Source: Alphaproteobacteria bacterium
Lineage (GTDB): Bacteria; Pseudomonadota; Alphaproteobacteria; Reyranellales; Reyranellaceae
DNA length: 64,000 nucleotides
Direction of reading: 5' to 3'
Assembly (NCBI GenBank): GCA_016869975.1
Contig: VGCZ01000009.1
Coordinates: 1 to 64,000 of the forward strand
The position numbers and the translations under genes were made by a program. Under the pieces are notes generated by a model that saw only the letters and a program-made list of their open reading frames with translations, was not told the DNA's origin and ran no database searches. Positions 1 to 64,000 of the stretch are shown piece by piece. Within the stretch, counting starts at the first letter, position 1. Every line of letters begins with the position of its first letter.

Positions 1-1687
1 AGTCAGGGTGGATTTCGCTGTCCGAGTAAAAGCAGCGGCCAGCCTGTTCTTTCCACAGCTCGAAGCGCAGCAGGTCCTCGGCGTTCGTGGCTTCGCGTCC
101 CACCGCATCCCGATACTCTTCGCGAAGGCGATCTTTCGCCTTGTTGCGTCGCTCGATTCCGCTCGTGATCTTGTCGCGCTCTTCCTTGCTCTTGCCGACG
201 TCGCGCGCCAGCTCGATATGCATGGCACCCGGCAGCCCGTATTCGCGCACGATCGCGCGAACCTGCTTTAGGGCCTCGCTGAGCGCCTTGCGGGCGACGG
301 GATTGTTGATCGTGGAAAGATCGGTCTCGGGGCGACGCGTATGGTCATAGCCCACTGCCTTGCAGGCATCCGAATAGACGAGCCCTCGCATGAGATGGGG
401 TAGTATTTTGCGCGCAGCCTTGGACGAAATATGTCCGGCGCCTTTAAAAGCGGCGAAGTCACCGTCGATAACGCCCTTCATCATCGCTTCCAGCACCAAC
501 GGCTCGAAGCCGATCTCGTTCAACCCTGCCTGAATCGACTCGGGCGCCTCGCGGAAGGTGATGATCGCGGCGGCGCGGTCGATCTTGTCAGGCTGGTCCA
601 CAAGCGTCTTCCAGGCATTGCCCAGCACATTGCGGAATGCCTTGGTTCCGGCGGCTTGGTCGCGTGAGCGCGACGCGATCTCGCGTTTGCCCTCCTCCTC
701 GCGAGGCACATCGAACGAGTTCCCGTCGTCGAGCTTCAGTAGCCTGCGTAGCCGCTTGTAAGTCAGCTTGACTCCCGGCGCACCGAAGTCGGCCATCGCG
801 AGGGAGATTTCTTCGGCCGTCAGTGTCCTTTCGCTCCCTTCGGAGCGGACGCTCAGCGTGCATAACCGCGACGCAAGCCGGAACCTTTCGAACGATGGGC
901 TGTGCTTTGCTGCGCGGCGCTCGTCCGGCTCGAATGGGCAGAACCCGACCCGGTCGTCGCTGTCCTGCAACGGCCGTTGAAAGAACGCCGTCTCGATGAA
1001 CTGGCGCTGCAGGTCGGGATTCGCGATGGCGTTCCCCATCCGCCGCTGGCGATCGAATATCAAAGCGACTTCGCGCTCCAGATCGTCGCGCAAGACGGAG
1101 CGATCGAAATTGCCGTCGCGATTGCGCTTACGCACGGCGTAGGTCGCATCCTTGGCGAACATCTCGCCGACTGTGCGCCACTCATTCAGGTGCTCGCGCG
1201 TCTTCTCGATCGCGCCGAGCATCTTGGAAGACTCCTCGTCGGAGTTCTTGCCTCGGTCGCGTTTGCTATTCGACTTGAAGCCGCGATGCTTTGCGATATG
1301 ACCTAAGGCCACCGCCAACTCCTGCCCGTTAAGGGGGCGGTCCAGCGCCTCGACTCGCAATGTCCAGGGATTCAGGCCCACGGCCAGCGCTTTCTTTAGA
1401 TCGTCGATCAGCAGTCCGTGAACCTTGAACAGGGCCCGAACCCCGTTCATCCTCTGTCTCCGTCGCTTGAGTACGCGGCGTATCAGTCGATTCTGCCGCC
1501 TGATCTGATTCGTCGGTGTACGCTCCTTGGCAGTTTCCGGCGCATCGAAGCAGCGAACGCCCATTGCGACGATGCGGCCGTCGCCGCTGTCGACGTTCTC
1601 AATCATCGCCCAGCCGCACGAGGCGATGCCGAGATCGATGCCCAGCGTCAGACCTTCCCGCAATACGGGTTCGAACGATGCCGTCAT
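1..1687 (-). CDS. cas9: Cas9 endonuclease, type II-C-like (N-terminal 562 residues; 3' end beyond window)
   Basis: RNA-guided DNA endonuclease of a type II CRISPR system, cut by the left edge. The frame is open from ATG 1687 to base 2 with no stop. Visible domains in order: RuvC-I (LTLGIDLGIASCGW, catalytic Asp18), an Arg-rich bridge helix at about 61-80 (QIRRQNRLIRRVLKRRRQRM), a REC-type region with KHRGFKSNS near 133, RuvC-II (MHIELARD, Glu492), then the opening of HNH (GRCFYSDSEIHPD at the edge). The Asp18-Glu492 spacing matches compact type II-C enzymes such as Neisseria Cas9 (Asp16, Glu504; about 1,080 residues). The HNH His and RuvC-III are off the window. A GGGGA motif lies six bases before ATG. 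Base composition is less GC-rich than neighbours, suggesting transfer. Subtype II-C is inferred from size and spacing; cas1 and cas2 are not visible. Confidence 0.93.
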   Translation of the reverse strand, partial: MTASFEPVLREGLTLGIDLGIASCGWAMIENVDSGDGRIVAMGVRCFDAPETAKERTPTNQIRRQNRLIRRVLKRRRQRMNGVRALFKVHGLLIDDLKKALAVGLNPWTLRVEALDRPLNGQELAVALGHIAKHRGFKSNSKRDRGKNSDEESSKMLGAIEKTREHLNEWRTVGEMFAKDATYAVRKRNRDGNFDRSVLRDDLEREVALIFDRQRRMGNAIANPDLQRQFIETAFFQRPLQDSDDRVGFCPFEPDERRAAKHSPSFERFRLASRLCTLSVRSEGSERTLTAEEISLAMADFGAPGVKLTYKRLRRLLKLDDGNSFDVPREEEGKREIASRSRDQAAGTKAFRNVLGNAWKTLVDQPDKIDRAAAIITFREAPESIQAGLNEIGFEPLVLEAMMKGVIDGDFAAFKGAGHISSKAARKILPHLMRGLVYSDACKAVGYDHTRRPETDLSTINNPVARKALSEALKQVRAIVREYGLPGAMHIELARDVGKSKEERDKITSGIERRNKAKDRLREEYRDAVGREATNAEDLLRFELWKEQAGRCFYSDSEIHPD

Positions 1688-1713
1688 GGAGTTCCCCGAC
1701 TAGAGCAAGCATC

Positions 1714-1742
1714 TTGACGCAGACGGGCGGCAGTGCTCAAGT
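1714..1742 (+). promoter_or_regulatory. Candidate sigma-70-type promoter for the small RNA divergent from cas9
   Basis: TTGACG (1714-1719) and TCAAGT (1737-1742) are separated by 17 bases. The -35 is good and the -10 weak. The segment is nearly symmetric: on the minus strand TTGAGC and TCAAGA occupy the same bases with the same spacing and point at cas9. Overlapping face-to-face promoters for cas9 and the RNA are therefore possible. The start of transcription would fall near 1749. Confidence 0.35.
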
Positions 1743-1748
1743 ATCGAT

Positions 1749-1839
1749 GGGAAGTCGGTTGGGAAACCACGGTAAAGTGGTGATCCACTGAAGGTTCAAA
1801 CCCCGGACGCGGAAACGCGCTCCGGGGTTTTCCTCTTTT
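1749..1839 (+). ncRNA. Candidate tracrRNA (short, terminator-ended, no ORF, divergent from cas9)
   Basis: A stretch directly upstream of cas9 and divergent from it has the layout of a tracrRNA gene: a possible promoter at 1714-1742, no credible ORF, several small stem-loops and a strong intrinsic terminator. Visible helices are GGTT/AACC (1757-1768), CCAC/GTGG (1767-1780) or the alternative GTGG/CCAC (1777-1788), then the terminal hairpin 1801-1827. If correct, the anti-repeat should lie in about 1749-1790 and the CRISPR repeat should contain sequence complementary to it. Repeat and array are outside the window, so the pairing cannot be tested here. It could instead be an unrelated small RNA. 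Confidence 0.5.
1801..1839 (+). terminator. Strong Rho-independent terminator with GAAA tetraloop
   Basis: CCCCGGA (1801-1807) pairs with TCCGGGG (1821-1827). Inside, CGCG (1808-1811) pairs with CGCG (1816-1819) around a GAAA loop, leaving one bulged C. The tract TTTTCCTCTTTT follows at 1828-1839. The T-run is on the plus strand only, so it ends a plus-strand transcript starting between cas9 and this point. Confidence 0.85.
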
Positions 1840-2012
1840 ATGGTTGCATTAGGCGGAAGCGGTTGCAGTGCCCATTGCTGTATCTCGGGATCGCCGATGG
1901 TCTGCGGCGCGGCGTATGGTATGCTTTCCAGCCTTTCCCCGAACCCGCAAGAAGCGAGCTTGAGCAATCTGGTCTGTGGGCCTGCAGCCTGACGCTAGAA
2001 GCTGCTTTTTCA

Positions 2013-2029
2013 TTCTGCAAATTGCAGAA
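2013..2029. repeat. Perfect 8-bp inverted repeat, possible operator
   Basis: TTCTGCAA, one central A, then TTGCAGAA. The AT-rich palindrome sits in an otherwise GC-rich gene-free region between cas9 and tRNA-Glu. It could be an operator, part of a degraded CRISPR-type repeat or chance; no second copy is visible in the window. Confidence 0.5.
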
Positions 2030-2249
2030 ATGGTTCGACGATTCTGGCGACTTAATCGAGAGGGCCACAGGCGGCGCGCGCTCACTCGTTCGGGGGTACC
2101 CCGGGGGGTGGGGGGCCAAATGTCGACGAGGAGTTGCGCAGGCGTCACCAAAGTCTCGCAATGCTCAAGATTGTGTGCCGCGAAAGGCGCATCATGTAGC
2201 GCGCTGGGTACCGCTGGCGCCTGACGCTGGCACTCACGCCCTGAAGCTC

Positions 2250-2301
2250 GCGCCGATCCGGCGCATCCCAACGGCCCCGCCCGGTAGCTTCGAGGCGGGG
2301 C
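2250..2301 (+). other. Two consecutive GC-rich hairpins (second terminator-like)
   Basis: GCGCCG-ATC-CGGCGC (2250-2264) is followed by GCCCCGCC (2274-2281) pairing with GGCGGGGC (2294-2301). The plus strand continues TTCGCGTTT, a poor U-tract. On the minus strand the second hairpin lies about 115 bases after the tRNA-Glu 3' end and could be its terminator. Direction is undecided. Confidence 0.4.
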
Positions 2302-2416
2302 TTCGCGTTTGGGCGCGGCGAGTGGATCGAGGGGCTTTCCTGCAACGCCTATTACCGACGCATTACCGAAATGAGACGAAGTTGCTTGCGTGTAGCAGCT
2401 AAGCCTTTGAAATGAT

Positions 2417-2492
2417 TGGCGCCCCCTACGGGATTCGAACCCGTGTTTCAGCCTTGAGAGGGCCGCGTCCTGGGCCTCTAGACGAAGGGGGC
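2417..2492 (-). tRNA. tRNA-Glu (anticodon CTC)
   Basis: A 76-base cloverleaf reads 5'-to-3' on the minus strand. The acceptor stem GCCCCCT pairs with AGGGGGC, followed by discriminator G and an encoded CCA. The D-arm follows, then the anticodon stem CGGCC/GGCTG with loop CTCTCAA (anticodon CTC), and the T-arm with GTTCGAATC. The layout matches bacterial tRNA-Glu. Its 3' end faces the Cas9 region, the usual side for integrase-driven island insertion. Confidence 0.95.
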
Positions 2493-2520
2493 GGAGGCCG
2501 GAGCCGGGCTTTTAGGCCAT

Positions 2521-2787
2521 GAATCCCTGCCGCGCAACCCCGGTCCGTCGGACAAGCTGTTCCGCGAGGAGGGCGAATTCGAGGCTGATCTCGAGGAGAC
2601 GATTGATTTCCTGCGCCGCCAGGTGCCGGCCGATCCGGCGTAGCTCCTGCTGGTGCCCGGTGATCCAGAGTACGCCGAGAAGGAGAACCGCCTGCGCGAT
2701 CGCATCCCGGTCCCGCGCATGCTGGTCGACCAGATCCGCGACGTCTGCCGTAACAGCAATGCGGCGTATCTGCTGGAGGGCGGTTGA
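2521..2787 (+). pseudogene. C-terminal remnant of a malate/L-lactate (Ldh-family) dehydrogenase
   Basis: The plus-strand frame ending TGA 2785-2787 reads like the C-terminus of Ldh-family oxidoreductases (FEADLEETIDFLRR, VPADPA, LLLVPGDPEYAEKENRLR, IPVPRML, NAAYLL). It has no N-terminal catalytic part and is broken by an in-frame TAG at 2641-2643, exactly between VPADPA and LLLVPGDPE. It starts 28 bases from tRNA-Glu, so the 5' part was lost, possibly by an insertion or deletion at the tRNA. Recognition is from the family pattern, not a search. Confidence 0.68.
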
Positions 2788-2872
2788 GGCGTCGAGCGGC
2801 CCCTTCATCCCAGACCCATCTACCGCGAGGGGAGAAGGGAGGATGACGCGCTGCGCTCACTGAGCGGGCGCC

Positions 2873-4438
2873 TCAGTCCGCGCCGCGCATGTCCCTGCGC
2901 TGCGAGCGCGACAGGATGTAGGCGGGCAGCAGCGCCAGCAGCGTGACGCCGCCCACGACCATAAACGTGTCCTGGAAGGCCAAGGTCTGGCTCTGCGCGT
3001 GCACCACGGTGCCCAAGTAATCGAGCGCCGCGTTGTGGCGGATGCGCTCGGTGAGGCCCACGGTCTTCAGCAGGGTCTCGACCTGGTGCACCAGGCGGTC
3101 GGTGGCGTGGTTGGCGTAGTCCTGCGTCGCCGTCAGCGCCTCGGCATGGAAACGGCCGCGCGTCTCGAGCACGGCGACGAAAGAGACGGTGCCTAGCGCG
3201 CCGCCGAGCTGGCGCATGAAGTTGGTGGCGCCCGCGCCCTGGCGCACCTTGTCGGGCGGCAGCACCTTCAGCGACGAGGCGTTGAGGCTGGGATTGATGA
3301 AGCCCAGGCCGAGCCGCGAGACCATGGTGACGAGCACCAGAGTCCAGAACACCGTGTTGACGTCGGCCAGGCTCATGAAGTGGAAGCCGATCGCAAAGAT
3401 GATCAGCCCGCCCATGATCATCAGCGCCGGCGGCAACACGTCGGCCATGCGGCCGGCGATCGGGAAGATGAACGCCAGCATCAGGCCGGCCGGCATCATC
3501 ATCAGGCCGGAGACCAACGGCGTGAAACCCTGCGTGGTCTGCACGAAGACCGGCACGAGATAGGTCGAGCCCATCATGCAGGCGCCGAAGATGAAGGCGA
3601 CGATGCCGGCCGAGGCGAACTGGCCGTTGGCGAACATGCGCACGTCGAGCAGCGGCCGGTCGGTGCGCAACTCCCACAGCACGAAGAGTATCGAGGCCAC
3701 CGTGCCGCCGGCCAGGCGCGCGACGATGGTGTCGGAGTCCCAGCCCTCGCTCTGGCCGTAGGCGAAGCCGGTCATGATTCCGAACAGCGCCGCGCCGATC
3801 AGGAAGAAGCCGATCCAGTCGAAGCGCGGCACCGTCTTGGGCAGTGGCTGGGTCGGCATGAACAGCGAGCCCAGGATGCCGGCCAGCAGGCAGAAGGGCA
3901 GGGCGACGTAGAAGACGTAGCGCCAGGAGAAGAACTCGATCATCAGCCCGCCCAGGGTCGGGCCGATCGCCGGCGCGAAGACCACGCCCAGGCCGAAAGT
4001 ACCCATCGCCATGCCGCGGCGCTCCGGCGGGAAGACGCTGAAGATGATCGCCATGACCAGCGGCTGGCCGACACCCGAGGAGAAGCCCTGCAGCACGCGG
4101 GCGAAGATCAGCACGTCCTCGTTGGGCGCGCTGCCACCCAGCACCGCCCCGCAGGAGAAGATGGCGAGCGAGCCGATGAAGGTGCGGCGTTCGCCCAGCA
4201 CGCCCACCACCCAGGCGCTGAGCAGCATGCCGAAGGTCATGGTCGCGGCGAAGGCCGACGACATCCATTGCGCCATGTCCTGGCCGATGCCGAAGGCGCC
4301 CATGACATCAGGTACGGCGACGTTCACCGTGGTCATGCTGAGCACCATGGCAACGACACCGACCATGCCGGTGACGGTGACGAGCCACCGATAGGACGGG
4401 CCGTAGCGTTCGGCCAGCACCTCGGTGCTATCGTACAT
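2873..4438 (-). CDS. DHA2-family MFS drug efflux transporter (EmrB/QacA-like)
   Basis: Inner-membrane proton-driven exporter of 521 residues, the usual length for 14-helix DHA2 proteins. A GERR loop (about 82-85) sits at the motif A position, and the antiporter motif C GTFGLGVVFAPAIGPTLGG covers about 146-164. Hydrophobic segments run through the whole chain. Its start overlaps by 11 bases the stop of the membrane-fusion gene transcribed just before it, so the pair is co-translated and probably forms an EmrAB-type tripartite pump with a TolC-like channel elsewhere. The substrate is unknown. No regulator gene is adjacent. Confidence 0.93.
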   Translation of the reverse strand: MYDSTEVLAERYGPSYRWLVTVTGMVGVVAMVLSMTTVNVAVPDVMGAFGIGQDMAQWMSSAFAATMTFGMLLSAWVVGVLGERRTFIGSLAIFSCGAVLGGSAPNEDVLIFARVLQGFSSGVGQPLVMAIIFSVFPPERRGMAMGTFGLGVVFAPAIGPTLGGLMIEFFSWRYVFYVALPFCLLAGILGSLFMPTQPLPKTVPRFDWIGFFLIGAALFGIMTGFAYGQSEGWDSDTIVARLAGGTVASILFVLWELRTDRPLLDVRMFANGQFASAGIVAFIFGACMMGSTYLVPVFVQTTQGFTPLVSGLMMMPAGLMLAFIFPIAGRMADVLPPALMIMGGLIIFAIGFHFMSLADVNTVFWTLVLVTMVSRLGLGFINPSLNASSLKVLPPDKVRQGAGATNFMRQLGGALGTVSFVAVLETRGRFHAEALTATQDYANHATDRLVHQVETLLKTVGLTERIRHNAALDYLGTVVHAQSQTLAFQDTFMVVGGVTLLALLPAYILSRSQRRDMRGAD

Positions 4439-5504
4439 CGATCGCGATCTCGACCATCATGCCGGGCGACAGCATCTTCGGCCGCTCGACGAAGTCGATC
4501 TTCACCGGCACGCGCTGGGTGATCTTGGTGAAATTGCCGCTGGGGTTGGGCGTCGGCAGCAGGGCGAAGCGCGCGGTGGTCGAGCTGCCGATACGCGCGA
4601 CGCGACCGATAAAGCGCTCGTTCGGATAGGCGTCGACGGTGACCTCGACCGGCTGGCCGACGCGCAGGTATCGGATGCGCGTCTCCTTGATGTTGGCCTC
4701 GATCCACACGTCGTTGGGATCGTGCAGCATCAGGATGCGCTGGCCCGGCCCGACATACTCGCCGGCCAGCATGAACGTGCGGTCGATGATGGCGGCGATC
4801 GGGCTGCGGATCGTGCGGTCCTCGACATCGACCAGCTGCTGGCGCAGCTGCGATTGCAGGTTGGCCTCGGCGTGCGCCAGCCCGGCGACCTGGCCGTCGA
4901 TCACCGCCAGCCGGTCGCGCTCGGCCAACGCCTCCGCCAGCGCGCCCTCGGCCTGCGTGCGTTCGGCGTCGAGGCGCAGGCGCTGATTCTGCAGGCGCGT
5001 CACGGCGGCCTGTGCCGTCTCCAGTTGCTTGTCGGTGATGACCCGGCGCTCGTAGAGCTGCTTGCTGCGCTCCAACTCCTGGTTGGCCAGCAGGATGTCG
5101 GAATCGAGCATGTCGCGCGCCGCCTGGGTGACCTTGACGCCCGAGGCGCGCGTGCGCGCCTTCGCCTCGGCCTGGTTCTCGATCAGCTTGCGCTCGGCCA
5201 GCAGACGGGCGCGGTCGGCCTGGATCGACTGGATCTGCGCCCGCAGCGCCTCGGCGCGCAATATCGCGGTGCGGTCGTCGATGCGGGCGACGACCTGGTT
5301 GGCCTCGACGCGCATGCCCTCACGCACCGGCACCTCGACCAGCCATCCCTCGGCGCGGCTCGACATGGTGACGATATCGGCGGTGACGCGCGCGTCGGTT
5401 TCGTAGACGTGCGTCGAGCGCAGATAGACTTCGTACCCGCCGAAGACGAGGACGACGGCGAGGATCGCGCCAATGACCAGCAGCCGCACCCGCTGGCGAC
5501 CCAT
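4428..5504 (-). CDS. HlyD/EmrA-family membrane-fusion protein
   Basis: Periplasmic adaptor of 358 residues. One N-terminal membrane anchor (about 7-23) is followed by the biotinyl-lipoyl-like segment near 35-75, a long alpha-helical coiled-coil rich in Glu, Arg, Ala and Gln (about 85-210), and the beta-barrel with RIRYLRVGQPVEVTVDAYP near 280-300. It precedes and overlaps the DHA2 transporter, the standard emrA-emrB order. The ATG at 5504 has only a weak purine-rich RBS. It links the inner-membrane carrier to an outer-membrane channel that is not encoded nearby. Confidence 0.9.
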   Translation of the reverse strand: MGRQRVRLLVIGAILAVVLVFGGYEVYLRSTHVYETDARVTADIVTMSSRAEGWLVEVPVREGMRVEANQVVARIDDRTAILRAEALRAQIQSIQADRARLLAERKLIENQAEAKARTRASGVKVTQAARDMLDSDILLANQELERSKQLYERRVITDKQLETAQAAVTRLQNQRLRLDAERTQAEGALAEALAERDRLAVIDGQVAGLAHAEANLQSQLRQQLVDVEDRTIRSPIAAIIDRTFMLAGEYVGPGQRILMLHDPNDVWIEANIKETRIRYLRVGQPVEVTVDAYPNERFIGRVARIGSSTTARFALLPTPNPSGNFTKITQRVPVKIDFVERPKMLSPGMMVEIAIDVR

Positions 5505-5642
5505 TCGGCCCCGGCCGGCCTGCGTTTCCGGCCTATATTTCAGTGACCCGTCGATGCGCGTATCGTCCCGATGCTCATCTTGTGATCATCCGCTCACCGG
5601 CGTCCCTGTTCAATAACCTTCCGACACAGGGCTGCTACGCAG

Positions 5643-5987
5643 TCAGGGAAGCTCCAGGCTGACCACCACGGCGGCGTTGGCGATGACTGCAATGTCGCCC
5701 AGTTCCTCATCCGGCACGTCAAGACCGCCCTTTACCGCCTTCACGGTGACGATGCCGTGCGGCAGGGAGGCCTTGACCGCCGCGATATCGACCTCGTCGG
5801 GCCGCTGCACGCCGATCGTGACCTCGACAAACATCGAGGTCTTGGGGTTCACCTTCAGCGTGCGCAACACGGTCAGCGAGCTGTGATGGATCGCGTCCTG
5901 GACCGCCCTGAGGGCCGCCTTGGTGTAGTCGCCGCCGTGCAGGTCGTTGCCGGTGCCCATCTCGAGGATGACGCGCTTGATCGCCAT
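5643..5987 (-). CDS. Lin0512-family conserved protein, second tandem copy
   Basis: Small protein of 114 residues of the uncharacterised Lin0512 (TIGR02058) family. It starts MAIKRVILEMGTGND, contains HGGDYTKAALRAVQDAI and ends with a hydrophobic strand (NAAVVVSLELP). No signal peptide or membrane segment is visible. GAGGAGA precedes ATG 5987. It lies 11 bases behind a clear paralogue with the same length and motif order, so the two are one operon and may form a hetero-oligomer. Function is unknown; family assignment is by sequence pattern. Confidence 0.85.
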   Translation of the reverse strand: MAIKRVILEMGTGNDLHGGDYTKAALRAVQDAIHHSSLTVLRTLKVNPKTSMFVEVTIGVQRPDEVDIAAVKASLPHGIVTVKAVKGGLDVPDEELGDIAVIANAAVVVSLELP

Positions 5988-5998
5988 GGCCGGTCTCC

Positions 5999-6340
5999 TC
6001 AGGGCAGGTCGAGCCGCACGACGGCGGCGGCGTTGGCCATGACCGTGACGTCGGTACCGGCGGCGTTGGGAATCTCCAGCCCGCCCTCGACGACGGTGAC
6101 CGTGCCGGTGCCGTGCGGCAGCACCGCCAGTACCTCGGCCTTGTCGACCTTGTCCGGCTTCGGCACGCCGATGGTGACGTCGACCCGCATCGAGTCGACT
6201 GGCTTGCCCAGCGCGTCGGCCACGGTCAGGGAGTTGTGCCACAGCGCGTCCTTCAGGGCGCGCACAGCGGCCTTGGTGTAGTCGCCGCCGCGGATGTCGG
6301 TGCCCATGCCGATCTCCAGCACTACGCGCCTGTAGGCCAT
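5999..6340 (-). CDS. Lin0512-family conserved protein, first tandem copy
   Basis: Paralogue of the downstream gene, 113 residues. It starts MAYRRVVLEIGMGTD, has RGGDYTKAAVRALKDAL near 17-33 and ends NAAAVVRLDLP. The conserved GxGTD and GGDYTKAA motifs are in the same places in both copies, while the middle diverges, suggesting an old duplication with distinct roles. The ATG at 6340 follows GGGGACGAAGACA. A divergent alpha/beta-hydrolase starts about 130 bases away. Function is unknown. Confidence 0.85.
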   Translation of the reverse strand: MAYRRVVLEIGMGTDIRGGDYTKAAVRALKDALWHNSLTVADALGKPVDSMRVDVTIGVPKPDKVDKAEVLAVLPHGTGTVTVVEGGLEIPNAAGTDVTVMANAAAVVRLDLP

Positions 6341-6467
6341 TGTCTTCGTCCCCGTTCGTGTCGAGCCGGCCGCGACTGTAGGCGGGTTGCAGCGGGCATG
6401 CCACGACGCGAAACCGGCGGGCAGCCATGCCTGCGAAGCGGTCGGGCTGCATGCTAGAAAACGCGCC

Positions 6468-7376
6468 ATGGACGCCGACGCAGCCCTCGACCTTTCCGCC
6501 ATTCCACCGATGGCCGACGGCCGAACCGCCGCCGACCACATCGCCGACATCGAGGCCCGGTCACACGCCGAACGCGTGCCCATGGGCAATGGCGGCCGCA
6601 TGATGTGGCACGTCTGGGGTGCCGAGCCGGACAAGCCGATCCTGGTGCTGCTGCACGGTGGCGGCGGATCGTGGCTGCATTGGGTCCGCAACGTGCTGCC
6701 GCTGTCGCGGCACTACGCCCTGTATGTCGCCGACCTGCCGGGTCTGGGCGAGAGCGACTCGCCCGACAACCTGGGCGACGTCTGGTCGGTCACCAACTGC
6801 GCCAAGCACGCGATGGACGCGCTGCTGCCGAAGGATCGGCGCTTCGATATCGCCGGCTTCTCCTTCGGCGGCAATATCGGCTCGCATATCTGCACGCTCT
6901 ACGGCGATCGCGTGCGCAGCATGACGCTGGTCGGCCCGGGTGGCTTCCGCATGAAGCGCCTGGCGCGCGCCGCCCTGACCCGGCTGACTCGCGACATGTC
7001 GGGCGAGACCTTGGTCGCCGAGGCGCGGCGAAACCTCGAAATCCTGATGGTGCACGACCCGAAATCGATCGACCCGATCGCGCTGCACATGCAGGTCGTC
7101 AACTCGCTGCGCGCGCGCACCAAGAGCCGGGGCATCTCCTCGAAGGGTCTGCTCAGCGACGTCGTGCCGACCCTGCGCACGCGGGTGAACGCGATCTGGG
7201 GGGAGTTCGACTCGACGGCCCATCCCTATTTCGAGGAGCGCGAGGTCTTCCTGCGCGCGCATCACCCCGGGATCGACCTGCGCTATATCCCCGGCGGCGG
7301 CCACTGGATCGCGTTCGAGGGTGCCGACGCCTTCAATACGATGCTCCCGGATATGCTGAGCAAGCCGACTGACTAG
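6468..7376 (+). CDS. Alpha/beta-hydrolase fold protein
   Basis: Cytosolic serine hydrolase of 302 residues. The oxyanion region is LLHGGGGSWLHW (61-72) and the nucleophile elbow GFSFGG has Ser132. A C-terminal GGGHWIAFEGADAFN supplies the His, and the acid is probably the Asp in WGEFDSTAHP. The layout resembles MhpC/DmpD-type C-C or ester hydrolases, but the substrate cannot be told. I chose ATG 6468 because the frame upstream of it (from 6387) is not family-like. It meets the deacetylase gene tail to tail with a four-base overlap. Confidence 0.88.
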   Translation: MDADAALDLSAIPPMADGRTAADHIADIEARSHAERVPMGNGGRMMWHVWGAEPDKPILVLLHGGGGSWLHWVRNVLPLSRHYALYVADLPGLGESDSPDNLGDVWSVTNCAKHAMDALLPKDRRFDIAGFSFGGNIGSHICTLYGDRVRSMTLVGPGGFRMKRLARAALTRLTRDMSGETLVAEARRNLEILMVHDPKSIDPIALHMQVVNSLRARTKSRGISSKGLLSDVVPTLRTRVNAIWGEFDSTAHPYFEEREVFLRAHHPGIDLRYIPGGGHWIAFEGADAFNTMLPDMLSKPTD

Positions 7377-8263
7377 GGGACTGTTCCCGCCGGCAACGAC
7401 AGGCAATGCGCGGCGATCGCGCCTGGTGTCGTAATCCATACTTCATCGCGATGGGCGGCGATGTGCGCCAGCGCCCGGCGCAGATGCTTCAACCGATAGG
7501 GCTGGCCCATCAGGTAGCCGTGCAGGGCGATGCCCATGACGAGTGGCTGGCTGTTGGATTGCCGGCGCATCTCGTCGAAATTGTCGACGATCATATCGGC
7601 AAAGATCGTGGCGTCGATCTTGCGCCCGACGATCATCGGGATGTCGTTGAGCTCCTGCGGATAGGGCACGGCGAGGATCGTGCCGCCGTTTCGTACGCGG
7701 AAGCGGATAGGCTGATCGTCCATGCACCAATCCAGCAGGTAGCGATAGCCGGCCTCGGCGAGCAGATCGGGCGTCACGCGGCTTTGCGAGATCCATGGGC
7801 CGAGCCAGCCGGTCGGCGGCGCGCCTTCTTCCCGGGCGATACGCGCGGTCGCCTCGACGATCAGGCCCCGCTCGGCGGCCTCGTCGAGCACGCCCTGGCG
7901 TTCGCTGTTGGTGCGGCCGTGGCCGACGATCTCGTCGCCGCGGGCGCGGTGTGCGGCGATCAGCTGCGGCGAGTAGTCGTACATCGCGCTGTTGACCAGC
8001 GCGGCCGAGGGTAGGGCGTGCTCGTCGAACAGCTCCAGCAGCCGCCAGGCGCCGACGCGGTTGCCGTAGTCGCGCCAGGCGAAGTTCAGCACGTCGGGTT
8101 GCGGCCCGCCCGGCGCCAGCTCGGCGCCCAGGCCCTCGCCGAAGGCGAAATGCTCGAGATTGAGCGCGAGATAGATCGCCAGCCGCTTGCCGCCGGGCCA
8201 GTGGTAGTTCGGCCGGGCGTTGATCGGCACGTAGTCATAGCGGCCATGGGTTGGAAGGCTCAT
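7373..8263 (-). CDS. Polysaccharide deacetylase/PuuE-like allantoinase family protein
   Basis: NodB-homology TIM-barrel hydrolase of 296 residues acting on a C-N bond. Conserved features include WRDYGNRVGAWRLLELFDEH (about 65-84), the metal-site GHGRTNSE (about 123-130), GWLGPWIS (about 156-163) and the C-terminal MGIALHGYLMGQPYR. The N-terminal FAFGEGLG and this layout resemble PuuE-type allantoinases and related amidohydrolases rather than chitin deacetylases. No purine-degradation genes are adjacent, so allantoin as substrate is only a guess. A Bug-type receptor gene starts divergently 77 bases away. Confidence 0.85.
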   Translation of the reverse strand: MSLPTHGRYDYVPINARPNYHWPGGKRLAIYLALNLEHFAFGEGLGAELAPGGPQPDVLNFAWRDYGNRVGAWRLLELFDEHALPSAALVNSAMYDYSPQLIAAHRARGDEIVGHGRTNSERQGVLDEAAERGLIVEATARIAREEGAPPTGWLGPWISQSRVTPDLLAEAGYRYLLDWCMDDQPIRFRVRNGGTILAVPYPQELNDIPMIVGRKIDATIFADMIVDNFDEMRRQSNSQPLVMGIALHGYLMGQPYRLKHLRRALAHIAAHRDEVWITTPGAIAAHCLSLPAGTVP

Positions 8264-8340
8264 CGCCCATCTTCATAGCACGCGCCGTGCCTTGGCATGT
8301 CGGTTGCTACCGGGTGGTCAACCATCGACGGAGAGTCGCC

Positions 8341-9321
8341 ATGAAGACCACGCGCCGTATGCTGATCGCCACCGCCGCCGCGACGCTCGCCTTGCCGGCG
8401 GCGGCGCGTGCCAACGCCTGGCCGAGCAAGCCGATCCGGCTGATCGCGACCTTTCCGCCGGGTGGCTTGGCCGACACGATCTGTCGGGTGATGGCACCCA
8501 AGTACAGCGAGCTCCTGGGCCAGCAGGTTCTCGTCGACAACCGGCCCGGTGCGGGTGGCACTTTGGGCGCCGATCTGGTCGCGAAAGCGCCGCCGGATGG
8601 TTACACGCTGGTCATGTCGCACGCCTCGCCGCACGGCGTGGCGCCCGGTATCTATCCCAAGCTGCCATACGATCCGATCGCCGATTTCTCGCACCTCACG
8701 CTGATCGGCGATGCGCCCAACATCTTCATGGTGCCGCCGGAGTCGCCCTTCAAGACCCTGGCCGACTTCGTCGCCGCGGTGAAGGCCAAGCCCGGCGAGA
8801 TCGCTTTCGGCAGCTCCGGCGTGGGCTCGACGACGCATCTGATGGGCGAGAATTTTGGCCAGCTGATCGGTGCCAAGCTCAAGCATGTACCCTATCGCGG
8901 CTCGGCCCCGTCGCTGGCAGACATGTGGGCGGGAGTCATTCCCTCGATGTTCGACCCGATCACCACCAACGTCGGTCACATGCGGGCAGGCAAGATCAAG
9001 GTGCTGGCGATCAGCACCGCCAAGCGCATCGCGCCGTTCCCCGATGTGCCGACCTTCGCCGAGCAGGGCTTTGCCAAGATGACGACCTCGACCTGGGTCG
9101 GCCTGTCGGGCCCCAAGGGCATGCCCGCCGATATCCAGGCGAAGCTCTACGAGGCGACGATGAAAGTCGTGGCCATGCCCGACGTGCGGGCGCGTTTCGA
9201 CGAGCTGGCGCTGTTCCTGCCCGAGAAGCCGATGGCGCCCAAGGAGTTCTCGGCCTTCATCGCGGAGTTCGTGGGTATCTGGACCAAGGTCAGCAAGGCC
9301 GCCAACGTCCAGGTCGAGTAG
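8341..9321 (+). CDS. Bug-family tripartite tricarboxylate transporter receptor
   Basis: Periplasmic solute-binding protein of 326 residues. A twin-Arg signal peptide (MKTTRRMLIATAAATLALPA, cleavage near ARA-N) is followed by the family hallmark WPSKPIRLIATFPPGG, the phosphate-loop-like NRPGAGGTLGADLVAKAPPD and GVGSTTHLMGE. The RBS GGAGAG precedes ATG 8341; the longer frame from 8251 lacks a signal. No TctA/TctB permease genes are nearby, so it is an orphan receptor, common in this family. The ligand is probably a small carboxylate. Confidence 0.93.
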   Translation: MKTTRRMLIATAAATLALPAAARANAWPSKPIRLIATFPPGGLADTICRVMAPKYSELLGQQVLVDNRPGAGGTLGADLVAKAPPDGYTLVMSHASPHGVAPGIYPKLPYDPIADFSHLTLIGDAPNIFMVPPESPFKTLADFVAAVKAKPGEIAFGSSGVGSTTHLMGENFGQLIGAKLKHVPYRGSAPSLADMWAGVIPSMFDPITTNVGHMRAGKIKVLAISTAKRIAPFPDVPTFAEQGFAKMTTSTWVGLSGPKGMPADIQAKLYEATMKVVAMPDVRARFDELALFLPEKPMAPKEFSAFIAEFVGIWTKVSKAANVQVE

Positions 9322-9327
9322 TCCGCT

Positions 9328-10068
9328 TCAGCCGGCGAGCCAACCGCCGTCGACCGGCAGCTCGACGCCGGTGACGAAGGCCGATTCGTCGCTGGCGAGG
9401 TAGAGCGCGGCCGAGGCGATATCGCGGACATCGCCGAAGCGCCCCATGGGATGACGCGCCAGTGAGCGCGCACGAGCGGCGTCGGGGTCGGGCTGGCGGC
9501 CGAAGGAACGACGCAGCAGCGGCGTGTCGGTGGCGCCGGGTAGCACCGTGTTGCAGCGGATGCCCTTATCGACATAGTCGAGCGCCACTGATTTGGTCAG
9601 CGCGACGACGGCGCCTTTCGATGTGACATAGGCGGCATTGCCCCGGCCGCCGGCGCGCGCGAGCTGCGACGCGATGGTGACGATCGAACCGCGGCCGTTC
9701 GCCGTCATCGGGCGCAGGCACTCGCGGATCCACAGGAAGGTGCCCGTGACGTTGACCGCCTGCACGGTGTTCCAGTCGGTCAGCGATGTGTCGAGCGCCG
9801 GTTTGCCGAGCGAGATGCCGGCGGCGGTGACGAGGACGTCGACAGTGCCGCATTGCTCGACGCAGGTCCGCGCCTGCGCCTCGTCGGTCACCTCGGCGAC
9901 GAAGGGGCGGGCATGACCGCCCAGCTCGGCGGCCAGCGCGGTGACGCCCGCCGCGTCGCGATCGACCAGCGTGACGCGCGCGCCTTCGGCCACGAAGAGC
10001 CGCGCCGTCGCTGCGCCGATGCCCGAGGCCGCCCCGGTGATGATCGCCGTCCTGTCCTTCAGTCGCAT
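9328..10068 (-). CDS. Short-chain dehydrogenase/reductase (SDR)
   Basis: NAD(P)-dependent oxidoreductase of 246 residues, classical SDR length. The Rossmann motif TGAASGIG is at 11-18, VDRD at the end of beta-2 suggests NAD(H), and the active site is IASQ plus AYVTSKG (YxxxK). The C-terminal PVDGGWLAG closes the fold. I took ATG 10068, preceded by GGAGGG, rather than the in-frame ATG 30 bases upstream. It is divergent from the aminotransferase gene. The alcohol substrate is unknown. Confidence 0.92.
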   Translation of the reverse strand: MRLKDRTAIITGAASGIGAATARLFVAEGARVTLVDRDAAGVTALAAELGGHARPFVAEVTDEAQARTCVEQCGTVDVLVTAAGISLGKPALDTSLTDWNTVQAVNVTGTFLWIRECLRPMTANGRGSIVTIASQLARAGGRGNAAYVTSKGAVVALTKSVALDYVDKGIRCNTVLPGATDTPLLRRSFGRQPDPDAARARSLARHPMGRFGDVRDIASAALYLASDESAFVTGVELPVDGGWLAG

Positions 10069-10135
10069 GGGACCCTCCACTGGCGGCGAGCCTAGCACCC
10101 TGTTCGCGCGGGCGGGGATCGGCTATCAGCGCGGG

Positions 10136-11308
10136 ATGTCCTATGTGCTCAGCCCCGCCGTCACCGGCATCGAGGCGGCGCCGATCGCCGCCGTGCGCGC
10201 CCTGATCGCCGGCCGCTCGTTTCCCGCCGACAGGCCGCTGATCGATCTGACCCAGGCCGCGCCCGGCTACCCGCCACCGGCGGAGCTGACCGATCATCTC
10301 GCCCGTCGCCTCGCCGATCCGGCGATCCATCGCTACGGCGATATCCTGGGTGTGCCGGCGCTGCGCGAGGCCTACGCAGAGCATCTCGGCGCCTTTCATC
10401 GTACGACGATCAAACCATCGCAGGTGGCGATCACCGCCGGCTGCAACCAGGCCTTCTGCGCGGCGATGATGGCGCTGGCCTCGGCCGGCGACTCGGTGCT
10501 GCTGCCGCGCCCGCATTACTTCAACCACGCCATGTGGCTGCGCATGCTGGGTGTCCGCCCGGTGCCGCTCGACTTCCGCGACGGCAGCGGCGCGGTGCCC
10601 GATCCGGCCGACGCCGAGGCGCTGATCGATCGGACGACGCGCGCCATCGTGCTGGTGAGTCCCAACAACCCCAGCGGCGCGACGTATCCGCCTGCGGTGA
10701 TCGAGGCGTTCTATGCGCTCGCCAAGCGCCGCCGCATCGCGTTGGTGCTCGACGAAACCTACAAGGATTTCTTGCCTGACACGACACGCCCGCATCGGAT
10801 CTTCGACGATCCGGATTGGCCGCAAACGCTGATCCACCTCTACAGCTTCTCCAAGGTCTACGCGCTGCCCGGCCACCGGGTCGGCGCCTTGACCGCCGGC
10901 CCGGCGGCGCTGGCCGAGATCGAGAAGGTGATGGACTGCGTCGCGATCTGCGCGCCGCGGCCGGGCCAGGAGGCGGCGCTCTACGGGCTGCGGCACCTCG
11001 CGGGCTGGGCGCGCGAGCGGATCGCCGCGGTGGTGGCGCGTGGCCGCGCATTCGGCGATCTCGTCGCGCGCTCGAACCGCTGGCGGCTGGTCAGCCTGGG
11101 CGCCTACTTCGCCTATCTCGAGCATCCTTTCGCCGGGGCGCCGGCGATGGATGTCGTACGCCGTCTGGCCGATGCGCAGCATCTCCTGCTGCTGCCCGGC
11201 ACGACCTTCGGCGAAGGACAGGAGCGTTTCGTGCGTCTCGCCTACGCCAACGTCGTCGACGACGTCATTCCCGACGTCGTGGCGCGGCTCGACGAGGCGG
11301 CGCGATAG
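10136..11308 (+). CDS. Class I/II PLP-dependent aminotransferase
   Basis: Fold-type I aminotransferase of 390 residues. Visible features are the small-domain QAAPGYPPP (40-48), RYGDILGVPALREAY (66-80), the PLP-contact AGCNQAF (101-107), SPNNPSG (175-181) with its Asn, DETYKDF (206-212) and the Schiff-base Lys240 in SFSKVYALPGHR. ATG 10136 starts the conserved region; longer frames overlap the divergent SDR. An alpha/beta-hydrolase follows after 16 bases, probably in one transcript. The amino-acid substrate is not evident. Confidence 0.92.
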   Translation: MSYVLSPAVTGIEAAPIAAVRALIAGRSFPADRPLIDLTQAAPGYPPPAELTDHLARRLADPAIHRYGDILGVPALREAYAEHLGAFHRTTIKPSQVAITAGCNQAFCAAMMALASAGDSVLLPRPHYFNHAMWLRMLGVRPVPLDFRDGSGAVPDPADAEALIDRTTRAIVLVSPNNPSGATYPPAVIEAFYALAKRRRIALVLDETYKDFLPDTTRPHRIFDDPDWPQTLIHLYSFSKVYALPGHRVGALTAGPAALAEIEKVMDCVAICAPRPGQEAALYGLRHLAGWARERIAAVVARGRAFGDLVARSNRWRLVSLGAYFAYLEHPFAGAPAMDVVRRLADAQHLLLLPGTTFGEGQERFVRLAYANVVDDVIPDVVARLDEAAR

Positions 11309-11324
11309 GCAAGGGGAGGGAGCG

Positions 11325-12173
11325 ATGCCGTACATCACCTGCGACGACGGCGTGAAGCTGTACTACGAGGAGGCCGGCAGCGGCACGCCGCTGGTCTTCG
11401 TGCACGAATACGCCGGCGACTGGCGCGCCTGGGAGCCGCAGATGCGCTTCTTCGCGCGCAAGCACCGCTGCATCACCTACTCGTTCCGCGGCTACGCGCC
11501 GTCGGACATTCCCGACGATCCCGCCAAGTACGGCCAGGACCGCGTCGTCGAGGACATACGCTGCGTGCTCGACGGGCTGAACATCGACAAGGCGCATATC
11601 TGCGGCCTGTCGATGGGCGGCTTCGCGGCGGCGCATTTCGCCCGCGTGCACGCCAAGCGCGCGCTGTCCGCCGCGATCTGTGGCTGCGGCTTCGGCTCGG
11701 AGAAGCACCTGCACGCCGCCTTCGCCGCCGAGTCCCGGGCCAACGGCGAGAAGATCCGCAAGATCGGCCAGGCCGCCTTCGCCGCCGATTATGGCAAGGG
11801 GCCCAGCCGCCGCCGCTATCATCAGAAGGACCCGCGCGGCCACGCCGCGTTCATGGAGGAGTTCGCCAGCCACGATCCGATCGGCGCGGCGCACACCGTG
11901 TCGGAGTTCCAGGGCAAGCGTCCGTCGCTGTGGGATTTCGAAGCGGAGTGGAAGGCCTGCATGGTGCCGTCGCTGATCGTCGCCGGCGACGAGGACGATC
12001 TGGTGCTGCAGCCCAGCCTCTATTTGAAGCAGGTGATGGGCAATGCCGGGCTGCTGGTGATGCCCAAGACCGGTCACGCCGTGAACCTCGAGGAGCCCGA
12101 CGCTTTCAACCGCGCGATCTGGGACTTCATCACCCTGGTCGAAGCCGGCCGCTGGACGCCGCGCGAGGCTTAG
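11325..12173 (+). CDS. Alpha/beta-hydrolase fold protein
   Basis: Serine hydrolase of 282 residues. It begins directly in the fold (MPYITCDDGVKLYYEEAGSG), has an oxyanion region FVHEYAGD (25-32), nucleophile Ser96 in CGLSMGGF, Asp in AGDEDD and the catalytic His in KTGHAVNLEEP. The RBS AGGGGAGGG lies before ATG 11325. It resembles 3-oxoadipate enol-lactonase and haloalkane-type hydrolases, but the real substrate is unknown. It follows the aminotransferase closely and may act in the same pathway. Confidence 0.9.
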   Translation: MPYITCDDGVKLYYEEAGSGTPLVFVHEYAGDWRAWEPQMRFFARKHRCITYSFRGYAPSDIPDDPAKYGQDRVVEDIRCVLDGLNIDKAHICGLSMGGFAAAHFARVHAKRALSAAICGCGFGSEKHLHAAFAAESRANGEKIRKIGQAAFAADYGKGPSRRRYHQKDPRGHAAFMEEFASHDPIGAAHTVSEFQGKRPSLWDFEAEWKACMVPSLIVAGDEDDLVLQPSLYLKQVMGNAGLLVMPKTGHAVNLEEPDAFNRAIWDFITLVEAGRWTPREA

Positions 12174-12234
12174 GCCGGCTTATCCGAGCATGAGAAGCAC
12201 AAGATCGACGCCGTCGACCTCCCGGGGCTATATG

Positions 12235-12248
12235 AGTGCATATGCACT
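12235..12248. promoter_or_regulatory. Perfect 14-bp palindrome AGTGCATATGCACT, possible operator
   Basis: The palindrome is centred between the alpha/beta-hydrolase stop and the thioesterase RBS, 18 bases before ATG 12266. AT-rich centre and perfect symmetry fit a homodimeric repressor site covering the translation or transcription start region. No regulator gene is adjacent. Confidence 0.4.
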
Positions 12249-12265
12249 TATCTGGAGACGATCCG

Positions 12266-12784
12266 ATGTCCGCGTGGAGAGAAGAAGTCGAGGCCAACAA
12301 GCGGCGCCTGGCGCCGCCGGGGCCGCTGCCGCTGGCGGAAATCGCCGATTGGCCGGGTGAGCGGATCTTCGCCGCCATCGGCGCGGGCGAGTTGCCGTCG
12401 CCGCAATTCGCCGTCGCCGCGGGCATCCATCCGATCGAGGTCGGAGGCGGACGCGCCGTGTTCCAGGGTGATCCGGCCGAGGCGTTCCGCAACATCATGG
12501 GCGCGGCGCATGGCGGCTGGATCGCCACCTTGCTCGACACGGCGTTGGCCGTGGCTGTGCACGCCACCTTGCCGCCACGCATGATCGCCACGACGGTCGA
12601 AATGAAAGTGAACTACGTCGCCGCGGTCACCGAGAAGACAGGACCGGTGCGCGCCATCGCCAACGTGCTGTCATCGGGCCGCGCGCTCGCGACCGCGGAG
12701 GCCAAGCTGGTCGATGAGGCCGGCCGCCTCTACGCGCATGCGACCGAAACCGTGGCGATCGTGCCCGTACGGGCGCCACACTGA
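12266..12784 (+). CDS. PaaI-type hotdog-fold thioesterase
   Basis: Acyl-CoA thioesterase of 172 residues. The hotdog signature NIMGAAHGGWIATLLDTALA near 76-95 contains the HGG and Asp of the PaaI/YdiI type. It is followed by TTVEMKVNYVAAV and a strand-rich C-terminus. I chose ATG 12266 with GGAG nine bases upstream; a GTG at 12236 is in frame but lies inside the palindrome. It probably hydrolyses aromatic or medium acyl-CoA esters. It is not obviously tied to its neighbours. Confidence 0.88.
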   Translation: MSAWREEVEANKRRLAPPGPLPLAEIADWPGERIFAAIGAGELPSPQFAVAAGIHPIEVGGGRAVFQGDPAEAFRNIMGAAHGGWIATLLDTALAVAVHATLPPRMIATTVEMKVNYVAAVTEKTGPVRAIANVLSSGRALATAEAKLVDEAGRLYAHATETVAIVPVRAPH

Positions 12785-13082
12785 AACTTGCAGCGGCCAG
12801 CGCGGAGGAAGGCGCGGCTGGAGTTTGGGCTCGAGCGAACGGTGTCGTGCCGCGCTTCCGCATGTACCGGCAGGCGAGGAGTCCTATGCCGGTACGGTGC
12901 TTGGACAGGATGGAAAGGAAGGGAAGGAAGGGAAGGGAAAGGAAGGGAATGGTATTCCGCCGGAGGCGGCGGCGTCTGGCGCCGCGTCGGTCGCTGACGC
13001 TTGGCTGCCGCAAGAGAAGACCCCTGATGCGGCGACCGTCGTCTTTCGCCAGCGGCCACGGTGACTCCGTCGCGTGACCGAC
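12785..13082. other. Intergenic stretch with a stem-loop and a purine-only tract
   Basis: No gene is supported. GTACCGGCA (12864-12872) pairs with TGCCGGTAC (12887-12895), a perfect nine-base stem. Just after it, 12912-12949 is an almost pure GGAA/GGGAA purine run on the plus strand. The stretch lies between the thioesterase and the phosphatase, which converge here, so a transcription-ending role is possible, though there is no U-tract. Confidence 0.6.
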
Positions 13083-13730
13083 CTAAGCGGCGCCCAGTTT
13101 CTGCTCGACCGGCGCCGGCTGCATCAGCGGCGTGACGGACCAGTCCTTGCCCTTGCGCTCGAAGGCGAGCGGCAGGCCGTTGGTCGTGAGCTCGTGCGGC
13201 AGGGCGACATCGAGCGCCCCGGTCAGCACGCGCAGCACGCCGCCATGGCTCACCAGCAGCGGCATCGGCCCGTTATTGGCCAGCAACTCGGCGACGCCGG
13301 TCAGGGTGCGCTCGATGAAGCCGTGCATGGTCTCGCCGTTGGGCGGGTTGACGCGCCAGTCGAGACCCGCGCTGGGCGTGCCAATGAAGTCGCCGAAATA
13401 ACGCTCGCGCAGGCAGCGGCGCAGCCACACCGGCCGGCCGGTGAGGTCGGCGACGCGGCCGGCGGTCAGCCAGGCGCGCGCCATGTCGCTGGCGTAGATC
13501 AGGTCGAAGGCGTGGTCGCGCAGCACTTTGGCGGCGATGTCGGCGTCGACGAATCCCTCGGTCGCCAGCGGGATGTCCGGGTGCTGGTAGAGGCCGCCGA
13601 TGTTGCCCGGCGTGCGGCCGTGACGCACAAAGAAGAAGCGGTCGCGGCCGATGCTGACGCCGTGGTCGCGTGCGGCAGCGCGCAACGCCAGCTGGCCGGC
13701 GTCATTCTCGTGGGCGGCTGAGGTGCTCAT
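13083..13730 (-). CDS. Histidine phosphatase (phosphoglycerate-mutase-like) family protein
   Basis: Cytosolic phosphatase or mutase of 215 residues. The phospho-His motif FFVRHGRTPGNIGG has His37, the second-half Arg/Glu segment RERYFGDF follows, and the second catalytic His is in LVSHGGVLRVL. The N-terminal 30 residues precede the domain and are not conserved in pattern. The enzyme could act on phospho-sugars or small phosphoesters; the sequence does not decide. It is followed on the same strand, 54 bases upstream, by an acyl-CoA dehydrogenase, with no functional link. Confidence 0.88.
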   Translation of the reverse strand: MSTSAAHENDAGQLALRAAARDHGVSIGRDRFFFVRHGRTPGNIGGLYQHPDIPLATEGFVDADIAAKVLRDHAFDLIYASDMARAWLTAGRVADLTGRPVWLRRCLRERYFGDFIGTPSAGLDWRVNPPNGETMHGFIERTLTGVAELLANNGPMPLLVSHGGVLRVLTGALDVALPHELTTNGLPLAFERKGKDWSVTPLMQPAPVEQKLGAA

Positions 13731-13784
13731 GTCGAGGCGGTTCCTGCGGAAACGGAGGGACGGGGTCAGCCCACCCTAGCACGC

Positions 13785-14948
13785 TCAGCCATGCAGGCGC
13801 TTGGCGACTTCCTCGAGCATCACTTCTGTTGCACCGCCGCCGATCGACTGCACCCGCGCGTCGCGCACCATGCGCTCGATCGCGGTTTCGCGGATATAGC
13901 CCATGCCGCCGTGGAATTGCTGGCAGGCGTACATCACCTCGTTGACCAGCTCGCCGCACAGCGCCTTGACCATCGAGACTTCCGTGACACATTCGCGACC
14001 CTGCGCGTCGAGCCAGCCGGTGTGATGGACGAATTGCTGCGCCGCGGCCACGCGTGCCGCCAGCATCGAGAGCCGCTGGCGGATTGCCTGCTTTTCCCAC
14101 AGCGGCGCGCCAAAGGCTTGGCGCGTCTGGACGTGCTGCAGGGTGATCGCCAACGCCGCCTCGGCCTCGCCCATGGCCTGTGCGCCCAGCACCAGCCGCT
14201 CGTTCTGGAAGTTCTTCATAACCGCGTAAAAGCCGCGGTTCTCCTCGCCCAGCAGGTTCTCCGCCGGTACGTGGGCGTCCTCGAATACCAGCTCGGCGGT
14301 GTCCGACGACAGCCAGCCGGTCTTCCTCAGCGCCCGGCCGACCGAGAAGCCCGGCGTGTCTTTCGGCAGGATGAACATCGAGATGCCGGCCGAGCCGCGC
14401 GCCCGCGTGTCGGTCTTGGCGGCGACGAAATAGACATCGGCGTGCACGCCGTTGGTGATGAACATCTTGCTGCCGTTGAGCACGTAGTGGCCGCCCTCGC
14501 GCCGCGCCGTGGTGCGGATGCCCTTCACGTCGGAGCCGGCGCCGGGCTCGGTCACGGCGACAGCCGTGATCGTCCGGCCGGCGACGATATCGGGCATCAG
14601 CCGGGCGATCTGATCAGGCGTGCCGGCGTTCATCAGATGCGGCGAGGCCATGTCGGTATGCACCAGCACGGTGATGGCGAAGCCGCCGAAGGTCGACTTG
14701 CCGAGCTCCTCCGCCAGCACCACGCTGCCCAGCGAATCCATCGCCGCACCGCCAAAGCGCTCGGGGTAGCGGATGCCGAGAAAACCCAGCTCGCCCATGC
14801 GCCGCAGTACATCGCGCGGCACGAAGCCGTCCTCCTCCCATTTCTCCGCTTTCGGTTTCACCTCCTCGTCGATGAAGCGGCGCAACTGGTCGCGCAGCAT
14901 CTCGTGTTCTTCACGGAAGATCGGCGAGGCGGGGGTGTTGTTGGGCAT
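13785..14948 (-). CDS. Acyl-CoA dehydrogenase
   Basis: FAD-dependent alpha,beta-dehydrogenase of 387 residues, the normal length. The N-terminal helical domain (FREEHEMLRDQLRRFIDEEV) is followed by the beta-domain with VAVTEPGAGSDVKGIRTTA and the C-terminal helices with FHGGMGYIRETAIERMVRDA and SIGGGATEVM. It oxidises an acyl-CoA, passing electrons to ETF. It lies divergent from the MaoC-lyase genes across 81 bases, and the three together suggest breakdown of a short branched or dicarboxylic acid, which is inference. Confidence 0.94.
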   Translation of the reverse strand: MPNNTPASPIFREEHEMLRDQLRRFIDEEVKPKAEKWEEDGFVPRDVLRRMGELGFLGIRYPERFGGAAMDSLGSVVLAEELGKSTFGGFAITVLVHTDMASPHLMNAGTPDQIARLMPDIVAGRTITAVAVTEPGAGSDVKGIRTTARREGGHYVLNGSKMFITNGVHADVYFVAAKTDTRARGSAGISMFILPKDTPGFSVGRALRKTGWLSSDTAELVFEDAHVPAENLLGEENRGFYAVMKNFQNERLVLGAQAMGEAEAALAITLQHVQTRQAFGAPLWEKQAIRQRLSMLAARVAAAQQFVHHTGWLDAQGRECVTEVSMVKALCGELVNEVMYACQQFHGGMGYIRETAIERMVRDARVQSIGGGATEVMLEEVAKRLHG

Positions 14949-15029
14949 GGTTGCTCTGCGATCCGGCCGGCTTGACGACGCCGGACATAACCCGCCAGCT
15001 TCGATGCCTCAACAGGCGTGGAGGAACGC

Positions 15030-15482
15030 GTGGCCGGGCTGTGGTTCGAGGAATTCAAGGAGGGCATGGTCTTCGACCATGCCTGGACGCGCACGGTGAC
15101 CGAAATGGACAACGTGCTGTTCAGCTCGCTGACCATGAACGTGCAGCCGTTGCACCTCGACGAGGAGTTCGCGTCCAAGACCGAGTTCGGCCAGCGTATC
15201 GTCAACAGCCTGTTCACGTTGGGCCTGATGATCGGCATCACGGTCAATGACACGACGATCGGTACCACGATCGGCAATCTCGGTATGACCGACACGCGCT
15301 TTCCCAAGCCGGTGTTCCATGGCGACACCTTGCGCGTGCAGACCAAGATCGTCGGGCTGCGCGAGAGCAAGTCGCGACCCAATGCCGGCATCGTCGAGTT
15401 CGAGCACCGCGCTTTCAACCAGCGCAACGAAGAGGTCGCCTATTGCCGGCGCCAGGCGCTGATGCGGCGCAAACCGACATGA
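15030..15482 (+). CDS. MaoC-like acyl-CoA dehydratase/hydratase
   Basis: Hotdog-fold hydratase of 150 residues. It starts [20 protein letters not shown], typical of the family, and carries [20 protein letters not shown] at the position of the Asp-His hydratase site. I chose GTG 15030 because GGAGGA sits just before it and the protein then begins at the conserved MAGL; GTG 15018 is an alternative. Its stop overlaps the lyase start as ATGA, so the two are translationally coupled. A substrate such as itaconyl- or mesaconyl-CoA is possible but not shown. Confidence 0.9.
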
Positions 15483-16339
15483 TCCGCTCCTACCTCTTCG
15501 TTCCGGGCGACGACCTCAAGAAGCTCGATCGCTCCAAGACCTCGCCGGCCGACGCGCTGATCTATGACCTTGAGGATTCGGTCGGACCGGAGCGCAAGGA
15601 GGCAGCGCGCGTCATCGTGCGCGACCACATCCGGGCGCTGGGCGCCGGCGGTCACCACAAGGTCGTGCGCGTCAACAGCTTCCCGACGGGGCTGACCGCC
15701 GGCGACCTCGCGGTGGTGATGCAGGCGGCACCCGATTCGATCCTGTTGCCGAAATGCGAGAGCCAGGCCGAGCTCGATCGGCTCGGCCACGTGCTCGACG
15801 CGCTCGAAGCGCGCGAGGGTATCGCGGCGGGCCGCACCAAGGTGCTGGCGCTGGTGACGGAAACGGCGCCGGCGGTGCTGGTGGCGGCCTCGACGCGGCT
15901 GTCGCATCCCAGGCTCACGGCGCTGACGTGGGGTGCGGAGGATCTGTCGGCCGATATCGGCGCGGTGGCGAAAGCCGGCCCCGACGGCGTGCTCGACGAC
16001 ACGTTCAAGTACGCCCGCGTCGTCTGTCTGCTGTCGGCCAGTGCCGCGGGCGTCACGCCGCTCGACACGGTCTACGCCGACTTCCGCGACCTCCAGGGCT
16101 TCGAGGCGGAGTGCGTCACGGCCAAGCGCATGGGCTTCCTGTCAAAAATGGCCATCCATCCGTCGCAGGTCGAACCGATCAACCGGATCTTCAGCCCCTC
16201 GCAGGCCGAGCTCGACTGGGCGCGCAAGGTGGTCGAAGCCTTCGCCAAGTCAGGAAACGGCGGCGTCACGCAGATGGATGGCAAGATGCTCGACAAACCC
16301 CATCTGAAGCTGGCGCAAAGGCTGTTGGGTACGGCATAA
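15479..16339 (+). CDS. CitE-like HpcH/HpaI-family CoA lyase
   Basis: Mg-dependent TIM-barrel C-C lyase of 286 residues. The start [37 protein letters not shown] (about 29-46), VRVNSF, the metal-site Glu in LVTETAPAV and [12 protein letters not shown] are CitE-family marks, as is the C-terminal [13 protein letters not shown]. It should cleave malyl-, citramalyl- or hydroxymethyl-type CoA esters. Coupling to a MaoC hydratase by a four-base overlap parallels hydratase plus citramalyl-CoA lyase in itaconate degradation, but no CoA transferase is next to it. Confidence 0.9.
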
Positions 16340-16368
16340 GGACGACAACGAACCGTAGGGGAAACGCC

Positions 16369-17352
16369 ATGACCATCGCCACCAAACGCCGCGCGTTGCT
16401 CGCCGGCGCCGCCGCCATCCTCGCCGCGCCATCGATCGCGCGCGCGCAGGGCGCCTGGCCGGAGCGCCCCATCAAGCTCGTCGTGCCGTTTCCAGCCGGC
16501 CAGGCCGCCGACACCTTCGGCCGCCTCATCGCCGAACGTCTGTCGGCGCGCTGGAAGCAGCAGATCGTGGTCGAGAACAAGGGTGGCGGCGCCGGCATTC
16601 CGGCGCTGGAGTCGGTCGCCAAGGCGCCACCCGACGGCTACACCCTGGTGGTCGGCACCAGCGGCACGATCGGCATCAACCCGTCCTTCATGAAGGGGCA
16701 GATGACCTACGACGCGATCGCCGATTTCGCGCCGTGCTCTAATATCTTCCAGGTGCCGCTGATCATCGTGGCGCATCCCTCCCACCCCGCGAACTCGGTG
16801 GCCGAGCTGATCGCGCAGGCCAAGGCGGCGCCGGGCAAGCTGGGTTACGCGTCGGCCGGCGTCGGCGCCTCGCAGCATCTCAGCATGGAACTGTTCAAGG
16901 CCAAGGCCGGCGTCGACATCGAGCATGTGCCCTACAAGGGCAGCGGGCCGGCGATGCAGGACCTGCTGGCCGGCCACGTCACCCTGATGATGGACAGCGT
17001 GACCTCGGCGATCGCGCATATCCGCAACGGCAAGATCAAGCCGCTGGGCGTGACCACGCTCAAGCGCGCGCCGCTTCTGCCCGATGTTCCGGCCATCAGC
17101 GAGACGGTGCCGGGCTTCGACGCCGCCGGCTGGTCGGGCATCCTGGCGCCGGCGAAGACTCCGCGGCCGATCGTCGAGAAGATCAGCGCCGACATGCGCG
17201 CCGAGATGGCCGTGCCCGAGGTCGCCAAGCGCATCATCGAGCTGGGCGGCATCGCCCATCCGACGACTCCCGAGGAGTATGCAGCCTTCATCAAGGCGGA
17301 GATCGAGAAGTGGGCCGAGGTCGTACGCATCTCGGGCGCCAAGCCGGGTTGA
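16369..17352 (+). CDS. Bug-family tripartite tricarboxylate transporter receptor
   Basis: Periplasmic receptor of 327 residues. The signal peptide MTIATKRRALLAGAAAILAA ends near ARA-Q, then WPERPIKLVVPFPAGQAADT, a loop GGGAGIPALESVAKAPPDGY and SAGVGASQHLSMELF follow the family layout. GTAGGGGAAACGCC precedes ATG 16369. It lies 29 bases behind the CitE-like lyase, so it may bring in the carboxylate that the lyase pathway consumes; this is inference from position. No permease subunits are nearby. Confidence 0.93.
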   Translation: MTIATKRRALLAGAAAILAAPSIARAQGAWPERPIKLVVPFPAGQAADTFGRLIAERLSARWKQQIVVENKGGGAGIPALESVAKAPPDGYTLVVGTSGTIGINPSFMKGQMTYDAIADFAPCSNIFQVPLIIVAHPSHPANSVAELIAQAKAAPGKLGYASAGVGASQHLSMELFKAKAGVDIEHVPYKGSGPAMQDLLAGHVTLMMDSVTSAIAHIRNGKIKPLGVTTLKRAPLLPDVPAISETVPGFDAAGWSGILAPAKTPRPIVEKISADMRAEMAVPEVAKRIIELGGIAHPTTPEEYAAFIKAEIEKWAEVVRISGAKPG

Positions 17353-17358
17353 GCGACC

Positions 17359-17982
17359 ATGAAGCTTTACCTGCTGAAGAACGGCGTGAACCCGCGCCGC
17401 GTGCGTATCTTCCTCGCCGAGAAGCGGCTGCGTCTGGGCGAGGACGTGCCGTTCGAGGAATTCGACATGGACAGCGCCGGCCACAAGGATCCGGCGTTCC
17501 GCGCCAAGAATCCGATGGGCACTCTGCCGGTGCTCGAGCTGGACGACGGTACCGTCTTGGCCGAGTCAGTGGCGATCTGCCGGTACTTCGAGGAGCAGCG
17601 GCCGGAGCCGCCGCTGATGGGGCGCGGCGCGCTGGGTTCCGCCACGGTCGAGATGTGGAACCGGCGCATGGAGCATGAGCTGCTACTGCCGGTGATCGGC
17701 GCCTTCGTGCACACTCATCCATTTTGGGTCGGCAAGCGCGAGCAGATTCCGGCCTATGGCGAGTTGCTACGCCGCCAGGTGGTCGAGCGCATGACGTGGC
17801 TCGACCGGGAACTCGCCGAGCGTGCCTTTGTCGCGGGCGACACCTACTGCATCGCAGACATCACGGCGCAGGTCGCGCTGCTCACCGCGCGCGGCGCATT
17901 GAAGCTGCCCGTGCCCGAGGACCAGGTGAATCTCACGCGCTGGTGGACGGCCGTCTCGGCCCGCCCGAGCGCGCGCGCCTGA
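17359..17982 (+). CDS. Glutathione S-transferase family protein
   Basis: Soluble GST of 207 residues. The N-terminal thioredoxin-like domain starts MKLYLLKNGVNPRRVRIFLA, with NPMGTLPVLELDDG and AESVAICRYFEE (cis-Pro and gamma-Glu binding region). The C-terminal helical domain has FVAGDTYCIADITAQVAL with the N-capping Asp. It begins seven bases after the Bug receptor and is probably co-transcribed. It could serve glutathione conjugation or an isomerase step. It meets the TfoX-like gene tail to tail. Confidence 0.92.
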   Translation: MKLYLLKNGVNPRRVRIFLAEKRLRLGEDVPFEEFDMDSAGHKDPAFRAKNPMGTLPVLELDDGTVLAESVAICRYFEEQRPEPPLMGRGALGSATVEMWNRRMEHELLLPVIGAFVHTHPFWVGKREQIPAYGELLRRQVVERMTWLDRELAERAFVAGDTYCIADITAQVALLTARGALKLPVPEDQVNLTRWWTAVSARPSARA

Positions 17983-17991
17983 TCGCCGCCG

Positions 17992-18381
17992 TCACTTACG
18001 GACGGGCTTCTTCGCGGGCTTGGCCTTGGCGCGCTTCGCCGGTTTCGGCGGCAGGCTCTGTGCATAGGTGAACGCGCGAGCCATCCACGGGCGCACCTTC
18101 GCAACGTCAAGGCGATGCGCGTCGGCCAGCGCCACATAGTCGCGCATGGTCCGAGCCGGCATGGGCTCGAAGGGCCGCGCGCCGATCTTGCGCACGGCCT
18201 CCTCACGGCCCTCCGCCGGCAGGCGAAGGATCAGGTCCTCCTGGTGCAGGCCGGCGAACAGGTAGCCGTTGGCGAAGGCGGCGGGATAGCCGAACATCTT
18301 GCGCCGCTCGACGCGCGGGTCATCGGGCAGAGTGGCGTCGAACAGCGCCACCAGCGCTTGCGGCGACTTTCGCCAGGCCAT
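17992..18381 (-). CDS. TfoX/Sxy N-terminal-domain protein
   Basis: Small protein of 129 residues. RKMFGYPAAFANGYLFAGLH near 27-46 and DLILRLP are marks of the TfoX N-terminal domain. FEPMPARTMRDYVALAD follows. The C-terminal 25 residues are a basic Lys-Ala-Pro tail (PPKPAKRAKAKPAKKPVRK), which may bind nucleic acid. Sxy/TfoX controls competence in gammaproteobacteria, but the role of isolated N-terminal-domain proteins in alphaproteobacteria is not settled. It sits behind the GFA gene on the same strand. Confidence 0.85.
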   Translation of the reverse strand: MAWRKSPQALVALFDATLPDDPRVERRKMFGYPAAFANGYLFAGLHQEDLILRLPAEGREEAVRKIGARPFEPMPARTMRDYVALADAHRLDVAKVRPWMARAFTYAQSLPPKPAKRAKAKPAKKPVRK

Positions 18382-18463
18382 CGTCCATCTCCTACATCGG
18401 CGGCATGCCCTCGAAACGCGGCACCCCTTGCGCGTCGCAATCCCAGGCGCGACGGCGCTTCAC

Positions 18464-18814
18464 TTATACTTCCATTGCTGGGGACAAGCCGGTCTCGCCG
18501 TCATACGCCGCGACGCGCACGGCGGTCATCCCGGGCATGCGCGCGTTCCGACCGAACAGTGGCGAGCCACAGGCCGCGCAGACGACATTGGTCACCGTGC
18601 TGCCGCTGTCGGCGCTGTAGCTGAAGCTCCGCGTCTCGCCGGCGATCGTCATCTGGGCGTCGGCGAACATGGCGTGGAAGACACGGCCGGCGCCCGACGT
18701 TTTCTGACAGTTCAGGCAATAGCACATGCCACTGAACATTGGCGCGCCGCGCGTCTCGAAACGCACGGCGCCGCACAGGCAGGAGCCGCGGCGGGTATCG
18801 ATGGGATCGCTCAT
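18464..18814 (-). CDS. GFA-family (CENP-V/formaldehyde-activating-like) zinc protein with premature stop
   Basis: Zinc-binding GFA-fold protein. SCLCGAVRFE (Cys12, Cys14), MCYCLNCQKTSG (Cys31, Cys33, Cys36) and VCAACGSPLFG (Cys79, Cys82) supply the metal sites. The frame stops at TAA 18464-18466 after 116 residues, but the same frame continues for 23 more codons to TAG 18392-18394, reading RRAWDCDAQGVPRFEGMPPM, the normal end of this family. The TAA sits where a Tyr is usual. This is either a real nonsense mutation or a base-call error. The zinc sites are all upstream. A TetR gene is divergent 111 bases away. Confidence 0.85.
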   Translation of the reverse strand: MSDPIDTRRGSCLCGAVRFETRGAPMFSGMCYCLNCQKTSGAGRVFHAMFADAQMTIAGETRSFSYSADSGSTVTNVVCAACGSPLFGRNARMPGMTAVRVAAYDGETGLSPAMEV

Positions 18815-18925
18815 GGCGTCACTCCTCGGTCGGTGGTTGCGGCCATCCTGCGAGTCGTCAAAATATGTTCAAGATCATCTTTTGCCTGGACCTATCCTGC
18901 GATCGGCGGTCGACGGAGACAGACG

Positions 18926-19630
18926 ATGCCCTACAAGCCCGAGCACAAGCGGCGCACGCGCGCACGCATAGTCGCCAGCGCCAGCCGGCTGTTCAACCGG
19001 CACGGCTTCGGCGGGGTATCAATCGACGCCATCATGGCCGACGCTGGCCTCACGCGCGGCGGCTTCTATGCTCATTTTCCGACCAAGGAGGCGCTCTACG
19101 CCGAGGCGGTGACGCATATCCTCGGCAATAACCCGGCCGCCGAGTGGGACGATTTCCACGTCGACTTCTCCGCCGTCGGCGCTCGGCTCGCGCGCCAGAT
19201 CCTCGAGGCCTATCTATCGCGCCGGCATCACGAGTTGGTCGATCTCTCCTGCCCGATGATCACGCTGTCGGCCGATGTCACGCGCGGCGGGGAGGAAGTG
19301 CGCGGTGCTTTCCGCACGGTGCTGGCGGCGATGAGCGGCGCGTTCGCCGCTGGCCTCGACGGCCCGACGACCGAGGCGCGGCGGAAATCCCTGGCCCTGG
19401 TCGCGTCCGTCGTCGGCGGCATGGCGCTATCGCGCGCGGTGGGCGATGAGGCGCTGGCTGACGAGATCAGAGCCGCCGTACGCGCGCACGTCCTGCGCGA
19501 GAGTGGTTGGGACGCGGTCGAGTATCCAGGCGATAGCTGCGTGCTCGCCGCGGCGAGGCTCAGGTCTCCAGGGTCGCGACCGGCTGGCCTTCGGCGACCG
19601 AGTCGCCCTCGGCGACGAGGAAGGCCTTGA
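18926..19630 (+). CDS. TetR/AcrR-family transcriptional regulator
   Basis: DNA-binding repressor of 234 residues. The N-terminal HTH covers about 10-56 (RTRARIVASASRLFNRHGFG, VSIDAIMADAGLTRGGFYAH, FPTKEALYAEAV). The ligand domain follows to about 200. The last 25 residues are Arg/Pro-rich, unlike the family, and lie over the 3' end of the opposite carrier gene (71-base overlap), suggesting loss of an earlier stop. It is divergent from the GFA gene across 111 bases and may control it and itself. Confidence 0.88.
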   Translation: MPYKPEHKRRTRARIVASASRLFNRHGFGGVSIDAIMADAGLTRGGFYAHFPTKEALYAEAVTHILGNNPAAEWDDFHVDFSAVGARLARQILEAYLSRRHHELVDLSCPMITLSADVTRGGEEVRGAFRTVLAAMSGAFAAGLDGPTTEARRKSLALVASVVGGMALSRAVGDEALADEIRAAVRAHVLRESGWDAVEYPGDSCVLAAARLRSPGSRPAGLRRPSRPRRRGRP

Positions 19631-19781
19631 TCGTGCCGGCGCGCGGCGCCAGCACCGGAATCTCCATCTTCATCGATTCGAGGATCATGATCTGGCCCTC
19701 TTCCTCGACCGAATCGCCGACCTTGCTTTCGATCTTCCACACCTTGCCGGCGATTTCCGACTTCACCGCGACGCTGGGCAT
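19560..19781 (-). CDS. Small biotinyl/lipoyl carrier protein (BCCP-like)
   Basis: Single-domain carrier of 73 residues made of the biotinyl barrel alone. The modification site ESMKMEIP has Lys38, with symmetric GKVWKIESKVGDSV and GTIKAFLVAEGDSVAEGQPV halves. AGGAGA precedes ATG 19781. Such short carriers serve acyl-CoA or urea/pyruvate-type carboxylases, but no carboxylase subunit is beside it, so its partner is unknown. Its 3' end overlaps the TetR gene on the other strand. Confidence 0.92.
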   Translation of the reverse strand: MPSVAVKSEIAGKVWKIESKVGDSVEEEGQIMILESMKMEIPVLAPRAGTIKAFLVAEGDSVAEGQPVATLET

Positions 19782-19886
19782 CGATCTATCTCCTCTGTCC
19801 AGGCGATTTTTCAGCCGCCGCCACCGCCGGATCAAGCCCGCGCTGAAGGACCGCCGCGCCGAGCGAAATGGCGCTACAACGGGATC

Positions 19887-20576
19887 ATGACCGGCACTGT
19901 CGCGCCTCCAACACCGATCGATTGCCCGCGCTGCGGCAAGCCGGCAGGGCTGTGCGTCTGCGCGGCGTTGGCGAGCATCGACAACCGCGTCGAGATCCTG
20001 GTGCTGCGCCACCCGCAGGAGCAGGACCGCGAGCTGGGCACGGCGGGCATCCTCTGCCGGCAGCTGGCCCACGCCACGCTGCGCACCGGGCTGTCGTGGC
20101 CCAACCTGGCCAAGGCGCTGGGCCGGCCGGCGGAGGTGAGGCGCTGGGGTGTGCTTTATCTCGGTACGCGCACCCAGGCGCCGGCGCCCGACGCACCGCC
20201 GCTGCTGGCCGTCGACGCCGACGGCGCGGAGCTGCCCGACCAGGAGGGCGCGCTCGACTCGCTCGAAGGGCTGATCCTGCTCGACGGCAATTGGGCGCAG
20301 GCCAAGGCGTTGTGGTGGCGAAACGCTTGGCTGCTCAAGACGCGCCGGCTTGTGCTCAATCCGCGCGCGCCCTCGCTCTATGGCGATCTGCGGCGTGAAC
20401 CGCGACGCGAGAGCGTCTCGACCCTGGAAGCCGGCGCGCTCGCGCTGTCGATCCTCGAAGGGCGGCCGGATATCGTGGCGCCGATGCTGGAGCCGCTACG
20501 GCTGCTGCTGCGCAAGTATCGCGATAGCGGCGCGCGTCCGAAGACGCCTGATCGGCGGCGTTGGCGGCGGCGTTGA
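19887..20576 (+). CDS. DTW-domain protein (tRNA-uridine aminocarboxypropyltransferase-like)
   Basis: SPOUT-related transferase of 229 residues. An N-terminal zinc-type Cys set (CPRCGKPAGLCVC: Cys13, Cys16, Cys23, Cys25) is followed by VLRHPQEQDRELGTA, LDGNWAQAKALWWRN at the DTW motif position (Gly replaces Thr: DGNW) and RREPRRESVSTLEA. Characterised DTW enzymes (TapT/TuaA) place the acp group on U47 or U20 of tRNA using S-adenosylmethionine. The C-terminus is basic. It starts at ATG 19887; the longer frame overlaps the TetR gene. Confidence 0.88.
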   Translation: MTGTVAPPTPIDCPRCGKPAGLCVCAALASIDNRVEILVLRHPQEQDRELGTAGILCRQLAHATLRTGLSWPNLAKALGRPAEVRRWGVLYLGTRTQAPAPDAPPLLAVDADGAELPDQEGALDSLEGLILLDGNWAQAKALWWRNAWLLKTRRLVLNPRAPSLYGDLRREPRRESVSTLEAGALALSILEGRPDIVAPMLEPLRLLLRKYRDSGARPKTPDRRRWRRR

Positions 20577-20618
20577 CTCCGTCTCCCCGCTCGCGGGGCG
20601 AGGGGGAAAGACAAGAAA

Positions 20619-21641
20619 TCAATAGGCGGCGTTGGCGGATTGCAGCTCGCGCCGTAGCCCGTGGCGCAGCGAGTCCGACTCCACGCCGCGACGACGCAGC
20701 GTATCGTTCCAGCGTTCGACCAGCGGCTGAGTCAGATCACGCCAGGCCTTGAGGTCGCCGCCGGTCGGCCGATGCACGGTATGACCCGGCGCCTTGAGCA
20801 TCGCCTCGTGCCCACGCCGCTCGTCCTGTGCCCAGCCGGTCGCGACCTTAACCGCCCAATCGGTGGTGCAGTGCGCGTCGACGACCTTGCGCTGTGCCGG
20901 CGACAGGCGGGCGTAGGTCGCGGCGTTCATCACGATGGCGTAGCCGCCGACATAGAGTGGCAGGTCGAGGTGATAGGTGGCGAGCTTGTCGACGCCCCAG
21001 ATCGAAAGCGTGCTCCATGGCATCAGCACCGCGTCGATGGCGCCCTTCCTGATCGCCTTGTGCGCCTCGGCCGCCGGCACGCGTACCGGCACGCCGCCCA
21101 GCGCCTTGACCAGCGCGTGGGTGGAATCGCTGACCGTGCGCACGCGCGCGCCCTCGACGTCGCCCGGCGTCGCCACAGGCACGCGCGCATGCAGCGTGCC
21201 GGGGTCGTGGACATGCGCCAGGCAGAAGCGCACGTCGGGCATCTCCTGGGTGGCGTATTTGCGGTACCAGCGGTCGAGCGCCGCCGTGCCCTTCAGCGGG
21301 TCGGTGACGCTGAACGGCAGCTCGATGGCGGTGAAGATCGGGAAGCGGCCAGGAACATGGCCGGGGTTGATGAAGGCGAAATCGGCGACGCCATCGCGCG
21401 CCATGTCATAGTGGTCGGCGGTCCTGCCCAGCTCCTGCGCGGCGTGGATCACGATCTTGAGCGAGCCGTCCGACGCCGCCTCGACCGAGCGCGCCCAGGC
21501 CTCGAAACCGGTCTTGTGCAGCACGTGGTCGGCGGGCAGCCAATGGGCGAATTTGAGCTCCGCCGGACCGTCCTGCGCGGCGGCGGCGCCTAGGCTCATC
21601 AATGTCGCTGCGATCGCTCGACCGACGATCCTGAGGATCAT
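20619..21641 (-). CDS. TRAP transporter solute receptor (DctP family)
   Basis: Periplasmic binding protein of 340 residues. The signal peptide MILRIVGRAIAATLMSLGAA ends near AAA-Q. ELKFAHWLPADHVLHKTGFE, GRTADHYDMARDGVADFAF and VRTVSDSTHALVKALGG are family marks, including the conserved Arg before the ligand site. No DctQ/DctM membrane subunits adjoin it, so the receptor is an orphan here. The start at ATG 21641 gives a proper signal; longer frames do not. It is divergent from iorA across 172 bases. Confidence 0.9.
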   Translation of the reverse strand: MILRIVGRAIAATLMSLGAAAAQDGPAELKFAHWLPADHVLHKTGFEAWARSVEAASDGSLKIVIHAAQELGRTADHYDMARDGVADFAFINPGHVPGRFPIFTAIELPFSVTDPLKGTAALDRWYRKYATQEMPDVRFCLAHVHDPGTLHARVPVATPGDVEGARVRTVSDSTHALVKALGGVPVRVPAAEAHKAIRKGAIDAVLMPWSTLSIWGVDKLATYHLDLPLYVGGYAIVMNAATYARLSPAQRKVVDAHCTTDWAVKVATGWAQDERRGHEAMLKAPGHTVHRPTGGDLKAWRDLTQPLVERWNDTLRRRGVESDSLRHGLRRELQSANAAY

Positions 21642-21740
21642 CAACTGGCACACCCCCCAACGATCGGCGTTGTTGGTCACGCCTTCGCCCCGGAAGCCGA
21701 ATCGTAGGCGCGCACAGGGGGGGCGGCAAGGGAAAACGCA

Positions 21741-21801
21741 TTGACAGGGCGCCGCCGGCGCCCGATCACTCGGGCGGCGGAACGCCGGGAAAAGGCGTTC
21801 C
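21741..21801 (+). promoter_or_regulatory. Possible iorA control region: consensus -35, spacer-filling palindrome and RBS-side hairpin
   Basis: A perfect TTGACA (21741-21746) is followed by GGGCGCCGCCGGCGCCC (21747-21763), an inverted repeat with seven-base arms that fills a 17-base spacer exactly. GATCAC (21764-21769) is a poor -10. Further on GGAACGCC (21779-21786) pairs with GGCGTTCC (21794-21801) directly before the Shine-Dalgarno GGAGGG. Both transcription and translation could be gated here; the poor -10 keeps confidence low. Confidence 0.35.
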
Positions 21802-21813
21802 CGGAGGGACCGC

Positions 21814-23970
21814 TTGGCCGAGAGATCGTTCAAGGAAGAGGTGAAATCGCTGCGCCTGGGCGACGGCGAGACCTTCCGTGGTGAAGGCATTCTGGCCGTG
21901 ACCAAGGCCATCCTGCAGGCCGGCGTGGGCTATGTCGGCGGCTACCAGGGCGCGCCTGTGTCGCACCTGGTGGATGTGCTGGTCGACGCCCAGGACCTGC
22001 TCGACGAGCTCGGCGTGCACCTCGAGACCTGCGCGAACGAGGCCTCGGCTGCCGCCCTGCTGGCCGCCTCGATCAACTACCCTATCCGCGGATGCGTCAC
22101 CTGGAAGTCGATCGTCGGCACCAATGTCGCCTCCGACGCGCTCTCCAACCTCGCCTCGGCCGGCGTAGTCGGTGGCGCGCTGATCGTCGTCGGCGAGGAC
22201 TATGGCGAGGGCGCTTCGGTGATCCAGGAGCGCACCCACGCCTACGCCCTGAAGTCCTCGGTCTGGCTCATGGATCCCCGGCCCGACCTGCCAACCATCG
22301 TCCGGCTGGTCGAGAGCGGCTTCGCGCTATCGGAGGCGTCCAACACGCCGACGATCATGGATCTGCGCATCCGCGCCTGCCACGTAACCGGCGAGTTCAC
22401 CGCCAAGGCCAATGTCGCGCCATCGATCTCGCGCAATCGCCAGCTGTCGAAGCCGGCGCCGCACGACTACGCCAAGCTCTCGCACCCGCCCTCGACCTAC
22501 GCGCATGAGAAGCTGAAATTCGAGGTGCGCCTGCCGGCGGCGCGCCAGTACATCGTCGAGCGCGGCCTGAACGAGACCTTGCCGGGCGAGCTCGACGATA
22601 TCGGCATCATCGTCCAGGGTGGCTTGACGAATGTCACTCTGCGCGCGCTCGAGCGGCTGGGTCTGGCCGATGGTTTCGGCGGCACCCGGGTGCCGACCTT
22701 GGTGCTGAACGTCGTGCACCCGCTGGTGCCGGAGCAGGTCAGCGGCTTCTGCACGGGCAAGCGCCACGTGCTGGTGATCGAGGAGGGCAGCCCGAACTTC
22801 ATCGAGACCGCCATCGATTCGATCCTGCGCAAGGCCGACGTGCAGACGAAGATCCACGGCAAGGGCGCGCTGCCGATGGCCGGCGAGTACACCGCCGAGG
22901 TGCTGACCGAAGGCCTGCTGACCTTCATTGGCGCGGCGCGTCCGGATATCGATATCGGCGAACCGGCCAGGCGCTTCGCCGCCGTTCGCGAGCGGCGCGC
23001 GCGCGTGCAGGCGGCGCTGGGATCGCCGTTGCCGTTGCGGCCGCCGGGCTTCTGCACCGGCTGCCCGGAGCGGCCGGTGTTCACGGCGGTGAAGCTGGTC
23101 GAGCGCGAGATCGGCAAGGTACATGTCTCGACCGATATCGGCTGCCACTCCTTCGCGACCTTCGCGCCGTTCAGCCTCGGCAACTCGATCCTCGGCTTCG
23201 GCATGTCGTTGGCGGCGGCGCAGGGCGTGTCGTCGTTCATGGACAAGCGCACGCTCACCGTGATGGGCGATGGCGGCTTTTGGCACAACGGATTGCTGTC
23301 GGGCGTGTCGTCGACCTTGTTCAATCGCGGCGACGGCGTGCTGATCATCCTGCAGAACGGCTATACCTCGGCTACCGGCGCGCAGTATCTGCCGTCGAGC
23401 GCGGGCAACCGCCGGGACGATCAGAAGACATCAGACATCGCCAACACGTTGCGCGCCGTGGGCGTGAAGTGGCTGCGTATCCAGCACACCTACTCGTTGC
23501 GCGACATGATCAAGGTGCTGCGCGAGGCCTTCACGGCCAAGGAACGCGGCCTGAAGGTGATCATCGGCGACGGCGAATGCCAGCTCGCGCGGCAGCGCCG
23601 CATCCGCCCGCTGCAGGCCGCGGCGCTGTCGCGGGGCGAGCGCGTGGTGCGCACGCGCTACGGCGTCGACGACGAGGTCTGCACCGGCGATCATTCCTGC
23701 ATCCGCCTGTCGGGCTGCCCGTCGCTGACCATCAAGCCCAGCCCCGATCCGCTGCGCACGGATCCCGTGGCCTCGGTGATCAATTCCTGCGTCGGCTGCG
23801 GCCTGTGCGGTGAGGTCGCAGACGCCGCCGTACTGTGCCCGAGCTTCTACAAGGCCGACATCGTGCAGAACCCGAGCTGGTGGGATCGCCTCGTATGGAA
23901 GGTGCGGGCGACGGTCATCGGCGCGCTGCAGGGCAAGGCGCCGGTGCGCGCGATGCAGCCGGCGGAGTAA
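21814..23970 (+). CDS. iorA: Indolepyruvate ferredoxin oxidoreductase, alpha (TPP/FeS) subunit
   Basis: Large subunit of a TPP- and iron-sulfur-dependent 2-oxoacid oxidoreductase, 718 residues. The pyrimidine-binding domain is N-terminal (GGYQGAPVSHL, ETCANEASAAA). CTGCPERPVF lies near 411, the TPP motif MGDGGFWHNG near 485, and a C-terminal ferredoxin-like CVGCGLCGEV with a later LCPSF. It oxidises indolepyruvate or other aryl-pyruvates to aryl-acetyl-CoA with ferredoxin. The TTG 21814 start is set by GGAGGGACCGC just upstream. iorB and a thioesterase follow in one operon. Confidence 0.92.
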   Translation: MAERSFKEEVKSLRLGDGETFRGEGILAVTKAILQAGVGYVGGYQGAPVSHLVDVLVDAQDLLDELGVHLETCANEASAAALLAASINYPIRGCVTWKSIVGTNVASDALSNLASAGVVGGALIVVGEDYGEGASVIQERTHAYALKSSVWLMDPRPDLPTIVRLVESGFALSEASNTPTIMDLRIRACHVTGEFTAKANVAPSISRNRQLSKPAPHDYAKLSHPPSTYAHEKLKFEVRLPAARQYIVERGLNETLPGELDDIGIIVQGGLTNVTLRALERLGLADGFGGTRVPTLVLNVVHPLVPEQVSGFCTGKRHVLVIEEGSPNFIETAIDSILRKADVQTKIHGKGALPMAGEYTAEVLTEGLLTFIGAARPDIDIGEPARRFAAVRERRARVQAALGSPLPLRPPGFCTGCPERPVFTAVKLVEREIGKVHVSTDIGCHSFATFAPFSLGNSILGFGMSLAAAQGVSSFMDKRTLTVMGDGGFWHNGLLSGVSSTLFNRGDGVLIILQNGYTSATGAQYLPSSAGNRRDDQKTSDIANTLRAVGVKWLRIQHTYSLRDMIKVLREAFTAKERGLKVIIGDGECQLARQRRIRPLQAAALSRGERVVRTRYGVDDEVCTGDHSCIRLSGCPSLTIKPSPDPLRTDPVASVINSCVGCGLCGEVADAAVLCPSFYKADIVQNPSWWDRLVWKVRATVIGALQGKAPVRAMQPAE

Positions 23971-24022
23971 CGGCGATGGTGGTCAACTTCGCGCCACTAC
24001 CTTCCCCCGGAGGGGGGAGTTA

Positions 24023-25546
24023 GTGGCCAGCAACCGCGTCGCCATCCTGATCGCCGCCATGGGCGGCGAGGGCGGGGGTGTGCTCGCCGACTGGATCGTA
24101 CGCGCGGGGCAGAGCGCGGGTCTCGCCGTGCAGCTCACCTCGATCCCTGGCGTGGCGCAGCGTACCGGCGCCACGACCTACTACATCGAGATGGTGCCGC
24201 CCGACGGCACGCGGCGCAGCAACAGCGCGCCGGTACTGGCGCTCAACCCGGCGCTGGGCGAGGTCGACATCATGATGGCGACCGAGCTCCTGGAGGCGGC
24301 GCGCGCCGCCGCCAATGGCTTCATGTCGCCGGAGCGCACGGTGCTGATCGGCTCGACCCATCGCGTCTTCGCCACGTCGGAGAAGATCGAGATGGGCGAC
24401 GGCCGCTACGACGCGGCCAAGCTCCTGCGCGTGGTCAAGGACAACAGCCGCGAGCGCATCCTGTTCGACATGGAGCAGGCGGCGGAGGAGAGCGGCTCGG
24501 TGCTCAACGCCGTGCTGCTGGGCGCGCTGGCCGGCAGCGGTCGCACGCCGGTCACGGTATCGCACTACGAGGCGGCGATCCGCGAAGGCGGCAAGGCGGT
24601 CGACGCCAACCTCGCCGGCTTCGCCTTCGGCCAGGCGCATGCGCGCGGCGATCTCGAGGAGATGGCGCGCGAGGCCGCCAAACGCGCGGCGCGCAATGCC
24701 GGCGCCGAGGCGCCGCTGGCGCGCGCGCGCACGACCTTCGCCGGCGAGGCGCTCGATGTGATCGAGGAGGGCGTGCGCCGGCTCGTGCACTATCAGTCCC
24801 TCGCTTACGCCAGCCTTTACCTCGACCGCCTCGATCGCCTGCGCAAGGCCGGCGCCGATGACCGGCTGCTGCGCGAGAGCGCGCGCCACCTCGCGGTGCG
24901 CATGTCGTTCGAAGACGTGATTCGCGTGGCCCAGGCGAAGGTCTCGGCTGAGCGCTTCGCGCGCGTGCGCCGCGAAGCACGCGCCAAGGAGCACGAGCCC
25001 GTCTTGCTCACCGAGCATTTCAAGCCCGGCATCGAGGAGATCGCCGCGATCCTGCCGCCCGGCATGGGGCGCGCTTTCATCCGCTGGGGCGAGCGCACGG
25101 GCCGGCTCAACAAGACCTATTGGTCGATGCGCGTGAACACGACGTCGGTGTTCGGATTCCTGCGTCTATGGACCTTGTCCAAGCTGCGCTGGTGGCGGCC
25201 GCGCAGCCTGCGCTTCCAGGACGAGCAGGCGCAGATCGAGCGTTGGGTCGACGCGATCGTCCGCGCCGTCGCGATCTCGCCCGCGCTGGCGTTGGAGATC
25301 GGGGAATGCGCCCGGTTGATCAAGGGTTATGGCGACACGCATCGCCGCGGCTCCGCCAACTACGCCGCGATCGAGCGCGCGGTGATCGGGCCGGCGCTTT
25401 CAGGCGCGCTGCCGGCGACGCTGGCGGCCGACGCCGTGGCCTCCGCCCGGGTCGCCGCGCTGGCCGACCCCGAAGGCGCGTCGCTGTCGCGTACGCTCGC
25501 CGAGATCGGCGATCGAACGCCAGCGCTGGCGAAGGCCGCCGAGTGA
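24023..25546 (+). CDS. iorB: Indolepyruvate oxidoreductase beta subunit with C-terminal extension
   Basis: Gamma-domain subunit of the aryl-pyruvate oxidoreductase, 507 residues. The N-terminal 190 residues are the normal IorB fold (LIAAMGGEGGGVLADWIVRA, SIPGVAQRTGATTYYIE). The remaining 300 form a helical extension of the DUF6537 type, characteristic of the long IorB of proteobacteria. GTG 24023 is set by the AGGGGGGAG just before it; the track of sequence upstream to 23810 is out of family. It is 52 bases behind iorA and overlaps the thioesterase start as GTGA. Confidence 0.9.
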   Translation: MASNRVAILIAAMGGEGGGVLADWIVRAGQSAGLAVQLTSIPGVAQRTGATTYYIEMVPPDGTRRSNSAPVLALNPALGEVDIMMATELLEAARAAANGFMSPERTVLIGSTHRVFATSEKIEMGDGRYDAAKLLRVVKDNSRERILFDMEQAAEESGSVLNAVLLGALAGSGRTPVTVSHYEAAIREGGKAVDANLAGFAFGQAHARGDLEEMAREAAKRAARNAGAEAPLARARTTFAGEALDVIEEGVRRLVHYQSLAYASLYLDRLDRLRKAGADDRLLRESARHLAVRMSFEDVIRVAQAKVSAERFARVRREARAKEHEPVLLTEHFKPGIEEIAAILPPGMGRAFIRWGERTGRLNKTYWSMRVNTTSVFGFLRLWTLSKLRWWRPRSLRFQDEQAQIERWVDAIVRAVAISPALALEIGECARLIKGYGDTHRRGSANYAAIERAVIGPALSGALPATLAADAVASARVAALADPEGASLSRTLAEIGDRTPALAKAAE

Positions 25547-26031
25547 GCCCGCTACCGCCGCGCCACGACGATTTCGACGTCGTGCCGGGAGTCGATGGTA
25601 GCGGCCTCTCGGTGCGTCATCGCGTGACGGTGGAGTGGGGCGATTGCGACCCCGCTGGCATCATCTTCTACCCGACCTATTTCCGCTGGTGGGACCAGGG
25701 CAGCTGGCGCCTGTTCCGCGCCATCGGGCTCGATCGCCGCGCCATGCGCGAGGATCTCGGCGGCGTCGAGATCCCTATCCTCGAGGCCGCTGGCGCTTTC
25801 CAGTCGACGGTGGCGCCGGGCGACGCGCTGGTCGTCAGCAGCCGCGTCGAGCGCTGGGGCAACAGCTCTTTCCGCGTCGCCCATGCCGTGGCCCGCCTCG
25901 ACGGCTCGCCGGTCGCCAGCGGCCACGAGACGCGCTGCTGGACGACGGCGGTCGCGGGTCAGCCTGGCAAGCTGAAGGCGACGCGCATTCCCGAAGATAT
26001 TGTCGCCCGCTTCGACGGCAGCCGAGCCTAA
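25543..26031 (+). CDS. 4-hydroxybenzoyl-CoA-type acyl-CoA thioesterase
   Basis: Hotdog thioesterase of 162 residues. The signature VEWGDCDPAGIIFYPTYFRW near 30-49 holds the catalytic Asp of the 4-HBA-CoA thioesterase family. RVERWGNSSFRVAHAV follows. GTG 25543 overlaps the iorB stop (GTGA), so translation is coupled. It may release arylacetate from the arylacetyl-CoA made by IorAB, a role inferred from position. It converges with the hydratase gene with a four-base overlap. Confidence 0.9.
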   Translation: MSPLPPRHDDFDVVPGVDGSGLSVRHRVTVEWGDCDPAGIIFYPTYFRWWDQGSWRLFRAIGLDRRAMREDLGGVEIPILEAAGAFQSTVAPGDALVVSSRVERWGNSSFRVAHAVARLDGSPVASGHETRCWTTAVAGQPGKLKATRIPEDIVARFDGSRA

Positions 26032-26774
26032 GTCGGAAACGACACGCTCGTTGAGCCAAGGCCCGGAAACCGCGCCTCGACCTTGGCGCCGGGCTGCACG
26101 AATTGCAGGCCAACCCAGGAGCCTGTGGTGACGATCTGGCCGGCGCGGATGCCGCCGCGGCGCGCGACGACGTGCCGGGCGAGCCATTGCACGAGCCGCA
26201 GCGGCGAGCCGCCGGTCAAGCCACCGATCTTGTCGACCAGCGGCGCGCCGTCGACGAGCAACGTGACCGGTTGCTTCGCGTAGTCGTGTGTGCGCCAGTT
26301 GGCGAAGGACGGACCGACGACCAGCGCCTTGTTCATGCCGTTGTCGCTGAGCGCCCAGAGCGGATCGAGCGACTTGTAGTTCGCCAGCCGCGTGTCGACG
26401 ACCTCCATCACAACATGCGCCGAGCCGATGGCGTCGAGCACGGCGGCGTCCGACGGCGCGCTGGTGATGTCGCGCGCGAAGCGAAAGGCGACCTCGGCCT
26501 CGACGCCCAGCATGGCCATGCTGGCGGCCGGGAAAGACGCCGGACCGTCGATCACGTTGCCCTTCAGCAGCGGCGCGCAATTGGGCGTCGCCTCCGGTGT
26601 CTTGGCGCCGGTCTTCCAGCCATCGACCGGCCGGTAGCCGTTGGCGACGATGTCCTGGATGGCGTAGGCGTCGTCCTCGCTCGAGGGCGCCGGGCCGGAC
26701 GGCGTGACCTGCGTATGCGTGAAGCGCGCACGCAGCAGCGCGACGGCGGCGGCGTGGATCTCGGTCGGGGTCAT
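26028..26774 (-). CDS. 2-keto-4-pentenoate hydratase/FAH-family protein (MhpD-like)
   Basis: Mg-dependent hydratase or decarboxylase of 248 residues. GYRPVDGWKTGAKTPEA and MAMLGVEAEVAFRFARDI near 99-116 (metal-site Glu pair) are typical of the MhpD/XylJ branch, with SNTGSW-like TTGSWVGLQF near the C-terminus. It would hydrate 2-oxopent-4-enoate-type products of aromatic ring cleavage, but no ring-cleaving dioxygenase of the meta type is beside it. It is the last gene of a minus-strand set with cupin, amidase and CoA transferase. Confidence 0.9.
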   Translation of the reverse strand: MTPTEIHAAAVALLRARFTHTQVTPSGPAPSSEDDAYAIQDIVANGYRPVDGWKTGAKTPEATPNCAPLLKGNVIDGPASFPAASMAMLGVEAEVAFRFARDITSAPSDAAVLDAIGSAHVVMEVVDTRLANYKSLDPLWALSDNGMNKALVVGPSFANWRTHDYAKQPVTLLVDGAPLVDKIGGLTGGSPLRLVQWLARHVVARRGGIRAGQIVTTGSWVGLQFVQPGAKVEARFPGLGSTSVSFPT

Positions 26775-26784
26775 GGCGGTCTCC

Positions 26785-27237
26785 CTAGCGCCCGAGGCGG
26801 CCGCTGACCATGTCGTCGATGGTCACGACGCTCAGCATCGCGCGATCCTTGTCGAGCACCTCGAAGACACGGCCATCTGGCGTATGCATGCTGAAGAACA
26901 GCAGCGATCCCGATGGCCCAGCGTATTCCATGTGGAGGTCGCCGGCGGGGCTGTGGGCATAGTGCCCGGCCGGGCGGATGCGGTGATGCTCGCCCGCGTC
27001 GGTGATGTCGAGGACGTGATGCTCGCCTTCGAGCACCAGGGTCGTGGTGTCGCCGACATGGCGATGGAAGTGGCAATAGGCGCCGGCTTTCCAGCGGCCG
27101 AGGAAATCGATGCGGCCCTCGGCCGGCCGCGCGCCCAGCACCGCGAGGCCATAGTCGATGGGATAGTCGAAGCGCGGACTGCCGCGAAACCACATCCAGT
27201 CGAGCTTGGCGAAGTCGGCGGCGGGCAGGATCGACAT
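26785..27237 (-). CDS. Cupin-domain protein (small dioxygenase-like)
   Basis: Single-cupin protein of 150 residues. GAYCHFHRHVGDTTTLVLEG near 49-68 gives the His-His-Glu metal site of motif 1, and AHSPAGDLHMEYAG near 92-105 the motif 2 His. It resembles 2,4'-dihydroxyacetophenone dioxygenase and anti-sigma-type cupins. I chose ATG 27237 (AGGAG nine bases upstream) over the in-frame GTG at 27246. It lies between the hydratase and the amidase, so a catabolic oxygenase or isomerase role is plausible. Confidence 0.87.
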   Translation of the reverse strand: MSILPAADFAKLDWMWFRGSPRFDYPIDYGLAVLGARPAEGRIDFLGRWKAGAYCHFHRHVGDTTTLVLEGEHHVLDITDAGEHHRIRPAGHYAHSPAGDLHMEYAGPSGSLLFFSMHTPDGRVFEVLDKDRAMLSVVTIDDMVSGRLGR

Positions 27238-27259
27238 GGGCTTCACTCCTCGTAGCGGC

Positions 27260-28693
27260 TTACGCCGCGATCGGCGCCGGCCGCTTGTCCTTCCACGGCT
27301 TGGCCTGCTCGAGCTGCGCCGCCAGCCGGAACAGGCGGGCCTCGTCGCCGAACGGGGCGACGAACTGGATGCCGATCGGCAGGCCCGAGGCGCTCCAGTG
27401 CAGCGGCACGCTCATCGCTGGATTGCCCGCGGCGTTGAACAGCGAGGTGAAGGCGATCGAGCGGTTGACCGCGGTGAGATAGGCGTCGGTGTCCTTGGTC
27501 GAGAGCGACAGCACCCCCAAGGGCCAGGGCGGCGAGCACATGGTCGGCGTCAGCAGGATGTCGTGAAGCTGGAAGAAGCGCGCGACGATGCGGCCGACGC
27601 GGTGGATGGTGGTGATCGCGCCGGCGTAGTCGGCGGCGCTGTATTTCAGTCCAAGCTCGGCCATGGACCAGGTCAGCGGTTCGGCGTCGGTCGCCTCGAG
27701 AGTCTTGCCCAGCGCCTTGGCGCGCGCGGCGAGCGAGGCGTAGACGTTGGCCGCGACCAGAATGCGCGTGGCGTCGCGGAACTGCTGCACATCGAACTCG
27801 GGTCGCGCGATGGTCACGCGATGGCCCAACGACTCGCAGAGCTTGGCGGCGTCCTCGGTGCCCTTGCGGCATTCGGGATCGACCGGCTCGCCGTTCCAGG
27901 GATCGATGCAGAGCGCGATGCGCAGCTTGCCGGGGTCGCGGCCGACCTCGTCGAGGAACTTGCCCGCGGGCGCCGGCGCGAAATACGGATCGCCGATATC
28001 GGGGCCGTGAGATGCGTCGAGCAGGGCGGCGCTGTCGCGCACGCTGATACTGACGCAGTGACCGACGCTCTGGCCGCCCCAGCCTTCGCCGACATCCGGC
28101 CCGCTGGGATTGCGCGCGCGGGTCGGCTTCAGACCGAACAGACCGCAGGCCGAGGCGGGGATGCGGATCGAGCCGCCGCCATCGGTGGCGTGCGCCATCG
28201 GCAGGATGCGCGCGGCGACGGCGGCTGCGGCGCCGCCCGACGAGCCGCCGGCGCTGTGGCCGAGATTCCAGGGATTGTGGCAGGGGCCCCACATCGCCGG
28301 CTCGGTCGACGGCGCCAGCCCCATCTCGGGCGAGGCCGACTTGCCGAAGGTGATTAGTCCGGCGGCGCGGTAGCGCGCGACGATGGTGGCGTCATGCGGC
28401 GCCACGAAATCGGCGAACAGCTTGCCCGAGCCGCTGGTGCGCGTGCCCTTGTACGAAGCGCCGAGATCCTTGAGCAGGAATGGCGCGCCCGACAGCGGGC
28501 CGGACGGCAGCTTTGCCTTTGCCACCGTGCGCGCGAGGTCGTAGAGCGGGATGGTGATCGCGTTGAGCGCGCCGTTGCGCTTCTCGGCGCGCCCGATGGC
28601 CTCCTCGAGCACCTCCGACGCCGTGACCTCGCGCCTGGCGATCAGCGTGCTCAGCGCCATCGCGTCCAGCTTCTCGTACTCCGCGATCGCCAT
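27260..28693 (-). CDS. Amidase-signature family hydrolase
   Basis: Amidase of 477 residues with the Ser-cisSer-Lys triad: Lys75 in FLLKDLG, Ser151 in AGGSSGGAAAAVA and Ser175 in TDGGGSIRIPAS. The order and length fit the GatA/AS family. It hydrolyses an amide or carbamoyl group in the cytosol. It is followed closely by the cupin gene and preceded 13 bases upstream by the CoA transferase, so the set probably releases, activates and degrades an imported amide. Confidence 0.94.
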   Translation of the reverse strand: MAIAEYEKLDAMALSTLIARREVTASEVLEEAIGRAEKRNGALNAITIPLYDLARTVAKAKLPSGPLSGAPFLLKDLGASYKGTRTSGSGKLFADFVAPHDATIVARYRAAGLITFGKSASPEMGLAPSTEPAMWGPCHNPWNLGHSAGGSSGGAAAAVAARILPMAHATDGGGSIRIPASACGLFGLKPTRARNPSGPDVGEGWGGQSVGHCVSISVRDSAALLDASHGPDIGDPYFAPAPAGKFLDEVGRDPGKLRIALCIDPWNGEPVDPECRKGTEDAAKLCESLGHRVTIARPEFDVQQFRDATRILVAANVYASLAARAKALGKTLEATDAEPLTWSMAELGLKYSAADYAGAITTIHRVGRIVARFFQLHDILLTPTMCSPPWPLGVLSLSTKDTDAYLTAVNRSIAFTSLFNAAGNPAMSVPLHWSASGLPIGIQFVAPFGDEARLFRLAAQLEQAKPWKDKRPAPIAA

Positions 28694-28706
28694 CGTTCGG
28701 TCTCCT

Positions 28707-29903
28707 TCAGCCCTTCTTCTCCGTCAGCGCCACGCCCTCGCTCAGCAGCGTGGCGATGTCGGCGTCGTTGTAGCCGGCTTCCTTCAGCACCGCCTTGGTG
28801 TCGACGCCGAAGCGCTTGGGCTTGCTGCGCACGCCGGGCGGCGTGCGCGACAGCTTGATCGGATTGCCGACGTTGCGGTAGCCGTCCTTCTCCCAGATCA
28901 TGCCGCGATGCTTGGTGTGCGGGTGTTCGAGCACATCGGGCACCTCCAGCACGGCACCCGACGGCACGCCGGCCAGCATCAGCTCCTCGGCGAAGGACTC
29001 GCCGTCGCGGTCCTTGGTCAGCGCCGCGAGCTCGGCCTCCATCGCCGCCTTGTTGGCCAGGCGATCCTTGTTGGTCTTGAAGCGCGGATCGTCGGCCATC
29101 TCCGGCTTGCCCAGCATCTGCGTCAGCTTGCGGAACTGCTGGTCGTTGCCGGCGCCGATGACGATGTTGCGGCCCTTGGTCGGGAAGTTCGCGTAGGGCG
29201 CGAGATTGCCGTGGCTGTTGCCGAACAGCTTGGGCTTCACGCCGCCCATCAGATAGTTGGGCGCGTGCGGCTGATGCAGCGCCACGGCGCTGTCGTAAAG
29301 CGTCGCGTCGACGAACTGGCCCTTGCCCGAGCGCGAGCGCTCGAACAGCGCCATCAGGATGCCCATGCAGGCGTTCATGCCGGTCGACAGGTCGACGACG
29401 GGCACGCCGATGCGCACCGGCCCGCTGTCGGGCGCGCCGTTGACCGATACCAACCCGGCCCAGGCCTGCACCATGGCGTCGTAGCCAGGATAGGCGCCCA
29501 TCGGCCCGTCGCTGCCAAAGCCGGTGACGCGCGCATGCACCAACCGGGGATACTTCTTTGACAAGACCTCGTCGTAGCCGACGCCCCATTTCTCCAAGGT
29601 GCCGGCCTTGAAGTTCTCGATCAGCACGTCGGCGCCCTCGAGCAGCTTCAGCAGCACGTCGCGGCCTTTGGGCTTGGCGAGGTCGAGCGCGACGTTGCGC
29701 TTGTTGCGATTGATGCCGGCGTAATAGGCGGAAATGCCCTCGTCGTCGAAAGGCGGGCCCCACAGCCTGGTCTCGTCGCCCTGCGGCGGCTCGATCTTAA
29801 TCACCTCGGCGCCGTGATCGGCCAGCATCTGCGCGCAATAGGGCCCGCCCAGCACGCGCGACAGATCGATCACCTTCAGCCCGGCCAACGCGCCGCCACT
29901 CAT
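28707..29903 (-). CDS. Class III (CaiB/BaiF) CoA transferase
   Basis: Family III CoA transferase of 398 residues, the usual length. LAGLKVIDLSRVLGGPYCAQ opens the fold, IKIEPPQGDETRLWGPPF and GRDVLLKLLEGADVLIENF follow, then VVDLSTGMNACMGILMALFE with the family Asp. It moves CoA between a donor acyl-CoA and a free carboxylate. It begins the catabolic part of the minus-strand cluster, 40 bases behind the last ABC importer gene, so the substrate may be what that importer brings in. Confidence 0.94.
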   Translation of the reverse strand: MSGGALAGLKVIDLSRVLGGPYCAQMLADHGAEVIKIEPPQGDETRLWGPPFDDEGISAYYAGINRNKRNVALDLAKPKGRDVLLKLLEGADVLIENFKAGTLEKWGVGYDEVLSKKYPRLVHARVTGFGSDGPMGAYPGYDAMVQAWAGLVSVNGAPDSGPVRIGVPVVDLSTGMNACMGILMALFERSRSGKGQFVDATLYDSAVALHQPHAPNYLMGGVKPKLFGNSHGNLAPYANFPTKGRNIVIGAGNDQQFRKLTQMLGKPEMADDPRFKTNKDRLANKAAMEAELAALTKDRDGESFAEELMLAGVPSGAVLEVPDVLEHPHTKHRGMIWEKDGYRNVGNPIKLSRTPPGVRSKPKRFGVDTKAVLKEAGYNDADIATLLSEGVALTEKKG

Positions 29904-29942
29904 TCGTCGTCCCTCCCCGATCGCGGAGGCGACCTTATACTG

Positions 29943-30917
29943 TCAGGCGGCGGCGGGCGCGACTGCTATGCAGCGCGCGACATGCGCCGGCCCGACACCC
30001 ACCATCGGCGGCACGGCGCCCTCGCAGGCCGGGGTGGCGAGCCTGCAGCGCGGCGCGAAGGAGCAGCCGGTGGGCGCGGTGGCGAGGCTGGGCGGCGCGC
30101 CGGCGATCGCCTCCAGCCGCGTGCCGCGCATCGCACCGTGCACCGTCGAGGCGAGCAGGCCGCGCGTGTAGGGATGGCTCGGCGACTTGATGACATCGGC
30201 GACACCGCCGCTCTCGACGATGCGGCCGCCATACATGACCGCGATACGATCGGAGACCTCGACCGCCACGCCCATGTCGTGGGTGACGAAGATCATCGCC
30301 ATGCCCATCTCGCGCTGCAGTTCGCGCAGCAGCAGCAGGATCTGGATCTGCACCGTGGCGTCGAGCGCCGTGGTCGGCTCGTCGGCCAGCAGCACCTTGG
30401 GCCGGCAGGCCAGCGCCAGCGCGATCATCGCGCGCTGGCGCATGCCGCCGGACATCTCGTGCGGATAGGCGTCGAGGCGGCGCGCCGGCGAGGGGATGCG
30501 CACGCGCTCGAACATGTCGAGCGCGCGTTGGCGCGCCGTGGCGCGGTCGCAGCCCTCGTGGCGGATCACCGACTCCGCGATCTGGTGGCCCAAGGTGTAG
30601 ACCGGGTCGAGCGCCAACGCCGGCTCCTGGAAGATCATCGACACCGTCTTGCCGCGATAGTCGGCGAGCGTGTCGGCGTTCATCGCCAGCACGTCCTGGC
30701 CGTCGACGGCGATCGATCCTGCGACCGTCGTACGTCGGGGCGGCAGCAGGCGCAGCATCGCCTTCAAGGTCACGCTCTTGCCGGAGCCCGACTCGCCCAG
30801 GATGCCCAGGCTCTCGCCCGGTGACAACGCGATGTCGACGCCATTGAGCGCGTGCACCGTGCGCTGGCCCGAGAACTTCACGCGCAGGTCGCGGATATCG
30901 ACGAGGGGTGAGTTCAT
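29943..30917 (-). CDS. Peptide/nickel-type ABC importer ATPase (OppD/DppD-like)
   Basis: Nucleotide-binding subunit of 324 residues. Walker A GESGSGKS near 43-50, signature MSGGMRQR, Walker B VLLADEPT and the switch His in VTHDMG are intact. The Cys-rich C-terminus ([15 protein letters not shown]) is the oligopeptide-type extension that can hold an iron-sulfur site. I took ATG 30917, where similarity starts; the in-frame ATG at 31007 lies in the oppF coding end. A palindrome at 30930-30952 covers the region ahead of its start. Confidence 0.93.
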
Positions 30918-30929
30918 GGCATCGCCTCT

Positions 30930-30952
30930 ACCTTCCCCCTCCGGGGGAAGGT
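30930..30952. repeat. Palindrome ACCTTCCCCC/GGGGGAAGGT between the two ABC ATPase genes
   Basis: Ten-base arms with a three-base centre form a very stable hairpin 13 bases before the OppD-like start. A shortened relative, CTTCCCCC/GGGGGGAG, surrounds the iorB ribosome-binding site at 24000. In both places the purine arm or its neighbour could act as or mask the Shine-Dalgarno. Confidence 0.6.
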
Positions 30953-30966
30953 AAGTGTGAAGAGAG

Positions 30967-32022
30967 TCATGTCCCGCTCCCCGCGCGGGAGTGGCCGGAA
31001 CTGGCATCGGCCATGTGGCAGGCGACGGCGTGCTGCGCGGTCTCGGGTTGGCGCAGCAGGTCGGGGACGCGCGTTGAGCACACCACCTCGGCGAACGGAC
31101 AGCGTGTGTGGAAGCGGCAGCCGGAAGGCGGGTCGATCGGGTTCGGCGGATCGCCGGCGAGCGGCGCTTCCATCGTGCGCTTTGCCGGATCCATGCTGGG
31201 CATCGCCGACAGCAGCGCGCGCGTGTAGGGGTGGCGCGCGCCGCCGTAGATGATCTCGACCGGGCCGATCTCGGCGACGCGGCCGAGATACATCACCATC
31301 ACCCGGTCGCTCATGTACTGCACGACGTTGAGATCGTGCGAGATGAACATGTAGGTCAGGTCGAACTGCGCCTTCAGATCGACCAGCAGGTTCAGCACCT
31401 GCGCCTCGACCGATTTGTCGAGCGCCGAGACCGCCTCGTCGAGCAGCAGCAGCTTGGGCTGCAACGCCAGCGCGCGGGCGATATTGACGCGCTGGCGCTG
31501 GCCGCCGGAGAGCTCGTGCGGATAGCGCCGGCCGAACGACATCGGATCGAGACCGACCTTCTCCAGCAGGTCGTGGGCGCGGGCCAGCGCCTCGCGCTCG
31601 GGCGTGCCGTATACCTTGGGTCCGAAGGCGATCGAGTCCTGGATCGTGAGCCTGGGGTTGAGCGAAGCGAAGGAATCCTGGAACACCATCTGCACGCCGC
31701 GCCGCAGTTCGCGCAAGGTCAGGTTCAAGCCGATGGTGCGACCCTCGACGCGCAGATCGCCGGCGTCGGGCTGGATGAGGTGCATCACCAGCCGCGCCGT
31801 CGTCGACTTGCCGCATCCCGATTCGCCGACGACGCCCAGGGTCTCGCCCTTGGCGATGTCGAAGTCGACGCCGTCGACCGCCTGCACCGTGCCGACCTTG
31901 CGGCCCAGGATGCCGCCGGTGATGGGGAAATGCTTGACCAGACCGCGGACCGACAGCAGCGGCGGCGTGGTCTGGGCCGAGGACTCCGGGGCGGCGACCG
32001 CCGCGGCGCTAGGTGCGGACAT
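30967..32022 (-). CDS. Peptide/nickel-type ABC importer ATPase (OppF/DppF-like)
   Basis: Second ATPase of the importer, 351 residues. Walker A GESGCGKST near 69-77, signature LSGGQRQR, Walker B LLLLDEAVSALD (DEA in place of the usual DEP) and FISHDLNVV are intact. The C-terminal CRFHTRCPFAEVVC gives the Cys set shared with OppD. Its start overlaps the stop of the DppC-like permease by 14 bases, showing coupling. It pairs with the OppD-like subunit. Confidence 0.93.
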   Translation of the reverse strand: MSAPSAAAVAAPESSAQTTPPLLSVRGLVKHFPITGGILGRKVGTVQAVDGVDFDIAKGETLGVVGESGCGKSTTARLVMHLIQPDAGDLRVEGRTIGLNLTLRELRRGVQMVFQDSFASLNPRLTIQDSIAFGPKVYGTPEREALARAHDLLEKVGLDPMSFGRRYPHELSGGQRQRVNIARALALQPKLLLLDEAVSALDKSVEAQVLNLLVDLKAQFDLTYMFISHDLNVVQYMSDRVMVMYLGRVAEIGPVEIIYGGARHPYTRALLSAMPSMDPAKRTMEAPLAGDPPNPIDPPSGCRFHTRCPFAEVVCSTRVPDLLRQPETAQHAVACHMADASSGHSRAGSGT

Positions 32023-32953
32023 CCATCGCGCTCCGCAGTCCGTCGCTCAGCAGGTTGAAGCAGATCGACACCATGAAGATCATCGCGCCGGGCAGCGCCG
32101 CGACCAGCGGCTGCTGATAGATCGCCGTGCGCAGCGTGTTGAGCATCAGGCCCCATTCCGGCTCGGGCGGCTTGGTGCCCAGGCCGAGGAAGGACAGGCC
32201 CGAGGCCAGGATCATGCTGACGCTGATCAAGCTGGTGGCGAAGACGAAGATCGGCCCCAGCACGTTGTTCAGCACGTGCACGCGGATGATGGTGAAAGCG
32301 CCGGCGCCCGAGGCGCGTGCGGCGTCGACGAAGTCCAGTGAACGCACCTGCGTCGTGACGCTTTCGGCGACGCGCGCGATCGGCGGGATGAAGACGATGG
32401 TCAGCGAGACGATCGAATTCAGGATGCCGGCACCCAGCGCGCCGGAGATGGCGATCGCCAGCAGCACCGAGGGGAAGGCGTAGAACACGTCGATCGTGCG
32501 CATGATCATCGTGTTGACGGTGCCGCCGCGATATCCCGCGACGATGCCCAGCAGCGAGCCGATGACGAAGGCGTTGAGCACCGGCAGCAGGCCGATGAAC
32601 AACGACAGGCGCCCGCCGTGGATCAGCCGGGCGAGCATGTCGCGGCCCTGCTCGTCGCCGCCTAGCCAGTAGATATGTGGGCCCCACGGCGTCGACACGG
32701 CGGCGCAGTCGAGCGTCCCGTCCAGCCAGCAGATGCCGCGCAGGCGCCGGGCGATGGCGCCGCGATAGGGATCGGCCAGCCCGAGCCACGGCGCGAGGAT
32801 CGCGGCGGCGATCAGCAGCAGGATGATGCCGAGGCAGGTCATCGCGACCTTGTCGCGCGCCAGTTTGCGAATGACGCCCGACCAATAGCCTTGTGTGTTG
32901 CCGGCGAGGGCGGCGGCCTGGGTCGCCACGTCGGCGGCGCTGACGTTGCTCAT
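32009..32953 (-). CDS. Peptide/nickel-type ABC importer permease (DppC-like)
   Basis: Inner-membrane permease of 314 residues with six hydrophobic segments. The N-terminal OppC-type stretch and the first helix (about 36-58) are followed by a periplasmic loop with Cys residues, then the core with ARASGAGAFTIIRVHVL, the EAA-type coupling loop that contacts the ATPases. It lies four bases after the DppB-like gene. Complementary membrane subunit of the same importer. Confidence 0.93.
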   Translation of the reverse strand: MSNVSAADVATQAAALAGNTQGYWSGVIRKLARDKVAMTCLGIILLLIAAAILAPWLGLADPYRGAIARRLRGICWLDGTLDCAAVSTPWGPHIYWLGGDEQGRDMLARLIHGGRLSLFIGLLPVLNAFVIGSLLGIVAGYRGGTVNTMIMRTIDVFYAFPSVLLAIAISGALGAGILNSIVSLTIVFIPPIARVAESVTTQVRSLDFVDAARASGAGAFTIIRVHVLNNVLGPIFVFATSLISVSMILASGLSFLGLGTKPPEPEWGLMLNTLRTAIYQQPLVAALPGAMIFMVSICFNLLSDGLRSAMDVRT

Positions 32954-32957
32954 GCCG

Positions 32958-33911
32958 TCAACCCCGCTTGATACGCGGATCGAGCGCCGTCTGCACGACG
33001 TCGACCACGAGGTTGACTGCGACGAAGAACATGGCGAGTACCAGGATCGTGCCTTGCAGCAGAGGCAGGTCGCGCTGGAAGATCGCCGAGTTCAGCAGGA
33101 AGCCGGTGCCCGGCCAGGAGAACACCGTCTCGATCAGGATCGAGCCGCCCAGCAGGTAGCCGAGCTGCAGACCCATCACCGCGAGCGCGGTGGGCGCCGC
33201 GTTCTTCACCACGTGTCGAAAGATGCCGCCATCGGTCAGGCCCTTGGCGCGCAGCGCGTCGACGAACTCCTGGCTCAGGATGTCACCGACCAGCGCGCGC
33301 ACCGTGCGTGTGATGATGCCCATCGGGATCACCGACATGGTGATCGCCGGCAGGATCAGGTGGCGCATGTGCTCCCAGTCCCAGCGCCAGTCGGCGCTGC
33401 TGCCCGGCCCGGCGCCGGTCGCCGGCAGCCACGGCAGCAGCACCGAGAAGCAGATCACCAGCACCATGCCGAGCCAGTAGTGCGGCACCGAGACGCCGAG
33501 GATCGAGACGGTGACGGCGATGCGGTCGATGACCGAGTCGCGGAAATAGCCGGCGACGAAGCCGAACAGGCAGCCGAAGAAAAAGCCGATCAGGGTCGCG
33601 ACCATCGCCAGCAGGAGCGTGTTGCCCACCGCCTTGCCGATCTCGCCGGCCACCGGGCGCGAGGTGGCGATCGAGGTGCCGAGGTCGCCAGTCACGACCT
33701 TGCCGAGCCAGATACCGAACTGGACCGGCATCGGCTGGTCGAAGCCGTAGCTCTTGCGCATCTGCTCGACCAACGTCTGCGGCGCGTCGGGTGGCAGGAT
33801 CGAGACCAGCGGATCGCCCGGCGCGATATGCACCAGCGAGAAGCACACCACGCCAACCGCCAGCGCGATGGGCAACACGAAGATCAGGCGGCGGATGAGG
33901 TAGATGAGCAC
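32958..33911 (-). CDS. Peptide/nickel-type ABC importer permease (DppB-like)
   Basis: Inner-membrane permease of 317 residues. MLIYLIRRLIFVLPIALAVG is the typical first helix, with FSLVHIAPGDPL after it. The coupling loop is ALRAKGLTDGGIFRHVVKNA near 221-240. Six membrane segments are visible. It is separated from the receptor gene upstream by a 178-base gap filled with a composite palindrome, which may tune the ratio of receptor to membrane parts. Confidence 0.93.
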   Translation of the reverse strand: MLIYLIRRLIFVLPIALAVGVVCFSLVHIAPGDPLVSILPPDAPQTLVEQMRKSYGFDQPMPVQFGIWLGKVVTGDLGTSIATSRPVAGEIGKAVGNTLLLAMVATLIGFFFGCLFGFVAGYFRDSVIDRIAVTVSILGVSVPHYWLGMVLVICFSVLLPWLPATGAGPGSSADWRWDWEHMRHLILPAITMSVIPMGIITRTVRALVGDILSQEFVDALRAKGLTDGGIFRHVVKNAAPTALAVMGLQLGYLLGGSILIETVFSWPGTGFLLNSAIFQRDLPLLQGTILVLAMFFVAVNLVVDVVQTALDPRIKRG

Positions 33912-33925
33912 GAGTTATCGCCTTT

Positions 33926-34078
33926 CCTTCTCCCCGCGAAGGCGGGGAGAAGGTGCCCGAAGGGCGGATGAGGGGCTTAGCGGTGTTCCAATAGGCACGC
34001 CTGTGATGTTGCGCGAGGAAGCCCCTCATCCGCCTCGCTGGCGCTCGGCACCTTTTCCCCGCCTTCGCGGGGAGAAGG
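33926..34078. repeat. Composite inverted repeat (two REP-like hairpins in opposite orientation)
   Basis: The left hairpin CCTTCTCCCCGC/GCGGGGAGAAGG (33926-33953) has a GAAG loop. The right one CCTTTTCCCCGC/GCGGGGAGAAGG (34051-34078) has a CTTC loop. Between them GGATGAGGGGCTT (33966-33978) and AAGCCCCTCATCC (34019-34031) extend the symmetry, so the whole is a long imperfect palindrome with a short centre. It lies between receptor and permease genes of one operon. Confidence 0.8.
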
Positions 34079-34089
34079 ACACCCGACGA

Positions 34090-35739
34090 CTACTGCATCG
34101 ACACCGTGGTGAGGTCGATGAACCAGCTCTTGGGCTGCACGTAGCCCTTGACCTTCGCCGTCATGGCGCGCGGGCCGACGTCATGCGCCACCCATAGGAA
34201 CACGGCTTCATCGACCGCGCGCGCGTGCAGCTTGGCCAGCGCCGCGTCGCGGTCCTTGCCGTCGAAGGCGACGCGCGCGTCGGCGACCATCTTGTCGAAC
34301 TCTGGGTTGTTGAAGAATCCCCAGTTGTTCGAGGTCGGCGGCGCCATCTTGCTGTCGAGGAAGCGGGCCATGGCGAAGAACGGATCCATCGCCGCGAAGG
34401 TCACGTTGATGGCGTTCGCGCCGCGCGCCGATTCATCCTTGGCGCCCTTGCGCCAGTTGGTGAACAGCGTGTTCCACTCGATGACGTCGATCTCGACCTT
34501 GAAGTGGCAGTCCGCCAGGTTCTGCTGCATGAACTCGTTCATGGGCAGCGGCTGCATCTGGCCTGAACCGGACGCCGACGTCTGCACCTTCACGGTGAGC
34601 GGCTTGGCCTTGGAGAAGCCGGCGGCCTCCATCAGCGCGCGCGCCGCAGCCGGGTCATACTTGATCTGGAAGGACGGGTTGCCCCACCAGGGATGGCCCG
34701 GCGGCACGGTGCCGACGGCCGGCTCCATCATGCCGCCCAGTAGCTGCTTCATGCCGGGGCGATCGACGCACAGATTGGCCGCCTGGCGCACGCGCTTGTC
34801 GAGCCAGGGCGAGCCGTCGGCGAAGGAGAACTGCCAGGGCCAGACATGCGGCTGGGCGTTGGCGGTGACGGTGAAGCCGCGCTGCCGGATCTGCGGCAGG
34901 GCGTCGGGCGCCGGCGCCTCGACCCAGTCGACCTGGCCCGAGAGCAGGGCGGCGGTGCGCGCGTTGGGCTCAGGCATCGGCAGCAGCACGAGGCGGTCGA
35001 GCTTGGGCACGCGCTTGGCGTCGTAGTAGCCGGCGTTCTTGACCAGCTCGAGCCGCTCGCGCGGCACGAACCGCTCCATCTTGAACGGCCCGGTGCCTGA
35101 GGCGTCGGCGGCGAAGGCCACCCAGGCCTGCTTGGCGCGCTCCTTGGGATCGGCGACCGAGGCCGGCACCGCGTCGAACTTCTTCTGCCAATGCGCCGGG
35201 CTGGCCATGAAGAGGTTGGTCAGGTTGATCGGCAGGAAGGAATCCGGCTGCGCGGTCGTCAGCTCGACGGTGAGGTCATCGATCTTTCGCGCGCTGCGCA
35301 GGGTCGGCATGCGCGAGGCGGTGACGCCGACCTGGCTGGCGTCGAAATGGACGGCGTCCTGCTTCAGCACCTTCTCGACGTTCCACACCACGGCGTCGGC
35401 GTTGAAGGCCGAGCCATCGTGGAACTTCACGCCGGGACGCAGCTTGAAGACCCACTTGGTTTTGTCCGCGTCGCTGACCGCCCACTCGGTCGCCAGCGCC
35501 GGCAGCAACACGCTGGGCTTGTCGGCCGACGACAGGTCCCATTGCGTCAGCCCGTCGTACATCGGGATGCCGGTGAAGCGGTTGCCCTCGAAGCCTTGGT
35601 CGGGCTGACCGTGCGTCTTGGGGATATCGGCGGCGGTCATGCCGATGCGCAACGTGCCCTGGGCTTGGGCGGCCCCTGCCTGAATCGCGAGCGCCGCACC
35701 GGCCGCCGTCACCGCGGCGGTGATCCTTCTCATGGTCAT
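34090..35739 (-). CDS. Peptide/nickel-type ABC importer receptor (SBP family 5)
   Basis: Periplasmic solute-binding protein of 549 residues. The signal peptide (MTMRRITAAVTAAGAALAIQ, cleavage near AQA-Q) is followed by TLRIGMTAADIPKTHGQPDQ and the family 5 core VFKLRPGVKFHDGSAFNADA. GTGPFKMERFVPRERLELVK is the hinge region. AGGGGAGC precedes ATG 35739. As first gene of the importer cluster it is probably made in excess. The ligand is unknown, perhaps an amide or peptide given the downstream amidase. Confidence 0.93.
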   Translation of the reverse strand: MTMRRITAAVTAAGAALAIQAGAAQAQGTLRIGMTAADIPKTHGQPDQGFEGNRFTGIPMYDGLTQWDLSSADKPSVLLPALATEWAVSDADKTKWVFKLRPGVKFHDGSAFNADAVVWNVEKVLKQDAVHFDASQVGVTASRMPTLRSARKIDDLTVELTTAQPDSFLPINLTNLFMASPAHWQKKFDAVPASVADPKERAKQAWVAFAADASGTGPFKMERFVPRERLELVKNAGYYDAKRVPKLDRLVLLPMPEPNARTAALLSGQVDWVEAPAPDALPQIRQRGFTVTANAQPHVWPWQFSFADGSPWLDKRVRQAANLCVDRPGMKQLLGGMMEPAVGTVPPGHPWWGNPSFQIKYDPAAARALMEAAGFSKAKPLTVKVQTSASGSGQMQPLPMNEFMQQNLADCHFKVEIDVIEWNTLFTNWRKGAKDESARGANAINVTFAAMDPFFAMARFLDSKMAPPTSNNWGFFNNPEFDKMVADARVAFDGKDRDAALAKLHARAVDEAVFLWVAHDVGPRAMTAKVKGYVQPKSWFIDLTTVSMQ

Positions 35740-35966
35740 GAAGCTCCCCTGTTCAATACGGCGGCACACTGAGCGCACCGCCACGCGTCGGTCAAGGCAG
35801 CAAGTCGTATGCCATCGTCAATTTCCAACCACACGCAAGATCGGAATGACCACGCCGCGCGCGCGGCAGTCCTGCATGCCGAAGATTTGGGCGTCGGCCC
35901 GGGCGCGCGCTACAGTTCGTATCATCGGGGTAGCGGCAGGTAGGGCTATGGCATATGGCGTTTCCC

Positions 35967-35992
35967 CCCTCTCCCCGCACGCGGGGAGAGGG
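35967..35992. repeat. REP-like palindrome CCCTCTCCCCGC/GCGGGGAGAGGG
   Basis: Twelve-base perfect arms with a two-base loop, flanked further out by GCATATG and CATATGC. It is a member of the same palindrome family as 33926-34078 and 54784-54832. It lies between the importer receptor and the first metallo-hydrolase, which diverge. Confidence 0.75.
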
Positions 35993-36030
35993 AGTCATAT
36001 GCGATGGTCCTGTGGCGGCGGAGAATGAAC

Positions 36031-36930
36031 ATGAAGCGGCATCGTATTGGCGGGTTCACAGCGGCGCGCGTGGTCGAGATCGAGCCGCCGCTGGCGACGC
36101 CGGCGCAGATGTTCCCCGATTTCGACCCGGAGATTTTCCGCGCCCATGCCGGCTGGCTGACCGAGCGTGACGCCTATGATCCGGTGACGGACATGCTCAA
36201 GCTCAGCATCCATTCCTGGGTGCTGCGCACCAAGCACCATACGATCGTCATCGACACCTGCTGCGGCAACGACCGCGAGCGGCCGAAATTCCCCATCGCA
36301 CATCACCTCGACACGCCCTACCTCGACAATCTGCGCGCCGCCGGCGTCGATCCGGACAAGGTCGACTTCGTCTGCTGCACGCATCTGCACGTCGACCATG
36401 TCGGCTGGAACACGCGGCTGGAGAACGGCCGCTGGGTGCCGACCTTCCGCAATGCGCGCTATCTCTTCTCGAAGGCCGACTACGATCACTGGGACACGAT
36501 GAACCGCGCCGATCCGGCCAAGCCGGCGAACTACGGCGCCTTCGACGATGGCGTGCTGCCGGTGGTGTCGGCGGGTCTGGCGACCTTCGTCGACGGCGCA
36601 CGGCACGAGCTGGAGGACGACGTCGCCATCGAGCCGGCGCCCGGCCACACGCCGGGCAGTGTCATGCTGGCGGCGCGCTCCGAGGGCGCGGAGGCGCTGT
36701 TCATCGGCGACGCCATGCACCATCCACTGCAGATCGTGCTGCCCGACTGGAGTACTCGCTTCTGCGTCGACCGCGCCCAGGCGGCGCGCACGCGGCGCGC
36801 CATCCTGGAGCGCTGCGTCGAGAATCGCTCGCTGCTGGCGCCGGCGCACTTCAAGGCGCCACATGCCTGCCGCGTGCATCGTGACGGCGCGGCATACCGT
36901 GCGGAGTTTGTCGAGATGGGCGAGGCATAG
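36031..36930 (+). CDS. Metallo-beta-lactamase-fold hydrolase, first tandem copy
   Basis: Zinc hydrolase of 299 residues. The metal motif THLHVDHVGWN gives His118, His120, Asp122 and His123; APGHTPGSV and the late PAHFKAPHA supply further ligands. DTCCGNDRERPKFPI before the motif is shared with its paralogue. I chose ATG 36031 for its GGAG spacing; ATG 36025 and 36004 are in frame. The layout resembles lactonase and related MBL enzymes; quorum-signal lactones are possible but unproven. No signal peptide is seen. Confidence 0.9.
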   Translation: MKRHRIGGFTAARVVEIEPPLATPAQMFPDFDPEIFRAHAGWLTERDAYDPVTDMLKLSIHSWVLRTKHHTIVIDTCCGNDRERPKFPIAHHLDTPYLDNLRAAGVDPDKVDFVCCTHLHVDHVGWNTRLENGRWVPTFRNARYLFSKADYDHWDTMNRADPAKPANYGAFDDGVLPVVSAGLATFVDGARHELEDDVAIEPAPGHTPGSVMLAARSEGAEALFIGDAMHHPLQIVLPDWSTRFCVDRAQAARTRRAILERCVENRSLLAPAHFKAPHACRVHRDGAAYRAEFVEMGEA

Positions 36931-36967
36931 CCCGGATCAGGGGCCGCACCAGGGAGGAGACGATCGC

Positions 36968-37858
36968 ATGCAGGACCGTATGATCGGGGACGCGCGCGTC
37001 ACCCGTGTCGAGGAGATTGCTGGACCGGGCTTCCCGGCCGCGCAGTTCTTTCCCGAGTTCGACGCCCAGACCTTCAAGGCGCAGGAGCACTGGCTGGCGC
37101 CGAGCTACTACTCGCCCGAGAGCGGCCGGCTGGTGCGCAGCATCCATAGCTGGGTGATCCGCATGAACGGGCTCACCATCCTGGTCGATACGTGCTGCGG
37201 CAACCACAAGCCGAGGCCCGGCATGCCGGGCTTCAACATGCTCGACACCGACTACCTCGATCGCCTGCGCGCCGTTGGCGTTCAGCCCGAGGAGGTCGAC
37301 CTGGTGCTGTGCACGCACCTCCATGTCGATCATGTCGGCTGGAACACGAAGCTCGAGAACGGCAAGTGGGTGCCGACCTTCCCGAAGGCGAAGTACGTCA
37401 TGTCGCGCCGCGACCACGATCACTGGCAGGCGGCGGCGAGGAAGCCGGAAACCGAGGAGTACGAGCGCAACACCTACAACGATTCGGTGCTGCCGATCGT
37501 CGAGGTCGGGCTGGCCGAGATGGTCGATAGCGAACACGACCTCGGCCGCGGGCTGATGATCAATCCGTCGCCCGGCCATACGCCGGGACACATCCACATC
37601 ACGCTGGAGTCGAAGGGCAAGCGCGCGTTGTTCTCGGGCGATGCGCTACACAATCCCGTGCAGGTGCCATTGTGGACGTGGAACAGTCGCTTCTGCGAGG
37701 ACACCAACGTGGCGCGCCAATCCCGAAACAAGATCCTCTCGCATTGCGCGCATGAGCATGCGCTCCTGATGCCGGCGCATTTCGGCTCACCGCACGCCGC
37801 TTTCATCAAGGCCAAGGGCGACGACTTCGCGTTGGACTGGGACCATGGCCCAAGCTGA
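36968..37858 (+). CDS. Metallo-beta-lactamase-fold hydrolase, second tandem copy
   Basis: Paralogue of the gene before it, 296 residues. THLHVDHVGWN gives His117, His119, Asp121, His122, and SPGHTPGHI and PAHFGSPHA follow at matching places. The shared SIHSWV, VDTCCGN and LENGKWVPTF blocks show a tandem duplication. GGGAGGAG precedes ATG 36968. Its end overlaps the SDR start by 14 bases, so hydrolase and dehydrogenase are coupled; perhaps a lactone or ester is opened and the product oxidised. Confidence 0.91.
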   Translation: MQDRMIGDARVTRVEEIAGPGFPAAQFFPEFDAQTFKAQEHWLAPSYYSPESGRLVRSIHSWVIRMNGLTILVDTCCGNHKPRPGMPGFNMLDTDYLDRLRAVGVQPEEVDLVLCTHLHVDHVGWNTKLENGKWVPTFPKAKYVMSRRDHDHWQAAARKPETEEYERNTYNDSVLPIVEVGLAEMVDSEHDLGRGLMINPSPGHTPGHIHITLESKGKRALFSGDALHNPVQVPLWTWNSRFCEDTNVARQSRNKILSHCAHEHALLMPAHFGSPHAAFIKAKGDDFALDWDHGPS

Positions 37859-38624
37859 ACGATTGAAGGGCAAGGTCGCGCTGGTCACTGGCGCCGCCTC
37901 TGGCATCGGCCGCGCCACGGCGCGGCGCTTCGCCGACGAGGGCGCGATCGTCGTCGGCACTGATATCGCGGTGCCGGCGTCGAGCGAAGCGGCGTCGATT
38001 GTCGGAACGGCGGGCACTTTCCTGCCGCAGGACGCGGCCAGCGAGGCGGACTGGTCACGCATCGAGAACGAGATTCGTGGCCGCTTCGGCCGCCTTGACA
38101 TTCTGTTCAACAACGCCGGCACCAGCGGCCCGGCCGATCCCGAGACCTGCACCCTGGCCGAATGGCGCCGGGTGATGGCGGTCAACCTCGACGGCGTGTT
38201 CCTGGGCTGCCGCACCGGCATCGCACTGATGAAGGAGAAGGGCGGCGCGATCGTCAATGTCTCGTCCTGCGCGGCGTATGGCGGATTCCCGCTATCCGTG
38301 CATTACGGGGCGAGCAAGACGGCGGTGCGCCAGTTCACCAAGAGCGTGGCGCTGCACTGCGCCGCCAAAGGCTACGGCATCCGCTGCAACTCGATCCATC
38401 CCGGCCCGACCATGACCGGGCTGATGAAGGCCAGCATCGCCCGCGCGCCCAGCGAGGCGGAGGGCCGCGCCCGCTGGATGGCGCAGACCCCGATCGGCCG
38501 CTTCGCCGAACCCGAGGAGATGGCCGCGCTGGTCGCTTGGCTGGTGTCGGACGAGGCGACCTACGTCACCGGCGCGGAGTTCGTCTCCGATGGCGGCATG
38601 ACGGCGGGCATGGGCGCCGGCTGA
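37845..38624 (+). CDS. Short-chain dehydrogenase/reductase
   Basis: Classical SDR of 259 residues. TGAASGIG near 15-22 binds the cofactor, GTDIA after beta-2 points to NAD(H), NNAG near 89-92 is the structural Asn, and the active site is VSSCA plus YGASKTAVRQF (YxxxK). The C-terminus SDGGMTAGMGAG is typical. It is translationally coupled to the second metallo-hydrolase. The substrate is not evident. Confidence 0.93.
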   Translation: MAQAERLKGKVALVTGAASGIGRATARRFADEGAIVVGTDIAVPASSEAASIVGTAGTFLPQDAASEADWSRIENEIRGRFGRLDILFNNAGTSGPADPETCTLAEWRRVMAVNLDGVFLGCRTGIALMKEKGGAIVNVSSCAAYGGFPLSVHYGASKTAVRQFTKSVALHCAAKGYGIRCNSIHPGPTMTGLMKASIARAPSEAEGRARWMAQTPIGRFAEPEEMAALVAWLVSDEATYVTGAEFVSDGGMTAGMGAG

Positions 38625-38660
38625 CGCTTCGCCGCGATATCGCAATAACGCAAGCCCGAT

Positions 38661-38700
38661 ACCTGGAGGCACCAGGTCATTGGTTGAACCTCTAGGTCAA
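38661..38700. promoter_or_regulatory. Two adjacent inverted repeats, possible operator region
   Basis: ACCTGG-AGGCA-CCAGGT (38661-38677) is followed by TTGAACCTCTAGGTCAA (38684-38700), which is symmetric apart from one extra base. They lie in the gap between the SDR stop and the small dimeric-barrel gene. The second resembles MerR-type dyads loosely. No known regulator site is claimed. Confidence 0.3.
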
Positions 38701-38824
38701 GATCAACCGCGTTGTCGCCACCTGCAACGACAAGTTCGCCCGTTCCTTTCTCGACACGCTACACTTGGTTCTCATCCGCCGCTTGTTGCAGTTGTAGACC
38801 GCGCTTGATCAACGGAGCCCGATC

Positions 38825-39145
38825 ATGACCTTGCCCATTGTCCGCGTCTCCATCCTGCGCTGCCAACCCGACCAGTTCACCATGTTCCACTCCATGATGA
38901 CTGAAGCCGAAAGTGTCCTTGTTCCTGGCATACGAGCGATGAACGGCTTGATCAGTTACTGGGCCGGCGCAGACGAGGCGACCGCCTCGCTCACCAATGT
39001 CAGCGTCTGGAGGACCCTTGCCGATGCGAAACAGATGGACCGGTTTCAGCCGATGCTCGATCTGGGCAAGCGCTTCGCCGAGAAAGGCGCGATGTTCGAG
39101 CGTCCCATCATGAACTATGCGGCGCTCTGGCAGATTCCAGCATAA
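38825..39145 (+). CDS. Small protein of unknown function, possibly dimeric alpha/beta-barrel (ABM-like)
   Basis: Protein of 106 residues without signal or membrane segment. The pattern of an initial strand (LPIVRVSILRC), a helix (FHSMMTEAESVLVPGIRAM), strands (LISYWAGADEATASLTNVSV) and helices with the end RPIMNYAALWQIPA suits the antibiotic-biosynthesis-monooxygenase/EthD type of dimeric barrel. The start ATG 38825 follows a weak GGAGC. Composition is less GC-rich than the neighbours. Function is unknown, and no cofactor residue is evident. Confidence 0.7.
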   Translation: MTLPIVRVSILRCQPDQFTMFHSMMTEAESVLVPGIRAMNGLISYWAGADEATASLTNVSVWRTLADAKQMDRFQPMLDLGKRFAEKGAMFERPIMNYAALWQIPA

Positions 39146-39254
39146 GAGGTTTGACTGCAACCGCACCCCTGGCATGTGGCGTGTCAGGTTTGCATTATTG
39201 CGCTGGTTCGGGTGCGTCGCTTTGATCATGTCCCGAGCTCTAGTGTGCTGACGA

Positions 39255-39476
39255 ATGGTCAGTCCGGCGCTTCCAAGCTGGAGGCGAATCGCTCAGGCGG
39301 CCACGGCGGGCAGCGGGATGATGGAGAATGCCGCCGACTACGTCGCCGGTCGAGCCGGGGACATACGCACCCGCCGGCGACAGCAGGCCCTCCTGCGGAT
39401 TGGCCAAGACCTGGATGAAGGGCGCATCGACGAACGCGGCACCATCCAGGAACTCGTCAAGGTGCTGGCCGCCTGA
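39255..39476 (+). CDS. Possible small hypothetical protein
   Basis: Frame of 73 residues from ATG 39255 to TGA. The second half (MENAADYVAGRAGDIRTRRR, then LLRIGQDLDEGRIDERGTI and a Val-Leu end) is charged and helical and looks more like protein than the usual shadow frames. There is no good RBS and no family is recognised. It may be a fragment of a longer lost gene. Confidence 0.3.
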   Translation: MVSPALPSWRRIAQAATAGSGMMENAADYVAGRAGDIRTRRRQQALLRIGQDLDEGRIDERGTIQELVKVLAA

Positions 39477-39819
39477 GGTGGGACAGCGGCGCCGCATGTC
39501 GAGCGTAGGGCTCGCATTGTCGCGACGGTCTTTCCGCCGTAGGGGCGGAAGAAAGGCCCATGGCGCAGAGAGAACCGCCCCCAATAGCGCACGCGTAGCG
39601 GCGGAAATCGGAGCGGCGCTCGGTCCCCGGTACACTTGTGAGAATGATTGTGTCCGGAGCCCGCCCGATGGGCCGTGAACCGCGAGATTCCGCCGACGTC
39701 TCGACCCAGAAGACCGTTGTTGACGGCCCGTCGATGAGCCGCGTGCCGTTCCTTGTCGTGTGGAATATCGCCGACGATTTCGGCGCTCATCCGATCGGGC
39801 ATCTGACGATCCGCCCGCG

Positions 39820-40120
39820 GGGGCTTCCCGGGTCGGCGGGCGAGGCAGCGTCACCAGCGATGGCAAACCATAGCAACGCTCAGAGTCCGCGATGCCCGTA
39901 GTCCGGCGACGCCGGCAAGCCGCTCGCGCCGACCATGTCAAACCATAGCAAAGCCGGGAATCCGCGCCGCCCGCGCTCCGGCGCGGCGGGCGGGCGATCC
40001 TCGCGGGCAACAGCAATCCATAGCAACGCCGGGATCCCGCGACGCCTCCCATCCGCCGAGGCGAGCGGTCGGGCGTCGCGGACCATGGCAAACCATAGAA
40101 ACGCGACGCCCGAGCCCCGG
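39820..40120. repeat. Degenerate 75-bp tandem repeat (about four units)
   Basis: The block CAAACCATAGCAACGCC recurs with variants at 39864, 39939, 40014 and 40089, exactly 75 bases apart each time. It is followed by a conserved GGGATCCCGCGACGCC-like stretch and a GC-rich variable part with internal hairpins such as GCGCTCCGGCGCGG. The tails before each unit (CGCGGACCATGG, GCGGGCAACAG) are also related. It sits directly behind the enoyl-CoA hydratase stop. Confidence 0.8.
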
Positions 40121-40123
40121 GCG

Positions 40124-40921
40124 TCAGCGACCCTTCCAGTTGGGCTTGCGCTTCTCGGCGAAGGCGCGCGGTCCCTCGACGGTGTCTTCGCTGCGCGTCA
40201 TGGCGACGAAGGCGGGGTAGTGGAGGTTGCGCATCGAGATCTCGGTGACCGGCACGTCGAGCGAGCGCATCACCACCTGCTTGGTGGCGCGGATGCTCAT
40301 CGGCGAGCACTCGAGGATCTGCTGCGCCCAGGCCTTGGCTTCCTTCATCAGCTCGGCCTGCGACACCACCTTGGTGACGAAGCCCAGCTCGTAGCCTTCC
40401 TGCGCCGAGACGTGGCGGCCGGTGAGCATCATGCCCATGGCCTTCTTCAGCGGAATCTGGCGCGACAGGCGCTGCATGCCGCCGGCGCCGGCCGCCAGGC
40501 CGACCCGGGGTTCCGGCAAGGCGAAGCGCGCGTTGTCCGAGGCGATGATGATGTCGCAGGCCAGCGCGATCTCGAAGCCGCCGCCCATGGCGACGCCGTT
40601 GACCGCGGCGATCACCGGCTTGTCGAGGTCGAAGCGGTTGGCCAGGCCGCCGAAACCCTTGGGCGGCCCGTGCGGGCGCTTGCCGGTCGTGCGCTGCAGT
40701 TCTGCGTGGTATTTCAGGTCGTTACCGGCGCTGAAGGCCTTGTCGCCGGCGCCGGTGATGATCGCCACCCACATCTCGGGATCGGCGGCGAACTCGTCGA
40801 AGATGTCGCCCAGCTCCTGGTTCGCCATCGGGTGGCAGGCGTTGTAGACCTCGGGCCGGTTGATCGTGACGATCAGCAGCCGCCCGTCCTTTTCGACCTT
40901 GCTGTACTTGAGCTCAGCCAT
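40124..40921 (-). CDS. Enoyl-CoA hydratase/isomerase (crotonase) family protein
   Basis: Crotonase-fold enzyme of 265 residues. The oxyanion region is AFSAGNDLKYHAEL near 68-81; GVAMGGGFEIALACDIIIAS near 112-131 and LPEPRVGLAAGAGGMQRL follow, with Glu at the acid-base position of the hydratase. The C-terminal AFAEKRKPNWKGR is a family hallmark. CAGGAGGG precedes ATG 40921. It hydrates or isomerises an enoyl-CoA in fatty or aromatic acid breakdown. Neighbours do not define the pathway. Confidence 0.94.
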   Translation of the reverse strand: MAELKYSKVEKDGRLLIVTINRPEVYNACHPMANQELGDIFDEFAADPEMWVAIITGAGDKAFSAGNDLKYHAELQRTTGKRPHGPPKGFGGLANRFDLDKPVIAAVNGVAMGGGFEIALACDIIIASDNARFALPEPRVGLAAGAGGMQRLSRQIPLKKAMGMMLTGRHVSAQEGYELGFVTKVVSQAELMKEAKAWAQQILECSPMSIRATKQVVMRSLDVPVTEISMRNLHYPAFVAMTRSEDTVEGPRAFAEKRKPNWKGR

Positions 40922-41125
40922 CGCGTTTCCCTCCTGAAGGTGCCGGCGCGGATTGCGTCCCGCCCGGCAGGCACGGTCAAGAGGCAAGGTTCGCGGCGCG
41001 GTATGGCGCATTCGGGCCCGCGACGGATCGACCGGCGGGCTCCGTCTTGCGAGCCGGGATTGTTGCGCGTAAAGTGCAGTTGGGTTGGGTGGGACAGACT
41101 AAATATCGTTGTTTTTCGGGTGTCG

Positions 41126-41602
41126 ATGATGTCGAAGGATCGGCGTTGCGCCGGCTTCGTGCTCCTCGTCGCGCTGGCTTTTTTGCCTGGCGTCGGATCC
41201 GCGGGAGCTACGGATGCGCCTATGGTGGTGGGGATCGGCGGCAGCATCGATCACACGATGCAGCCCCGTGTCGACACGGTCGCGGGCCAAGCCGCCAGTG
41301 CCGCCGATGCGCTCGACCTGCTCAACCGGTTCGTCGGCCAGCCTCGACCGACGCGCCAGCCCGCGCAAGGCGCCACGCCGCTGTCGATCGGCGGGCTTCG
41401 CGGCCTGCCCGTGCAGGAGAGGCTGAGCCCAGCATTTTCCGCCTTGCCGCCGGTGCCCGCCGGCTCAGGCTGGACGCCCGCGCCGGCGAAGAGCCGTGCG
41501 GCGCCCTACGCCCGCATCCGTGAACGCGAGCAAGTGCTCGGCGTTTTGTTCAAGATACAGCCGCCGCCGCAGGCCCCCGAACGGCCCTCTCCGGGCCTCT
41601 GA
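41126..41602 (+). CDS. Exported protein of unknown function
   Basis: Protein of 158 residues. A signal peptide covers about 1-27 (MMSKDRRCAGFVLLVALAFL, then GVGSAGA). The mature part is Ala/Pro-rich with IGGSIDHTMQPRVDTVAGQA, LLNRFVGQP and a C-terminal LGVLFKIQPPPQAPERP. No domain is recognised and no Cys lipobox is present. It is probably periplasmic. It lies upstream of the OmpA-like gene across a 211-base gap that holds that gene's promoter. Confidence 0.7.
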   Translation: MMSKDRRCAGFVLLVALAFLPGVGSAGATDAPMVVGIGGSIDHTMQPRVDTVAGQAASAADALDLLNRFVGQPRPTRQPAQGATPLSIGGLRGLPVQERLSPAFSALPPVPAGSGWTPAPAKSRAAPYARIREREQVLGVLFKIQPPPQAPERPSPGL

Positions 41603-41711
41603 ACCAAGCGGGCGGTTGTTCTATAAGTGTCGTGATATCAATGCATTGACGGTGCTTTGCTGCGGACTGTGACTTTGCGGCCACAGCTTCGGTCAAACCG
41701 CCTCCGCCGGG

Positions 41712-41739
41712 TTGCGGGGTACTCATTCTGGTATATAGT
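41712..41739 (+). promoter_or_regulatory. Probable sigma-70-type promoter of the OmpA-like porin gene
   Basis: TTGCGG (41712-41717), a 16-base spacer and TATAGT (41734-41739), which is a good -10 in an otherwise GC-rich background. It would give a leader of about 70 bases ending in AGAGGGGATCCAA before ATG 41814, as expected for a highly expressed outer-membrane protein. Confidence 0.55.
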
Positions 41740-41813
41740 CGGCGCGCAGGGTTGGTGATGCTCCCGTCGGCCAACTTAAAGCCAGTTGTTAGACCTTTAG
41801 AGAGGGGATCCAA

Positions 41814-42737
41814 ATGAAGACGAAGGTCGGGGCTGTGGTGGCTGCGGCTCTTATTGCCGCTCCCCTGGCGGCGCAGGCGCAGAACCTGTCGCCCGGTTTC
41901 TACGTCGGTGTCGAAGGCGGCTTGAATTTCGTCCACAACCTGAACCCGAACATCGCGGGTCAGACGAACAGCCCGCGCGTCGGCTTTATGGTGGGTGGCG
42001 TGGTCGGCTACGATTTCGTCGGCCCCCGCGTCGAGCTCGAGATTCCGTACCGTCGCAACAACGTGGCGACCAACTACGGCCTGACCAACGTCCAGTCGAT
42101 TGCGGCGATGGTCAACGTGCTCTATGACTTCTTCCCGCAGAGCATGATCTCCCCGCACATCGGCGCCGGTGTCGGTATCGCCCGCGTCACGGCTTCGCAG
42201 ACCGAGTTCGCCTATCAGGGCATCGCCGGCCTGAGCGTGGTGCTCGAAGACAGCTTCCGCATTTCGCTGGACTATAAGTTCTTCGGCACCACCAACCCGA
42301 ACTTCGCCGGCGCCAGCTATCGCTACCTGAACCACTCGGCGATGCTGACCCTGGCCTACAAGTTCGGTTCGTCGCCGGTCGCTCCGCCGCCGCCGCCGCC
42401 GGGCCGTGCCAGCAACTACATGGTGTTCTTCGACTTCGATCGCTCGGTGATCACGGCGACCGCCGCGACGACGATCAAGCAGGCCGCGGCTGACGCCAAG
42501 GCTGGCCAGCGCACCCGCATCGGTGTCACCGGCCACGCCGACCGCTCGGGCGCCGACGCCTACAACATGGCGCTGTCGCTGCGCCGCGCCAACGCCGTCA
42601 AGGACCAGCTGGTCCGCGAGGGCATCCCGGCGGCGAACATCACGGTCGTCGGCCGTGGCGAGAGCCAGCCGCTGGTGCAGACCGCCGACGGTGTGCGCGA
42701 GCCGCAGAACCGCCGCGTCGAGATCGTCCTGAACTAA
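41814..42737 (+). CDS. OmpA-family outer-membrane protein (barrel plus peptidoglycan-binding domain)
   Basis: Outer-membrane protein of 307 residues. Signal peptide 1-22 (MKTKVGAVVAAALIAAPLAA, cleavage AQA-Q), an eight-strand OmpA barrel about 23-182 (FYVGVEGGLNFVHN, IAGLSVVLEDSFRISLDYKF), a PPPPPP linker near 192 and a C-terminal OmpA domain (MVFFDFDRSVIT, GHADRSGADAYNMALSLRRA, NRRVEIVLN) with the Asp/Arg that hold diaminopimelate. It anchors the outer membrane to peptidoglycan. It has its own promoter and terminator. Confidence 0.95.
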   Translation: MKTKVGAVVAAALIAAPLAAQAQNLSPGFYVGVEGGLNFVHNLNPNIAGQTNSPRVGFMVGGVVGYDFVGPRVELEIPYRRNNVATNYGLTNVQSIAAMVNVLYDFFPQSMISPHIGAGVGIARVTASQTEFAYQGIAGLSVVLEDSFRISLDYKFFGTTNPNFAGASYRYLNHSAMLTLAYKFGSSPVAPPPPPPGRASNYMVFFDFDRSVITATAATTIKQAAADAKAGQRTRIGVTGHADRSGADAYNMALSLRRANAVKDQLVREGIPAANITVVGRGESQPLVQTADGVREPQNRRVEIVLN

Positions 42738-42762
42738 GGCGTCGGGACCTATCGAGAATCGC

Positions 42763-42793
42763 GAAACAGCCGGCGCTGCCGGCTGTTTCATTT
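42763..42793 (+). terminator. Intrinsic terminator after the OmpA-like gene
   Basis: GAAACAGCCGGC (42763-42774) and GCCGGCTGTTTC (42778-42789) form a perfect 12-base stem with a GCT loop 25 bases after the stop. The following ATTT gives a modest U-tract, partly provided by the TTT in the arm itself. Confidence 0.7.
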
Positions 42794-42900
42794 CCGCCGC
42801 ACATCCCCGGGAATCACGCCAAACAGCGGTGAATTCCATTGGTTTGACGATCGGGGCCGTGCTACACAAATCGAGTTGTTGATTCTTTTGGGGGCTATCC

Positions 42901-43416
42901 ATGAAGAAGCTGATCCTGGCTGCCGCGGCGCTGATGTTCGTCGCCGCTTGCGAAGACACCCCGCCGCCCGCGCCGGCGCCCACCGGCTCCGTGAAGCAGT
43001 ACATGGTGTTCTTCGACTTCGACCGTTCCAACATCACCGCGCAGGCCGCGGCGACCATCAAGCAGGCCGCTGCCGCCGCCAAGATGGGTGCCGGTGGCCG
43101 TTCGGCCAACGACTGCGCCGCCGACGCGCGTCGCCGTGGCATCGTTGGCGAGGCGCTGCGCACCTTCGTCGCCCAGTGCACGGCCAGCGTGACCCGTATC
43201 GCCGTGACCGGCCACACCGACACCTCGGGTGCCCCGGCCTACAACATGGCGCTGTCGCTGCGCCGCGCCAACGCCGTGAAGGACGCGCTGGTCCGCGAGG
43301 GCATCGCGGCCGCCGCGATCGCCGTCACCGGCCGTGGCGAGACCCAGCTGCTCGTGCAGACCGGCGACAACGTCCGCGAGCCGCAGAACCGCCGCGTCGA
43401 GATCGTGCTGCAGTAA
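42901..43416 (+). CDS. OmpA-domain lipoprotein (Pal-like) with an internal Cys-flanked insertion
   Basis: Lipoprotein of 171 residues. Signal and lipobox are MKKLILAAAALMFVAAC, lipidated at Cys17. After a Pro linker comes the OmpA domain (YMVFFDFDRSNIT, GHTDTSGAPAYNMALSLRRA, PQNRRVEIVLQ). Unlike its neighbour it has about 30 extra residues between the first helix and the GHTD strand (GGRSANDCAADARRRGIVGE to AQC), with two Cys that could form a disulfide. Two blocks of DNA are identical to the upstream ompA-like gene. Outer-membrane anchoring is likely. Confidence 0.92.
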   Translation: MKKLILAAAALMFVAACEDTPPPAPAPTGSVKQYMVFFDFDRSNITAQAAATIKQAAAAAKMGAGGRSANDCAADARRRGIVGEALRTFVAQCTASVTRIAVTGHTDTSGAPAYNMALSLRRANAVKDALVREGIAAAAIAVTGRGETQLLVQTGDNVREPQNRRVEIVLQ

Positions 43417-43441
43417 GCGCGTTTCGATCGTGATCTGAGCG

Positions 43442-43471
43442 ACGGCCGGCGCAAGCCGGCCGTTTGCTTTT
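43442..43471 (+). terminator. Intrinsic terminator after the OmpA-domain lipoprotein gene
   Basis: ACGGCCGGC (43442-43450) pairs with GCCGGCCGT (43455-43463) around a GCAA loop, followed by TTGCTTTT on the plus strand. It lies 25 bases after the stop codon. Confidence 0.8.
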
Positions 43472-43502
43472 GAGCCACGGTCGATCAACCTGGCGAAAAG
43501 AA

Positions 43503-43528
43503 AAACGCGGGCCCCTCGGCCCGCGTTT
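43503..43528 (-). terminator. Terminator of the minus-strand lipoprotein gene (likely bidirectional)
   Basis: AAACGCGGGCC (43503-43513) pairs with GGCCCGCGTTT (43518-43528), loop CCTC. Read on the minus strand the stem is followed by TTCTTTT, a good U-tract; on the plus strand only CATTT follows. It separates convergent genes. Confidence 0.8.
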
Positions 43529-43550
43529 CATTTGGTCGGCGCGTCGCGCG

Positions 43551-44081
43551 TCAGCGGCGAATCTGCGGCTGGATGCACGGCTTGGTGCTGTGGTCCGCGG
43601 TGTTGTCGAAGAGTGGCGGCACGGCGGCGAGCTGCGTCGTCGAGGGCGAGAGCGCCCAGCGATACGCCTCGCGCGCGTCGGCGCAGAAGGCCGGATAACT
43701 CGTCGCGCGCGTCCCTGCCTTGTTGGCGATGTCGGTGACGAAGCTGTTGATGTTGATGCCGCGCTTGCGCAGCAGCACGCTGAGCTCGTTGCCGTTGCGG
43801 CCCAGGTCGGACGCGTACTTGGTGGCGAACTGGTTGTACTCCGCCGTCATGTTGCAGGCGCGCGCAGCGTAGGCCAGTTCCTGCTGCAGGATACGGCCGC
43901 GCACGGTCTGCGCCTCGGCCTCGTTGAGGCACTGGCCGCGGCCGGGCGAGGCGGTCGCCGCGCCCATCACCTTGGCATAGGCGGGCGAAGGCGGCGGCGG
44001 CGAAGTGGCGACCTTCTGGGTGCACGCCGCCAACGAGGCGGCGGCCAGCACCACGAGGCCGGGACGGATCCAGACGTTCAT
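43551..44081 (-). CDS. Putative lipoprotein of unknown function
   Basis: Protein of 176 residues. The start MNVWIRPGLVVLAAASLAAC is a lipoprotein signal with lipobox LAAC (Cys20), followed by a Pro-rich linker (SPPPPSPAYAKV). The mature part is helical with several Cys (RGQCLNEAEAQ, AARACNMTAEYNQFA, YPAFCADAREAYRW, HSTKPCIQPQ), four of them likely paired in two disulfides. No known domain is recognised. I chose ATG 44081 because it begins the signal; the frame upstream is out of family. Confidence 0.78.
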   Translation of the reverse strand: MNVWIRPGLVVLAAASLAACTQKVATSPPPPSPAYAKVMGAATASPGRGQCLNEAEAQTVRGRILQQELAYAARACNMTAEYNQFATKYASDLGRNGNELSVLLRKRGININSFVTDIANKAGTRATSYPAFCADAREAYRWALSPSTTQLAAVPPLFDNTADHSTKPCIQPQIRR

Positions 44082-44162
44082 GCGCGATATCCTATCGATT
44101 GTCAGGCTGATGGCAGGCAAGGCGGCGGACGATATCAAAGCGCTTCCGCACCGCCAGTGAGA

Positions 44163-44774
44163 TTACGCCGCACGCCCCAGCGCGGCGCGGACCAGCGGCA
44201 GGCGGTCGTTGCCAAAGTACATATCAGTGCTGTTGATAAAGATCGTCGGGCTGCCGAAGCCGCCGCGCGCGATCAGCTCGTCGGTATTGGCCTTCAGCCG
44301 GTCCTTGCAGGCCTGCTCGCCGATGCGGGCGAAGAAGTCGGCGCGATCCAGGCCGACCCGGGCCAGGATGCTCTCGATCACCCTGTCCTGGGATATGTCG
44401 CGGTCATCGCCCCAGTAGGCCTCGAAGACCGCCGTGGCGTAGGGTATCAGCCGGCCGCGTTCCATCGCGACCAAGGCGCCGCGCATGCACTTGACGCTGT
44501 TCACCGGAAAGACCGAAGGCGGCATCTTGATGCGCAGCCCGTAAAGCCGGGCCCAATCGGCGAGGTCCTTCAGCATGTAGCCCGCCTTGCGCGGGTTGGG
44601 ATTGGCGCGGTTCTGGTAGACCGTGTCGTTGACCGCGTTGAAGACGCCGCCGACCAGGATCGGCTTCCACTCGATGGCGACGCCCAGCTCGGCGGCCATC
44701 GGCTGGACGGCGTGGAAGGCGAGATACGTCCACGGGCTGGAGCAGTCGAAGAAAAACTCTAATCGCGCGGCCAT
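44163..44774 (-). CDS. 2-hydroxychromene-2-carboxylate isomerase/DsbA-fold (GST kappa-like) protein
   Basis: Thioredoxin-fold enzyme with helical insertion, 203 residues. LEFFFDCSSPWTYLAF near 5-20 carries the Ser-Ser-Pro that takes the place of CxxC, and GGFGSPTIFINSTDMYFGND near 175-194 the cis-Pro loop. VNSVKCMRGALVAMERG is in the helical part. It would use glutathione in isomerisation or reduction. ATG 44774 fits the family start; ATG 44789 is five codons longer in frame. Confidence 0.88.
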   Translation of the reverse strand: MAARLEFFFDCSSPWTYLAFHAVQPMAAELGVAIEWKPILVGGVFNAVNDTVYQNRANPNPRKAGYMLKDLADWARLYGLRIKMPPSVFPVNSVKCMRGALVAMERGRLIPYATAVFEAYWGDDRDISQDRVIESILARVGLDRADFFARIGEQACKDRLKANTDELIARGGFGSPTIFINSTDMYFGNDRLPLVRAALGRAA

Positions 44775-44843
44775 GCACAAGCCTGCCATCGCCTCGGGGC
44801 GATGTCGATGTTAGGATTCCCTACACGGTCCGGGAGCGTCCCC

Positions 44844-45278
44844 ATGTTGTCTCGTGCCTTCCTTGTATCGATCTTCGCCCTGCTGGCCCTCGCCGCCTGC
44901 GAGGAGACCGCGCCGGCGCCACCGCCGGCGCAGCCACGCGACGAGCCACCGGTGCACGTCGTGTTCTTCGACAAGGGCGCCGTGAAGATCGGTCCTTGGG
45001 GCCTTTCCATCATCAAGCAGGCAGCGGCCGAGGCGAAGAAGCCCGGCGTCACGGCGGTGGCGGTCGTTGGCCATTCCGACCGGGCCGGCAGCGATAAGGT
45101 CAATCAGGCGTTGTCACAGCGGCGCGCGGCGGCGGTACGCGAGCGCCTGATCCGCGAGGGCGTGCCCGCGAAGCTGGTCACCGCGCGCGGCATGGGCGAG
45201 AGCAAGCCCTTCATGGCGACCGAGGACGGTGTCGGCCAGCCCGAGAACCGGCGCGTCGAGATCACGATATCGCGCTAG
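44844..45278 (+). CDS. OmpA-domain lipoprotein, divergent third copy
   Basis: Lipoprotein of 144 residues. The signal is MLSRAFLVSIFALLALAAC with the lipobox Cys19, then a Pro-rich linker and an OmpA domain (VVGHSDRAGSDKVNQALSQR, ENRRVEITISR). The usual FDFD motif is replaced by FFDKGAVKIG, so the first strand-loop is altered although GHSDRAG and NRRVE are kept. ATG 44844 follows GGGAG. It is convergent with the AidB-like gene with a four-base overlap. Confidence 0.88.
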   Translation: MLSRAFLVSIFALLALAACEETAPAPPPAQPRDEPPVHVVFFDKGAVKIGPWGLSIIKQAAAEAKKPGVTAVAVVGHSDRAGSDKVNQALSQRRAAAVRERLIREGVPAKLVTARGMGESKPFMATEDGVGQPENRRVEITISR

Positions 45279-46939
45279 CCTTTGGCGCCGCCGGCGCCCC
45301 CGGGATCCGCGCGCTCGACGATCGCCCGCGTGTCGATGCCGGCCGGCAACGTGCCGAAGGCGTGGCCGCGATCGCCTGAAACGCGCGAGGCGAGGAAGGC
45401 CTCGGCGACGACACCGGGGGCGTGACGCACAAGCAGCGTCGCCTGCAGCGCCAGGGCCATGGCCTCGACCAGGCGCCGCGCGCGCGCCTCGAGATCGCGC
45501 GTGTCGGCCAGACGGCCGCGCAGCTCGTCGACGAAGGCGTCGAGGCGGTAATCCGCGCCGCGCGCCCGGGCGAGCTCGGCGAAATAGACCTCAAGCGACT
45601 GCGGCGCGCGGCCGAGGGCGCGCAGCAGGTCGAGGCACTGTACGTTGCCCGAGCCTTCCCACACCGAGTTGACCGGCGCGTCGCGGTAGAGGCGCGGCAT
45701 CACGCTCTCCTCGACGAAGCCGTTGCCGCCCAGGCACTCCAGCGCCTCGGCTGCGACGTTGGGCGTGCGCTTGCATAGCCAATACTTGGCGACCGGCGTG
45801 GCGACGCGCGCGAACAGGGACTGGGCCTCGCCGTCCGACTCCTCGTCGAAGGCGCGGGCGACGCGCATGGCGAGCGCCGTCGCCGCTTCGGACTCGACGG
45901 CGAGATCGGCCAGCACATTGGCCATCAGCGGCTGGTCGACCAGCTTGCGGCCGAAGGCAGTGCGCTCGCGGCAATGGTTGACCGCCTGGGCGACGGCGTG
46001 GCGCGTCACCGCCGTCGCACCCAGCGCGCAATCGAGCCGGGTGTGGCGCATCATCTCGATGATGGTCGCTACGCCGCGGCCTTCCTCGCCCAGCAGCCAT
46101 CCGAAGGCGTCGTCGAGCTCGATCTCCGAGGAGGCGTTGGAGCGGTTGCCGAGCTTGTCCTTGAGCCGCTGGATGTGGAGGCCGTTGCGGGTGCCGTCGG
46201 GCCGCCAGCGCGGCACGAGGAAGCACGACAGGCCACCGGGCGCCTGCGCCAACGCGAGGAAGGCGTCGCACATTGGCGCCGAGCAGAACCATTTGTGGCC
46301 CACTAGCCGGTACGCGCCGCCCGGCCCGCCATTATCGAGCGGGGACGCGATCGTCTTGTTGGCGCGCACGTCCGAGCCGCCCTGCTTTTCGGTCATCGCC
46401 ATGCCGATGGTGACGCCGCGCTTCTCGCCCACGGGCCGGGCCGCCGGATCATAGGCGTTGGCCAGCAGGCGCGGCTCCCATTCGGCGGCGATCTCGGGCT
46501 GCGCGCGCAGGGCCGGGACCGAGGCGAAGGTCATGGTCACCGGGCAGGCCGGCCCGTCGTTGGTCTGGTTGAAGGCGATGAAAAGCGCGGCGCGCGCCAC
46601 GTGCCGGCCGCGCCGGGTCTCGGTCCACGGCAGGGAGTGCAGGCCGCTTTCGAGGGCCAGCGCCATCAGCTCATGATAGGCCGGGTGGAACTCGACCTCG
46701 TCGATACGGTTGCCGAAGCGGTCGTGGGTACGCAGAACCGGCCTGTTGCGCTCGGCGAGCTCGGCGGCGCGCACCGTCGCCGCCGCCCCGCAACGGGCCC
46801 CGAAGGCGGCGGCCCGCTCGGCGATCCATCCACCGCCCTCGCGCTCGAGCGCCTCGAGGAGCGCGCGATCGCCCGACACGACATTGTAATCCTCAAGCGG
46901 CCGGGCCTGGTTCTCGGCCCGGGTGCTGATGGCTGCCAT
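45275..46939 (-). CDS. AidB-like acyl-CoA dehydrogenase
   Basis: Flavoprotein of 554 residues, the longer length of the AidB subfamily. Typical segments are HPAYHELMALALESGLHSLP, GMAMTEKQGGSDVRANKTIA, GHKWFCSAPMCDAFLALAQA, RLKDKLGNRSNASSEIELDD and ALECLGGNGFVEESVMPRLY. In E. coli AidB is induced by alkylation and binds DNA; here only the dehydrogenase-type flavin core is evident. It is preceded by GGAGG at ATG 46939. Confidence 0.93.
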   Translation of the reverse strand: MAAISTRAENQARPLEDYNVVSGDRALLEALEREGGGWIAERAAAFGARCGAAATVRAAELAERNRPVLRTHDRFGNRIDEVEFHPAYHELMALALESGLHSLPWTETRRGRHVARAALFIAFNQTNDGPACPVTMTFASVPALRAQPEIAAEWEPRLLANAYDPAARPVGEKRGVTIGMAMTEKQGGSDVRANKTIASPLDNGGPGGAYRLVGHKWFCSAPMCDAFLALAQAPGGLSCFLVPRWRPDGTRNGLHIQRLKDKLGNRSNASSEIELDDAFGWLLGEEGRGVATIIEMMRHTRLDCALGATAVTRHAVAQAVNHCRERTAFGRKLVDQPLMANVLADLAVESEAATALAMRVARAFDEESDGEAQSLFARVATPVAKYWLCKRTPNVAAEALECLGGNGFVEESVMPRLYRDAPVNSVWEGSGNVQCLDLLRALGRAPQSLEVYFAELARARGADYRLDAFVDELRGRLADTRDLEARARRLVEAMALALQATLLVRHAPGVVAEAFLASRVSGDRGHAFGTLPAGIDTRAIVERADPGGAGGAKG

Positions 46940-47039
46940 GACGGCCTCCTTGCCTGTCGCAATCGATAGGCGAATGGATACTCATTTGCTACAGTGCGGG
47001 CCGCGCGGCGCCGGCGGACGGCGTGTTGGGGAGGTGACA

Positions 47040-48041
47040 TTGACCGGCTTTACGATCTTCATCCTCGTCCTCGTTCTGTTCGCCATCCTGCTGCTGTTTC
47101 TCGGCGTCAAGCAGGTACCGCAGGGCTGGAACTATACCGTCGAGCGCTTCGGCCGCTTCACCGCCACGCTGACCCCTGGTCTGCGCTTCCTGGTGCCCTT
47201 CGTCGACAGCATCGGCAAGAAGGTCAACGTCCAGGAATCGGTCCTGGACATTCCCTCACAGCAGGTGATCAGCAAGGACAACGCCATCGTCACGGTGGAC
47301 GCGGTGGCCTTCTACCAGGTGATCGACGCCGCCAAGGCCGCCTACGAGGTGCGCGATCTGGTGCAGGGCATCACCAACCTGGCGCTGACCAACATCCGAA
47401 ACGTCATGGGTAACATGGCGCTGGACGACGTGCTGTCCAAGCGCAACGAGATCAACGACACGCTGCTCTCGGTGATTGATCACGCCACCAACGCCTGGGG
47501 TGTGAAGGTGCTGCGCGTCGAGCTCAAGGACATCGTGCCGCCGCAGGACATGGTGCAGACCATGGCTCGGCAGATGAAGGCCGAGCGCGAGCGTCGCGCG
47601 GTGATCCTCGAAGCCGAGGGCATCCGCCAGGCGCAGATCACGAGGGCCGAGGGCGAGAAGCAGGCGGCGATCCTCTCGGCGGAAGGCCGCCGCGAGGCCG
47701 CCTTCCGCGACGCCGAGGCGCGCGAGCGCGCCGCCGAGGCCGAAGCCAAGGCGACCGAGGTGGTGACCGCGGCGATCGGCGCCGGTGGCTCGCAGGCGAT
47801 CAGCTACTTCCTCGGCCAGAAGTACGTCGATGCGCTGCAGGCCATGGGCGCGTCGAACAACAGCAAGGTGTTCTTCCTGCCGGTCGAAGCGACCGGCATC
47901 ATGGGCACGCTTGGTGGCATCGCCGAGCTGGCCAAGGAAGCCCAAGCGCGCGCTGCGGCGGGTATGACGGCGCTGCCGGCACCGGCCGCGCAGGTCGGCG
48001 GCGCGCCGGCCCGCCCGTCGGGCCCATGGACGCAGCCGTGA
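47040..48041 (+). CDS. SPFH/Band-7 membrane protein (stomatin/QmcA-like)
   Basis: Membrane-anchored oligomer-forming protein of 333 residues. One N-terminal helix (TGFTIFILVLVLFAILLLFL) is followed by the band-7 domain (GLRFLVPFVDSIGKKVNVQE, ISKDNAIVTVDAVAFYQV) and a long Ala/Glu/Arg coiled coil (about 190-250). TTG 47040 is set by GGGGAGG at the right distance; GTG 47034 would cut into the RBS. With the NfeD-like gene 19 bases downstream it forms the usual stomatin-NfeD pair for membrane-domain organisation. Confidence 0.93.
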   Translation: MTGFTIFILVLVLFAILLLFLGVKQVPQGWNYTVERFGRFTATLTPGLRFLVPFVDSIGKKVNVQESVLDIPSQQVISKDNAIVTVDAVAFYQVIDAAKAAYEVRDLVQGITNLALTNIRNVMGNMALDDVLSKRNEINDTLLSVIDHATNAWGVKVLRVELKDIVPPQDMVQTMARQMKAERERRAVILEAEGIRQAQITRAEGEKQAAILSAEGRREAAFRDAEARERAAEAEAKATEVVTAAIGAGGSQAISYFLGQKYVDALQAMGASNNSKVFFLPVEATGIMGTLGGIAELAKEAQARAAAGMTALPAPAAQVGGAPARPSGPWTQP

Positions 48042-48060
48042 TCCGCCAAAGGGGGCCGTA

Positions 48061-48504
48061 ATGTCAGGCTTCGTCATCGAGTATTGGCACTGGTTCGCGC
48101 TCGCGGGTGTGCTGCTGCTGCCCGAGATGATGATGCCGGGTGTCGCGTTCCTGTTCCTGGCGATCGGCGCCTTCGCCACCGGCGTCCTCAAGCTGTTTTG
48201 GTCGACGGCGAGCCTCGATATTCAGCTCGGTTGCTTCGCCGTGGTCAGCATCGCCGCCTTCGCCGGGATGCGCAGCTGGATCCGCCAGATTTTCGCGGTG
48301 CGCGAGGGCGACAAGCTCAACGAGCGCGGCGGTCAGCTGGTCGGCACGACGATCACGCTCTCTGACGCCATCCGCAACGGCCACGGCCGGGTGCGGGTGG
48401 GCGACGGCAGCTGGAACGTCAGCGGCCCCGACATGGCGAGCGGCGCCAAGGTGCGCGTCATCTCGGTCGACGGCGCTACCCTGAAGGTCGAACCGGCGCC
48501 CTAG
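48061..48504 (+). CDS. NfeD-like membrane protein with OB-fold domain
   Basis: Protein of 147 residues. Two or three membrane helices in the first 75 residues (WHWFALAGVLLLPEMMMPGV, LDIQLGCFAVVSIAAFAGM) are followed by a cytosolic or periplasmic OB-fold (GTTITLSDAIRNGHGRVRVG, KVRVISVDGATLKVEPAP). The length is that of short NfeD1b proteins without the protease domain. It lies directly behind the SPFH gene, and family pairs are known to act together. Confidence 0.92.
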   Translation: MSGFVIEYWHWFALAGVLLLPEMMMPGVAFLFLAIGAFATGVLKLFWSTASLDIQLGCFAVVSIAAFAGMRSWIRQIFAVREGDKLNERGGQLVGTTITLSDAIRNGHGRVRVGDGSWNVSGPDMASGAKVRVISVDGATLKVEPAP

Positions 48505-48512
48505 TCTGTTCG

Positions 48513-48998
48513 TCAGTGATGCCGGGCGCGCGGGCTGTCGCGTCGCGCATCCGGTAGGTCGTTGGCGATGAGATAAGCGTCGATTTCCCGGGCGCCCCAC
48601 AGCGCCAGGGGATCGAGCTTCAGCCTGCCATCGACGAGGTCGACGAGCGGCCGGGGATCGCCCGAGCCCGACTGCCGCCGCCCGTCGATCCACGCCTCGA
48701 AGCCGTCGAGGGCGTGCTCGAGCGACGCCGCGGCGCGCACATCGCGCAGGCCCAGCCGTCGGGTGGGCGCGCCACGCATCGGCGCGTCGGGCACGATCAC
48801 GGGTGTATTGCGGTCGATGCCGGCGACGATGTGCAGCAAGACGGCGGCCTCCGGCCCATCGGACACCACCAGCGCGATGCGCTCCCGGTAGGCGCCGCGG
48901 ATCGCCAGCCGCAGGAAGTCCGGCGCCGACGCGGCTCGCGACACTTGGTCAAGCAACCGCAGATCGTCTTGCACCGGGTCGAAAGCGGTGTTGGGCAT
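48513..48998 (-). CDS. Degenerate CysH-like (PAPS reductase fold) protein
   Basis: Protein of 161 residues that follows the CysH/PAPS-reductase pattern but looks stripped down. RERIALVVSDGPEAAVLLHI near 39-58 stands at the PP-loop, RNTPVIVPD matches the beta-alpha after it, and the last third (FEAWIDGRRQSGSGD, DGRLKLDPLALWGAREIDAY, IANDLP) is clearly CysH-like. The long middle and the catalytic C-terminal Cys (ECGxH) are missing and there is no Cys at all, so reductase activity is unlikely. It may be a relic or a repurposed protein. Confidence 0.75.
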   Translation of the reverse strand: MPNTAFDPVQDDLRLLDQVSRAASAPDFLRLAIRGAYRERIALVVSDGPEAAVLLHIVAGIDRNTPVIVPDAPMRGAPTRRLGLRDVRAAASLEHALDGFEAWIDGRRQSGSGDPRPLVDLVDGRLKLDPLALWGAREIDAYLIANDLPDARRDSPRARHH

Positions 48999-49099
48999 GG
49001 CCTCAGATCACCGCGTTCGCGGTCGGGCCACAAACAATCATGTCTAATGACGGTGTAAAATAAGTCTATTAAACACTTTCAGAGTGTTCAATATCCGAG

Positions 49100-50041
49100 T
49101 CACCCGCCGATCAACTCCTTCTTGATCATGCAGTGGATGCCCTTGTTGCCGTCGACCGTCTGGGTGACGTGCAGGTCGGCGGCCAGGCTGCACAGCATGT
49201 AGGCGTCCTCGGCCGAGATGCCGGTCTTGCCGCGGATCAGGCGGATCATGTCTCGCAGGGCTTCCTTGGCGGCGTCGTCGAGGTCGGGATCGAAGCCATG
49301 GGTGATCCAGTGGGTCGGCGTCTCGCCCCTGGGGTTGTTGAGCTTCATGTCCTTGCGCACGGTGAAGCGGAAGGTACCGGTGAGGCAGGTCTCCAGCGCC
49401 GTCAGATTGACCTCGCCGTCGCCCTGCACGCCATGGCCGTCGCCGGTGGAGAACAGCGCGCCCGGGGCGAAGACCGGCAGATAGATGGTGGTGCCGACGC
49501 CCAGCTCCTTGTTGTCGATATTGCCGCCGAAGGCGCGCGGTTCGACCGAGCTGCACTGGCCCCAGGCGGGTGGCGGCGCCACGCCCATGATGCCGAAGAA
49601 CGGCTTGAGCTCGATCTCGGTGCCCCAGGGCATCCGGCAGACGTTGCGGTTGCGCTCGATGGGGATGTGGGTAAGGCGATAGGTCGGGAAGTCCTCCGGC
49701 AGGGTGCCCATCAGCGGCCGCTGGACGTTCCAGCCCCAGTCGACGCGGAACTGGATGTCGACGATATCGACCTGCAGCGCGTCGCCCGGCTCGGCGCCCT
49801 CGACGTAGACCGGGCCAGTGAGGATGTGGCGGCCGATATGCGGCGTGCACTTCTCGTGGATCTCGCGATGCTCGGGCAGCACCGAGAAAGGGGGATCGGG
49901 CAGGATCTCCTTGGCTCCCGAGACGCATTCGATCGTCACCATCTCGCCCGACTTTACGCGCGCCTTGGGCTCGAGCTTGCTGTCGAAATAGCCCCAGTGG
50001 ATGGTCTGCGGCGACGACTTCAGGACGATGGGCGCGGACAT
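49100..50041 (-). CDS. Acetamidase/formamidase family protein
   Basis: Cytosolic amidohydrolase of 313 residues. It opens SAPIVLKSSPQTIHWGYFDS and continues with the metal and active-site segments SGEMVTIECVSGAKEILPD, RHILTGPVYVEGAEPGDALQ, DGHGVQGDGEVNLTALETCL near 223-242 and LRDMIRLIRGKTGISAEDAY. The order and length match the FmdA_AmdA family, which hydrolyses formamide, acetamide and related amides. No urea/amide importer is next to it; the importer at 30-35.7 kb could serve. Confidence 0.93.
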   Translation of the reverse strand: MSAPIVLKSSPQTIHWGYFDSKLEPKARVKSGEMVTIECVSGAKEILPDPPFSVLPEHREIHEKCTPHIGRHILTGPVYVEGAEPGDALQVDIVDIQFRVDWGWNVQRPLMGTLPEDFPTYRLTHIPIERNRNVCRMPWGTEIELKPFFGIMGVAPPPAWGQCSSVEPRAFGGNIDNKELGVGTTIYLPVFAPGALFSTGDGHGVQGDGEVNLTALETCLTGTFRFTVRKDMKLNNPRGETPTHWITHGFDPDLDDAAKEALRDMIRLIRGKTGISAEDAYMLCSLAADLHVTQTVDGNKGIHCMIKKELIGG

Positions 50042-50109
50042 CGAATGATCTCCCGAACGATGGCGCGAGATCCAAGCATGAACCGGGCCGCCGTGGTATA
50101 GCCGCGTCC

Positions 50110-51000
50110 ATGAACTACCAGCACGGATTTCATGCCGGCGGTTTCTCCGATGTGCTCAAGCACGCGACGCTGGCGAACCTCATGGCGGCGCTGTCGGCCA
50201 AGGACAAGCCATATCTGATCATCGACACCCATGGCGGCCGCGGCGGCTACGATCTCGGCGACCAGGGCTCGGTGACGATGGAATGGAAGATGGGCATCGG
50301 CCGCCTGCTGCCCATGCGACAGCCGCCGCCGGCGCTGGTCGACTATATCCGCGTCGTGCGCGCCTACGACAAGAAGTTCGGAAACTTCAACATCAAGCCG
50401 GCCGAGGGCGTCCGTCATTATCCCGGCTCGCCGCGCATCGCGCGCGCCCTGCTGCGGCCAGACGACCGGCTGGTGGTGGCCGAGCTCAATCCGCGCGAGG
50501 CGATCTTTCTCAAGCGCGAGTTCGCCGGCGACAAGGGCATCGACGTACGCGAGGAGGATGGCTACGGGCTGCTGAAATCCATGCTGCCGCCGCCCGAGCG
50601 ACGGGCGCTGGTCCTGATCGATCCGCCCTACGAGTCGCGCGACGAGACCGAGAACGCGGTGGCGGCGATCGACCACGGTCTGCGCCGCTTCGCGACCGGC
50701 GTCTACGCGCTGTGGTACCCGATCAAGGACATGAAATTCGTTCAGGCGCTGCACGAGGCGGTGATCGCGCTCGACCCGCCTGAGACCATCGCCGTGCACG
50801 TCCAGATGATGCGCATGAACCCCATGCCGCGCATGCTGGTCGGCTCCGGCATGATCGTGATCAATCCGCCGTGGAAGTTTGCTGATACCATGCGCGAACT
50901 CGCGCCGTGGCTGGCCGCGAATATCGGCGGCAATCGCGGGGCCACGGCCGAGGTCAAGACCCTGGTGCCGGAGAAAGGCGCGCGTCCGCCGGAAGGCTGA
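50110..51000 (+). CDS. rlmJ: 23S rRNA (adenine-2030-N6)-methyltransferase RlmJ
   Basis: SAM-dependent rRNA methyltransferase of 296 residues. The hallmark start MNYQHGFHAGGFSDVLKHAT, IDTHGGRGGYDL near 39-50 and the catalytic DPPYESRDE near 175-183 (N6-adenine type DPPY) are intact. In E. coli RlmJ modifies A2030 of 23S rRNA. It starts divergently from the acetamidase 68 bases away and precedes cardiolipin synthase, with which it may be co-transcribed. Confidence 0.95.
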   Translation: MNYQHGFHAGGFSDVLKHATLANLMAALSAKDKPYLIIDTHGGRGGYDLGDQGSVTMEWKMGIGRLLPMRQPPPALVDYIRVVRAYDKKFGNFNIKPAEGVRHYPGSPRIARALLRPDDRLVVAELNPREAIFLKREFAGDKGIDVREEDGYGLLKSMLPPPERRALVLIDPPYESRDETENAVAAIDHGLRRFATGVYALWYPIKDMKFVQALHEAVIALDPPETIAVHVQMMRMNPMPRMLVGSGMIVINPPWKFADTMRELAPWLAANIGGNRGATAEVKTLVPEKGARPPEG

Positions 51001-51038
51001 CGCCTTGTTCGGGCCCGCTCGCCATCGGAGGGACCGCT

Positions 51039-52457
51039 TTGCTCCTGGCCATCGTCATCGCGTTCCATGTCGCGGGCATCGCCTGCGCGTTGCGCGCGCT
51101 GATGCTGGGGCGCTCGCCGCCGGGCACCGTGGCGTGGATCCTGTCGTTGGTCCTGGTGCCGTATCTCGCGCTGCCGGTCTACGCGCTGTTCGGCCACGGC
51201 AAGTTCCGCGGCTACGTCGTCGCCCGGCGCGCCCGCAACGAGGAGCTCGGGAGGCTGACACGGCATGGCGCCGAGGCGATCGAGCGGGCGGGCGCCAAGC
51301 TCGACGGCGCCGAGCGCGAGCCCCTTGTGGCGCTCGAGCGGCTCGCTGGCTTCCCCTTCACGCGCGGCAACAGCGCCAAGCTGCTGATCGACGGCCCCGA
51401 GGCCTTCGCCGATATGCTGCAGGGCGTACGGCAGGCGACGAAGTACGTGCTGGTGCAGTTCTATGTGGTTCGCGACGACCGTCTCGGGCAGGCCTTCAGG
51501 CGCGTGCTGATCGATCGCGCGGCGGCGGGCGTGAAGGTCCATGTGCTCTACGACGACATCGGCAGCGAGAATTTGTCGAGCGCGTATGTCGAGTCCCTGG
51601 TCGCCGGCGGCGTGTCGGTCAGCTCGTTCAACGGTCGCAAGAGCTGGTTCGTGCGGCACAGCAGGATCAACTACCGCAACCACCGCAAGATCGTCGTTGT
51701 CGATGGCGAGTCCGCTTGGGTTGGCGGGCTGAACATCGGCGACGAGTACGTCCATCGCGATCCCGTTCTGTCGCCGTGGCGCGACACGCACGCGCATGTG
51801 CGCGGCCCTAGTGCGCTGTGCTGCCAGTTGAGCTTCGTCGAGGATTGGTACTGGGCGACCGGCGATACGCTCGAGTTGAACTGGGAGGTCCCGACCAAGG
51901 AGGTCGAGGATCGCCTCGTGCTGGCCATGCCGACAGGACCGGCCGACGAGCTTGCGACGTGCGGCTTGGCCTTCGTGCAGATGATTTCGCTGGCCCGCAA
52001 GCGGGTGTGGATCGCCAATCCGTACTTCGTGCCTGATTCGGCGGCGCTGTCGGCGCTGATCCTGGCGGCGCAGCGCGGCGCCGACGTACGCGTGCTATTG
52101 CCGGGCCGGCCAGACCACTATACGGCGTGGCTCGCCAGCCTGTCCTTTGTGCCCGAGCTCGTCCACGCCGGAGTCAAGATTCTGCTCTACGAGCGCGGCG
52201 TCCTCCACCAAAAGGTGGCGCTGATCGACGATGGATTGTGTACCGTGGGAACCGCGAACTTCGACAATCGTTCCTTTCGCATCAACTTCGAGATCACGCT
52301 GGCGTTTCTCGACGAGGGGTTCGCGAGGGAGGTGGCGACGATGCTTGAGCGCGATTTCGCCGGCGCCCGAGTCGTGACGGAGGATGTCGTGCGGGCCCGC
52401 TCCTTCCCCTTCCGTGTCGCGGTGCAGGCATGTCGTTTGCTGGCGCCCGTACTCTAG
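51039..52457 (+). CDS. cls: Cardiolipin synthase (phospholipase D family)
   Basis: Membrane phospholipid synthase of 472 residues joining two phosphatidylglycerol molecules. Two N-terminal helices (about 1-50) precede two PLD domains with HRKIVVVDGESAWVGG and HQKVALIDDGLCTVGTAN (HxK motifs; here the second GTAN set is complete). TTG 51039 is set by GGAGGGACCGCT just upstream, the same sequence that sets the TTG of iorA. Its 3' end overlaps the EEP gene by 28 bases. Confidence 0.93.
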   Translation: MLLAIVIAFHVAGIACALRALMLGRSPPGTVAWILSLVLVPYLALPVYALFGHGKFRGYVVARRARNEELGRLTRHGAEAIERAGAKLDGAEREPLVALERLAGFPFTRGNSAKLLIDGPEAFADMLQGVRQATKYVLVQFYVVRDDRLGQAFRRVLIDRAAAGVKVHVLYDDIGSENLSSAYVESLVAGGVSVSSFNGRKSWFVRHSRINYRNHRKIVVVDGESAWVGGLNIGDEYVHRDPVLSPWRDTHAHVRGPSALCCQLSFVEDWYWATGDTLELNWEVPTKEVEDRLVLAMPTGPADELATCGLAFVQMISLARKRVWIANPYFVPDSAALSALILAAQRGADVRVLLPGRPDHYTAWLASLSFVPELVHAGVKILLYERGVLHQKVALIDDGLCTVGTANFDNRSFRINFEITLAFLDEGFAREVATMLERDFAGARVVTEDVVRARSFPFRVAVQACRLLAPVL

Positions 52458-53206
52458 TCGGCGACGACCAGGCGCGCTCGGCCGCCGGCGATGCGCCGGC
52501 CGAGCCGGGCCTGATCCGCGCCGTCACCTACAACATCCACTCCTGCATCGGCATGGATCGACGCAGCGATCCCGACCGCGTGCTGCGGGTCATCGGCGCG
52601 ATCGATCCCGATGTCCTCGCGCTTCAGGAAGTGCGCGCCTATTCGCCCGACCTCGACCAGTTCGAGCTGTTCCACCGGCGGCTGAAGATGGCGCCGGTCT
52701 TCGGCCGGACCTTTCGCGCGCGGCGCTTCGGATTCGGCAACGGCCTCTATGTGCGTGGCGGGATCCTGAAGACGCGCGTCGTCGACCTCACCATCCCGCC
52801 TTACGAGGAGCGCTGCGCCATCGACGCCGTCGTCGAGGTGCGCGGGCAGCGGCTGCGCGTTCTCGCCGCCCATCTCGGTCTGCGCCCCGCTGAGCGCGGC
52901 CGCCAGATCGAGCGGTTGCGCGACGCGCTCGAGCATGAGCCCGAGGCCTTGACCGTGGTGATGGGCGACCTCAACGTCCTCGGCCCCGAGCGCCGCCGCC
53001 TGATGAAGATCGGCGCGCCGATCGGGCTCAAGCGCGTGCGCACCTTTCCGGCGCCACGGCCGCTGATGGCGCTGGACCGGCTGTGGTCGATCCCGTTCGA
53101 CAACCTGGAAAGCCTCGAGGCCTTCTCGACCGACGGTGCGCGCTGGGCTTCGGATCACCTGCCGCTGGTCGGCATGATTCGCCCGCTCGGGATGACAGGT
53201 TCCTAG
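52430..53206 (+). CDS. Endonuclease/exonuclease/phosphatase (EEP) superfamily hydrolase
   Basis: Mg-dependent phosphodiesterase fold protein of 258 residues. AVTYNIHSCIGMDRRSDPDR near 31-50, LALQEVRAYSPD (metal Glu), MGDLNVLGPE (Asp-x-Asn) and WASDHLPLVG (Asp-His) give the complete active site. No signal peptide is seen. It overlaps cls by 28 bases, an arrangement known for ybhP-clsB in E. coli, so a role near phospholipid metabolism is plausible. Confidence 0.92.
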   Translation: MSFAGARTLVGDDQARSAAGDAPAEPGLIRAVTYNIHSCIGMDRRSDPDRVLRVIGAIDPDVLALQEVRAYSPDLDQFELFHRRLKMAPVFGRTFRARRFGFGNGLYVRGGILKTRVVDLTIPPYEERCAIDAVVEVRGQRLRVLAAHLGLRPAERGRQIERLRDALEHEPEALTVVMGDLNVLGPERRRLMKIGAPIGLKRVRTFPAPRPLMALDRLWSIPFDNLESLEAFSTDGARWASDHLPLVGMIRPLGMTGS

Positions 53207-53532
53207 TCGACGATGAACAGTCGCGCGCCGACAGCCGTGCGCGAGCGGTGCGGCTCTGCGTTGTCGGCGACCTGGTAGCTCATGCCCGGCTTGAGCACGA
53301 AACGGCGGCCGTCCTTGAGCTCGGTGTCGAGCTCTCCATCCAGGCACATCAGGATGTGGCCTTTCTCGCACCAATGGTCGGCGAGGTAGCCCGGCGTGTA
53401 GTCGACTAGGCGCACGCGGATGTCGCCGAACTGGCGGGTGCGCCAGATCGCCTTGCCGGTCTCGCCGGCGTGCTCGGTCGGCTCGACGGCGCTCCAGTCG
53501 GTGGTGCCGAAGGGGATCGCGGACATCTTCAT
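53203..53532 (-). CDS. DHCW-motif cupin-fold protein
   Basis: Small cupin of 109 residues. ADHWCEKGHILMCLDGELDT near 50-69 holds the DHCW-type motif (here DHWC, transposed Cys-Trp) with His and Glu as possible metal ligands. LKPGMSYQVADNAEPHRSRT gives the second strand pair. ATG 53532 has GGAG nine bases upstream and overlaps the MFS stop as ATGA, so the pair is coupled. Function is unknown; it may sense or bind a small acid moved by the transporter. Confidence 0.87.
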   Translation of the reverse strand: MKMSAIPFGTTDWSAVEPTEHAGETGKAIWRTRQFGDIRVRLVDYTPGYLADHWCEKGHILMCLDGELDTELKDGRRFVLKPGMSYQVADNAEPHRSRTAVGARLFIVD

Positions 53533-54779
53533 CGCGAAAACTCCATACCCAGGCGCCGCGCGCGGTGTGCGGACGGCTCGGGGCAGAACAGCACGGTGAG
53601 CCCGGCCGCCAGCGCGAGGCCCGCGCTGGCGACGATCGCCACCGTATAGGACTGCGTGGCGTCGAAGATCCAGCCCGCAGCGGGTGGGCCCACGAGGATG
53701 CCGACGGCGACGCTGGCGTATTGTGCCCCGAGAATCGAGCCCACCGCCTTGGTGCCGAAGTAGTCCGCCATCACGGACGGCGCCATGGCGACGAAACCGC
53801 CGTAGAGCGCGCCGAACAAGGTGGCGAAGATCACCAGCGCCAGCCAGTGGCTGGTCGAGGCCCACAACAGCAGCGCCGGGCACGAGCCCAGGATGCTGAG
53901 CGCGTACATGCGGCGCCGGCCAATGCGATCGGCGATGCCGGCAAAGACGAAACGGCCCAGCGTGCTGCCGACGCCCAGCAGCATGATCAGGCTGACTCCG
54001 AACGCCTCGCCATGACCCACGTCGCGCGCGTAGGGCACGAGGTGCACGAAGGGCGTGAACAGGCCGAAGGAATAGGTGGCGCAAGCCGCGAACAGCAGCC
54101 AGAACACAGGCAGGCGCATCGCCTCGCGCAGGCTGTCGCCGGAAGCTGGTGGGGTCGGACCGGCGCTCGCCGGCGGCGCGGCGTCGCCGTCCGGGCGCAG
54201 GCCGTAGGTCTCGGGCGAGCGCCGGATGGTGACGATCGAGAACAGCGCCGCGGCGAGCGCGATCGACGCCAGGCCGATCCAGGCGCCGCGCCAGCCGACG
54301 CTGTCGATCAGCAGCTTCGCAAGCGGTGGACCGGCCAACGTGCCGATACCGATGCCGGAAACGGCGATACCGGTGGCCAGCCCGCGCTTGCGGTTGAACC
54401 ACCGCTGCAAGGCGGCGACGGCGGGCACGTAAGCCGCGCCCATGCCGACCCCGACCCCCAGGCCGTAGCCGGCGAAGACCTGCCACAGCGTGTCCGCCTG
54501 GCTGGCGGCGAAGGTCCCCAGCGCCACCAGCGCCATGCCACCACCGACCACCAGCCGCGGGCCGAAACGATCGGCGATCGCGCCGGCGACCAGGCCGAGC
54601 GAGAAATACAGCGCGCCGGCGATCGAGAAGACGAGAGATATCTCGCCGCGCCTGGCCGCGAACTTCTCTTGTAGTGGCAGGAAAAAGCTCGAGAAGCTGT
54701 AGGCGATGCCGAAGCCGACGCCGAGCACGACGAACGTGCCGGCAACCACCCACCATCCGGGGAAGACGCGGTGGATCAT
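53529..54779 (-). CDS. MFS transporter (oxalate/formate antiporter-like)
   Basis: Twelve-helix carrier of 416 residues. MIHRVFPGWWVVAGTFVVLG is the OFA-type start, with GVGVGMGAAYVPAVAALQRW and NRKRGLATGIAVSGIGIGTL near 142-161, and FAGIADRIGRRRMYALSI as motif A of the second half. It moves a small carboxylate. ATG 54779 starts the protein; longer frames enter the palindrome upstream. It is followed by the cupin gene with a four-base overlap. Confidence 0.93.
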   Translation of the reverse strand: MIHRVFPGWWVVAGTFVVLGVGFGIAYSFSSFFLPLQEKFAARRGEISLVFSIAGALYFSLGLVAGAIADRFGPRLVVGGGMALVALGTFAASQADTLWQVFAGYGLGVGVGMGAAYVPAVAALQRWFNRKRGLATGIAVSGIGIGTLAGPPLAKLLIDSVGWRGAWIGLASIALAAALFSIVTIRRSPETYGLRPDGDAAPPASAGPTPPASGDSLREAMRLPVFWLLFAACATYSFGLFTPFVHLVPYARDVGHGEAFGVSLIMLLGVGSTLGRFVFAGIADRIGRRRMYALSILGSCPALLLWASTSHWLALVIFATLFGALYGGFVAMAPSVMADYFGTKAVGSILGAQYASVAVGILVGPPAAGWIFDATQSYTVAIVASAGLALAAGLTVLFCPEPSAHRARRLGMEFSR

Positions 54780-54783
54780 GATT

Positions 54784-54832
54784 CCTTCTCCCCGCAACGG
54801 GGGCCACGGACGGCCCCAACGCGGGGAGAAGG
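54784..54832. repeat. REP-like palindrome between PPK2 and MFS genes
   Basis: CCTTCTCCCCGC (54784-54795) and GCGGGGAGAAGG (54821-54832) form the outer stem, with GGGGCC and GGCCCC inside. It belongs to the same dispersed family as 33926-34078 and 35967-35992. It lies directly before the MFS start, behind the PPK2 stop. Confidence 0.75.
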
Positions 54833-54846
54833 GAAAACTCGGCGCG

Positions 54847-55674
54847 TCATTTCTTCTCGGGTCGCGAGGTGAGCGGGCTGGCCTTGTCGGGATTCCAGCC
54901 AATGACCTTGCGCGCCGCCTCGGCGACCTCGGGATCGACCGGCGGCGGCTCGAGGTCGGCACCCTTGCCCAGCAGGTCGGCAACGAGCTCGACCCCATCG
55001 ACCCGGCCGCGCTTCTTGCTGTCTGTGGAGATCACGTGCCAGGGCGCGGCGTCCGTGTCGGTGCGCTCCAGCATATCGTCGAACGCCTCGACGTAGTCGT
55101 CGCGCTTGCCGATGTTGCGGAAGTCGTCGAGCGTGACCTTGAAACGCTTCTCTGGCGTCTCCAGGCGGCGGATGATGCGTTTGCGCTGCTCCTCGGCGCT
55201 GAGGTTGAGCAGGATCTTGATCAGCCGCACGCCGTCGTCGGTCAGCATCTTTTCGAAGGCGTTGATTTCGCCGTAGGCGCGCTGCCAGTCGCCCTTGTCG
55301 GCGTAGCCCTCGACCCGCTCGACCAGCACGCGGCCGTACCAGGTGCGATCGAAGATCGCGACCGTGCCCGGCGCCGGCAATTTCTCCCAGAAGCGGTAGA
55401 GATAGTGCTTGCCCTGCTCGTCGGGCCGCGGTGCCGCGATGCGCCAGACCTGGACCGGCCGGGGGTCGAGCTTCTCTGTCAGGCGCTGGATCAGGCCGCC
55501 CTTGCCGGCCGCGTCCCAGCCCTCGATGGCGACAATCGCCCGGCGGCCGGTGCGTGACAGCCATTGCTGGACCCGCAACAGCTGCATCTGCGCCCGTACA
55601 AGACGCTTGAGATAATCGTCTTCGTCGATGCCTTCCGCCAATGGCAGCTTGTCTAGCTTCTTCCAGCGCCCCAT
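54847..55674 (-). CDS. ppk2: Polyphosphate kinase 2
   Basis: P-loop kinase of 275 residues from ATG 55674 moving phosphate between polyphosphate and nucleotides. Walker A is GWDAAGKGGLIQRL and Walker B FDRTWYGRVLVERVEG; the lid has KRIIRRLETPEKRFK and the Arg set PWHVISTDSKKR. A GTG at 55752 is in frame but its 26 extra residues (GTGGTG-rich) are not family-like and leave three bases to the divergent permease start. Length fits single-domain class I PPK2. Confidence 0.93.
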   Translation of the reverse strand: MGRWKKLDKLPLAEGIDEDDYLKRLVRAQMQLLRVQQWLSRTGRRAIVAIEGWDAAGKGGLIQRLTEKLDPRPVQVWRIAAPRPDEQGKHYLYRFWEKLPAPGTVAIFDRTWYGRVLVERVEGYADKGDWQRAYGEINAFEKMLTDDGVRLIKILLNLSAEEQRKRIIRRLETPEKRFKVTLDDFRNIGKRDDYVEAFDDMLERTDTDAAPWHVISTDSKKRGRVDGVELVADLLGKGADLEPPPVDPEVAEAARKVIGWNPDKASPLTSRPEKK

Positions 55675-55754
55675 CTTGAGTATCCACGTCCCGCTGCTGT
55701 TCAGTATTTCTTCATCGTGCCCCGTCCCACCCGTCCCGTCGAGCGTTGACACGC

Positions 55755-56903
55755 ATGGCCGACATCTCTCGTACGCGCGACATCGCCGAGGGCGACGAGT
55801 CTGCGCCGTGGTGGCGGGTGGTCGAGCGCGACGGCGGCCGCGTCGTCGAAGCCGGTGGGCCGTGGATCGTCATGGCCCTGCGTGGGCTGGAGCCGGGCGC
55901 TGCCAACCCGCCCGCCGCAGCCCGTGCCATCGACATCAAGGCGGTGACCGCGTTGGACACCGCCGGGGTGACCGAGTTGCTCCACCTGCGCCGGGCGGCC
56001 GGCGGTTGCCCGATCGAGGGCGCGGACGAAGCCCGGAGCGGCCTGATCGAGCTGGTCGAGAAGAATGCCCGCCAGGCGGCTGCGGCGCCGCCGCCTGTGC
56101 CCTTGCTGATCGCCATCTTGAACGATGTCGGCGAGAGCTTCACGCGCTTCCTCGATCGGTCGGCCCGGCTGCTGGAGTATTTCGGCGAGGTGCTGGTCAT
56201 CATCGCCAAGGGCCTGTTGCGGCCCGGGCGGATGCGTGTGAACGCGACCATCGTGCAGATGCGCGAGGTCTGGATCCGCGCCTTGGCGATCGTCGCCGTG
56301 CTGTGCTTCCTGATCGGCGTCGTCGTCGCCTATCAGGGCGTCGAGCAGCTCAAGCAGTTCGGCGCCGAGACTTTCACCGTCGAGGCCGTGGGCATCAGCA
56401 TCCTGCGCGAGCTCGGCGTGCTTTTGACCGCGATCATCGTCGCCGGCCGTTCGGGCAGCGCCTTCGCGGCGCAGATCGGCACCATGCGGGTCAACCAGGA
56501 GCTCGACGCCATGCAGGCGATGGGCCTGTCGCCGGTGGAATGGCTGGTCGTGCCGCGCATCGCCGCGCTGACGCTCTCGATGCCGCTTCTGGTGTTCTGG
56601 GGCAACGCTATGGGCCTGCTCGGCGGCGCCTTCGCCTGCGAGATCTACCTCGACTTCACGGTCAGCCAGTACTTCGCGCGTCTGCGCGACACCGTGGGCA
56701 TCAATCATTTCTGGGTCGGCATGATCAAGGCGCCGGTCTTCGGCTTCGTCATCGCCGCCATCGGCTGCTACGAGGGCCTGCAGGTCAAGAGCGACGCCGA
56801 GAGCGTCGGCCGGCAGACGACGACGGCGGTGGTCGAGGCGATCTTCTTCGTCATTGTGCTCGACGCGCTGTTCTCGATCTTCTTCCTCTCGGTGGGCCTG
56901 TGA
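55755..56903 (+). CDS. MlaE/YrbE-like lipid ABC permease with N-terminal STAS-like domain
   Basis: Inner-membrane permease of 382 residues. The N-terminal 110 residues form a STAS-like domain (ALDTAGVTELLHLRRAAGG), which takes the place of MlaB. The permease part has GRMRVNATIVQMREVWIRAL, TAIIVAGRSGSAFAAQIGTM near 232-251, ELDAMQAMGLSPVEWLVVPR and FVIAAIGCYEGLQV. It belongs to the Mce/Mla importer for phospholipid between membranes. It overlaps the ATPase gene as GTGA. Confidence 0.93.
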   Translation: MADISRTRDIAEGDESAPWWRVVERDGGRVVEAGGPWIVMALRGLEPGAANPPAAARAIDIKAVTALDTAGVTELLHLRRAAGGCPIEGADEARSGLIELVEKNARQAAAAPPPVPLLIAILNDVGESFTRFLDRSARLLEYFGEVLVIIAKGLLRPGRMRVNATIVQMREVWIRALAIVAVLCFLIGVVVAYQGVEQLKQFGAETFTVEAVGISILRELGVLLTAIIVAGRSGSAFAAQIGTMRVNQELDAMQAMGLSPVEWLVVPRIAALTLSMPLLVFWGNAMGLLGGAFACEIYLDFTVSQYFARLRDTVGINHFWVGMIKAPVFGFVIAAIGCYEGLQVKSDAESVGRQTTTAVVEAIFFVIVLDALFSIFFLSVGL

Positions 56904-57769
56904 GCACGGCTGCCCAGGCATCTGGAGAGCCCGCGGCCCGGCCACCTCTGGCCGAGGGCGGGCAGATCACGGATCGTCGCGATGGCCGCGACCGGGTCAT
57001 CAGCCTGCGCGGCATTCGCAACAAGTTCGGCACCACCAACATCCACCGCAATCTCGACTTCGACGTCTTTCGCGGCGAGATTGTCGGCCTGGTCGGCGGC
57101 TCCGGCACCGGCAAATCGGTGCTGCTGCGCACGATCATCGGCCTGCACAAGGCCAAGGAGGGCAGCATCGAGATTCTCGGCCAGGCGACCGCGTCGGCCA
57201 GCGAGGCCAGGCTCGCCAACCTCCAGACCCGCTGGGGCGTGTTGTTCCAGGAAGGGGCGCTGTTCTCGTCCCTGACGACAGCCGAGAATATCGAGTTGCC
57301 GTTGCGCGAGCGCGCGCGTCTGCGCGAGTCGAAACTCGAGGAGTTGGCGGCCTTGAAGATCGCCATGGTCGGGTTGCCGCCGGACACCGCTGGCAAGAAG
57401 CCGTCCGAACTGTCCGGCGGCATGAAAAAGCGGGTTGGCCTGGCGCGCGCTCTGGCGCTCGACCCCGAACTGCTGTTTCTCGACGAGCCGACGGCCGGTC
57501 TCGACCCGATCGGCGCCTCGGCTTTCGACGATTTGATCCGCCAGCTTCAGCGCAGCCTGGGCCTGACGGTGCTGATGGTCACCCACGACCTCGACACGCT
57601 GAACGCGATCTGTGATCGGGTCGCTGTCCTGCTCGACAAGCGCGTCGTGGCCGGTACGATGGAGGAGTTGTTGGCTTACGACCATCCCTGGGTGCGGGGC
57701 TATTTCCACGGGCCGCGGGCGCGCGCCGCCGGGATCGGCGGCGACAGCGGGCGGCGCAGGGGAACCTAA
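56900..57769 (+). CDS. MlaF-like lipid ABC ATPase
   Basis: Nucleotide-binding subunit of 289 residues. Walker A GGSGTGKS, the Q-loop LFQEGALFSSLTTAENI, signature LSGGMKKRVGLARALA, Walker B LLFLDEPTAGLDPIGA and VTHDL are intact. The GTG start overlaps the permease stop, and its own stop shares one base with the MCE gene start (TAATG), so all three are tightly coupled. The N-terminal 30 residues are unstructured. Confidence 0.94.
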   Translation: MSTAAQASGEPAARPPLAEGGQITDRRDGRDRVISLRGIRNKFGTTNIHRNLDFDVFRGEIVGLVGGSGTGKSVLLRTIIGLHKAKEGSIEILGQATASASEARLANLQTRWGVLFQEGALFSSLTTAENIELPLRERARLRESKLEELAALKIAMVGLPPDTAGKKPSELSGGMKKRVGLARALALDPELLFLDEPTAGLDPIGASAFDDLIRQLQRSLGLTVLMVTHDLDTLNAICDRVAVLLDKRVVAGTMEELLAYDHPWVRGYFHGPRARAAGIGGDSGRRRGT

Positions 57770-58836
57770 TGGAACATCGCTCGCCCTATGTCGCGATCGG
57801 CGCCACGGTCCTGGTCTTCGTCCTGGCGGTGGTCGGTTTCGTCACCTGGAAGCTGCGCTCCGGCGGCGACGAGAAGCTCGCCTATTACCGCATCCTGTTC
57901 GACGAGGACGTCCAAGGCCTGACGCGCGATTCGCCGGTCTATTACCGCGGCCTTCGCGTGGGCCGCGTGCAGGCGATCAGCCTGGTGCGGTTGCCGGTGG
58001 ATCTCAGCGACGCCGAGCGGGCGATGAGTCCCGACAAGGGCGGCCGGCGCATGGTCGAGCGCATCGCCGTGGTCGTCGGCATCGAGCGAGGCGTCGACAT
58101 CCACGACGCCTCGCGCGCGGTGTTCGAGCGCCCGCTGATCACCGGCGCTGCCTATATCCAGATCATCACAGCCATGGGGCGCGTGAGCGCCGATACCGCG
58201 CTGCCCAAGCGCCAGCTCGACGAGGAACCGTTCCCCGAAATCACGCAAATGCCATCGACGCTGTCGAGCGCGACGCAGAGCCTGCAGGAGCTGATGCAGA
58301 AGGCCGGCGCGCTGATCGATCGCCTCAACCTGGCGGTTTCGGCCGACGCGATCGCGTCATTCAACGAGAGTCTGAAGAATCTCTCCACGCTCACCGCCGC
58401 GGTGGCCCGCAACGAGGGCAATATCGACAAGGCGCTGGCCGAGCTCCCCAAGGCGATCGCCGAGATGCGCGGCAGCATGGAGAAATTCACCCAGGCGGCC
58501 GACACTATCAACCTGATCGCGCTGGAGATCGGCCCGCAGGACGAGGCGACGCGCAAGGCGCTGGCGGGCAAGGCGCCGAGCGAGGTGCGCCGCACGCTGG
58601 GCAGCCTGCGCGAGGCGGTCGACGGCATCAACGCCACCACGGCCTCGCTCAACAAGATGGTCGCCGACAACCGCGGACCTGTGCGGCAGTTCACCGAGCA
58701 GGGCCTGGCCGAGCTCAACGCCACCTTGCGCGAGCTCAAGAACCTGTCGTCGAACCTCAGCGCCATCTCCACGCGCCTGGAGCGCGATCCCGCCAACTAC
58801 CTGTTCGGCAGCAAGCAGGGATACCAGCCGAAATGA
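57769..58836 (+). CDS. MlaD-like MCE-domain protein
   Basis: Membrane-anchored periplasmic lipid-binding ring protein of 355 residues. One N-terminal helix (about 7-27) is followed by the MCE domain (about 35-140; YYRGLRVGRVQAISLVRLPV, ITGAAYIQI) and a long alpha-helical tail (about 165-345), longer than in E. coli MlaD, as in PqiB/YebT-type tunnel proteins. It overlaps the lipoprotein gene as ATGA. Confidence 0.93.
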   Translation: MEHRSPYVAIGATVLVFVLAVVGFVTWKLRSGGDEKLAYYRILFDEDVQGLTRDSPVYYRGLRVGRVQAISLVRLPVDLSDAERAMSPDKGGRRMVERIAVVVGIERGVDIHDASRAVFERPLITGAAYIQIITAMGRVSADTALPKRQLDEEPFPEITQMPSTLSSATQSLQELMQKAGALIDRLNLAVSADAIASFNESLKNLSTLTAAVARNEGNIDKALAELPKAIAEMRGSMEKFTQAADTINLIALEIGPQDEATRKALAGKAPSEVRRTLGSLREAVDGINATTASLNKMVADNRGPVRQFTEQGLAELNATLRELKNLSSNLSAISTRLERDPANYLFGSKQGYQPK

Positions 58837-59576
58837 GCGATCCGGATTCCAGGGTCGCGCGACGGCTCGGCGCCACCGCGGCGCTCGTCGCCCTGCTCGG
58901 CGCCTGCAGCCTGATCGACAAGGCCGACGCGCCGGTCAACCTGTTCACCGTCACGCCCAAGAGCACGTTCGACAGCGGCCTGCCGACGGTGCGCTGGCAG
59001 CTGATCGTCGAGACACCCTCGGCGGCGGCCAACCTCAACAGCGGCCGCATCGCGCTGCAGATGACGCCGACATCGTCGGATTACTATGCGCAAAGCGCCT
59101 GGATCGATCGCGCGCCGCTGATGGTGCAGACCCGCGCCATTGAATCCTTCGAGAACTCCAAGCGTATCTTCGGCGTCGGCCGCGATCCCGTCGCGGTGCG
59201 GGCGAACTACATCCTGCAGACCGAGCTGCGCGAGTTCCAGGCCGAGTATTTCCACGGCGGCGCACCGATCGTGCGTGTCCGCCTCGTCAGCCGGCTGGTA
59301 CGCATGCCCGACCGCCAGATCGTCGGCGCCGCCGCCTTCGAACGCTGCTGGCGGGCCCGTGCCGACAAGGTCCCCGAAGTGGTGAAGGCCTTCGACGAGG
59401 CGCTGGGCTCGGTGCTCAAGCGTCTGGTCACCTGGACGCTCACGGCGGCGCCGCCCTACGTGCTGCCCGAGGGCGCGCCATCGCCCGCGCCGCGCGGCGG
59501 CGACGCCGGCATCGACAACAGCGCCGGCTGCCCCAAGCCCGGCCAGGCGGTCGATACGCCCGTGGTGCAGGACTGA
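58833..59576 (+). CDS. ABC-type transport auxiliary lipoprotein (PqiC-like)
   Basis: Lipoprotein of 247 residues. The signal (ARRLGATAALVALLGAC) ends in a lipobox with Cys25. The mature part has VNLFTVTPKSTFDSGLPTVR, GRIALQMTPTSSDYYAQSAW and QTELREFQAEYFHGG, the order seen in PqiC/DUF330-type lipoproteins of MCE operons, then an added Pro/Gly-rich C-terminus. It probably binds the outer-membrane end of the lipid bridge. Last gene of the Mla-like operon, followed by a hairpin. Confidence 0.9.
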   Translation: MSDPDSRVARRLGATAALVALLGACSLIDKADAPVNLFTVTPKSTFDSGLPTVRWQLIVETPSAAANLNSGRIALQMTPTSSDYYAQSAWIDRAPLMVQTRAIESFENSKRIFGVGRDPVAVRANYILQTELREFQAEYFHGGAPIVRVRLVSRLVRMPDRQIVGAAAFERCWRARADKVPEVVKAFDEALGSVLKRLVTWTLTAAPPYVLPEGAPSPAPRGGDAGIDNSAGCPKPGQAVDTPVVQD

Positions 59577-59580
59577 ACTC

Positions 59581-59645
59581 TGTCATCCCGAGCACAGCGA
59601 GGGATCCAGGACCTCTCTGGATTCCTCGCTGTGCTCGGGATGACA
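59581..59645. repeat. Long palindrome of the TGTCATCCCGAGC family (after Mla-like operon)
   Basis: Arms TGTCATCCCGAGCACAGCG and CGCTGTGCTCGGGATGACA are perfect, and the symmetry extends through GGGATCCAG/CTGGATTCC with one mismatch, a stem of about 29 bases. A related copy is at 61304-61367. As an RNA hairpin it may end the operon. Confidence 0.85.
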
Positions 59646-59697
59646 GGTGCGCTCAACGTAGGGCACGATAACGCCCGACAACCAAGGAGAGGGCGTC

Positions 59698-60093
59698 ATG
59701 CAGGTACTACAGCCAGCCGATTGGGCGCGGCCGCGCGGCTTTTCGCATGGGCTGGTGCTCGACAAGCCGGGCCGCTGGGTCGTGCTGGCCGGGCAGACCG
59801 GCACCAACGAGCAGGGCGACTACGACGACGATTTCGCCGCCCAGGTCGCCTCGGCGCTGAAGCGCGTCGTGAAGCTGGTGCGCGAGGCCGGCGGCGGCCC
59901 CGAGCACATCGTGCGGCTGAACTGGTACATCACCAGGCAGGACGAGTACGAAGCCGCCGGCGCCGGCATCGGCGCGGCGTGGAAGGAGACCTTGGGGCGC
60001 AACTTCCCGACCTCGACCTTGCTCTACGTCTCCGGTCTGGTCGACCGCCGCGCCAAGGTCGAGATCGAGGTGACGGCCTTCATTCCGCAGTAG
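59698..60093 (+). CDS. RidA/YjgF-family protein
   Basis: Enamine/imine deaminase-type protein of 131 residues. GFSHGLVLDKPGRWVVLAGQ, QVASALKRVVKLVREAGGGP and the late ITRQDEYEAAGAGIG are in order, with the end VEIEVTAFIPQ. The Arg that binds the substrate carboxylate in RidA (near IVRLNWYI/ R105 position) is not obvious, so it may be of the RidA1-7 type with another role. It is three bases before the lactone oxidase gene, with which it forms an operon. Confidence 0.91.
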   Translation: MQVLQPADWARPRGFSHGLVLDKPGRWVVLAGQTGTNEQGDYDDDFAAQVASALKRVVKLVREAGGGPEHIVRLNWYITRQDEYEAAGAGIGAAWKETLGRNFPTSTLLYVSGLVDRRAKVEIEVTAFIPQ

Positions 60094-60096
60094 GAC

Positions 60097-61269
60097 GTGG
60101 CCAATCGTTGGACCAACTGGGCGGGCAATGTCGAGTGCGCGCCCCAGGCTATCGCCGTGCCGCGCGACGAAGCGGATGCGATCGCCACGGTGCGCGCGGC
60201 GATTCGCGAGGGGCTGACGATCCGCGCCACCGGCGCGGGTCACTCGCACGCGCCACTCTGCGCGCATGACGGTGTCTTGATATCGCTCGACCGTTTGTCG
60301 GGTGTGCGCTCGGTCGATGTCGAGCGCGGTCGCGCCACGATCGGCGCCGGCACGCGCATCGCCGCGTTGGGCGAGCCGCTGCTGGCCCGTGGCCTGGCGT
60401 TGGCCAACCAGGGCGACATCGACGTGCAGGCGCTGGCCGGCGCGATCTCGACCGGCACGCACGGCACGGGCCCGTCGCTCGGCAGCCTGTCGACCATGGT
60501 GCGCGGCTTGCGGCTGATCGATGGCCGCGGCGATCTGATCGACATCGACGAGAATACGCCGGCGCTGCTGCGCGCCGGCTCGGTCGCCATGGGCAGCGCG
60601 GGCGTGATCCTGCGCGTCACCTTGCAGCTCGTGCCGGCCTATCGGCTGCATGAACGGCTGTGGTCGGCGCCGCTCGAGCAGACCATGGACCGGCTCGACG
60701 TGCTGATCGCCGCGACCCGGCATTTCGAGTTCTTCTGGCGGCCCGACACCGGCCTGTGCGACTGCAAGGCGCTGCACCCCACCAACCTGCCGCTCGATCC
60801 GATGACGCATCTCGATGGCCAGCGCATCGACCACAGCTATCGGGTCTTCCCCTCGGTGCGCCAGGTCAAGCATGTCGAGAGCGAGTGGTCGGTGCCGGCC
60901 GAGAACGGGCCGGACTGCTTCCGCGAGATCCACGCACTGATGACGACCAAGCACACCGATGCGCGCATGGCCGTGGAGTACCGCACCGTGGCCGAGGACA
61001 ATCTGCTGCTCAGCCCCAATTATGGGCGGCCCAGCGTGACGATCTCGATCCACGAGTTCGTCGATCGCGACTGGCTGCCGTACTTCACCGACGCCCAGGC
61101 GATCTTCGTCAACCACGGCGGCCGGCCGCATTGGGGCAAATGGCATTCGCTGCGCGCGCTCGACCTCGCCAATCTCTATCCCGGCTTCAACGCCTTCCAG
61201 GCCACGCGCCGTTCGCTCGATCCTGACGGTGTGTTCCTTTCGCCCTACATGCGCGGCTTGTTCGGCTGA
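60097..61269 (+). CDS. FAD-linked sugar-lactone oxidase (D-arabinono-1,4-lactone oxidase family)
   Basis: VAO-type flavoprotein of 390 residues. The FAD domain has TIRATGAGHSHAPLCAHDGV (His in the place of covalent attachment), ALANQGDIDVQALAGAISTG and THGTGPSLGSLS. The C-terminal ALO domain has FFWRPDTGLC, MAVEYRTVAEDN, NHGGRPHWGKWH (HWGK signature) and FQATRRSLDPDGVFLSPYM. It oxidises aldono-lactones or alditols. GTG 60097 follows TAGGAC. It overlaps no gene; RidA is just upstream. Confidence 0.93.
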   Translation: MANRWTNWAGNVECAPQAIAVPRDEADAIATVRAAIREGLTIRATGAGHSHAPLCAHDGVLISLDRLSGVRSVDVERGRATIGAGTRIAALGEPLLARGLALANQGDIDVQALAGAISTGTHGTGPSLGSLSTMVRGLRLIDGRGDLIDIDENTPALLRAGSVAMGSAGVILRVTLQLVPAYRLHERLWSAPLEQTMDRLDVLIAATRHFEFFWRPDTGLCDCKALHPTNLPLDPMTHLDGQRIDHSYRVFPSVRQVKHVESEWSVPAENGPDCFREIHALMTTKHTDARMAVEYRTVAEDNLLLSPNYGRPSVTISIHEFVDRDWLPYFTDAQAIFVNHGGRPHWGKWHSLRALDLANLYPGFNAFQATRRSLDPDGVFLSPYMRGLFG

Positions 61270-61303
61270 CTTGTTTGGTCGACGGGGGTTCGTTAAAGCA
61301 CCC

Positions 61304-61367
61304 CTGTCCCGAGCGTAGCGAGGGATCCTGGATGACCCTGGATCCCTCGCGGCGCTCGGGATGACAG
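61304..61367. repeat. Long palindrome of the TGTCATCCCGAGC family (before 3-hydroxyacyl-CoA dehydrogenase)
   Basis: CTGTCCCGAGCGTAGCGAGG at the left and CCTCGCGGCGCTCGGGATGA at the right pair with few mismatches, and GGATCC and GGATCC close the stem. It resembles 59581-59645 closely in sequence. It lies between the lactone oxidase stop and the next RBS. Confidence 0.82.
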
Positions 61368-61399
61368 TGATCGCGCATCCCACCGCAGGAGCCCCCGCC

Positions 61400-62911
61400 A
61401 TGAGCCTCGACGTTTCGCGCCCCGACCTCGTGGTCGGCGTCGTGGGTACCGGTGCGATGGGCCGCGGTATCGCCCAGGTCAGCGCCCAGGGCGGCATCCG
61501 CACGCTGATGTACGACGCGGCCGAAGGCGGCGCCGCCAAGGCGCGCGCCGCCATCGTTGAGCAGCTCAAGGGCATGGTCGCCAAGCAGCGGTTGAGCCAG
61601 GAGGATTGCGAGAAGGCCGAGCGCAGCCTCGAAATCGCCGAGGGTCTGCAGGCGCTGGCGCCGTGCCATGTCGTGATCGAGGCGGTGTTCGAGAATCTCG
61701 AGGTCAAACAGAAGCTGTTCGGCGAGCTGGAGGCGGTGGTCGGCGAGGGCGCGGTGCTGGCGTCGAATACCTCGTCAATCCGTATCGCCTCGATCGCGCG
61801 AAACCTGAAGAAGCGCGACCGCGTTTGCGGGATGCACTACTTCAATCCGGTGCCGTTGATGAAGCTGGTCGAGGTGATCCGCTCGGCCGACACCGCGCCC
61901 TGGGTGGTCGAGGCGATGGTGGCGCTGGGAAAGCGGCAGACCCGCGTGCCCGTCGTTGTCGGCGACACGCCGGGCTTCCTCGTGAACCTCGGCGGCACGG
62001 CGATCGGCACCGAGGGCCTGCGTATCTTCCAGGAAGGCCGCGCCACACCCTCGCAGATCGACGCCATCATGCGCGACGCCGGCGGCTTCCGTATGGGCCC
62101 GTTCGAGCTGATGGACCTCACCGGCATCGACGTGAACTTCCCGGCGCGCAAGATCATCTACGAGGGCTTCTTCCACGATCGCCGCATGACGCCCAGCCCC
62201 TATCATGAGGGCCTGTTCCACGCCGGCCGATTCGGCCGCAAGACCGGCGGCGGCTGGTATGACTACAAGGACGGCAACAAGGTCGATCCCGGCGCCGATG
62301 TCGTCAGCGAGGCCAAGGTCGCCGAGTACCTCGTGGCCGACGCCGAGGCCGACGAGACGGTGCTCGACCTGCTGCGCGCCGGCGGCGCCGACGTCTCCTC
62401 GCACGACGATGGTGAGGCGCCGATCATCGTCACGCCTTTGGGCGACGACTGCACGACCGTCTGCGTCGCGGGTGGCCTCGATCCCAAGCGCACCGTGGCG
62501 ATCGATCCCACCGGCGCCTTCAGCAAGCGCGCCACGATCATGATGGCGCCCGGCGGTGACGTCGCCGCACGCAACGCGGTGGCGGCGACCCTGGCGGCTG
62601 CCGGCGCCAAGGCCACCGCGATCAAGGACAGCCCGGGCTTCGTGCTGCAGCGCATGCGCGCGATGATCGCCAACCTCGGCTGCGAGATGGCGCAGATCGG
62701 CATCGCCTCGGCCGCCGATGTCGACACGGCGATGACCCTGGGTCTCAACTACCCGCAGGGCCCGCTGGCGATGGCCGACGTGATGGGTGCGAAGGAAACG
62801 CATCGCGTGCTGGAGCGCCTCCAGGCGATCACCGGCGACGATCGCTATCGGCCGAGCCAGTGGCTGCGCCGCCGCGCGCTGCTGGGCCTGAGCGCCACGA
62901 CGGAGGAGTAG
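61400..62911 (+). CDS. 3-hydroxyacyl-CoA dehydrogenase, two-domain form
   Basis: NAD-dependent beta-oxidation dehydrogenase of 503 residues. GVVGTGAMGRGIAQVSAQGG near 14-33 binds NAD, VIEAVFENLEVKQKLFGELE has the catalytic region, HYFNPVPLMKLVEVI the active His, and GDTPGFLVN starts the first C-terminal domain. A second 3HCDH-C domain (IKDSPGFVLQRMRAMIANLG, GLNYPQGPLAMADVMG) is present. AGGAG precedes ATG 61400; the earlier ATG lies inside the palindrome. Related to the PaaH type, but no phenylacetate genes adjoin. Confidence 0.94.
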   Translation: MSLDVSRPDLVVGVVGTGAMGRGIAQVSAQGGIRTLMYDAAEGGAAKARAAIVEQLKGMVAKQRLSQEDCEKAERSLEIAEGLQALAPCHVVIEAVFENLEVKQKLFGELEAVVGEGAVLASNTSSIRIASIARNLKKRDRVCGMHYFNPVPLMKLVEVIRSADTAPWVVEAMVALGKRQTRVPVVVGDTPGFLVNLGGTAIGTEGLRIFQEGRATPSQIDAIMRDAGGFRMGPFELMDLTGIDVNFPARKIIYEGFFHDRRMTPSPYHEGLFHAGRFGRKTGGGWYDYKDGNKVDPGADVVSEAKVAEYLVADAEADETVLDLLRAGGADVSSHDDGEAPIIVTPLGDDCTTVCVAGGLDPKRTVAIDPTGAFSKRATIMMAPGGDVAARNAVAATLAAAGAKATAIKDSPGFVLQRMRAMIANLGCEMAQIGIASAADVDTAMTLGLNYPQGPLAMADVMGAKETHRVLERLQAITGDDRYRPSQWLRRRALLGLSATTEE

Positions 62912-62919
62912 GGCGCGCC

Positions 62920-63807
62920 GTGCCCCCGCGCCACATCGCCGGCGCGATCCTGGTCGCGGTCATCTGGGGCTTCAATTTCGCCGCCATCCGCATCGGGCTG
63001 GACTCGTTTCCGCCACTGCTGATGACGGCGCTGCGCTTCGTCGTCGCGGCGATCCCGGTGCTGTGGCTGGCGCGGCCGGCCAACGCTTCTTGGCCGCTGA
63101 TGCTGGCGGTGGCCTTCACCTGGTATGTCGGCCAGTTCGTGCTCCTGTTCTCGGCCATGGCCGAGAGCGTGCCGCCCGGCCTCGCCGCGGTGATCGTCCA
63201 TACCCAGGCGCCGCTCACCATTGTCTTCGCGCTGCTGATCGGCGAGCGGCCCACGCGCAAGCAGGCCGCCGGCGTAGGCATCGCCGTGCTGGGCCTGGCG
63301 CTGGTCGGCGCCTCGGTGGGCGGCGCCGGCATCGGCGCGGTCACGGTGATCGGCTTCGGCCTGGCGTTGATGTCGGCGACCAGCTGGGCGGCTGGCAACA
63401 TCCTGTCGAAGCGCCTGGGCCGCGTCGACCTCAACATGGTCGCCTGGCTCAGCCTGCTCGCGCCGCTGCCCTCGCTGGCGCTGTCGCTGTGGTTCGAAGG
63501 CTACGCCGCTATTGTCACGTCGCTCGCCAACGCCAGCTGGGCAAGCTGGCTCGCGATCGCCTACCTCGCCGTCATGGCGACCCTGGTGGCCTACCTGATC
63601 TGGGGCTCGCTGCTGCGCCTCTACCCCGCCAGTGCGGTGACTCCCTTTGCCCTCCTGGTGCCGGTGATCAGCGCCATCGTGTCGTACATCGCCTTCGACG
63701 AACGTTTCGGCCCGCTGCGTCTGTCGGGCATGGCACTGATCGTCGCCGGCCTGGCGGTGATCGCCTGGCCGGCCGCGCGCAGGACGATGGACGGCCGTCC
63801 CGGCTGA
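62920..63807 (+). CDS. DMT-superfamily (EamA) exporter
   Basis: Ten-helix transporter of 295 residues made of two EamA repeats. The first opens IAGAILVAVIWGFNFAAIRI and includes LAAVIVHTQAPLTIVFALLI with GERPT; the second has AAGNILSKRLGRVDLN and ASAVTPFALLVPVISAIVSY with FDERFGP. It probably exports amino acids or metabolites. GTG 62920 lies nine bases after the dehydrogenase stop, so the two genes are co-transcribed. Confidence 0.92.
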   Translation: MPPRHIAGAILVAVIWGFNFAAIRIGLDSFPPLLMTALRFVVAAIPVLWLARPANASWPLMLAVAFTWYVGQFVLLFSAMAESVPPGLAAVIVHTQAPLTIVFALLIGERPTRKQAAGVGIAVLGLALVGASVGGAGIGAVTVIGFGLALMSATSWAAGNILSKRLGRVDLNMVAWLSLLAPLPSLALSLWFEGYAAIVTSLANASWASWLAIAYLAVMATLVAYLIWGSLLRLYPASAVTPFALLVPVISAIVSYIAFDERFGPLRLSGMALIVAGLAVIAWPAARRTMDGRPG

Positions 63808-63844
63808 CGATAGCCTCACTGCGAGTAGATCGAGGAATGCCTGA

Positions 63845-64000
63845 ATGGTGAGCCTGCCCGACGGATTGGCTGTCGTTGTGAAGCGCGATTGCCCGACCTG
63901 CGAGTTGATCACGCCGGTGCTGCGTCAGCTCGCCGGTGGAAACGAGCGGCTGACGGTGCTGACGCAGGACGATCCGAGCTTTCCGCCCGGCCTGTCGGGC
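63845..64000 (+). CDS. Thioredoxin-fold protein with CxxC (5' part; continues beyond window)
   Basis: The first 52 residues of a protein cut by the right edge. An initial strand (LAVVVKRD) leads to CPTC (Cys16, Cys19), the redox motif of thioredoxin-like proteins, and the helix ELITPVLRQLAGG. GAGGA lies nine bases before ATG 63845. Whether this is a reductase, a peroxiredoxin partner or a fusion cannot be told from the fragment. Confidence 0.78.
   Translation, partial: MVSLPDGLAVVVKRDCPTCELITPVLRQLAGGNERLTVLTQDDPSFPPGLSG

What the first reader, a model, noticed from the sequence alone, without database searches (positions are those of the whole stretch)
1..1687. Unlisted type II-C-like Cas9 gene running off the left edge
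The minus strand is open through 562 codons with all N-terminal Cas9 marks: RuvC-I Asp18, Arg-rich bridge helix, RuvC-II Glu492 and the start of HNH. Because the gene is truncated by the window it is easily missed. Its host is a chromosome rich in catabolic genes with no other defence genes nearby. Both visible catalytic residues are intact, so it is not obviously dead. The REC region between 145 and 470 looks divergent.
Basis: partly seen in the sequence, partly recalled or inferred. Interest (0 to 1): 0.85.

Follow-up and report, generated by a model that had tools for sequence, protein, structure and literature searches.

The report
Ordinary type II-C Cas9, contig-truncated
The left edge of the window holds the first half of a normal bacterial CRISPR Cas9 gene plus its guide-helper RNA; it looks intact but is cut by the end of the assembled contig, and close complete relatives exist in sister species, so it is an ordinary find.

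Summary
Minus strand 1687..2 is an open 562-codon Cas9 N-terminal half (TIGR01865 E=1e-108), with RuvC-I Asp18, bridge helix, RuvC-II Glu492 and the start of HNH. The cut is the end of the assembled contig (G000:C9), not just of the window. The rest of cas9, cas1, cas2 and CRISPR repeats were not found in the assembly.

Three related genomes carry the complete locus: divergent tracrRNA, cas9 (1019-1023 aa, HNH and RuvC-III motifs present), cas1, cas2 and an array of 36-nt repeats. The visible half is 78-89% identical to theirs, with dN/dS about 0.10-0.13, and matches the sister species through its last codon.

The REC region is not unusually divergent. In two sister species the same tRNA-Glu lies near pca genes without cas9; in this genome the pca-side contig ends in a multi-copy IS-like sequence, which explains the gap on that side. 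Best reading: a standard, probably active type II-C CRISPR-Cas9 locus, probably acquired horizontally. EHCas9 is a published system with the same layout. Low novelty.

The parts
2..1687 (-). N-terminal 562 codons of cas9 (type II-C), truncated at the contig end; RuvC-I D18, bridge helix, REC, RuvC-II E492, start of HNH
1714..1742 (+). putative tracrRNA promoter: TTGACG - 17 nt - TCAAGT, kept at the same spacing in G003, G020 and L001 (L001 has TTGACC); the second hexamer is a weak -10 match
   Evidence: alignment A1; the simple consensus scan did not call it, so inferred
1748..1845 (+). tracrRNA gene: anti-repeat (about 1747-1773), a small hairpin (about 1776-1789), then a G+C-rich terminator-like hairpin (about 1798-1831)
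   Evidence: 25 of the first 27 repeat positions matched, duplex energy -58.6 kcal/mol; conserved in five relatives; fold z = -3.7; 5 pairs with two-sided changes, but covariation term not favourable
2417..2492 (-). tRNA-Glu (CTC) next to the CRISPR-cas locus; the same tRNA lies near pca genes without cas9 in sister species G001 and G003

Best explanation
The feature is the 5' half of a standard type II-C cas9 with its divergently transcribed tracrRNA, part of a complete CRISPR-Cas9 locus (tracrRNA - cas9 - cas1 - cas2 - array) whose remainder is missing from the assembly. Inferred mechanism: the array is transcribed towards cas2, opposite to the cas genes; each repeat pairs with the tracrRNA anti-repeat; Cas9 with this dual RNA cuts matching phage or plasmid DNA next to a PAM using RuvC and HNH; Cas1-Cas2 add spacers. 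Shown: the gene half, its catalytic residues D18 and E492, purifying selection, the tracrRNA sequence, and the full locus in three relatives. Inferred: that the missing half is intact in this genome, expression, and activity.
For: Cas9 profile matches. Complete orthologous loci in L001 (78% identity over the aligned part), G003 (89%) and G020 (79%), with Cas1 of the type II family (TIGR03639) and Cas2 (TIGR01573) identified in L001, and 5 (contig end), 27 and 15 repeats. dN/dS 0.10-0.13. tracrRNA anti-repeat in the window. Flank analysis: the pca genes that lie near this tRNA-Glu in G001 and G003 are on G000 contig C69, which ends in a multi-copy IS-like sequence, so the gap has a plain assembly cause on that side. 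cas9 dS to G003 is 0.62 against 0.26-0.36 for four neighbour genes, and the G003 locus lies elsewhere in its genome, consistent with horizontal acquisition.
Against: The C-terminal half, cas1, cas2 and array were not found in the 4.84-Mb, nominally 100% complete assembly; why contig C9 stops inside a single-copy gene is not explained by the bases visible there. An IS insertion or deletion just beyond codon 562 cannot be excluded.
Confidence: 0.88

Rival explanations
1. The locus is a decayed remnant: cas9 is truncated after about codon 562 (for example by an IS), and cas1, cas2 and the array are lost.
For: None of the missing parts was found in the assembly; an IS-like element lies at the end of the probable neighbouring contig C69.
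Against: The sequence matches the intact G003 gene through the last complete codon of the contig, with no foreign sequence at the edge; dN/dS about 0.1 and a preserved tracrRNA give no sign of decay.
Confidence: 0.1
2. It is an IscB or other RuvC/HNH nuclease rather than Cas9.
For: Only that IscB shares the RuvC and HNH domains.
Against: A full REC lobe, 562 aa before HNH is complete, best matches all Cas9, and a cognate tracrRNA.
Confidence: 0.01

Closest known systems
Cas9 loci of G003, G020 and Enhydrobacter sp. MAG TGS_PRO9 (L001)
   Same: Orthologous cas9 (78-89% identity over the visible half), same tracrRNA layout; the three share one identical 36-nt repeat to which the window's anti-repeat fits
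   Different: They are complete, with cas1, cas2 and array; G003 and L001 sit at other genomic sites
EHCas9 system, type II-C clade IX (PMC10281378)
   Same: Same gene order, tracrRNA gene of about 100 bp upstream of cas9, 36-bp repeats, Cas9 of 1070 aa whose closest homologues are alphaproteobacterial; reported to cut DNA with an NGG PAM
   Different: No direct sequence comparison was made here; PAM of the window's Cas9 unknown
Tistrella mobilis plasmid-borne Cas9 (NC_017958)
   Same: 46% identity over 98% of the query
   Different: More distant; the record is not annotated in the collection
Solved Cas9 structures 8jtj, 9ar4 and 6jdv
   Same: Match over nearly the whole visible half, E=3e-84 to 4e-68
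   Different: Distant relatives

Membership tests
Cas9 (TIGR01865) | Curated profile score above cut-off | tested here: met
   365 bits against a cut-off of 100, on half the protein
Cas9 (TIGR01865) | RuvC-I Asp, bridge helix, RuvC-II Glu | tested here: met
   D18 and E492; alignment over 15-557 with 8jtj
Cas9 (TIGR01865) | HNH His and RuvC-III His/Asp | not testable with these tools
   Beyond the contig end; present in orthologues (VDHILPW and DDRHHALDAL motifs)
Type II-C CRISPR-Cas | cas9, cas1, cas2 without csn2 or cas4 | tested here: inconclusive
   cas1 and cas2 not found in this assembly; orthologous loci in L001, G003 and G020 have cas9-cas1-cas2-array
Type II-C CRISPR-Cas | CRISPR array | tested here: inconclusive
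   No repeat copy in the assembly other than the anti-repeat, but the flank where it would lie is unassembled; arrays present in L001, G003, G020 and L003
Type II CRISPR-Cas | tracrRNA with anti-repeat matching the cognate repeat | tested here: met
   25 of the first 27 repeat positions; the repeat is taken from orthologues, since the genome's own array is not assembled

The most novel reading that the evidence does not exclude
The genome really holds only this half-length Cas9 (RuvC-I/II plus REC, no complete HNH) with a conserved tracrRNA and no array, that is, an N-terminal Cas9 fragment kept for another role such as guided binding.
Probability: 0.03. Interest if true: 0.6.

Novelty: new member of a known kind. 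Interest (0 to 1): 0.15.

Why it matters
It adds one more type II-C Cas9 of about 1020 aa with an identified tracrRNA, in a family where the system is patchy (a full-length orthologue in 2 of 60 relatives searched). Compact Cas9s are useful as editing tools, but the complete copies in the sister species are the ones to use.

Tried and rejected
Search for the missing half: Cas9, Cas1, Cas2 and the repeat in the own genome gave only the window copy. Pfam RuvC_III search was uninformative, as its controls also stayed silent. Rfam has no matching family for this tracrRNA above threshold. The simple promoter/terminator scan found nothing. First attempts at translating L001 used wrong coordinates. 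Literature search for Reyranella plus Cas9 (a guess at the host family) gave nothing relevant. IscB or another RuvC/HNH nuclease was rejected on the profile matches.

Full report
Observation. The window's minus strand is open from 1687 to 2 (562 codons, ATG start) and runs off the edge. It is Cas9: TIGR01865 365 bits, PADLOC Cas9 models, Pfam Cas9_a, and solved Cas9 structures over residues 15-557. The window is contig C9 of the held genome from base 1, so the gene is cut by the contig end.

Is the rest present? A complete orthologue used as query against the own genome finds only this half. Cas1 and Cas2 queries find nothing, and the repeat pattern finds only the anti-repeat at 1747-1772. These searches rest on orthologue queries and on an assembly with gaps.

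Relatives. In L001, Cas1 scores best with the type II model TIGR03639 and Cas2 with TIGR01573; in G003 and G020 cas1 was read from the ORF lists, where the shorter cas2 fell below the length limit set. Of 60 relatives searched, two have a full-length orthologue; three more (G005, G009, G053) have only distant Cas9-like matches of about 33-38% identity. The visible half is 89%, 79% and 78% identical to G003, G020 and L001, with dN/dS of 0.097, 0.127 and 0.127, and agrees with G003 through the last codon before the edge.

Between cas9 and tRNA-Glu, on the plus strand, 1747-1773 is complementary to the relatives' repeat (25 of the first 27 positions; duplex -58.6 kcal/mol). It is followed by a short hairpin and a G+C-rich hairpin with a T-rich tail, ending near 1845. 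The segment is conserved in G003, G020, L001, L003 and L002 and folds better than shuffles (z = -3.7). Covariation support is weak: five pairs with two-sided changes but an unfavourable covariation term. A TTGACG-17-TCAAGT promoter is proposed from conservation only; the consensus scan did not list it. The repeat orientation implies that array and tracrRNA are transcribed in the same direction, opposite to the cas genes; the EHCas9 paper reasons likewise that array and tracrRNA share a direction (PMC10281378).

Genomic site. In G001 and G003, tRNA-Glu lies near pca (protocatechuate) genes and the EmrAB-type efflux genes, without cas9 in the stretch. In G000 the pca side is on contig C69, which departs from the sister species near 13.8 kb and ends at 15,775 in a sequence with exact copies on other contigs, apparently an insertion sequence. 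C69 and C9 are therefore probably neighbours across a gap, which would hold the rest of the locus; this is inferred from synteny, not shown. cas9 is more diverged from G003 (dS 0.62) than neighbouring genes (0.26-0.36), and the G003 locus is on another contig; this suggests horizontal acquisition rather than shared inheritance in place.

Verdict. Best supported: an ordinary, probably functional type II-C CRISPR-Cas9 locus interrupted by an assembly gap. The main rival, real truncation, is not excluded but has no positive sign at the contig edge. Neither activity nor PAM was tested. EHCas9 shows that a system of this layout can cut DNA (NGG PAM), but its sequence was not compared here.

Noticed in passing
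L038:13860-15775 (G000:C69 end): Next to the pca genes this genome carries about 1.9 kb not matched in G001 and G003 at this place, with a phosphatase-like ORF (by eye) apparently interrupted by a multi-copy IS-like element at the contig end.
   Followed up: partly
window 2417-2553: The stretch beside tRNA-Glu is variable between sister species: about 1-3 kb of different sequence, and an opposite tRNA orientation relative to emrB in G003.
   Followed up: partly
L012, L013 (G005, G009): Two other genomes of the family have a more distant Cas9 lineage (about 34% identity; open frames of 1176 and 1036 aa).
   Followed up: no
L017:5880-6341: The G003 array contains two pairs of adjacent identical spacers, i.e. 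recent unit duplications.
   Followed up: no
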